A stretch of 28,112 bases of DNA from a virus. Both the position numbers and the translations under genes were made by a program. This document shows positions 1 to 28,112 of this stretch, piece after piece. Below the pieces are notes generated by a model. That model worked only from the letters and a program-made list of their open reading frames with translations. It had not been told where the DNA came from and searched no databases. The first letter of the stretch is position 1; the number at the start of each line of letters is the position of its first letter. The stretch covers positions 1 to 28,112 of IMG/VR virus record IMGVR_UViG_3300024520_000397, one strand, 5' to 3'.

Positions 1-362
1 ATACTTATTCGGGCTACAAGGACGGAAGTGACTTAGCCTACAATGGTATGCTGGAAACCTTGAACGCCCTCACCCGCCTGAAGGCAGCAGAGGCGGAGGT
101 GGAGAGTTGCCAGCAGATATTAGCCGACCGCGTTGGCCCTGACATTGCTGCCATTAATGCTTTGGAAGCTGAAAACGCAGCCCTGCAATCCCGCCTGACC
201 GTGCTGGTGGAGGCGACAGGTGCATTGCCTGACGAGTGTATAAATGCAGAGAATCAACTTTGGGGAATCAAAGGTGCTGGCATGGCAAAGCGAACAATCA
301 AGGGCATTGGTGACTGTATCAATAAAGCACTTCGCGCAGCAGCAGAGGGGGGTGAGGCATGA
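1..362 (+). CDS. Hypothetical coiled-coil protein, 5' end outside window
   Basis: The reading frame is open from base 3 to the TGA at 360-362. An ATG lies at 48, but it has no Shine-Dalgarno sequence and the codons before it (reading TYSGYKDGSDLAYNG) look like protein, so the gene most likely starts left of the window. The visible part is alanine- and glutamate-rich, with heptad-like stretches around residues 10-65 counted from the ATG (for example AAINALEAENAALQSRL), which suggests a coiled coil. No enzyme motif is seen and I do not recognise the family. The next gene starts inside its stop codon (ATGA overlap at 359-362), so the two are probably translated together. It belongs to a short plus-strand cluster that faces the rest of the window. 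Confidence 0.6.
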   Translation, partial: TYSGYKDGSDLAYNGMLETLNALTRLKAAEAEVESCQQILADRVGPDIAAINALEAENAALQSRLTVLVEATGALPDECINAENQLWGIKGAGMAKRTIKGIGDCINKALRAAAEGGEA

Positions 363-589
363 GTGACGAGTGGTATTACCCTGACAAAGACCCACTGCCC
401 GAAGGGATACGGGTGGAGGAGAACCCATACATAGACATGAAGTGGTTGCGGGGAATGATGGTCAGTCGCATGGGCATGGGACTGATGCAGTCAGGGGGCT
501 ACGACTTCAATACTAGCTGGCAGATACCTCTCAAGATTTCAAACCAACTAGACATACCGAGAGGCCAACAAAAGTTTGTAGACGAGTGA
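359..589 (+). CDS. Small hypothetical phage protein (76 aa)
   Basis: The ATG overlaps the preceding stop as ATGA, which points to coupled translation. The product is 76 residues, rich in aromatic residues at the N-terminus (DEWYYPDKDPLPEG) and in methionine in the middle (MMVSRMGMGLMQSGG). There is no signal peptide, no obvious membrane segment and no recognisable motif. I cannot assign a function. It is supported as a gene by its tight packing with the upstream gene. Confidence 0.6.
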   Translation: MSDEWYYPDKDPLPEGIRVEENPYIDMKWLRGMMVSRMGMGLMQSGGYDFNTSWQIPLKISNQLDIPRGQQKFVDE

Positions 590-650
590 TCGTTAGTAAC
601 ATTGTGCAATGCGTTTAGGGTGGTGTAAATTTTTTTGGGAGGGTTTTGTG

Positions 651-833
651 ATGGTGATGGACCGAGGTTGGGAAGTTGTTGCCGCGCTGAACAGTAAGCT
701 GTCTAACATTAAAAGACTTGTCGATGAACAGGCAAAAGATGAAGGGTTATGGTTCATTGCAGAACATGCGCCCGAGGCATACTTGCAGCAGGAGTTGCGA
801 AAGTTACATGCGTTGATCGAAGAGGAGGTCTAG
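651..833 (+). CDS. Small hypothetical phage protein (60 aa)
   Basis: The frame stays open back to an ATG at 609, but a strong Shine-Dalgarno GGGAGGG at 637-643 sits 7 bases before the ATG at 651, so I choose 651. The product is a small, acidic, mostly helical protein (SNIKRLVDEQAKDEGLWF, then APEAYLQQELRKLHALIEE). Similar short proteins are, to my recollection, common as uncharacterised genes in phages. The stop TAG at 831-833 shares the palindrome CTAG with the stop of the converging minus-strand gene. A weak promoter-like pair (TTGTGC at 602-607 and TGTAAA at 624-629) lies upstream but is not convincing. Confidence 0.65.
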   Translation: MVMDRGWEVVAALNSKLSNIKRLVDEQAKDEGLWFIAEHAPEAYLQQELRKLHALIEEEV

Positions 834-1219
834 AAAAGCTCAACGTCCCAGCCACCACCGTCCTTCTTTGGCTTCTTCTTGATGGCTCGCCACCTGAAGT
901 AAGGAAATTTTTCACACGCGCACTTGATCTTTACGCGAGCATCGTCCTGCCAGAACCCCTTGACCTCATGGATTTCAATTTCCCCTTCCTTGTTCACAAC
1001 AAGGAAGTCAGGTGTGTAGGTACACTTATGGTCGTTGCCTATGCGAAACTTCAGCGGCTCAAATTGCCAGTCGTGAATCTCACCCTGTTGCAGTAGTGAC
1101 TGCAAGTACCAAGCGTACTCTTGCTCGGTCCCATTCATTCTGTCTAGTTGCTTCTCTGTAGTGACTGCCTTGGTCACTCGTATGCCCACACCTCCACCTG
1201 TAGTGTCTTCACTCCCCAT
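830..1219 (-). CDS. PD-(D/E)XK nuclease, DUF1064-like
   Basis: This 129-residue protein has the core of a small PD-(D/E)XK endonuclease. E33 lies in the helix TEQEYAWYLQ, D71 is in YTPDFLVV, and E85 and K87 are in HEVKGFWQDDARVK. The order helix-E, PD, EVK followed by an ARVK helix matches the phage DUF1064 family, thought to act on branched or double-stranded DNA. The lysine-rich tail (KKKPKKDGGG) could contact DNA. The start is ATG 1219, with GGAGG 7 bases upstream. The upstream 3D-domain gene runs 46 bases into this gene. It is the last gene of the leftward cluster and its stop overlaps that of a converging gene. The fold assignment is fairly secure; the substrate (Holliday junction resolvase or other) is inference. 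Confidence 0.75.
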   Translation of the reverse strand: MGSEDTTGGGVGIRVTKAVTTEKQLDRMNGTEQEYAWYLQSLLQQGEIHDWQFEPLKFRIGNDHKCTYTPDFLVVNKEGEIEIHEVKGFWQDDARVKIKCACEKFPYFRWRAIKKKPKKDGGGWDVELF

Positions 1220-1896
1220 TGTCTAGCCTCCCTGTCTGCTCTGCGTCCGTGCATCAACACGTCTAGTCGTTTGTGCTTAGTGATTCTATCACGCGGGACC
1301 GCCCAGCCATAGCCGGGGATCTTTAGTTTGAATTTGTGGTAGTCCACCTCCCCAAACTTAGACAACTCCTCATGCAGGAAGCGCCAGTTGTAGGGGACAG
1401 CTACGGTCTTGTGTCCGTGCGTCACCCATGTGTCTAGCTTGGGGTAGTTGAGTCCCCCGGTATGAAGTCGCCCTCCGGGGAGAAAGTTGACGGATGCGTA
1501 CCGCCTCCCCCACTTGTGTCCATCGGCATCTTTGTGATAGGCGCTGACCCTAAACTCACGGGTGTAACGGAGACGCCAAGATTTGTCTCCAGCCACGTTA
1601 TCCTTTCCTCTAGACTCATCAGCAATTTTAGCTGCTCCGTCTCGCGCTCGATTGTGTCCCTTATCTGATGGGCCATCTTCTTCAGGTGGTAGTTCTGTTC
1701 CGCCAGTGCCAACACTGTCAGGGGATGCTGCTCTCCAAACTCCATCGCTGCGCTCCTTTATTTGATTCGTTTCTCTGATGTATCCCGCCGACCAGAAACA
1801 GGCGACTGAAAGGACACTCGACACCACGAGCATAAGCCGTCCCCACCCGATGATGGGTGGTGGCTCCTTGGTATTGCGTAAGTACATATCAGACAT
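1174..1896 (-). CDS. Membrane-anchored protein with 3D-domain-like C-terminus
   Basis: I start at ATG 1896, where GGGGAG lies 5 bases upstream; the frame is open further but without a better site. The product is about 240 residues. A short N-terminus is followed by one hydrophobic segment at about residues 18-40 (MLVVSSVLSVACFW), then a charged, Gly/Pro-rich linker at about 45-105, then a C-terminal domain. That domain ends with IPGYGWAVPRDRI, KRLDVLMHG and ARQWGVKTLQVEVW, which resembles the end of the 3D domain of lytic transglycosylase-like proteins. Two of the three signature aspartates are plausible (PRD, RLD). The first, usually in VAVDP, appears as VAVPY. Basic residues before the membrane segment suggest the domain faces the periplasm. 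A second gene is nested out of frame over the linker. It could be a signal-anchor cell-wall enzyme; activity is uncertain because of the missing Asp. Confidence 0.55.
   Translation of the reverse strand: MSDMYLRNTKEPPPIIGWGRLMLVVSSVLSVACFWSAGYIRETNQIKERSDGVWRAASPDSVGTGGTELPPEEDGPSDKGHNRARDGAAKIADESRGKDNVAGDKSWRLRYTREFRVSAYHKDADGHKWGRRYASVNFLPGGRLHTGGLNYPKLDTWVTHGHKTVAVPYNWRFLHEELSKFGEVDYHKFKLKIPGYGWAVPRDRITKHKRLDVLMHGRRADREARQWGVKTLQVEVWAYE
1434..1745 (-). CDS. Nested coiled-coil protein, out of frame within 3D-domain gene
   Basis: This 103-residue frame lies wholly inside the 3D-domain-like gene in another frame. Support for it: its ATG at 1745 follows AAAGGAGCGCA with 3 bases between, the same ribosome-binding context used by other early genes here, and its first 55 residues form a convincing amphipathic helix (LAEQNYHLKKMAHQI, then ERETEQLKLLMSLEERITWL). 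The last 45 residues are Gly/Ser/Thr/Pro-rich and look disordered. The overlapping frame over this stretch is mostly linker, so both proteins could be tolerated. No function is recognised. The arrangement recalls nested phage genes such as Rz/Rz1, but this product has no signal peptide or lipobox, so it is not a spanin by sequence. Confidence 0.6.
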   Translation of the reverse strand: MEFGEQHPLTVLALAEQNYHLKKMAHQIRDTIERETEQLKLLMSLEERITWLETNLGVSVTPVSLGSAPITKMPMDTSGGGGTHPSTFSPEGDFIPGDSTTPS

Positions 1897-1909
1897 ACAC
1901 ACTCCCCCA

Positions 1910-2449
1910 CTAAAGGACTTGCTTGCCCCTCTTCCCCGGCACACATGATTGTGGACCGAGCAGAGGTTCAAGCTCTTGGAAGGTTATGCGGTGTTCGTAG
2001 TAGTCTAGCCATGTTCTAGACAGGTACTCAACCACACCTTCAACTGTTGGGTCACGCCCAAGGTCTTTGTACGATGATGACTGTAAGTAAATTTCATTCA
2101 TGGACTCCTCTACATACGAGGCTTGTGTAGTCGTGAACCACTTGAGCTTGCCAGTGTCCTTGTCCTTCACCACGCTGAAGTCTTCAGCGATTCGGCGTAG
2201 GATATTAGACTCGACCTCGGTGTACTTTTTCAGGTAGCCCCAGCCTTTGTTGTCTGCGTTCTCGCAGGTACAGCCATAGCGCATGGACAACCACTGGTCT
2301 GTCTCTGACCTCCACGCCACAGCATGTAGACACCCTTGGTCATCACACTTCTGGCAGAACACTACCTTGGTCTTGTACCCGTCGCGCTTGATGCGCTCTA
2401 TGTGTGAGCGTATGAAGTGCGGGATGAATGTGGCAACGTCACTCTCCAT
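1910..2449 (-). CDS. Hypothetical protein with Cys cluster (putative zinc binding)
   Basis: About 179 residues from ATG 2449. A GTG at 2482 with AGGTGGG upstream is an alternative that would add 11 residues. Residues 32-62 carry C32, C35, C40, H42 and later C60 and C62 (CQKCDDQGCLH, then GCTCENA), a spacing that suggests a zinc-binding ribbon. The C-terminal half is helical and rich in Tyr, Ser and charged residues. I do not recognise the family. The start overlaps the end of the preceding gene and the stop lies 13 bases before the next start, so it sits in the early operon. A nucleic-acid-binding role is only a guess from the zinc-like motif and position. Confidence 0.7.
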   Translation of the reverse strand: MESDVATFIPHFIRSHIERIKRDGYKTKVVFCQKCDDQGCLHAVAWRSETDQWLSMRYGCTCENADNKGWGYLKKYTEVESNILRRIAEDFSVVKDKDTGKLKWFTTTQASYVEESMNEIYLQSSSYKDLGRDPTVEGVVEYLSRTWLDYYEHRITFQELEPLLGPQSCVPGKRGKQVL

Positions 2450-2705
2450 GATCTCTGATCCTGTCTGCCAATGCCTCGCCACGCTCTACCCACCTGTCCA
2501 TGCAGATTTCGCACTGGCAGTCATCATCGCCAGAGCATGTGCCGTCTAGTTGGGCAAGCAACTCAGGCTCGGCCAGTTGGACAAGTTCGGCTAGGTTCTC
2601 AGCCTGTTCGCGGCTGATGCCTATGGTCGTGACCAGCTTGTCTTCCTTGAGTGTCTTGACTACCCAGTCAGCCCACCCTTCCAGCGTGTCTATTGCGTCA
2701 CTCAC
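2439..2705 (-). CDS. Small hypothetical protein with CxCxxC motif
   Basis: An 88-residue acidic, helical protein that starts with GTG at 2705. The start overlaps the stop of the upstream gene as GTGA, and GGAGGG lies 6 bases upstream. Near the C-terminus is DDDCQCEICMDRW, which with an earlier Cys (GTCSGDD) gives four cysteines that could bind a metal. The N-terminal half (LEGWADWVVKTLKEDKL, SREQAENLAELV) is helical. No family is recognised. Coupled translation with both neighbours is likely. Confidence 0.65.
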   Translation of the reverse strand: MSDAIDTLEGWADWVVKTLKEDKLVTTIGISREQAENLAELVQLAEPELLAQLDGTCSGDDDCQCEICMDRWVERGEALADRIRDHGE

Positions 2706-2947
2706 TCTATGCCCTCCATCACACGCTGCCCTTCAACGTCCTTGATGACACGCTTCTTAACAATCTCCACCTCAATAGGCTCCCCCACTAGCCACAAGAC
2801 TCGATAGACCACATTCTCTGCGGCATTATTTTTGATCCATCGCATAGCTGCGGCAGCATCCTTGAACCCGTCCTCCTGTATAAGCAGACTGCCAGCCTCG
2901 ACTATCCTCGCCACGCAGCACTCTTTACTCACCCTTGTCTGACCCAT
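2702..2947 (-). CDS. Small hypothetical early protein (81 aa)
   Basis: The product is 81 residues from ATG 2947, preceded immediately by AAGGAGGAGCGCA, one of the repeated early-gene ribosome binding sites. It overlaps the end of the helicase loader gene by 23 bases and its stop overlaps the next start (GTGA). The sequence has a helix (FKDAAAAMRWIKNNA) followed by alternating hydrophobic residues (VVYRVLWLVGEPIEVEIVKK) that suggest a small alpha/beta fold. No signal peptide or catalytic motif is visible and I do not know the family. Confidence 0.65.
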   Translation of the reverse strand: MGQTRVSKECCVARIVEAGSLLIQEDGFKDAAAAMRWIKNNAAENVVYRVLWLVGEPIEVEIVKKRVIKDVEGQRVMEGIE

Positions 2948-3800
2948 TGCGCTCCTCCTTCTTCTTTTCCAGCCTCATGTCTGGACCCTTCAGTAGCACC
3001 AGATCACCACCTGCGATCCGTGATGCTATCCGTCCATCGAACCTCTCCGCCAGATCGTCCGGCAGTAGGTTGGTGGTGATGATCGTCTTGAGTCCCCAGT
3101 CGTTGCGGGTGTCGATGATGGTGTATAGACACTGGACTACGAAGTCCGTGGTCTTCTCGGCACCAAGGTCATCCAGTATCACCAGCTTCTCGGTTGCCTT
3201 GATGCGCTTGAGTTGGTTGTCCAATGCCTCAAGGTCTACACCTGCTCGGGTCTGCAAGTCTAGAACAAGCTCGGGCACCTTGTAGAAGTGGAAGGCACGG
3301 AACTTCTCTTGCCCCCAGTCTATGACTGAGAACTTACCTGTCTGCTCCCACTGCTGTATGTAAGCGTCGGCCATGTCGAACGTGGCACGCTTGGCAATGG
3401 CGAATGCTGCTCTGGTCTTCCCGGTTCCCGGCTCACCTACCAAGGTAAGGAGTCCAGTGTCGTTGGCATACCAGTCGGCCACCTTCTCTTGGGCTGCCTC
3501 GGTCAAGTCTACACTCTTGGCAGCGTGAAACTGGGGAGGGATCTTCAGCTTCCGTAGCTCGTCTGACTTGTGGAGATTGACCAGCACTCGGTTGCGCTCG
3601 TCCTCGCCCATGATCTTGAACTTCTCGCAGCAAGCATCACAGATGTTGTAGCTCCGCTCGGCGTCGAAGGCATAGGTGCCTCCACACTTGGAGCATCTTG
3701 CGTGCCTCCCCACTGGAGCCTCTGTGCGCCCCTGTGAGGGCGTCGGCAGGTGAATTGAGCTGTCGTTACCCGCCAGCCTAGATAGCTTGTCATCTTCCAT
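2925..3800 (-). CDS. DnaC-like AAA+ helicase loader
   Basis: The start ATG 3800 is chosen because AGGAGCGCA lies just upstream; an upstream extension of the frame overlaps the previous gene and lacks a site. The 291-residue protein has a zinc finger at about residues 36-58 (CSKCGG, then CDACCE), a Walker A GEPGTGKT at 122-129, a Walker B VILDDLGAEK at about 207-216, a sensor-like TTN at 242-244 and arginines R257 and R261 in the arginine-finger region (GRIASRI). This is the layout of DnaC/DnaI/IstB-type loaders, which place the replicative helicase on DNA. It follows an initiator-like gene, the usual pairing. The family is confident; which helicase it loads (probably the host's, as none is seen here) is inference. 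Confidence 0.88.
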   Translation of the reverse strand: MEDDKLSRLAGNDSSIHLPTPSQGRTEAPVGRHARCSKCGGTYAFDAERSYNICDACCEKFKIMGEDERNRVLVNLHKSDELRKLKIPPQFHAAKSVDLTEAAQEKVADWYANDTGLLTLVGEPGTGKTRAAFAIAKRATFDMADAYIQQWEQTGKFSVIDWGQEKFRAFHFYKVPELVLDLQTRAGVDLEALDNQLKRIKATEKLVILDDLGAEKTTDFVVQCLYTIIDTRNDWGLKTIITTNLLPDDLAERFDGRIASRIAGGDLVLLKGPDMRLEKKKEERNGSDKGE

Positions 3801-3811
3801 CGTGTGCGCTC

Positions 3812-4480
3812 CTAAAGCCCAAGGGCTTCGTTGTAGTTTGTCTTCGTCCCTGTATTGCCACGCCGCTTCCTTGTTTCCTCGCTTTGACTCTGCTGTCGGG
3901 CGAACCAACTGTTCAGAAAGCGGGGTCGGTCCTTCTTCCTGTTCTTCTTGTTTGCCATCTCCCACATGTGGGCCTTGCGCATCTCCGTGACTATCTGCAC
4001 GTTCGGGTAGGTCTGTATCCAGCCCGACCGCAGACTATCCCAGTTATCACAGAGCGTCCTGTCCTGCTCATATAGCTCCAAGCCTACCAGATCCTCTGGC
4101 ACTGTCGCCCCCTTATGGGACGGTACGGGGAGTGTAGTGTCCCCGTATGGGGAGTCTTCAGCCTTCACCCAACCCTTCATCCGGGGGTGTTTTGATGCCA
4201 CTCCCACTACGTGTAAGCACTTTTCCTCTGTCAGCATGACTAGACATGCTTGTTGCAAGGATGTAAGTGCTACCTCCATGCTTCGGGCATCCTTGTGTAG
4301 CGTCTCTGACAGACTCGTTGCCGTGTACCACGGTGGCAGAATCTCTTTGCGCTCCTTGACGGCCAAGCACCAAAGCTCCATTTAGACTGTTTGGGTATAG
4401 GGGGACAGGGTAAAGAGCCTCGGATCGGAGAGGATGAACTCCACGTCGATACGGGCATGGAGTGCGTCCCCTCTAGCCAT
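3812..4480 (-). pseudogene. Replication initiator-like gene split by an in-frame TAA
   Basis: From ATG 4480 the frame encodes 32 residues (start MARGDALHARID, end LSPYTQTV), then TAA at 4384-4382, then in the same frame ATG 4381 and 189 more residues. Read through, the join gives LSPYTQTV-stop-MELWCLAV. In related winged-helix initiator proteins this stretch usually runs on without a break (a pattern like arLLYxxLWxLA), and the stop falls where Tyr is common, one base from TAT or TAC. The 189-residue part has a winged-helix-like region and the C-terminal signature NWDSLRSGWIQTYP plus PRFLNSWFARQQ. ATG 4381 has no Shine-Dalgarno, so it would need reinitiation or readthrough. AGGAGCGCA recurs inside the gene at 4348-4355. 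It may be a nonsense mutant, a sequencing error, or a genuinely split gene. A helicase loader gene follows. Confidence 0.6.
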
Positions 4481-4787
4481 TCGGATTCGCCTTGTGCGCT
4501 GCCTCTGTAATGACTTCGTTCATGGCCTTGTACAGGGTCGCCAATTCCTCACCAAACTCATCGTCTCCGCCCAACACCTTCTCGGCGTAGAGGTGGGTCA
4601 AGACGAAGAGTCTATCGGCCACCTCCAGCGCACCATCGAACATGCTCTTGACCAACTTGTCGCCGCATTTCTCGTGTCCACATGGCGGCATGGTCAGGCC
4701 ACATAGTGAGGTGTACGTCACAGTGAGGTGCCCCCCACTCTTCGTGCCCTCGTAGCGCGTCTTCTCGTCTTTTACTGCCTTCACCAT
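4473..4787 (-). CDS. Small hypothetical early protein (104 aa)
   Basis: The start is ATG 4787 with GGGAGAGG just upstream. The product is 104 residues: a basic N-terminus (MVKAVKDEKTRYEG), a middle with CGLTMPPCGHEKCGDK that could bind metal through three Cys and a His, and a helical acidic second half. No family is recognised. It lies between the SSB-like gene and the initiator-like gene, and its last 8 bases overlap the initiator start. A 113-base leader with strong inverted repeats separates it from the upstream gene, so its expression may be controlled there. Confidence 0.65.
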   Translation of the reverse strand: MVKAVKDEKTRYEGTKSGGHLTVTYTSLCGLTMPPCGHEKCGDKLVKSMFDGALEVADRLFVLTHLYAEKVLGGDDEFGEELATLYKAMNEVITEAAHKANPNG

Positions 4788-4900
4788 AGTCCTCTCCCAA
4801 GGAAAGAGCTAGGGTGCTTGCCCCTCTGCTGGGGAATGGCCGGATGGGGGGTCAAAGCCGATGCAGCCATAGCATTGGGGCTCGCACCCCAGCAGAGTGT
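4788..4900 (-). promoter_or_regulatory. Structured leader with competing stems
   Basis: There is no ORF here. Perfect 11-base inverted repeat arms CTCTGCTGGGG (4824-4834, plus strand) and CCCCAGCAGAG (4887-4897) enclose 52 bases. Inside is a smaller stem (ATGGC...GCCAT extended by CGG/CCG). In the minus-strand RNA the 5' arm, read on as CTGGGGTGC, can instead pair with GCACCCTAG near 4809-4817 (8 of 9 positions), or locally as GGGG-TGCGAG-CCCC. These pairings exclude one another, as in a switch or attenuator. No clear T-tract follows. Function is inferred only. Confidence 0.45.
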
Positions 4901-5353
4901 CTAGAACGGGATGTCTTCCTCACCCGGAACGTCTTCTTCCGTCTTCGGCATGGTGATCTTCGCACCCTCTGCCTCGATTGGATCTTTGATGTAGTCCACT
5001 ACCTTATTCTTGGGAGGGAACTCGTCAGACATTTCAATGCCCAGCTTGACTCGGCCAGCCTGTCCAACACATGCCGCGCCTTCGATCTGCCCGCTGTCGT
5101 ATGCTTCACTCATGCCAAGCGAGTAGAGGAAGTGCTTGAACTTGTACTCCATCCTCCCACTCAGCAGTATGTAGTCAGTCACATAGCTGGGCTGGCCTTC
5201 GTCATCGAACACACGGATAAATACCTTGAACATATCGTTGCCAGCTTTGGACTGCGTTTCCTCGCACTTGACCACCTCGTAGTCGTACTCGCCGCCTTCA
5301 AGCAAGCCTGCCCTTGCAAGCTCCTCGTCTGTCTTTGGTTGGAATGTCTTCAT
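4901..5353 (-). CDS. Phage SSB-like protein (DUF669-like)
   Basis: The start ATG 5353 overlaps the stop of the ATPase gene as ATGA and has GGAGG 7 bases upstream; the frame extends further upstream but without a better site. The product is 150 residues. It begins MKTFQPKTDEELARAGLLEGGEYDYEVVKCEE, split here only by length, and has beta-strand patterns (MFKVFIRVFDD, YVTDYILL) typical of a small OB-like fold. The tail is acidic and ends GEEDIPF, the C-terminal tip of bacterial and phage single-strand binding proteins that recruits repair and replication partners. DUF669-type proteins occur next to Sak/Sak4 recombinases, as here. It probably coats single-stranded phage DNA during recombination and replication. 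Confidence 0.75.
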   Translation of the reverse strand: MKTFQPKTDEELARAGLLEGGEYDYEVVKCEETQSKAGNDMFKVFIRVFDDEGQPSYVTDYILLSGRMEYKFKHFLYSLGMSEAYDSGQIEGAACVGQAGRVKLGIEMSDEFPPKNKVVDYIKDPIEAEGAKITMPKTEEDVPGEEDIPF

Positions 5354-6234
5354 TTCTTCGCCTCCACTTTCTTGATGAGGTATTCGATGCACTTCTGAAT
5401 CGCTTCGCTGGACATCTCGCTGAAGTCATCTGCCTTGGCCTTCTTCAACCACTTAGCTATGACATCCTCGGGGACGTTCACCGTCTCGATCCAATGCTCG
5501 ACCTCACTCAACTGCTCTTCTGTCGCCATCTTGATAGGGGTGACGCTTCCCTCGATTACTTCTTTGCCGTACTTGTCAGCGAAGTCTAGATATGACCAGT
5601 CAAACAACTCGCCATCCTCAAAGCCTTCGATGCGTGTTTTCTTTACCTGTGACTTGCGGCTCGCCCCTTGCTTCGTGACTCGCAGCACCAAGTCCAGTTC
5701 GTACTCTAGCTTCTCCCAGCCATCAAACGTCTGTCCAATGACATCGCCATTCAACCACTGGTCTTTCTCGTGGCAGATCAGGATGACGTTCATGTCCATC
5801 TTGTCTAGCCATCCGACTAGCTTCCGGGTGTTGTTGATTGCTGGCTTCTTCTCGGCACCGAACGTCTTGGTCATGTCTCGGCCAGCCGCTTGCATCGCAG
5901 CGTACTCGTCGCTGATGCTTGTGTTGTACAGCTTGGTATAGCTGTCGATGATCAGCGTCTTGAACTTGTGCTTGGTAGTTGCAAGGAGTTTGGCCTGTTC
6001 AACTACAGTGTTGAAGTCTTGACTGCCTTGCTCCGGTCCCATGTAGGTAGCACCTGCTGCGATCAGCTTGTCTCGGTACTGCTTACGATTGGCACCACCC
6101 TCTGTGTCTACATAGTAACAACCGGGGAAGTCTATACTTGCCCATGTCTTACCGACACCTGCCTTGCCGTAGACAATTATCTTCGGCTTCGATTCCTTAG
6201 CGTCCTTGGGTTTTATCCCAGCCAGCTTTGCCAC
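5350..6234 (-). CDS. Sak4-like RecA-fold ATPase (recombination)
   Basis: I choose GTG 6234 because AAGGAGCGCA lies 2 bases before it; an ATG at 6270 in the same frame is the alternative. The 294-residue protein has Walker A GKAGVGKT at 23-30 and Walker B TLIIDSYT at 93-100 (Asp97), and a later ILICHEKDQW strand like the sensor strand of RecA-fold phage ATPases. This matches the Sak4 / AAA_24 group, shortened RecA-like proteins that promote single-strand annealing with a partner SSB. The next gene encodes such an SSB-like protein, with an ATGA overlap. The C-terminal 70 residues are helical and lysine-rich. The family is well supported; its role in this phage is inferred from relatives. Confidence 0.8.
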   Translation of the reverse strand: MAKLAGIKPKDAKESKPKIIVYGKAGVGKTWASIDFPGCYYVDTEGGANRKQYRDKLIAAGATYMGPEQGSQDFNTVVEQAKLLATTKHKFKTLIIDSYTKLYNTSISDEYAAMQAAGRDMTKTFGAEKKPAINNTRKLVGWLDKMDMNVILICHEKDQWLNGDVIGQTFDGWEKLEYELDLVLRVTKQGASRKSQVKKTRIEGFEDGELFDWSYLDFADKYGKEVIEGSVTPIKMATEEQLSEVEHWIETVNVPEDVIAKWLKKAKADDFSEMSSEAIQKCIEYLIKKVEAKK

Positions 6235-6436
6235 ACTGCGCTCCTTAAAAAAAAAGAAACCACACACCATAGGGAAGCCTCACAGGTTCTAGTAGGTCGT
6301 GACCACCAAACCTTTGTGAGGACATTCCGAGGCCGTTACGCCATCGGCTGCGTCCTTGCTGCTTGCACCCTTTACGCTTATGAAATTACGACCTTGCAGT
6401 CTTGCACTCTTGAAACTTGCTCACTTGAGGTGATGT
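6235..6436 (-). promoter_or_regulatory. Non-coding leader of the Sak4-like gene with hairpin and T9 tract
   Basis: No convincing ORF. Between the tRNA and the ATPase start lie five copies of GCAAG (minus strand) within 6355-6420, a GCCG...CGGC hairpin near 6332-6348, and an inverted repeat at 6278-6321 with arms CCTCACAGGTT and AACCTTTGTGAGG (7 bp, a 2-base bulge, then 4 bp). In the RNA the 3' arm of this hairpin holds GAGG, which lies 7 bases before an in-frame ATG at 6270. A run of nine T follows, and then the AAGGAG site for GTG 6234. It could regulate the start choice or the level of the ATPase. Confidence 0.4.
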
Positions 6437-6508
6437 CTTATACAGCGGGATTTGAACCCACAACCTCATCCTTATCAGGGATGTGCTCTACCATTGAGCT
6501 ACGTACAA
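6437..6508 (-). tRNA. tRNA-Ile (anticodon GAT)
   Basis: A complete 72-base cloverleaf on the minus strand: acceptor TTGTACG / TGTATAA (7 pairs, two G-U), D stem GCTC/GAGC with loop AATGGTA, anticodon stem CATCC/GGATG with loop CTGATAA giving anticodon GAT at 34-36, five-base variable loop AGGTT, T stem GTGGG/CCCGC with loop TTCAAAT, and discriminator G. CCA is not encoded (ACA follows). The anticodon arm closely resembles bacterial tRNA-Ile(GAU). An A at position 73 would be usual for Ile, so G73 is slightly odd. It may support phage translation or mark an integration site; no integrase is seen. Confidence 0.93.
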
Positions 6509-6825
6509 GGGTTAAGTTATTTATGAAATAACGTATCCTCGTTTGAGCCTGAGTGTTAATTTCTCGTCGCGCTTCAGGCGTCAGCGACTATTCACAGTTT
6601 CCCAGTTTTTCTCCTTACGGAGGCAAGCCTGTTTCCGGGCCTGCTATCTCCTATGGTTGCGGCTTCAGGTCCACTCAAAAACAAAAGGGGAATGTGCCGT
6701 AATGCTCCACTCCGACAATCAACAATCTCCGGCTAGGTCTGTAGGCTGGTGAGGCCGATCTGTAACGACATTCCGCAGGCAACTACGCTCATGTCCAGCA
6801 CGTAGCAAGTTGCATCCCCCATAAA
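6509..6825 (-). ncRNA. Candidate structured non-coding RNA upstream of tRNA-Ile
   Basis: These 317 bases hold no credible gene on either strand but many stems in minus-strand sense: GCAA/TTGC plus CTACG/CGTAG near 6779-6813; a long-range GGAATGT/ACATTCC pair around a CGGC/GCCG hairpin; GCAGGCC/GGCTTGC with one G-U; CTCC-GTAA-GGAG, a GNRA-type tetraloop hairpin; GTCGC/GCGAC competing with GCCTGA/TCAGGC; and a perfect 7-bp hairpin GTTATTT-CAT-AAATAAC at 6516-6532 just before the tRNA. A 29-codon ORF (6733-6822) is possible but weak. The density of stems, a GNRA loop and the adjacent tRNA suggest a functional RNA; large phage RNAs such as GOLLD are known near tRNAs, but this identity is not established. 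A weak -35/-10 pair may lie near 6532-6562. Confidence 0.35.
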
Positions 6826-7368
6826 TCAATCCACCAACTGCGTTGTTGCATTGATGACTTCTAGCGTCTGGTTAATCAGATGCGGTTCATCACGCAGGGC
6901 ATCCAGTTGCTTGTCCCGTGCTTTCGGATCGTAGTACCTCCGAATGTTGATGACCTTATCCTCGGCACCGGGAGTCGAAGCTCCCAAGTGAAGGTTCTTG
7001 TCTAGCCTCCGGTCGTTCAGGCAGGCAAACGCTCTAGCATGGAGACTAGACAACTGTGTCCGTCTAGCGATCCACTCTGTGATAGTGCGCTCTATGGCGT
7101 TGTCGCCAATGGTGATCGTCACCTTCGTTTCCACGTTCGTCTTTGTGAGACGCCGCTTCAGGTCACAGATTTCATGTACAGAGTCGGTGTGAGACTGGAC
7201 CCACTCCTGTACTTGAGCGGTCTGCTCGTCGGGAGTGCCGTAGACAGGCTTCTCGATATCGTAGTCAGCACTGTGCTTGCTGATCTTCTCTTCCAGATTG
7301 CCGCACTTCTCCATCAGACGCTTGATGTCCCGCATTCCCTCAACGATTGTAAGTTCCCGTACTGTCAT
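6826..7368 (-). CDS. DIP1984-like helical protein
   Basis: The start ATG 7368 follows AAGGAGCGCA with a 2-base gap (the repeated early-gene site); a GTG at 7419 in frame lacks one. The 180-residue product is almost all helical. Its middle (KRRLTKTNVETKV, then ERTITEWIARRTQLSSLH) and its end (NQTLEVINATTQLVD) resemble the DIP1984/septicolysin-like family, whose members carry a similar TN-AT...R-L pattern and end in a NW-TTDLIE-like motif. The family's function is poorly known. Here it is the first substantial gene of the early module. The assignment rests on my recall of the motif pattern only. Confidence 0.55.
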   Translation of the reverse strand: MTVRELTIVEGMRDIKRLMEKCGNLEEKISKHSADYDIEKPVYGTPDEQTAQVQEWVQSHTDSVHEICDLKRRLTKTNVETKVTITIGDNAIERTITEWIARRTQLSSLHARAFACLNDRRLDKNLHLGASTPGAEDKVINIRRYYDPKARDKQLDALRDEPHLINQTLEVINATTQLVD

Positions 7369-7421
7369 GTTGCGCTCCTTGCTGCTTGCTGATCGGGTTT
7401 GGCCCCTTGCCTCCCCCACCT

Positions 7422-7470
7422 CTCTCTACGTTATTAACTTCACTATCGTTCAGTTAATAACTATAGAGAG
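7422..7470. repeat. Palindrome with 10-bp and 7-bp stems
   Basis: Plus-strand arms CTCTCTA (7422-7428) and GTTATTAACT (7430-7439) pair with AGTTAATAAC (7452-7461) and TAGAGAG (7464-7470). This gives a 17-bp stem with a 1/2-base internal loop and a 12-base loop. It lies in the gap between the 21-codon peptide gene and the DIP1984-like gene. It could be an operator, a transcript-processing hairpin, or a protein-binding site at the late/early border. It has no U-tract, so it is not a simple terminator. Confidence 0.6.
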
Positions 7471-7472
7471 GA

Positions 7473-7501
7473 GGGTACGTCGAGTTTTTTTCGACGGACC
7501 C
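7473..7501. terminator. Hairpin after 21-aa peptide gene (possible terminator/attenuator)
   Basis: Arms GGGTACGTCGA (7473-7483) and TCGACGGACCC (7491-7501) form an 11-position stem with one mismatch and a loop of G plus six T. On the minus strand it begins inside the stop codon of the 21-aa gene, and no T-tract follows. On the plus strand a T8 run follows after about nine bases. The orientation of any terminator function is therefore unclear. Confidence 0.4.
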
Positions 7502-7566
7502 TACTTCTTTTTTTTCGGAAGGTTTGACCGCTTCGGCTTCTTAGCCTTGCGCTTGCTGTATGCCAT
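7501..7566 (-). CDS. 21-residue lysine/arginine-rich peptide
   Basis: ATG at 7566 with GGGGAG 5 bases upstream opens a 21-codon frame that ends in TAG at 7503-7501. The peptide starts MAYSKRKAKKPKRS and ends PKKKK; about half of it is basic. It has an excellent ribosome binding site, a candidate promoter just upstream and a hairpin starting at its stop codon, so it looks like a real short gene or a leader peptide. Such basic peptides may bind nucleic acid or an acidic host protein. No known homologue comes to mind. Confidence 0.5.
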   Translation of the reverse strand: MAYSKRKAKKPKRSNLPKKKK

Positions 7567-7586
7567 GTTCACTCCCCAGTGAGTTC

Positions 7587-7615
7587 AAAGTACGACGGGG
7601 ATTGCTCCACGTCAA
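7587..7615 (-). promoter_or_regulatory. Candidate sigma70-type promoter
   Basis: On the minus strand TTGACG (7615-7610) is followed after 17 bases by TACTTT (7592-7587). The -35 matches 5 of 6 consensus bases and the -10 matches 3 of 6. It sits in the 49-base gap after the small membrane protein gene and just before the 21-codon peptide, where a promoter for the early module would be expected. Confidence 0.35.
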
Positions 7616-7846
7616 TTAGTTTCTGCTGCGCAATGCCTCAATGACTGCGCCTTGCGTCTTCGTGTTGTCACGGATGACCTCGCGGTTCGCGTCGGACTCC
7701 TTGACTAGAGCAGCAGTGAGCGCGTCGAGCTGCTTGCGCCCATCACCACGCTCACTTCTCTGTGCCTTGAGGAACAGAATTACGATAGCGATGTTCGCTA
7801 CAACAGCCGAGCCGCTACCAAGAAGTTCAATCATTGTCGGGTTCAT
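7616..7846 (-). CDS. Small single-TM protein with coiled coil (holin-like candidate)
   Basis: A 76-residue protein with one N-terminal membrane segment at about residues 10-27 (GSAVVANIAIVILFL), then a strongly basic stretch (KAQRSERGDGRK), then a helical coiled-coil-like tail ending in EALRSRN. By the positive-inside rule the basic side and the tail should be cytoplasmic. This is the opposite of an Rz-type inner-membrane spanin and more like a small holin or accessory lysis protein. It follows the lipoprotein gene by two bases at the end of the late operon, a normal site for lysis genes. The holin idea is inference. Confidence 0.6.
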   Translation of the reverse strand: MNPTMIELLGSGSAVVANIAIVILFLKAQRSERGDGRKQLDALTAALVKESDANREVIRDNTKTQGAVIEALRSRN

Positions 7847-7848
7847 CT

Positions 7849-8163
7849 CTAGACTCCAGCCCCATTCTTCTTGATATGGCGTTCCGCAACTTTGCGCGAA
7901 GCAAAAGACCCAGCAACCTTACCAGCAGCAGTGATAGCGGGGACGCCGAGAAAGGTGCCAGCCAATAGCAGCACACCCTCCAGCAGGCCAAGCCCACCAA
8001 GGCCCTTGCTCTGCATGTCCTTGACTTGCCGGATCACTTCGCCAGCTTCATTGACAGTCTTGGTGATGACCTCAGTACGACCCAGAAGGTCGGCCAGTGA
8101 ACAGCCCGAGAGGGCACCAATAGCGACACCACATAGCACTAAAGCACATAGTCTAGACTTCAT
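7849..8163 (-). CDS. Outer-membrane-type lipoprotein with second hydrophobic segment
   Basis: The 104-residue product begins MKSRLCALVLCGVAIGALSGCSLAD: two basic residues, a hydrophobic core and lipobox LSGC with Cys21 as the lipidated residue. Ser at +2 favours the outer membrane. After a polar stretch (TKTVNEAGEVIRQVKDMQ) there is a second hydrophobic, Gly-rich segment at about residues 56-85 (GLLEGVLLLAGTFLGVP), then a basic tail. Small phage lipoproteins next to membrane proteins are often o-spanins, but the second hydrophobic segment is unusual for those. ATG 8163 overlaps the stop of the giant ejection protein as ATGA, so it is coupled to the late operon. A spanin-like or superinfection-exclusion role is possible. 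Confidence 0.7.
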   Translation of the reverse strand: MKSRLCALVLCGVAIGALSGCSLADLLGRTEVITKTVNEAGEVIRQVKDMQSKGLGGLGLLEGVLLLAGTFLGVPAITAAGKVAGSFASRKVAERHIKKNGAGV

Positions 8164-11100
8164 TTCTTGCGTTCCTTTTTGAATTTAACGAACAGTTTTC
8201 TGACCTGTCTGATCTCTAGGCGCTCTGCTTTTATCATAGAGTCTAGAGTCTCGAACTCTTTCTTGAGTTGGTCGGGATCGAGGTTTGCCTGACGCCTCTT
8301 CTTTTTCTTCAACGCTTGCAGGTTACGCACGCGCTTGTTCTTGTTCAGTATGAAGAACTTGTAGCCACGCTCGGGGTCTACCTTGTAGGTACGGCCACCA
8401 CCGAAGAACTGCACGAACCGCTCAACCTCGGTAAGCTCCAGCCTTCCGGGACGATTCTTGCCGAAGATGTTGAACGGGTTCAGCTTGTCTAGCTCGTTGA
8501 TAGGACGGAGCTGGCGCAACAGGTTCAGGTTCTTGCGCTTGATAAACCCGCCAATGCCTACCTCGTCTAGGTTCATCTCTATATCTGTACCGGGGATCTT
8601 CACCTTGTCGGCTAGGTAGTACGCAGACTCACCTTCAAATCGCTCGACCTCTTGTCCAGTGAAGAAGCTGTGGTTAGCGATGTTCTCGATAGGTGCCTTG
8701 AGGGGTCCACCCATGTTACGCAGCAGCGTTTCGCCAGCCGACTTTATGGCTTGCGATGGATCGCCAGCGAAGAATCCCTTCGCCATCTTAGCAACGTCAC
8801 TAAGGTCAGCAGAGGAGACGAAGTTCTTGATCGTAAAGAACTCAATAGTCCCGTCCTTGTTTACCTTGGTCGGGATGCCTAGACCTTCCTTGATGAACTT
8901 CCTCACCAATGGGCGCGGCACCTTGTTAGCCTCTGCGTCCCGAGTGTACTCGATAGCCTTGGCTACATGAGACATGCGGTGCGGGTTGGTTATAAGCTCT
9001 TGGACTTGGAAGGGGACGTTGTTGAACGACCACTTGTAGAAGGGCATGACCTGTCCAACTCCGCGTCCGAACTTGCCGAAGTCGCGGCTGTAGTCAAACA
9101 GGTACTTGTTCACTCGTTGTGCTGCTGCCTGCGGGAGCAAGCCCTTGTCTAGTCCGTCTATGAATAGTCCAACGCGGCTCCAGTCCTCCACGACCGTACC
9201 AACGGCACGGTTAGCGCGAAGCATAAAGAAGTTGTTGGGGTCAGCCGGATTCAAATTCTTCAAGGTGTTGATGACCTTGTTGGACTGACTCTTGCCGACC
9301 ATGCTCAACGATGCTTGTCCAGCCTCTTTGAGTGTGTCAGCAGCGAAGCCGCTACCCTTTATTCCGAAGCTATGCAGCCAGTCAACGATGTCACGGTTAG
9401 AGACGGCACGACCACCAAGCTGTGTAGTCCCACTCAGGAATGCTTCATCACGCGCTTTCCACATGAACTCCATAGATGACTGGAGGTGTACTGGGTTCGC
9501 GTCTGCAAGGTGGTAGTGGACAAGGTTGCCCACCGTATTTCTTGCATGGAAACCAAATGCCAGAACTGCGTAGCCCTTCCACAGGGACATAGCCCACTGA
9601 TAGGTACGTGCCACCCTGTTCAAGAACTGGGGCGACTGGAACGCAGCAGACGTTTCGTTAAGTGCACTTGCAATAGGGGTCGGCACCATGACCACTTGCA
9701 CGCCGCGCTCTCTAGCTTCCTTGCGTGTGATCTCTCGACCCTTGCGACGTTCAGCTACACGCTTGCGGATAGGCGTCAGTCCAGACCCGCGAATGGCACG
9801 GTTGTTTACTGCTGCTACAGTGCGTGGGTCTACAACTACAAGCGCCTGCTCTGGAGCTTGACGTTCTAGGTTTTCCTTAACCGCCTTGCGCATCTTGAAC
9901 GGATCACCTTCGAGCTTCAGGGTTGTGTTGTCCTGCTGCCGGATGACGCGGCCAGTAAGACCGTCGATCATGGTGTTTCTAGACGTGCCGATACTGCCAC
10001 CAATAGTGACCATCGACATGCCCGGATTCTCAGCAAGCAGGCGTTGAATTTCCTCTTCCGTATGCTTACCGATCTGCACGCCGATCATCTTTCCGTTGGC
10101 GTCACGCTTCGCAAAGGTGCTGACCGTTTCGATCACATACTCTGCGCGGGTACGAACTTCAGCCGAGCGGTTGACACGCTTAAACAATGCCTCGATAGGC
10201 TCGTCTAGTTCAAACCACTGACCAAGCGCAGGCTCGCGCTTGAGGATGATGTCCATTGCCTTCTTCTTCTGCTGCTTAGTCAGTACATGACCGAACGAGA
10301 AGTTGCCCTCACGCATAGCTTGCTGGATTTGTCTAGAAGTCATCTCCCCGAGGGAGCGGTGGTTGGAGTTCTTGAACCATTCACCGTAGCCTTTGACGCC
10401 AAGGAAGAATCTATGCAGCTCCTCTTTGGTTTCTTTAGCCAGCTCACGAGCAAAGTAGCCTTCCATGATGTCATCAATCAAGTCTAGATCAGCCTCCATC
10501 GTGGCAAGCGTTCTCATCTGCACGTCGATGAAGGTTTTCAGCTCCTCAAATTCTTTGGAGAGTGGCAGCCTAGCCATCTCGATCTGTCCACCACCCGGAC
10601 CACGCAACAACCACACGTCCTTGCCTGCTTCGTTGACCATGTGTTCGCGGCTGGTGTCTATGGTTCTGTAGAAGTTCTCAAAGAGAGTGACGTTTGCCAA
10701 GTCCTCTTCACGCCTAATGACCTTGCGTGCTGCCTTAACCGCAGTCTTGGGAATGAATGCTTTGTTCAGTGGGTTGAGGACTGCGCCATCCACGACCTGC
10801 TCCCAATCGCGGAGCAATGCTTGTGCAGTCCTACTCTTCTTGGATGCAGTGCCAAGCTCACGAGCGAGGATGTCAGAAATCTTTTCAGGATCACCCTTCG
10901 CCTTTTCAATTCTGTTGCGCACTCTCTTTGCCAGCTTGGAGTTTGCTCCGATGCCAGCCTCGTCTAGGGAGTGTCTAACCAAGTCTTGCAGTGCTGTGTC
11001 GTCATCAATGACACGACCGAATTCTTCAAGGGGAGCCTTGGATGCAGCGAACGAAGTCTTGGCTGCCTCAACAGACATGAAGTCTTCTGAGATTTTCAGC

Positions 11101-13385
11101 TCACGACCAGCCACGTCCTTGGAGTTGCCAACGATGTGAAGCATTAGACGTTCACGACCCATAGCCGCTTCTTCGATATCGTTTGCCGTCTTGACCACAT
11201 GGTTGATCTTTGCTGTGCCCTTTTTAGCGATCACTTCATCGAGCTTTGCAATTAAGTCGGAACGCTTTGTGACTAGACCCTTTGCTCTGCCCAGCTCTTT
11301 TGCTGTGGCCTTCTGGAATCCGGGGAAGAACTTGCCTAGCTCCTTGTCCGTCATCGCCGGGATCGCAACCTTGGAGTGGGGTGCCCCATCCTGTGCAATC
11401 TTGTTGACACGATCAACCAAGCCCTTGGCCTGCTTCCTAATGTCCTTGAGGTTCAGGTCAGGGTACTTTGCCTTCAGCTCTTTGAGCGCAGACTTACGCA
11501 AAGCCTGAAGCTGCCCGCTCGTCTTGCGATTACCAATGGAGTACAGCAGTGCCTCTATGTCATTATCGAAGACAAGCGTGCGTCCAGTGCCAGTCTTACT
11601 GCCAAGCCTAACGACAACCTCTGCTTGACCAGCCTCATTGCGCATAACTGCTGGCAGGTCTAGCTGCGCCTCACGCAGTACAGTCGGTGTAGTTACTTTG
11701 CGCTTCGGAGCCTTCGGCTTCTTGAATGCGCGTGCAGCTTCTTGCTTGGCAATTGCTCTCAGGTCGCCCGAGGTTCTCAGCACCCTTGTGGGTACTGTCT
11801 CCCCTTCTCGAAGCGCGGCCTTGACTCCATCAAACCATTCCTTCTCGCCAGCTACGCGGCCACCAGCAAGAACTCTGTCGGTGTATTCCTTGCGAGTGAA
11901 TAGCCAAGGGGCTGCCTCGGGCACATCGTCTAGAGTGTGCGCTGGTACATCGAAGCCACTCTTCTTCGCGGCGACAACACTTGCACGCCATGCGTCTTCG
12001 ATGTTGGGTGCAAGCTCAGTCTCCCAAGGATGCTCCTTGAGCCACTTGGCTTCAAATTCGTCTCGGCTTAGTCCCCACTTGTCAGCGACCTCTGGCGAAA
12101 CATTGTCCAGCGTGTCCTTGACTCGATGAATTTCGTTGCTGCTTTGCTGTGTGCCAGCTCTGTACTCGCGCACCGACATCTTCGGGTGTACGTCAGTCAC
12201 GTCCTTAAACGCGCCAGCATTCATGCCCGGAAGTTCTTCGAGCAGCATGTCATCAATATCTTTGCGGGCAGCAGGGATGTGATTGCCGAGGATGTTGTCT
12301 AGACCCTTCAAGTCACGGATGGTCTTTATCTCTTCGCCAAGCTCCTTGCTCATGTCATCGACAATCTCTGGGATGCTTTTGCCCTGCGACAGGCCACGAG
12401 CCATGATATTTCTAGCGTCGATGGGCACCTCAAGGATCGTGTCCAAAAGAATTTCTTTCTCTTGAGCAGTACCGTTGCGGTAACGCCTCATCATCTCAGC
12501 CCAGATCACGAAGTTTTCTTTCTTCCGGCCAGTCATCAGGGTCATGTGCTTGCGAAGGACTTCACCAGCTAGGCGTCTAGTCGGCATCTCTTGCAACCAC
12601 TTGCCAATGAACGGAGACTTCTCCGCGAGCTTGCCTAGACCAGAGAACGCTTCAAATACTTTGACGTTGAACTCAGTGAAGGGTAGCGCATTGACTCCAT
12701 AAATCTGGACAAGCGCCCTGTGCCCTTCGCGTGCTTGCTGAGACAAAGCGACCTTGGGAACTTCGTTGCCCTTCTTTAGCGTCTCACGAACAAACCTTAC
12801 TACGTCCCTCTTGGCGACACCTTCGATAGTCTTGTCGGTGATCTGCCTGCCGTACTTCTTCCAAGCGTTAAGCGCAAACTCATGCTCTGCCATCCGGCCT
12901 TTGCCAGTCTTGGCAAACAAGCGCAGCTTGTTAAGCGGGTCGATAGGGTTGAACACATCAATGAGGAAGCCAAGCGCCCCACGTCCAGTAACCTTGCCAA
13001 GGATGGGCAAGTCCACCGAGCCAAGCTCGTCTACACCAGCAGTCTCAAGGACTTCAGACATCACCTTAATCTTGGTTGTGGTCGGATCTCCGAAGGCATC
13101 TAGGAACTTGCCAATGGGATTGAAGTCTGCACGCCCCTGCATAGACAGGATCACGTTCTCAATTGCGCTGTTGATGCCAGATGACGGTTGCAGCAGTGCA
13201 TTCATTCCAATGAAGAATGGGTTGTCTTCTACGGGCTGAGTGCCTTCCCGTTGCGTAGTAGGTACAGTCCTATCCACGCCATCAGGCATCAGGGTTAGGT
13301 CTAGCGCCTTGCGGCTAGACTCCCTGTCAGTGTCCTCGATCAACTCATCGAGAAGTTTGAGTGCAGCTCCGCTATCAAGTGGCAT
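8160..13385 (-). CDS. Giant internal virion / DNA ejection protein (1741 aa)
   Basis: The largest gene in the window. It starts in a TAATG overlap with the preceding gene and ends in ATGA with the next. The protein is highly charged and helical. Around residues 370-570 are Trp- and Asp-rich segments, then a basic linker (KKPKAPKRK). At roughly residues 1330-1500 lies a more hydrophobic region (LWKGYAVLAFGFHARN, then AAQRVNKYLFDYSRDFGKF and VMPFYKWSFNNVPFQ) like the C-terminal domains of very large phage ejection and polyvalent proteins. The tail is basic (KKKKRRQ, FKKERKK). I find no clear lysozyme or transglycosylase active site. By position and size it corresponds to T7 gp16-type internal virion proteins, which leave the capsid and form a conduit for DNA entry. 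The role is inferred from context. Confidence 0.7.
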   Translation of the reverse strand: MPLDSGAALKLLDELIEDTDRESSRKALDLTLMPDGVDRTVPTTQREGTQPVEDNPFFIGMNALLQPSSGINSAIENVILSMQGRADFNPIGKFLDAFGDPTTTKIKVMSEVLETAGVDELGSVDLPILGKVTGRGALGFLIDVFNPIDPLNKLRLFAKTGKGRMAEHEFALNAWKKYGRQITDKTIEGVAKRDVVRFVRETLKKGNEVPKVALSQQAREGHRALVQIYGVNALPFTEFNVKVFEAFSGLGKLAEKSPFIGKWLQEMPTRRLAGEVLRKHMTLMTGRKKENFVIWAEMMRRYRNGTAQEKEILLDTILEVPIDARNIMARGLSQGKSIPEIVDDMSKELGEEIKTIRDLKGLDNILGNHIPAARKDIDDMLLEELPGMNAGAFKDVTDVHPKMSVREYRAGTQQSSNEIHRVKDTLDNVSPEVADKWGLSRDEFEAKWLKEHPWETELAPNIEDAWRASVVAAKKSGFDVPAHTLDDVPEAAPWLFTRKEYTDRVLAGGRVAGEKEWFDGVKAALREGETVPTRVLRTSGDLRAIAKQEAARAFKKPKAPKRKVTTPTVLREAQLDLPAVMRNEAGQAEVVVRLGSKTGTGRTLVFDNDIEALLYSIGNRKTSGQLQALRKSALKELKAKYPDLNLKDIRKQAKGLVDRVNKIAQDGAPHSKVAIPAMTDKELGKFFPGFQKATAKELGRAKGLVTKRSDLIAKLDEVIAKKGTAKINHVVKTANDIEEAAMGRERLMLHIVGNSKDVAGRELKISEDFMSVEAAKTSFAASKAPLEEFGRVIDDDTALQDLVRHSLDEAGIGANSKLAKRVRNRIEKAKGDPEKISDILARELGTASKKSRTAQALLRDWEQVVDGAVLNPLNKAFIPKTAVKAARKVIRREEDLANVTLFENFYRTIDTSREHMVNEAGKDVWLLRGPGGGQIEMARLPLSKEFEELKTFIDVQMRTLATMEADLDLIDDIMEGYFARELAKETKEELHRFFLGVKGYGEWFKNSNHRSLGEMTSRQIQQAMREGNFSFGHVLTKQQKKKAMDIILKREPALGQWFELDEPIEALFKRVNRSAEVRTRAEYVIETVSTFAKRDANGKMIGVQIGKHTEEEIQRLLAENPGMSMVTIGGSIGTSRNTMIDGLTGRVIRQQDNTTLKLEGDPFKMRKAVKENLERQAPEQALVVVDPRTVAAVNNRAIRGSGLTPIRKRVAERRKGREITRKEARERGVQVVMVPTPIASALNETSAAFQSPQFLNRVARTYQWAMSLWKGYAVLAFGFHARNTVGNLVHYHLADANPVHLQSSMEFMWKARDEAFLSGTTQLGGRAVSNRDIVDWLHSFGIKGSGFAADTLKEAGQASLSMVGKSQSNKVINTLKNLNPADPNNFFMLRANRAVGTVVEDWSRVGLFIDGLDKGLLPQAAAQRVNKYLFDYSRDFGKFGRGVGQVMPFYKWSFNNVPFQVQELITNPHRMSHVAKAIEYTRDAEANKVPRPLVRKFIKEGLGIPTKVNKDGTIEFFTIKNFVSSADLSDVAKMAKGFFAGDPSQAIKSAGETLLRNMGGPLKAPIENIANHSFFTGQEVERFEGESAYYLADKVKIPGTDIEMNLDEVGIGGFIKRKNLNLLRQLRPINELDKLNPFNIFGKNRPGRLELTEVERFVQFFGGGRTYKVDPERGYKFFILNKNKRVRNLQALKKKKRRQANLDPDQLKKEFETLDSMIKAERLEIRQVRKLFVKFKKERKK

Positions 13386-14926
13386 TAGATAAGGATGTCC
13401 CTAGCAATGTCTAGATCAGAAGTCAGCTCACCGGGGAGCTTCGCCCCACGTACCAGCAAGAACTCACGCAACATGCGCCTGTTGTTACGACGGATGATGT
13501 CGAGAGGCACATCGAAGTTTTGTCCAGTCACGTCAGCGATAGGCATTGTCTCTGCTCCACGCTCACGAACATCGGAGATGCCAATGCCGGGACTCAACTG
13601 CTGTCCCGCTGGATTCATAAAACGCTCGAAGTCATTGGACTGTTGGTCTAGCGCAAGCTGGTCGAGCGTTAAGGGTTGTGCGGTAGAAGCGCCGAGCAAG
13701 TCACCCAATCCTTCAGGAGCATCAGCGGGGTCAACCTGTTGCGTCTGGATTACAGGCTCACCGGAAGGTGCCGTCGCTGCCGGATCGTTAATGTCGATTC
13801 CTTCTGCGGCCTCTCCAATGACTTCAGGGTCCGTGGAGCCGAATGGCGAACCACTCGCTTTAACCACGTCCAAGATTAGCTTTTTGAGGATGTCACTTTT
13901 GTTTAAGTCTATCCTGCCGGGGAATCCAATCTTGCTTACCTCTTCGCCCTTTGCTTTGAAAATCTTTGAGGTCATGTCAGCCAAGCCGAACGGATCAAAG
14001 CCACCCGAAGAGAAGGGGTTGAATGAGCTTTCGCCCTGAATGTTATCTAGATCAACCGTTCCCTCAGTGCGTACCCGCTTGATCTCTGAAAGGATCTTGG
14101 CGAAGTTGGCCTTGTCTTTTTCTTCCTGCTCGTCGCCCCTGCCCGGACGCATGAAGTTACTGTCCACCTTGCGAGCAAATCTAATGATTTGTTCGTTGGA
14201 CACATCTGCTTCGGGGCCACCCTGCAAATGGATTCTTTGAGAGGGGTCGTTCAGTAGGGCGTTTAACTTGCCTTCCTCGTCGTTAAGGTCTTCTGCGTCC
14301 TTGACAACCTTCTCAATATTCTTCTTAACTTTCGCGCCATCTGGCGTATCCGCAACAGTGATGACCTCGCCACTGGTAGTCTTCACCTGAAGTTTGCCCA
14401 GTGGTGTGTCTTTGTCTTCGTCCTCGACCTCTGCCTCTGCCTTCTTGCCCTCGCCCCTGTTTAGGAATGCTGCCAAAGCGCCAGTGCTTAACGCACTCAG
14501 CAATGGACGGAACGGGTTATCAAACTTGAAAATGTTTGATGGCAATTTCTCGGAACCACGAGCAAAAGGGTTGAGCTGCTGCATGGCCGCAAAGGTCTTG
14601 AGGTTCTGCTGAAACTGTGAGTCCTGCGTCGTTTTCTTGTCCTTGGTTACAAGGTCTAGAATGCGCTTTGAAAGATCACGGTCCCTGCGGTCCTGTAGAC
14701 CTATAAGGTGGCGCTGACTCGCTTCGTCCTTCTCATCGAACCCCGGAGTAGACTGTGCCGTCTTGATAGTCTTGTTGAGACTGCTCAATTGAGCCTCAAG
14801 CTCTAGGACTCGTTGGGCGGTAGTCGGATCTTCCTTCTTCTTCTTTTTCTTGTTGGTCACACCAGCCTTGGTGATTTTCTTTTTGGTGTCTTCACCTTTG
14901 GTGCCAGCACCTTTGCCTGTAGCCAT
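13385..14926 (-). CDS. Lysine-rich internal virion protein (513 aa)
   Basis: The N-terminus is extremely basic (residues 1-35, with KKKITKAGVTNKKKKKK) and then a coiled-coil stretch follows (LELEAQLSSLNKTIK). The centre is acidic (AEAEVEDEDKDTPLG) and the rest is low in hydrophobic residues, so much of the protein is probably disordered. It lies between a glycine-rich membrane-active candidate and the giant ejection protein, the same place as T7 gp15-like internal virion proteins. The stop overlaps the giant gene's start (TAATG). A DNA-bound ejection protein is the most likely role; no homologous motif is recognised. Confidence 0.65.
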   Translation of the reverse strand: MATGKGAGTKGEDTKKKITKAGVTNKKKKKKEDPTTAQRVLELEAQLSSLNKTIKTAQSTPGFDEKDEASQRHLIGLQDRRDRDLSKRILDLVTKDKKTTQDSQFQQNLKTFAAMQQLNPFARGSEKLPSNIFKFDNPFRPLLSALSTGALAAFLNRGEGKKAEAEVEDEDKDTPLGKLQVKTTSGEVITVADTPDGAKVKKNIEKVVKDAEDLNDEEGKLNALLNDPSQRIHLQGGPEADVSNEQIIRFARKVDSNFMRPGRGDEQEEKDKANFAKILSEIKRVRTEGTVDLDNIQGESSFNPFSSGGFDPFGLADMTSKIFKAKGEEVSKIGFPGRIDLNKSDILKKLILDVVKASGSPFGSTDPEVIGEAAEGIDINDPAATAPSGEPVIQTQQVDPADAPEGLGDLLGASTAQPLTLDQLALDQQSNDFERFMNPAGQQLSPGIGISDVRERGAETMPIADVTGQNFDVPLDIIRRNNRRMLREFLLVRGAKLPGELTSDLDIARDILI

Positions 14927-14928
14927 GT

Positions 14929-15552
14929 TTAACCCGTCCCTGTTTTGGGTGCCGCTTGGTTAAACGCGCCAAGGCCACCAGCGATTCCCATTCCACCGAG
15001 CTGACCAAACAGCTCTGCGAATCCTTGGTTGCCACCCTCTTGGAAGATCGGCTGATTAGCAGTAAGTCCAGCGAGCTGCTGTGTCAATGCTAGTTCAGGT
15101 CCGAGTCCAAGCTGCGATGCTTGTATGCCAAGCTGTCCACCAATTTGCTGGAGCTGCGCTTCGATACCAAAGCGTGACCTAGCGTTCTCAGCTTCGAGCT
15201 GGTTGAAGCCACGCTGCGTAGCACCAGAGTTCGTCGTGCCTTGACGGGCCGACCTCTGCTCTTGTGCGCCACGCGCATTCTGCAACGCAACCGACTGCTG
15301 TGTGTTTAGTGCTTCGCGCACAGTTGACTCAGCTCGCGGATCTAGCAACTCTTGCGCCCGCTCCTTCAGTGAGTTGATTAGACTGTCTTGCCTAATGCGC
15401 TCACGGAACTGCTGGAGCAAAGCCATCGCTTGCTGGAACTGCTTCTGTGAATCCTTGGCAGCACGACGCTGATCGCCAGCGGCACGCGCACCGAAGACGC
15501 CACTAAGCGCAGCGGAGCCAAGCCCAAGTCCAATAGCTACTGGGACAACCAT
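14929..15552 (-). CDS. Putative ejection protein, gp14/gp7-like (207 aa)
   Basis: An N-terminal hydrophobic Gly/Ala-rich segment (VPVAIGLGLGSAALSGVF) is followed by a long Gln-rich helical region (KQFQQAMALLQQFRERIRQ) and a Gly-rich C-terminus (GQLGGMGIAGGLGAF). A short membrane-active N-terminus with a Gln/Ala-rich helical body is typical of small podovirus internal virion proteins that insert in the host envelope on infection. It is directly followed by the two larger ejection candidates, giving the usual set of three. The assignment depends on composition and synteny. Confidence 0.65.
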   Translation of the reverse strand: MVVPVAIGLGLGSAALSGVFGARAAGDQRRAAKDSQKQFQQAMALLQQFRERIRQDSLINSLKERAQELLDPRAESTVREALNTQQSVALQNARGAQEQRSARQGTTNSGATQRGFNQLEAENARSRFGIEAQLQQIGGQLGIQASQLGLGPELALTQQLAGLTANQPIFQEGGNQGFAELFGQLGGMGIAGGLGAFNQAAPKTGTG

Positions 15553-15555
15553 AAC

Positions 15556-16044
15556 CTACTCCTCTACGCGGAACTCGATGGTGTAGCGGCAAGTGCCTGC
15601 TGCAATCAAGTCGATCCCAAGTTCTTGTCCAAAGCCAACTGTCCAGCCGGGAGCGAACTCTACTTCCTGATCGGCAGCCATGCTGCCTTGTCTAATGACA
15701 TTCGCCTGCGAGTTGCCAGTCTCGTCCTCAGTAAAGGTAGCGTTTAATACAGTGGAAGCGCCATTGTCGATAGCGTTCGCTGTCTTACCTGTACCAGCGA
15801 TGGTTGCTGCCACAGGGCGAAATGCTACATAGGCAGAGAGAGCAGTGTTAGCCAACACAACCTTGTCGATAACGATTGTGTTATCACCCGTGTTAGCAAT
15901 GTGGATGATCGTGTCGCCTGCACTCGCGGCATAGGTGCCACTCAGCGAATAGACTGCGACATCCTTACGAACCTCAACCTTCAGCTCGCCAGCTTCTGTA
16001 GCGGCAACAGGATTACCTTCGTGTCCTTGAATTACAGCGCCCAT
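15556..16044 (-). CDS. Beta-rich virion protein (162 aa)
   Basis: The start ATG 16044 overlaps the end of the preceding gene by 13 bases. The 162-residue product is rich in Ala, Thr, Val and Gly with repeated strand patterns (VEVRKDVAVYSLSG, DTIIHIANTGDNTIVID, CRYTIEFRVEE), consistent with a beta-sandwich. It resembles small phage decoration or tail-accessory proteins in composition. No catalytic residue pattern is seen. It sits among small structural genes between the nozzle and ejection proteins, so a virion surface role is likely but not proven. Confidence 0.65.
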   Translation of the reverse strand: MGAVIQGHEGNPVAATEAGELKVEVRKDVAVYSLSGTYAASAGDTIIHIANTGDNTIVIDKVVLANTALSAYVAFRPVAATIAGTGKTANAIDNGASTVLNATFTEDETGNSQANVIRQGSMAADQEVEFAPGWTVGFGQELGIDLIAAGTCRYTIEFRVEE

Positions 16045-16241
16045 GAATCTTCTCCGTCAATAGCTGTTACGTTGAAGGCCTGCTCTAGGACAGACCTGAT
16101 TTTTCTAAGTTCCTCTAACTGAGCCAGACCAATCTGTTTCAGCGTGCGGTCAGATACAAACTGCTCACCCTCTGGTGTGCCCGCAGGCTGGACTACCCCC
16201 TCTGGACTAGACACGCCTTCTGGTATTAGATTACCACCCAT
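16032..16241 (-). CDS. Small virion-cluster protein (69 aa)
   Basis: ATG 16241 is chosen over an upstream TTG because GGAGG lies 8 bases before it. The first 30 residues are Pro/Gly-rich with repeated PEG units (IPEGVSSPEGVVQPAG, TPEGEQ), and the second half is one helix (LAQLEELRKIRSVLEQAF). A flexible arm plus a short coiled coil fits a trimeric linker or chaperone-like accessory, but no family is recognised. It overlaps the next gene by 13 bases. Confidence 0.6.
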   Translation of the reverse strand: MGGNLIPEGVSSPEGVVQPAGTPEGEQFVSDRTLKQIGLAQLEELRKIRSVLEQAFNVTAIDGEDSWAL

Positions 16242-16245
16242 TTGC

Positions 16246-16584
16246 CTAGCCTCCAAGCGGCAGTGTTTGGACTGCCCCGTATCCCGTAAATGTCACCCCT
16301 GCCCCCTTAACGCCGATCTGGGCATTTGAAACACCCGTCACGATATTGATTTCTAGGCTGAAGGTTTGCTTCGGAGCCAGAATCAAATCGTTGACTAGAG
16401 CATTGCTTGAGCTGAAGCCTTGGTTGAATTCGTCATCGTAGATCGAGATAGCCACTGGCTTCTTCTTGGTATTGCAGGCAAGAACCGTCTTTAGGAGTGT
16501 GCGCTGCCCACCCGCCTCCGTGTAGAGAGCTTGGGCCGCACTAGACCCTGACACCTGACCTAGCGGTTTAGCGATTATAGGCAT
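16246..16584 (-). CDS. Small beta-rich virion protein (112 aa)
   Basis: The start is ATG 16584 inside a TAATG overlap with the previous stop; a TTG 15 bases upstream is less likely. The 112 residues show strand-like alternation (LKTVLACNTKKKPVAISIYDD, then FSLEINIVTGVS and GVTFTGYGAVQ) and no cleavage signal. It looks like a single beta-sandwich domain, as in small tail or head accessory proteins. It belongs to the cluster of four small genes after the nozzle. Function unknown. Confidence 0.65.
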   Translation of the reverse strand: MPIIAKPLGQVSGSSAAQALYTEAGGQRTLLKTVLACNTKKKPVAISIYDDEFNQGFSSSNALVNDLILAPKQTFSLEINIVTGVSNAQIGVKGAGVTFTGYGAVQTLPLGG

Positions 16585-17003
16585 TACAGGGCCATCCAAG
16601 CAAGCATTTGAGCGTCTTCGGCATCCTGTAGCAGGGCTACATCCATGCCGTTAATCTTAATCGAGGTGTTCACTTCCAGCTCTGACACATTGATGAGCTT
16701 CTTGTTGTTCCAGTCGTGGTTTTCTGTGGGTGATCGCGTACCTGCCCTGTCTATGAGCAAGGACGCATCAACGGCAGTGCCGCCGCCACCGCTACCCGGA
16801 ACACCACTACCCGTGCCGGGAGTGTTGATCTGGTTTGTGATGTTGCTATCCAAGCTGTTAGGCGCAGCAGTACCACCAGCAGAACCCTGCCCTAGTTCAG
16901 CCCCATTGAGCTGGTTAATGGCACGCCAGATGCGGTCGATGGCATTCTGGATGTCTGGACGGTTATTGATCTTCGGTGAGGTTGGACTCCAGCGTGAGGT
17001 CAT
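16584..17003 (-). CDS. Putative tail-appendage protein (139 aa)
   Basis: The ATG overlaps the nozzle stop as ATGA. The N-terminus has a helix (IQNAIDRIWRAINQLNG), followed by a Gly/Ser/Ala-rich flexible segment (GTGSGVPGSGGGG), then HDWNNKKLINVSELEVN and SIKINGMDVALL. The last part resembles short fibre or collar modules found near the ends of tail fibres, where a peptide ring carries repeated N-N-K-I patterns. Coming straight after the nozzle gene, it could attach to the tail tip. At 139 residues it is far shorter than a full fibre. Assignment tentative. Confidence 0.5.
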   Translation of the reverse strand: MTSRWSPTSPKINNRPDIQNAIDRIWRAINQLNGAELGQGSAGGTAAPNSLDSNITNQINTPGTGSGVPGSGGGGTAVDASLLIDRAGTRSPTENHDWNNKKLINVSELEVNTSIKINGMDVALLQDAEDAQMLAWMAL

Positions 17004-19936
17004 AGGTTGTTACTCTTTCCTTCGTACTCGATGCTCAAGTCCTTGATGACTACAGCCTTCTCCGAGGAGAAATACTTAAAGCCCACCGAATGCAGGTAGC
17101 CGCGCTGTCTGGTACTGAACCAAGGTCCATTCTCAGACATTAGCGCGGCATAAAAGTCCTCCTCTCGCAGCCTGTCAGACTCTACGATAAGCTGAACAAA
17201 CAAGGCAGGCCCACCCGGAGCCGCCTCGTCTAGTCCAGCGAACCTCACCCTCTTGAGTAACTTCTTAATGCCCTCGTTGCCAAAGTCTATCAAGTTGGAG
17301 CGCCACTCCAGTGCGATTGGCGCAATTATATATGAGTCACCGTCTACTGGAACTGTAGTCCATGCAGCCGTGACCGTAATACTTGTAGCTGTGTTGCCAG
17401 CATCAATGATGCGCTGCTCTGTGGTGAAAGCAGCCGGGTCGTTCGGGTCAGTCAAGTGGATCTTGATGATGTTGATTGACTCTAGACCATCACCAGCCGT
17501 GAGCCACGAAGCGGTCGAATCTTCAATGGTCGTAGACGTATGCGTGCCTAGCGCAGTACCCGAGAGCGTTCCCGAGTTAGCGCCAAAGCCGAAGTATGTC
17601 TTGTCCATCTTGTAGATGTAGCCCTTGTTGTCAGAGAAGTACAACTGGTAAGACATGTCCGTTCCTGTTTGCCTACGAACAGACTCCATCGCAGTAAAGA
17701 AGAAACCAAGTGGCGCATTCAACGAATACTTAAAGTCCTGCTCCATGTCAAACGAACCGAGGAACTGGTCTGCGACAGTCCAAAGTTTTTTGTCTTGGAT
17801 CACCGTGCGGTGACTGTCATTCGGCCTATACGAAATGTCCCACAAGCCCTCGATTTCGTCCGAGAGTCTAGTCAACGTGCTGTCTGGGTTGAGCGCGTAG
17901 GCAGCATCCGAGGAGAAAAAGAAGATAATGCCTTCAAACACCGAGATGGTTTTACCGAAGTAACAGCCAGCTCCATCGTGGAGTTTCAGCACGCGCTCAA
18001 ATGGGTCGCCAAGGTTACGAATTTCGTAGATGGCATTGTACGTGAAGATGACTAGACGCCCACCTTGGACTGCCATGCCCGTGATCTGCGTGTTGTCACC
18101 AGTATCAATCTCTAGGAAGTTGTCATCGGGGAAGTGACCAAACGAGTTCACCTCCGAGTAGTACAACTTGCGTGCATCTCTAGGCTCGGCTGGAGTCACC
18201 GGATTAGCGATGACCATGCGTCCCTCAAAAATCACCATCCACCTACCCTTGGGTGCTGGTCCAACAGCATCGTTGAGTATGTCGTTTTGGATAGCCTCGT
18301 TCTGCGGCACTGTGTCGGTAAACGTAGTCGTGCCTACAGCCACCTTGCCCACAAAGAAGAAACTGCCGAAGTTGCCCTTATCGTCTAGGGCGCGTGCCCT
18401 ATAAATGTAGATGTGAGTGATCGGATGAGATGGAGCGGTGATAGGCGTAGGGTCCGGGATGGCGCTCAACGTCACGATGCCGCCATCTACCTCGACTACA
18501 TTGGACTCATCGCTAGGAGGTGAGAAGGTTCCGTCACCCTCGTCTACAAACTGAATGCGGTATTTGAATGTGCCGGACAAGTCACCACCAGTAGACGGTG
18601 GCGTAGCGCCAGCAATCACACGAGCTTCATCGAACTTTCCCGGATTACGAATGATCGTGCTTGATGTCGAGGTGTCAGTAACGATCAGGTTCAGGTAGCC
18701 CTTGTTGTCAGGGTCGGCGTCTGCCGGATCAAAGGTATGCGTGACTGTAAGCTGCTCGTAGGTGTCGCCACCTGTATGGAATGCGCTGGCAGTCTCGCCA
18801 GTGCCGCCAGCCTCGCCTGTTACTCCATCACCAGCCAAGTACACGTAAGCATTTGAAGCGAGTGCGCTCTTGACCCATACAGAAGCAGTCATCATAAAGG
18901 CGACACCACCAGTCAACCCAGCTTGAAAATCAGGGTGGTCAGTGATGTCTAGACGAAGGCGTCCATCAAACGGACCTTTGAAGTATTCGTAGTTGATCGT
19001 GTTGTTAGTGGTGAACCCAAAAGAGGCATCCACTGTTACGACATAGGTGTTAAAAAATCCCGATACGTTCACCACGTTGCGGATCTGGCTGCCGATGCGT
19101 ACCTGCTTGTCGCCAGCGTTGAGCAGCGGAACAATCTGGCTCAACCACTCTGGATTACGGTCACGACTGTCAATGTTCTGCGTGAACTGAAGCGCCGACG
19201 CATTGTTAATGTCAATATTAGACTGGCTGATATGCTGCAAGCCCTTACCCGGACCACCAATAGGCTCGTCTTCATAGCCCGAGTACACGACAACAGCAGC
19301 GGCACTAGACTTAACGTCGGCAGTCTTGCGGCATCGAGTTCTGTTGACGTTATCCCAACCATCCGGCACGTCCTGTGCGGTATCCCAGATAGCACCACCA
19401 CCGGGGTTAGTGCTTCCGTAGAAGTAGTTGTACTTCGAGAAGTCGTTAAACTCCCCGAAGCCTGCGTCCGTCTGTCCACTGGACCCCGTAGCTGTAGGCG
19501 CGGGTGTGGGCTGTGGGATGGACTGCAAGTATACGTCGGTCTTGTCATAGATCAGCGGGTCATCAACTCCGTTGTTGATGTAGCACCGACCAAAGGCAGT
19601 AACGAACGAAGCCGGATAAGCAAGACCACCAGTCGTAGACTGACCACTCTTCAGTGTAGTCCAAGCAGGCGTCACCTCGTCTAGCTGTAGGATCTTGTCT
19701 GCGCTAGTGCAGATGACGCACTGCGACGTACCGTCCTGATAGTCATAGATATCTACGACTCTAGAATTGTCAGGGGTCTTAGTAGGTACGATGCGATCAA
19801 AGCCGTACTGCGAGCGCATACCGCCCGGAACAAACCGAAGGTTACGCGCTTCCTTCGCAGTGAACGGAGGAGCGGCTACGTCTGTGCCCTTAGACCACAG
19901 GCCACCGAACCCTTGATCGAAATTAAAGAACGGCAT
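17000..19936 (-). CDS. Tail nozzle protein (T7 gp12-like) with inserted CBM/Fn3-like domains
   Basis: The 978-residue product starts like podovirus tail tubular B proteins (FDQGFGGLWSKG; EARNLRFVPGGMRSQYGF) and returns to that pattern in its second half (WMVIFEGRMVIAN; LYYSEVNSFGHFPDDNF; GMAVQGGRLVIFTYNAIYEI), which would form the beta-propeller of the nozzle. Between about residues 145 and 460 is an insertion whose pattern (ASVWVKSALASNAYVYL, YEQLTVTHTF, KFDEARV) resembles a carbohydrate-binding jelly roll. Around 460-560 is a fibronectin-III-like stretch (FKYRIQFVDEGDGTFSPPSD). The inserted part could bind host sugars. The ATG lies in a TAATG overlap with the adaptor gene and lacks a strong Shine-Dalgarno, so coupling is likely. 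Confidence 0.8.
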   Translation of the reverse strand: MPFFNFDQGFGGLWSKGTDVAAPPFTAKEARNLRFVPGGMRSQYGFDRIVPTKTPDNSRVVDIYDYQDGTSQCVICTSADKILQLDEVTPAWTTLKSGQSTTGGLAYPASFVTAFGRCYINNGVDDPLIYDKTDVYLQSIPQPTPAPTATGSSGQTDAGFGEFNDFSKYNYFYGSTNPGGGAIWDTAQDVPDGWDNVNRTRCRKTADVKSSAAAVVVYSGYEDEPIGGPGKGLQHISQSNIDINNASALQFTQNIDSRDRNPEWLSQIVPLLNAGDKQVRIGSQIRNVVNVSGFFNTYVVTVDASFGFTTNNTINYEYFKGPFDGRLRLDITDHPDFQAGLTGGVAFMMTASVWVKSALASNAYVYLAGDGVTGEAGGTGETASAFHTGGDTYEQLTVTHTFDPADADPDNKGYLNLIVTDTSTSSTIIRNPGKFDEARVIAGATPPSTGGDLSGTFKYRIQFVDEGDGTFSPPSDESNVVEVDGGIVTLSAIPDPTPITAPSHPITHIYIYRARALDDKGNFGSFFFVGKVAVGTTTFTDTVPQNEAIQNDILNDAVGPAPKGRWMVIFEGRMVIANPVTPAEPRDARKLYYSEVNSFGHFPDDNFLEIDTGDNTQITGMAVQGGRLVIFTYNAIYEIRNLGDPFERVLKLHDGAGCYFGKTISVFEGIIFFFSSDAAYALNPDSTLTRLSDEIEGLWDISYRPNDSHRTVIQDKKLWTVADQFLGSFDMEQDFKYSLNAPLGFFFTAMESVRRQTGTDMSYQLYFSDNKGYIYKMDKTYFGFGANSGTLSGTALGTHTSTTIEDSTASWLTAGDGLESINIIKIHLTDPNDPAAFTTEQRIIDAGNTATSITVTAAWTTVPVDGDSYIIAPIALEWRSNLIDFGNEGIKKLLKRVRFAGLDEAAPGGPALFVQLIVESDRLREEDFYAALMSENGPWFSTRQRGYLHSVGFKYFSSEKAVVIKDLSIEYEGKSNNL

Positions 19937-21126
19937 TATCTAATAACCCTACCAAAGCCCGAAGGGAAGAGAGTCGTGCGTCCACCGAAGCGTCCACTAC
20001 CAAGACCTAGACTCGTGCTGACCTTGACAGGTAACGGAGCCATGTAGTTCTGACGCAGGATTGAATTCTTGGCGACAGCATTCTTGAGATAGGCGTTGTA
20101 GCGGGTGCGTGCTTGCTGGATCTGAGCAACAGGATTCTGCTCCTCTTCCATCACCTTCCACTTCACCAATGCGTAGATCACCTGCCACATGTTTTGCCTA
20201 AACAACACCTCATCATCATTGTGGATCAACCACGGATGAATGCGTGACTGGCGATAGTCCATCGTGAAGGCTTCGCCGGGAATGAAGTTTTCCAGCGACA
20301 GCTCGGGGCTGCCTTCAGGCTGAATAACAAACTCGGCAGTTGCATTCGTCGTGCTTCGGTACGGACGGTCTAGCGTGAGCGTGTCCGTAGCGGTGTTAAT
20401 ATTGTAAATCGTGTATGACGTTGGGTCGCCAACCACCCTGAAGCTCTTGCCTACAAACGTAGCCTCCATGTCGCCAGTCGCTAGACTGCCCGGAGTCCAA
20501 ACAGCAGTGTTTGTATTGATGGTGACTGCCACCGTGCCGTCATTAAAAAGGTCACGCTTCGTCATGCCAGCTATACGCATAGTGGTTGGATCGCCAGCGT
20601 TGATCCTGTTCGGATCAATCATGTCCTCGATCACAGGGTGAGTAGGGATGACGACATCATCGTTCTCCCTGAAGCGCCCAACAAAGATGTGCCCTGTGTC
20701 TAGAGGTAGCGCATAGCGAGACTTCGTGATTTCATACGTCTGGTCGGTGCCCGTCGCACTGAAGTATGGCGGGTCTATGACCAGCTTGTCGGTCGCTGCT
20801 GTAGCGCCGGGGACAAACTCGATGATCTCATAGTAGGTGGCGTCACCCTGAAAAAGGATTTCACCACCTACCATCTCATATGTAAAGCCGGGAGCTGACG
20901 TGCCGGGGTCAACGTCTCTAGAGTTGAGCGTCACGTCCACGTTGCCCGTACTGTACGGGGCGAACGTGCGTATATAACGCATCTCCAGAGTGTCGTCCCA
21001 AGGATATTCCTCGGAAAGCTGCTGAAGGGCGAGGTTAATGAGAAAATCTATCTGGGTGCCGAGGGTCGAAAAGGTCGCCTCGCCCAGATAGTCTAGAGTT
21101 CTCTCTCGCAGCAGTTGCAAACTCAT
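19936..21126 (-). CDS. Head-to-tail adaptor (T7 gp11-like) with inserted domain
   Basis: The start is ATG 21126 with GGAG 6 bases upstream. The N-terminus (LRERTLDYLGEATF, then LINLALQQLSEEYPW) and the C-terminal helices (QNMWQVIYALVKWKVMEEE, then ARTRYNAYLKNA) match the helical frame of podovirus adaptors that bind below the portal. Between them about 250 residues of beta-rich sequence with repeated T/D/G patterns form an insertion, so 396 residues is long for the family. It precedes the nozzle gene directly, as in T7 (gp11, gp12). Assigned from pattern and synteny. Confidence 0.7.
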   Translation of the reverse strand: MSLQLLRERTLDYLGEATFSTLGTQIDFLINLALQQLSEEYPWDDTLEMRYIRTFAPYSTGNVDVTLNSRDVDPGTSAPGFTYEMVGGEILFQGDATYYEIIEFVPGATAATDKLVIDPPYFSATGTDQTYEITKSRYALPLDTGHIFVGRFRENDDVVIPTHPVIEDMIDPNRINAGDPTTMRIAGMTKRDLFNDGTVAVTINTNTAVWTPGSLATGDMEATFVGKSFRVVGDPTSYTIYNINTATDTLTLDRPYRSTTNATAEFVIQPEGSPELSLENFIPGEAFTMDYRQSRIHPWLIHNDDEVLFRQNMWQVIYALVKWKVMEEEQNPVAQIQQARTRYNAYLKNAVAKNSILRQNYMAPLPVKVSTSLGLGSGRFGGRTTLFPSGFGRVIR

Positions 21127-21138
21127 CGCTTACTCCAT

Positions 21139-21819
21139 TTAAGAGTCAGTCTTCCGAGCGTTCGCCTTTTCAGCTTCGGCCTGTGCTTTTACTTCTGCTG
21201 GCACAGTACCACCACCTGTAGCTTCGATAAGTCTAGCCTGAATGCCCGCCTCAGTTTCGAGGTCTGCCTTCAGATCGGCCTTCTTCTTTTTGCCTTCGGC
21301 CTTGTCGATGTCTACTAGGTTGTCTACTTCGCTGGGAACTTCCTCGACGGAAGCCTCATTGAATTGCTGATCTTGCTTACGGATGATGAGTTCCACCATC
21401 GCGCTCGGCAGGACTGAATCTGAGTCAATGTCTTCCCCGTAGATACGGCAGATGGCAGCGAGTTCATTGGCTGGAAAGCTGTTCAGCTTCTCGTAGCTAT
21501 AACGAGGGAGCGGAAGTCTATCCGAAGTAATGGACTCGATAACTTGCTCTTGGTGAGCGACCTTCTTTTCGTACTCGGGCCTACCAATCATGTTGTGATA
21601 AGCGTGAAGCGCCCAGTCTGGAATGGGTTCATCATTCTCTAGACGCCGCTTAACTTCTTTCGGGTTCCTCAACAACAATTCTTCGTTGAGAAGGTGTTCC
21701 TTTGAGGGCTGACAATCTTCCGCATACTGCCGAGCAACACCTTGTCCACCACCTTGCATTTCGTACTGATGGGGGTCGATGCCCGCTTTGATGAGATCGC
21801 GCTTGCTCATTGTAACCAT
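21139..21819 (-). CDS. Hypothetical head-region protein (226 aa)
   Basis: The start ATG 21819 has GGAG 8 bases upstream and follows a terminator. The protein is helical and charged, with a short conserved-looking centre (LNSFPANELAAICRIYGED) and a Lys/Glu/Ala-rich C-terminus containing KKKK. The central piece weakly recalls SAP/HeH-type nucleic-acid-binding helices, but this is not secure. It lies between the decoration protein and the adaptor, a place where some podoviruses carry small head-assembly factors. Function unknown. Confidence 0.65.
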   Translation of the reverse strand: MVTMSKRDLIKAGIDPHQYEMQGGGQGVARQYAEDCQPSKEHLLNEELLLRNPKEVKRRLENDEPIPDWALHAYHNMIGRPEYEKKVAHQEQVIESITSDRLPLPRYSYEKLNSFPANELAAICRIYGEDIDSDSVLPSAMVELIIRKQDQQFNEASVEEVPSEVDNLVDIDKAEGKKKKADLKADLETEAGIQARLIEATGGGTVPAEVKAQAEAEKANARKTDS

Positions 21820-21833
21820 GTTCTAGACTCCAA

Positions 21834-21868
21834 TAAAAACAGAGTGGTGGGGGCGAAATGCCCCCACC
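21834..21868 (-). terminator. Intrinsic terminator after decoration gene
   Basis: A perfect 9-bp stem GGTGGGGGC/GCCCCCACC with a 5-base loop (21846-21868) is followed on the minus strand by ACTCTG and five T. It sits in the 65-base gap after the decoration gene. It would reduce expression of genes beyond the abundant capsid and decoration proteins. Confidence 0.75.
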
Positions 21869-21884
21869 GTCCTCCATAAATTTT

Positions 21885-22340
21885 CTAGCGCCGACCGAAG
21901 ATAATCACAGTGGTTGTACCACCGGATTCCGCAGCCTTTGCCTGCCCAACAGCAGTCTCGGTAGCAGCAGCTTTGGCCTCGAAGGTCGTGTCTGCTGTTC
22001 CCGTGTCTACGTTAAGCGATACGCCAGCGGCCATCGAAGTCGTTACAGCAGCAGTGATATTATCACCCGTGTAAGCGAACAACGAATACTCGTCAGCGGC
22101 GACAACATTGATAGCAACGCCACCGTAGATACCAGTTCCAGTGGAATGGTCTTCGGTAACATCGTCATCAGTTGCCATAAGAGACATCACGTCACCCACA
22201 GCGGTAGTAGCTGAGAGAGCATCTACCTTGCGGTACACGTAATCGTAGTCCCCGTCATCCACCACGATGGTGCCGACAGGCAGCTCCGGTGATGTATGGA
22301 CATCGGAAACCGGAAAAGGAAGTCCACGAATTACACCCAT
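21885..22340 (-). CDS. Putative capsid decoration (cement) protein
   Basis: 151 residues from ATG 22340, with AAGGGGG upstream. Composition is Ala/Val/Thr/Gly/Asp-rich with no Cys or Trp and many strand-turn patterns (VGTIVVDDGDYDYVYRK, GGVAINVVAADEYSLF), typical of small beta-rich head decoration proteins. It follows the major capsid gene directly and is itself followed by a strong terminator, as expected for an abundant virion protein. No homologous signature is recognised, so the role rests on context. Confidence 0.6.
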   Translation of the reverse strand: MGVIRGLPFPVSDVHTSPELPVGTIVVDDGDYDYVYRKVDALSATTAVGDVMSLMATDDDVTEDHSTGTGIYGGVAINVVAADEYSLFAYTGDNITAAVTTSMAAGVSLNVDTGTADTTFEAKAAATETAVGQAKAAESGGTTTVIIFGRR

Positions 22341-22354
22341 GTCTGTCCCCCTTC

Positions 22355-23395
22355 CTAGTATGCGTCGATGTCAGTGATGACACCGTTGCGTGCTGGTTCA
22401 GTAACCAAGAATGCAGCCATCAGGTAGATGTAGGAGACTTGGTTAAAGCTACCAAACTCCTGAACCATACCTGTTTCAACGAAGTCTTGGCCTTCCATGA
22501 AGGTCAAGAAGATCGTGTCAGTGTTCAGCATGTACATATGCTCTGCTGCAACACCAGTTGTCTGCACCACAGGCGCACCGTGAAACCACGGTGTACCACG
22601 CCCAAGGTCCGAAGACCGCTCGGGATGCTCGAAGGTGTTCCACGTACCATTCTCTACGAGGAACTGGCGGTAGTACCGCTGGATGTCCTTCGTGGTGAAG
22701 ATAACGTCGGGCACCTGCGCACCACGCTCCACGTCCTGCCACAGTTCTTCCATCGCACGGAAACCAGCGAACGACGTTCCGAAGTTCGCAATGGTTGTCG
22801 TGAATGTCTGGTTCTGCCAGAAGGAGTTGGTAGTGCGGTTAATACCACCAATCGTGGAAGTCGAGGAGTCCTCGACCAAGTTACGAAGACCGAGGACTTG
22901 GTTCGAGTCCGAAGCATTGGTGCCGCCCATTGCGGTTTCCAAGTCTTCGATCATCGAAATCATGGACTGCTCAGTGTCAGCCAACATGACATCCAGAATC
23001 TTCGTCTCGTTGCCAGCATTGATCGCCTTAATGCGACGGTTCAAGCTGACCGGAGGTGACACGAACTCCTTCCACTGGTACTTACCAATGGTTGCATACT
23101 CGTGTCGTGCAGTATCCAGAGGTGTCGAGCCATTGATCCACTTCGACGTGCCCAACTGGTAGCGAACCGGAACTTCGATTTGCTGTCCAGAGTGGAACGG
23201 ACGCCGACGAGGACGCATACCCAACTGCTCACGGAACTTGTCGTTGACATCGCTGTCAGCGAAAAATTTTGCGAGCGTGCTGCGCGAGGAGATGTTGTCG
23301 AACAAATTCTCTTGCAGATATTTTGCGGTAGTGAGGGTCTGGAGGGTACTAAAGTTCCCCGGACCTACGTTACCTGTTTGAAATGATCCCGGCAT
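22355..23395 (-). CDS. Major capsid protein (HK97-fold, inferred)
   Basis: 346 residues, with ATG 23395 after AAAGG. N-terminal AKYLQENLFDNISSRSTLAKFF and later RRIKAINAGNETKILD and VPDVIFTTKDIQRYYRQFL read like phage coat proteins with a P-domain and spine helix. The C-terminus has a strand-rich part (GTPWFHGAPVVQTTG; MYMLNTDTIFLTFM). The length fits an HK97-fold subunit without a fused scaffold, and a separate scaffold gene precedes it. The position scaffold, capsid, decoration is standard. The fold is inferred. Confidence 0.85.
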   Translation of the reverse strand: MPGSFQTGNVGPGNFSTLQTLTTAKYLQENLFDNISSRSTLAKFFADSDVNDKFREQLGMRPRRRPFHSGQQIEVPVRYQLGTSKWINGSTPLDTARHEYATIGKYQWKEFVSPPVSLNRRIKAINAGNETKILDVMLADTEQSMISMIEDLETAMGGTNASDSNQVLGLRNLVEDSSTSTIGGINRTTNSFWQNQTFTTTIANFGTSFAGFRAMEELWQDVERGAQVPDVIFTTKDIQRYYRQFLVENGTWNTFEHPERSSDLGRGTPWFHGAPVVQTTGVAAEHMYMLNTDTIFLTFMEGQDFVETGMVQEFGSFNQVSYIYLMAAFLVTEPARNGVITDIDAY

Positions 23396-23406
23396 AACTT
23401 GCCTTT

Positions 23407-24288
23407 CTAGCCGTTAATCCTAATACCAAGTTCTTTGGCTTTTTCCGCAGCCCAGTTGACGTATTCTTTCCGTGAGGTCAGCTTCGGTCCACTCAGCGTG
23501 GGCTGGTTAAAGCCACCAACCGTAGGAGATGAGTTGATGTTGTCGTTGCTTGCTTGGTCGTATGTCTGACCCGTCCCGCCTACAGCCTTATAAGACTGCA
23601 ACCAAGTCGAAGCCGGATTGGACTTTTTGAAAGCAACCACGTCTGTCTTCCGGTCGTCAAAGTCGCTGAAGACTTTGAGTTTGTCCAACAGATTAGACTC
23701 ACGAGCCTGATGCTGTTCCGTCACCACAGAGCTGAGACTCTGGAGTGTAGGTAGCACTTGTTCGTTAAGAACGCTGCTCGCAGCTTCTTTCGCAGCGTGA
23801 GCTGCGGTTTCAGCAATTTCCTGTCGTAGGCGTCCAACGTCCCACTCCAGAAGATCCTCGTTATTGTTTTGATCCATGCCCGAGACTCCTTGAGTGTTAG
23901 TGTTTTGTGCCTGTTGTGTGTGCCCTTGCATCACACCTTCAATGTCGTCTGCATTCTGAAGGAAGAAGTGGAAGCGGGGGTCTTCGAGCAACTGCTCCAT
24001 TTTATCCGCTAGGTCTTCTTTGCCGCTCAGATTAGACAATCTCTCTTCATACTCTTTACGGACAGTCGAGAGCTTCTGCATTCCTTGGGTGAAGCCAGCA
24101 TTAAACTGACCCGCCTTTTCACGCAGCTCCTCGGGTGCCTCCTCGGGGTTGAAGAGTGTTGCTTGATTCTCCAGTTCCATAGACTTGGACCGAAGGTCAT
24201 CATTAAACGGACTTGTATCCGTATTAAAGTCAACTGGGCCAGCGTCCAAACCGAAGTCTGTGCTAGTTGTAGTGACTGGGTTATCCAA
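23407..24288 (-). CDS. Capsid scaffolding protein
   Basis: An in-frame ATG at 24312 has no site, whereas GGGAGG lies 8 bases before a TTG at 24288, so I use the TTG (293 residues, 8-base overlap with the upstream stop). The protein is acidic and helical with long coiled-coil stretches (KLSTVRKEYEERLSNL; EIAETAAHAAKEAASSVL), Gln/Asn-rich loops, and a basic C-terminal helix (KEYVNWAAEKAKELG) that could bind the coat protein. It lies just before the major capsid gene. These are hallmarks of podovirus scaffolds that leave the head before packaging. Confidence 0.7.
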   Translation of the reverse strand: MDNPVTTTSTDFGLDAGPVDFNTDTSPFNDDLRSKSMELENQATLFNPEEAPEELREKAGQFNAGFTQGMQKLSTVRKEYEERLSNLSGKEDLADKMEQLLEDPRFHFFLQNADDIEGVMQGHTQQAQNTNTQGVSGMDQNNNEDLLEWDVGRLRQEIAETAAHAAKEAASSVLNEQVLPTLQSLSSVVTEQHQARESNLLDKLKVFSDFDDRKTDVVAFKKSNPASTWLQSYKAVGGTGQTYDQASNDNINSSPTVGGFNQPTLSGPKLTSRKEYVNWAAEKAKELGIRING

Positions 24289-24646
24289 TGGGTTTTCCTC
24301 CCGCTGCATCATGCAGCCATGCTTTACGCATTTGCTTGGTCGGCGCACTATTGGCCGACTTCTTACGCGCATATTCCGGTGGTGCCGACGCTTCTTTGGT
24401 GACAGTAAGGCCACGTTTCTTAGCCTCACGGTCTAGAGTCGCAGCACTATCAATGTAGATAGGCTTTGAATCCATCATGTCATCAAAGTACGGCTCGAAC
24501 GGAGTCTGACTGCCTTGGCCGGATACAGTATCGGGCCATTTATGGTCGGCATTACCGCCACACTCCACACAGGTGTGCATGGATTCAATAGGTTGAACCC
24601 CTTCCACCCTGCCGCACTCTGGACAATCCCATACATACATGGGCAT
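24281..24646 (-). CDS. FmdB-like zinc-ribbon protein
   Basis: The start ATG 24646 overlaps the portal stop as TAATG. The 121-residue protein begins MPMYVWDCPECG with C8 and C11, then CVECG with C26 and C29, the two knuckles of an FmdB-type zinc ribbon. The rest is charged and probably disordered (EAKKRGLTVTKEA; KKSANSAPTKQ). Such small zinc-ribbon proteins are found in several phages between portal and scaffold genes, with no firmly known role. The zinc-binding call is strong; the function is unknown. Confidence 0.75.
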   Translation of the reverse strand: MPMYVWDCPECGRVEGVQPIESMHTCVECGGNADHKWPDTVSGQGSQTPFEPYFDDMMDSKPIYIDSAATLDREAKKRGLTVTKEASAPPEYARKKSANSAPTKQMRKAWLHDAAGGKPIG

Positions 24647-26535
24647 TAGCCAACACCTCCACTCACAGTATCAGGCGACTGCGGGACTTGTTGTCCACCC
24701 TGTTGGTTTTGTGGATCTGCTCCCTCTGGTTGGCCCTGACCTTGCGCACCCGGATCGTTGGGTGCCCCCACAGGCGCAAATTGGCCTTGACCAAGTTGCT
24801 GCGCCTGCTGCAAGGTATCGCCTTGAGGCATTGCATTATCCACGCCACGGACGAACTGCCCGAAGTACCACTTTGCAGCCCAGAGGTTATCCACCGCTGG
24901 ACTACCAATCATGTCAAGGTACAGGAGGCGCGACTTGTTGATGCGCTGTAGCTCATCTTGTGGCGCGGTACTCGTTTCCTTGACTCGAATCACAAACTGC
25001 CCCTTACCCGCTAGGATATATTTTGGGACAATCTGTGGGACATTTGTTGGTGACTCGAACTCGCTAAGGGCAACGTCAACAAGCTCTTGCTCGCTTGCCT
25101 TCTGCTCGTCCTCGTTATTGGACATGCCGGAGAACTGCGCGACCATCTCTGGACGCCAGTGCTTCTCAACTTGGTCAATAACGCGCCTACCAATTCTAGA
25201 CAGGAACTCTTCGAGCATCGTAAGTTTGGATGCGAAGCGTACCTGTGTACCAAAGTCTAATGACTTGATCTGTGTTGCCGTCTGCCTACCACCACTGGCG
25301 ATTCCCGAGCGACTTTCTGAAGCGCCGGATGCAAAGCGAAGGTCATCCTTGACGAGCGATGCTTGCTGATCGAACGATGGTGGACGCTGGACGATGGGTG
25401 GCATAAACAACGCCTGCCCAATGTTCTTGTCTTGCGGCACTTCGACCTTGATGGCGGCCATGTCTTCACCAACAAGCAGTCCACTGATGCTGTCATGCTC
25501 GGTGAACATCTCACCGTCATAGAGCATCTTCATCGTCTGCATCTGCATGAGTCGCTTATCACGAGCGCGGATCTGGTCTAGATCCTGTGCGTGAGGCGCA
25601 ATCATAGAAGCGTCAGGGATTGGGAGCGGCTGGTCTGGGACGATGTTAAACGCCAAGGCGTCATAGAGCTGATCGTCAAAGTCTATCGCACGCAGGATGA
25701 TCTCTTGGTCAGGCTGCATCGTGATGATGCGACCATTCATCTTGTCGTGGACTTCATAAATCTTCGTCCACTCTTCCTGAGTGGCTTCTCCGTCACGGTC
25801 TTCGATGCGGCCAGTAGGCTCAATCTGCCCACGCGCACGCTTCGAGTACAGTGGACTTTCCTTGATGAACTCAGTCGGTAGCCATATTTCCTCACCGATC
25901 CAGCGAGCTGACTCTAGGTCGAACTCCATAAGCTCTGGATCGAAGACGAAACGCGTTGGCTGGACATTGATGAGCGACGGGAAGTTTACTAATTCGTTGG
26001 GGTCATGCGCAGCCGGATCACCCACACCCTCAAGAAGGGCAGCAAAACGCTCATCATCACCCTCTTGCAAGGCAATGGTGATTTGGCTGACCATCTCGTC
26101 CGAAGGCGAGAGCCTAGGCAGTGCCGCCGACCCGGAGACGAAACGCTGTTTGACAGGCCCAAACCCACTGTACCACGCATGATTGATGGCTCTGCGTAGA
26201 GGCTTCGACCACTGCATCTTGATCCAGAGGTTGTTCAGGATCGTTTCACGAACTTCAGCATCCTTGGCGAATGATGGGTCCGGGTTGAGTGCTTCCCATG
26301 ATGGATCACGCGCAAAGATATTGGACAGCATCGACCGTGCCTCTGGGAACATCCAGTTAGCGCCGAAGTTGTCTAGCCCAGTGTCAGTCAGGTAAGGGCG
26401 TGAAGCCATGAGGACAAAGTGTTTCCACATGTCGCGGAAAGGCTGGAGTTTTTCCTCCGACCTCGGGAGGGCTTCCTGCCAAAATTCTAGATCCTTGCGG
26501 AAGAGTGATTTGGGTATGCGTCCAATTTGAGCCAC
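24646..26535 (-). CDS. Portal protein
   Basis: I start at GTG 26535, which overlaps the terminase TAG by one base and has AGGTGG 8 bases upstream; an earlier GTG at 26547 has no such site. The 629-residue protein has a portal-like N-terminal helical part (KLQPFRDMWKHFVLM; ARSMLSNIFARDPSW), a clip/stem-like middle, and a Gln/Gly/Pro-rich, low-complexity C-terminus (GQGQPEGADPQNQQGGQQ). Length and place after terminase fit a podovirus portal, the dodecameric ring through which DNA enters and leaves. Assigned from pattern and synteny. Confidence 0.8.
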   Translation of the reverse strand: MAQIGRIPKSLFRKDLEFWQEALPRSEEKLQPFRDMWKHFVLMASRPYLTDTGLDNFGANWMFPEARSMLSNIFARDPSWEALNPDPSFAKDAEVRETILNNLWIKMQWSKPLRRAINHAWYSGFGPVKQRFVSGSAALPRLSPSDEMVSQITIALQEGDDERFAALLEGVGDPAAHDPNELVNFPSLINVQPTRFVFDPELMEFDLESARWIGEEIWLPTEFIKESPLYSKRARGQIEPTGRIEDRDGEATQEEWTKIYEVHDKMNGRIITMQPDQEIILRAIDFDDQLYDALAFNIVPDQPLPIPDASMIAPHAQDLDQIRARDKRLMQMQTMKMLYDGEMFTEHDSISGLLVGEDMAAIKVEVPQDKNIGQALFMPPIVQRPPSFDQQASLVKDDLRFASGASESRSGIASGGRQTATQIKSLDFGTQVRFASKLTMLEEFLSRIGRRVIDQVEKHWRPEMVAQFSGMSNNEDEQKASEQELVDVALSEFESPTNVPQIVPKYILAGKGQFVIRVKETSTAPQDELQRINKSRLLYLDMIGSPAVDNLWAAKWYFGQFVRGVDNAMPQGDTLQQAQQLGQGQFAPVGAPNDPGAQGQGQPEGADPQNQQGGQQVPQSPDTVSGGVG

Positions 26536-28112
26536 TATGCGCCCCACCTAATACGAGCGGGGGTGAATTCTGGCGTGTCCTTTTGGACTCGACCACCACC
26601 CTGCGACGCTATCTGCTGAATCTTGCGAATGTAATCCATGCTCATTACGGGGTCTTCTTCACTGACGATCTCACGCATCCCTTCCAAGGGTGACTTGACG
26701 TAACCCAAGGCGAACGAAAGCGCGTCCATAAGGTCATCGTGTTTTGGACCGTTGCGGTGGTTGAGGAGCTGCATTTTGAGTTCTGCAAGGTTGGGAATCC
26801 CTTTTACAAAAACCACATGCCCCTGTTCAAACAAGGGCTGTAGTCCATCAATACGGTTTTCTTTGGTCATGTTCCCACCTACCTTGGCAGGGATCATGGA
26901 TGGCAGCTTCAAGTTATTGGCTTCCCCGTATAGACGTAGCGCATAGGTATACGTCTTTTGCAGGCCGCGTTCTTCAAAGATGATGCGGTAGATGGGGTTG
27001 CCTGTCTGCTTGTGAGCTTCCGAAATCTTGTAGACCTGCTTCACCAGTTTCTCTGGCTCGGTCTTGTTGTTGTGAATTTCTAGGATGTACCAGCGAGAGT
27101 CTTCATCGACTCCCAGTACAATCATCCCCGCTGGGTCGGAGTAGTATTGGTTGGACGTGGCAGGGTCCACAAGAAGGTATTTGCGTAGGGCTGGTAGCTT
27201 CTCACGGATGGCGTCTCTAGACACCTCGATGAAGTGGTCCTCACGGAACATCGCATTTTCAGGGTTCCTCGCCACGTTGTAATACTGAGAGTAGAACAGG
27301 AACATCCCGCCGGGGAGCGCCTGCATGTCTGACATGATGCTGTCTTCGATCTTCTGGCTGAAGCGCGAGAAGTGATACTCCCCGTCATCATTCTTTAGAC
27401 CGCAGATCATCGTGTCGTAGGAATTCTGCGAGATCAGCTCGGAGTACAAGTCGTTCGTGTGCCAGCGGGTGCCAATGACAAGCTCGGTTGTATCCTTGAA
27501 CCAACTTGGGGGCGGGTCCAATAGCGGCTTAGATGCTGCGTGCCATCTCTTCACACGGTCATTGTCGGCTGCCGACTCCATGCAACGAAGGTTCACGAGG
27601 TCATCTTTGATGAGTAGGTCGTAGTGCCTAGACACAATGTTGGTGCCTACGCCCACGCTCTCTACCGTGTCCTCCTTCATGGAGGTCTTAGTACGCGCTG
27701 GACAGACAAAGTGCTTCGGAGTAAATCGCTTTTGCTTGATTTGATATTCAGGGAACAAGTCTATCAGCTTAGTGTTCTCGCGGAACTGCACTTGGATCTG
27801 CCCAGCAAAGTCTACTGCGTTCTCCTCCGTGGCATTGGAGATGAGAATGCGTATGTTTGGGTCGCGCAAAATTCTTTGCACCCCATAGCCTACTGTACCG
27901 ATGCTGGACTTGAGGTGTCCACGCGACAGCAGGACAAGTTTGTTGTTGCCCGGACCATTGAGAAAGTTGCACAGGTCATCGTGAAACGGTTTCTCTAAGT
28001 CACCGAAGTCTAGAATCTCAACGCACAAGAAGTACAAGTCATAACGGCAGAGATCCCGAAGCGCCTCTCTCGTCAAGAGAGCAGCGTTCTCCGGGTCTAG
28101 GTCATTTGCCTC
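26535..28112 (-). CDS. Terminase large subunit (5' end outside window)
   Basis: The frame is open through the window's right edge (upstream codons read EANDLDPENAALL), so the TTG at 28076 is probably not the start. Counting from that TTG, a Walker A-like SRGHLKS is at 51-57, Walker B DLLIKDDLV at 153-161, and the RNase H-fold nuclease residues Asp304 (LLVDPA), Glu369/370 (FEERG) and Asp447 (HDDLMDAL) follow. This is the ATPase-nuclease pair of large terminases, which cut and pump phage DNA into the prohead through the portal. The stop overlaps the portal start. The identification is firm. Confidence 0.92.
   Translation of the reverse strand, partial: EANDLDPENAALLTREALRDLCRYDLYFLCVEILDFGDLEKPFHDDLCNFLNGPGNNKLVLLSRGHLKSSIGTVGYGVQRILRDPNIRILISNATEENAVDFAGQIQVQFRENTKLIDLFPEYQIKQKRFTPKHFVCPARTKTSMKEDTVESVGVGTNIVSRHYDLLIKDDLVNLRCMESAADNDRVKRWHAASKPLLDPPPSWFKDTTELVIGTRWHTNDLYSELISQNSYDTMICGLKNDDGEYHFSRFSQKIEDSIMSDMQALPGGMFLFYSQYYNVARNPENAMFREDHFIEVSRDAIREKLPALRKYLLVDPATSNQYYSDPAGMIVLGVDEDSRWYILEIHNNKTEPEKLVKQVYKISEAHKQTGNPIYRIIFEERGLQKTYTYALRLYGEANNLKLPSMIPAKVGGNMTKENRIDGLQPLFEQGHVVFVKGIPNLAELKMQLLNHRNGPKHDDLMDALSFALGYVKSPLEGMREIVSEEDPVMSMDYIRKIQQIASQGGGRVQKDTPEFTPARIRWGA

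Follow-up and report, generated by a model that had tools for sequence, protein, structure and literature searches.

A putative phage replication initiator gene with an in-frame TAA in its predicted winged-helix half and a strong start signal of its own before its C-terminal module

The initiator gp38 of phage SPP1 works together with a loader and a helicase, and gene 38 has origin repeats within or near it, a trait which is common but not universal (PMC6316719). Among the known initiators, those of the winged-helix (WH) type are found in phrog_16167, 12556, 1408 and 2149, with examples in Vibrio phage 1.176.O, Escherichia phage Dewey and the IMG/VR locus L089, and they share with the gene studied here the N-terminal pattern PEFFxxxxLxxLSPxxRLLF/YIxLWxxAD. 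In Escherichia phage Dewey a helicase loader adjoins the initiator, as it does here, and L089 carries the same C-terminal module as our gene. However, the similarity to the WH-type initiators is weak, and they have Phe or Tyr (in one case Ala) where our gene has a stop codon. The module itself is also known from initiators with other front halves: the Phage_rep_O type of L078, the replisome organizer gp42 of a Ruminococcus phage (L051), L160, L163, L180 and the ParB-like L181. These share the module with the gene studied here at about 37-50% identity, but their front halves are unrelated or very distant and the matched region holds no in-frame stop.

We analysed a window of 28,112 bases, which is an entire IMG/VR phage record and carries terminase, portal-position, capsid, tail, Sak4-like, DUF669-like and DnaC-like genes. 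The sequence and frame of the initiator-like gene are as the original prediction gave them: a frame of 32 codons begins with ATG4480 on the minus strand (4382-4480) and ends in TAA (4382-4384), and the same frame continues from ATG4381 through 189 codons to a TAG whose last base is 3812 (3812-4381), the junction reading TAAATG. This continuation covers the remaining WH domain, a linker and the C-terminal module. ATG4480 has a weak Shine-Dalgarno (SD) sequence (-4.0 kcal/mol) and shares 8 nt (ATGGCTAG) with the end of an upstream 104-aa gene of unknown function (4473-4787, minus strand), for which no family match was found and whose stop overlaps this ATG; the nearest in-frame stop upstream is the TGA at 4522-4520. 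Apart from the TAA, the frame is open across 221 sense codons. The coding score of the 32-codon part is 0.05 in frame against -0.53 and -0.37 in the two shifted frames, a value reached by only 2% of wrong-frame windows of 32 codons, and on both sides of the TAA the in-frame scores exceed those of both shifted frames. Since the in-frame score is so far above the shifted ones, the 32-codon frame is probably not accidental.

Comparison with 14 WH initiators, with which residues 12-32 align, indicates what the stop interrupts. Where these proteins show patterns such as VKPEFFTSEDICNLTPLSRLLYIALWCEA, the window has DVEFILSDPRLFTLSPYTQTV-stop-MELWCLA. Of their residues in the column aligned with the TAA, 10 are Phe, 3 are Tyr and 1 is Ala, and none of the proteins has a stop there. 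The match over 30 columns was reached by 26 of 20,000 shuffles, which puts it above chance, though it is weak. Taken alone, the stretch ahead of the TAA gave a fixed-register p of 0.0045 against the WH family; both values are somewhat optimistic, because the comparison set was reached via L089, which already aligned weakly with the window. Pfam gave only sub-threshold matches for the initiator (HTH_36 at E 0.1, far below the cut-off, and Phage_rep_org_N at E 0.13), a Pfam search with X at the stop position reported no family, and a structure search with the full model returned no convincing match. The AlphaFold model places residue 33, the position of the stop, within a helix of residues 27-43 in a block with pLDDT of about 76, and a single-sequence structure run likewise carries a helix across the stop, at very low confidence. 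The proposal that the stop falls in a predicted helix, at an aromatic column, is thus borne out by the model and by the Phe or Tyr in 13 of the 14 proteins. On alignment and model together, the 32-codon part is probably the beginning of a WH domain whose helix the stop interrupts, and we infer a WH fold for the front half, residues about 12-110.

The synonymous codon usage of the WH half (codons 1-126) scores -0.015, little above the lowest value among 132 windows of the same length (minimum -0.029, 5% at 0.035), and that of the C-terminal module, at 0.054, is closer to normal. The low score fits either recent acquisition or relaxed selection of the WH half. Any decay of this half would be recent, as its 126 codons contain one stop only.

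The C-terminal module comprises residues 127-222 (3812-4102, minus strand; 96 aa if translated from a GTG at 4102), is recognised by sequence identity and is modeled with pLDDT of about 95. Residues 118-200 match the pattern [Y/F]PxxxxxxExRKAHxWExANxxxRKKDRxRFLNxWLxR found in many phage replication proteins, identity to L158, L160-L164, L180, L181, L078/L159 and L079 is about 37-51%, and phmmer matched L078 at E 2.7e-20. The proteins that carry the module have different front halves, Phage_rep_O in L078, Lin1244_N in L092, a WH initiator in L089 and a ParB-like part in L181, where positions 3374-4312 encode the module joined to that front half; in L079/L162 and L161 the module is a separate gene. 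The gene in the window is directly followed by a DnaC-like AAA+ helicase loader (2925-3800, minus strand; phrog_50 at E 7e-31, phrog_3277 at E 1e-17), and the order of initiator and loader is the one seen in Escherichia phage Dewey and Lactococcus phage r1t. The module homology together with the adjacent loader gene argues that the gene encodes a phage replication initiator, as had been proposed, whose product would bind the origin. Among the database records, L165 (QZIV01000011.1), assigned to a Candidatus Parcubacteria MAG, and the IMG/VR record L078/L159 are both of size 46,236 with an identical match range; a viral sequence therefore appears to have been binned in this MAG.

The original prediction held that the long part of the gene needs readthrough or termination-reinitiation, as ATG4381 has no ribosome binding site. 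The latter is correct: its SD value is +0.9 kcal/mol, tied for the worst among the starts examined. The former need not apply to the C-terminal module, which has a start signal of its own that had been missed. The sequence AAGGGGG (4114-4108) stands 5 nt ahead of the GTG at 4102-4100, codon 127 of the gene, and gives an SD strength of -11.3 kcal/mol (feature 4100-4114, minus strand). Inside other genes, none of 420 in-frame starts reaches this value; of all 3006 start triplets, whatever their kind, 6 do, and among the gene starts examined only that at 2947 has a stronger SD. GTG4102 lies at the module boundary (VPEDLVGLELY). In the stand-alone homologues, too, the start lies close to the corresponding point and follows an AGGGGG-type SD that is about as strong: L079 (GTG, -11.1) and L161 (ATG, -11.6) each begin four codons ahead of the position equivalent to GTG4102, 4 before the conserved VP. 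L079/L162 and L161 have no in-frame WH domain upstream. Their starts do not coincide with the TAA position but lie about 90 codons further downstream. Having a strong in-frame start like those of its stand-alone homologues, the module need not rely on readthrough or reinitiation, and GTG4102 may well be in use as its start. This is suggestive and not proven, because the fused relatives L160, L163, L164, L180, L078 and L181 have no strong SD at the module boundary.

The neighbouring Sak4-like, DUF669-like and DnaC-like genes are intact. A search for origin repeats (iterons) in or near the initiator gene gave only two-copy matches of 10-12 nt, and no AT-rich stretch was found around it. Some other features of the records deserve mention. 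The window has a tRNA-Ile (GAT) gene at 6435-6509 on the minus strand (67.8 bits) and, among structural-type genes, a protein of 1741 aa (8160-13385, minus strand) without a PHROG match at E 0.01. The listed start of the 633-aa portal-position gene, GTG 26547, is not preceded by an SD (+0.6 kcal/mol), and the real start may be elsewhere. In L056, a frame at 9877-11049 which adjoins a DUF669-like gene encodes many near-identical repeats (ALPALTSIGGSAYLEGYAH).

IMG/VR searches with the initiator, helicase loader, terminase and capsid reached at most 22-36% identity and gave no close relative, and searches of phage DNA and plasmid proteins for relatives were empty. Neither the initiator nor the loader was found in 26 records that share the capsid or terminase, and a scan for the Sak4 motif found the same Sak4-DUF669 neighbours with different replication genes downstream. 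The matches of a WH-only search (L183, L184 and L185) were discarded as chance hits. Relatives of this gene were thus found at the level of the module and no closer. At the position of the stop, each of the 14 distant WH homologues carries a sense codon, but all of them are too distant to show whether the TAA is a private one.

We consider it fairly probable that the TAA in the WH half of the initiator is a nonsense change private to this phage or contig, be it genuine or a mistake in the consensus, and that the C-terminal module can still be expressed from GTG4102. According to this explanation, the WH domain (residues about 12-110) would bind the origin and the module (127-222) would act together with the DnaC-like loader next to it; a single nonsense codon, in a place where an aromatic residue is usual, would break the WH half, so that the full-length WH protein would not be produced, while the module would still be made from its own ribosome binding site and GTG4102. 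An N-terminally truncated form of 180-190 residues would arise only by weak reinitiation, either at TAAATG or at a TTG codon (4364-4366, minus strand) with GGAG 9 nt upstream and an SD value of -5.6 kcal/mol. The explanation is supported by the stop column, which is Phe or Tyr in 13 of 14 WH initiators, by the otherwise open frame, by the intact neighbouring genes and by the low codon score of the WH half. It is weakened by the searches that gave no close relative, by the low WH homology (HTH_36 at E 0.1), by the ATG immediately after the stop, a spacing that favours coupling, and, as regards decay, by the codon score, which could mean recent acquisition instead; the part that concerns GTG4102 is weakened by the fused relatives without a strong boundary start. 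Belinky et al. (2021, PMC7918605) found in-frame stops in bacterial genes to be mostly short-lived and over-represented in the mobilome category. Our case resembles these in having one stop in an otherwise open homologous frame, but there the stop was traced via orthologues, and for our gene no close orthologue was found. We infer that the change is recent. The stop most likely arose either by mutation or through an erroneous or minority base in the assembly, and it is most likely not a conserved recoding device.

A programmed split would explain the arrangement differently: having finished the 32-codon frame, ribosomes would start again at TAAATG or TTG4366, and the second product would have 189 residues or slightly fewer, so that two polypeptides would be made in a set ratio. 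Translational coupling is taken as likely when stop and start lie -8 to +10 nt apart (PMC10666635) and the SD is not strictly required for it (PMC10666635, PMC6728339); here the distance is 0 nt, stop/start overlaps are common in this phage, and GGAG precedes TTG4366. As coupling at so short a distance has no strict need of an SD, weak reinitiation at these sites is possible. However, the break lies within the helix 27-43 and not at a domain boundary, and would not leave two separately folding products (the model being of modest confidence), ATG4381 has no SD, no relative is split at this point, and TAAATG occurs in the window at chance frequency (6 found against 7.6 expected). We regard such a programmed split as unlikely. 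The further elaboration in which the initiator is deliberately divided into a short WH-start peptide, a remainder coupled through TAAATG and a module initiated separately at GTG4102 seems very unlikely to us. We also find it quite unlikely that the first 32 codons encode a leader peptide with no relation to the gene proper, which would then begin only at ATG4381 or GTG4102. The weak WH homology of residues 1-32 and the existence of the module as a stand-alone gene (L079, L161) would agree with a leader peptide, but the upstream part stands in the correct register of the WH family, the predicted helix runs across the stop, ATG4381 lacks a ribosome binding site and the stand-alone homologues begin about 90 codons past the TAA.

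If the TAA were decoded some of the time, through a suppressor of the host or programmed readthrough, a protein of 222 residues would result, and the frame is indeed open and homologous on either side of the stop. Against this, the only tRNA gene found in the record is the Ile-GAT one and none is a suppressor, no stimulatory RNA structure was detected around the TAA (fold z-score -0.39), and about 10 of the 29 other listed frames use TAA as their normal stop; we judge readthrough or suppression highly improbable. The same use of TAA rules out its reassignment, which had already been thought unlikely. There is thus no support for reassignment, for a suppressor carried by the phage or for structured readthrough, and the regulated split and suppressor-dependent options of the original prediction gained no positive evidence from the fold, the tRNA content or the position of the break within the helix.

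If the stop is a private mutation, we are dealing with a broken or assembly-affected gene of the ordinary sort, in an orphan phage. If the deliberate split were true, the phage would tune origin binding against helicase-loader recruitment via translation. The more useful result is that one replication module occurs joined to four or more dissimilar kinds of front half, namely WH, Phage_rep_O, Lin1244-type and ParB-like, and also stands alone. Its own internal ribosome binding site in this phage makes it a testable question whether phages produce a separate module protein beside the full initiator.
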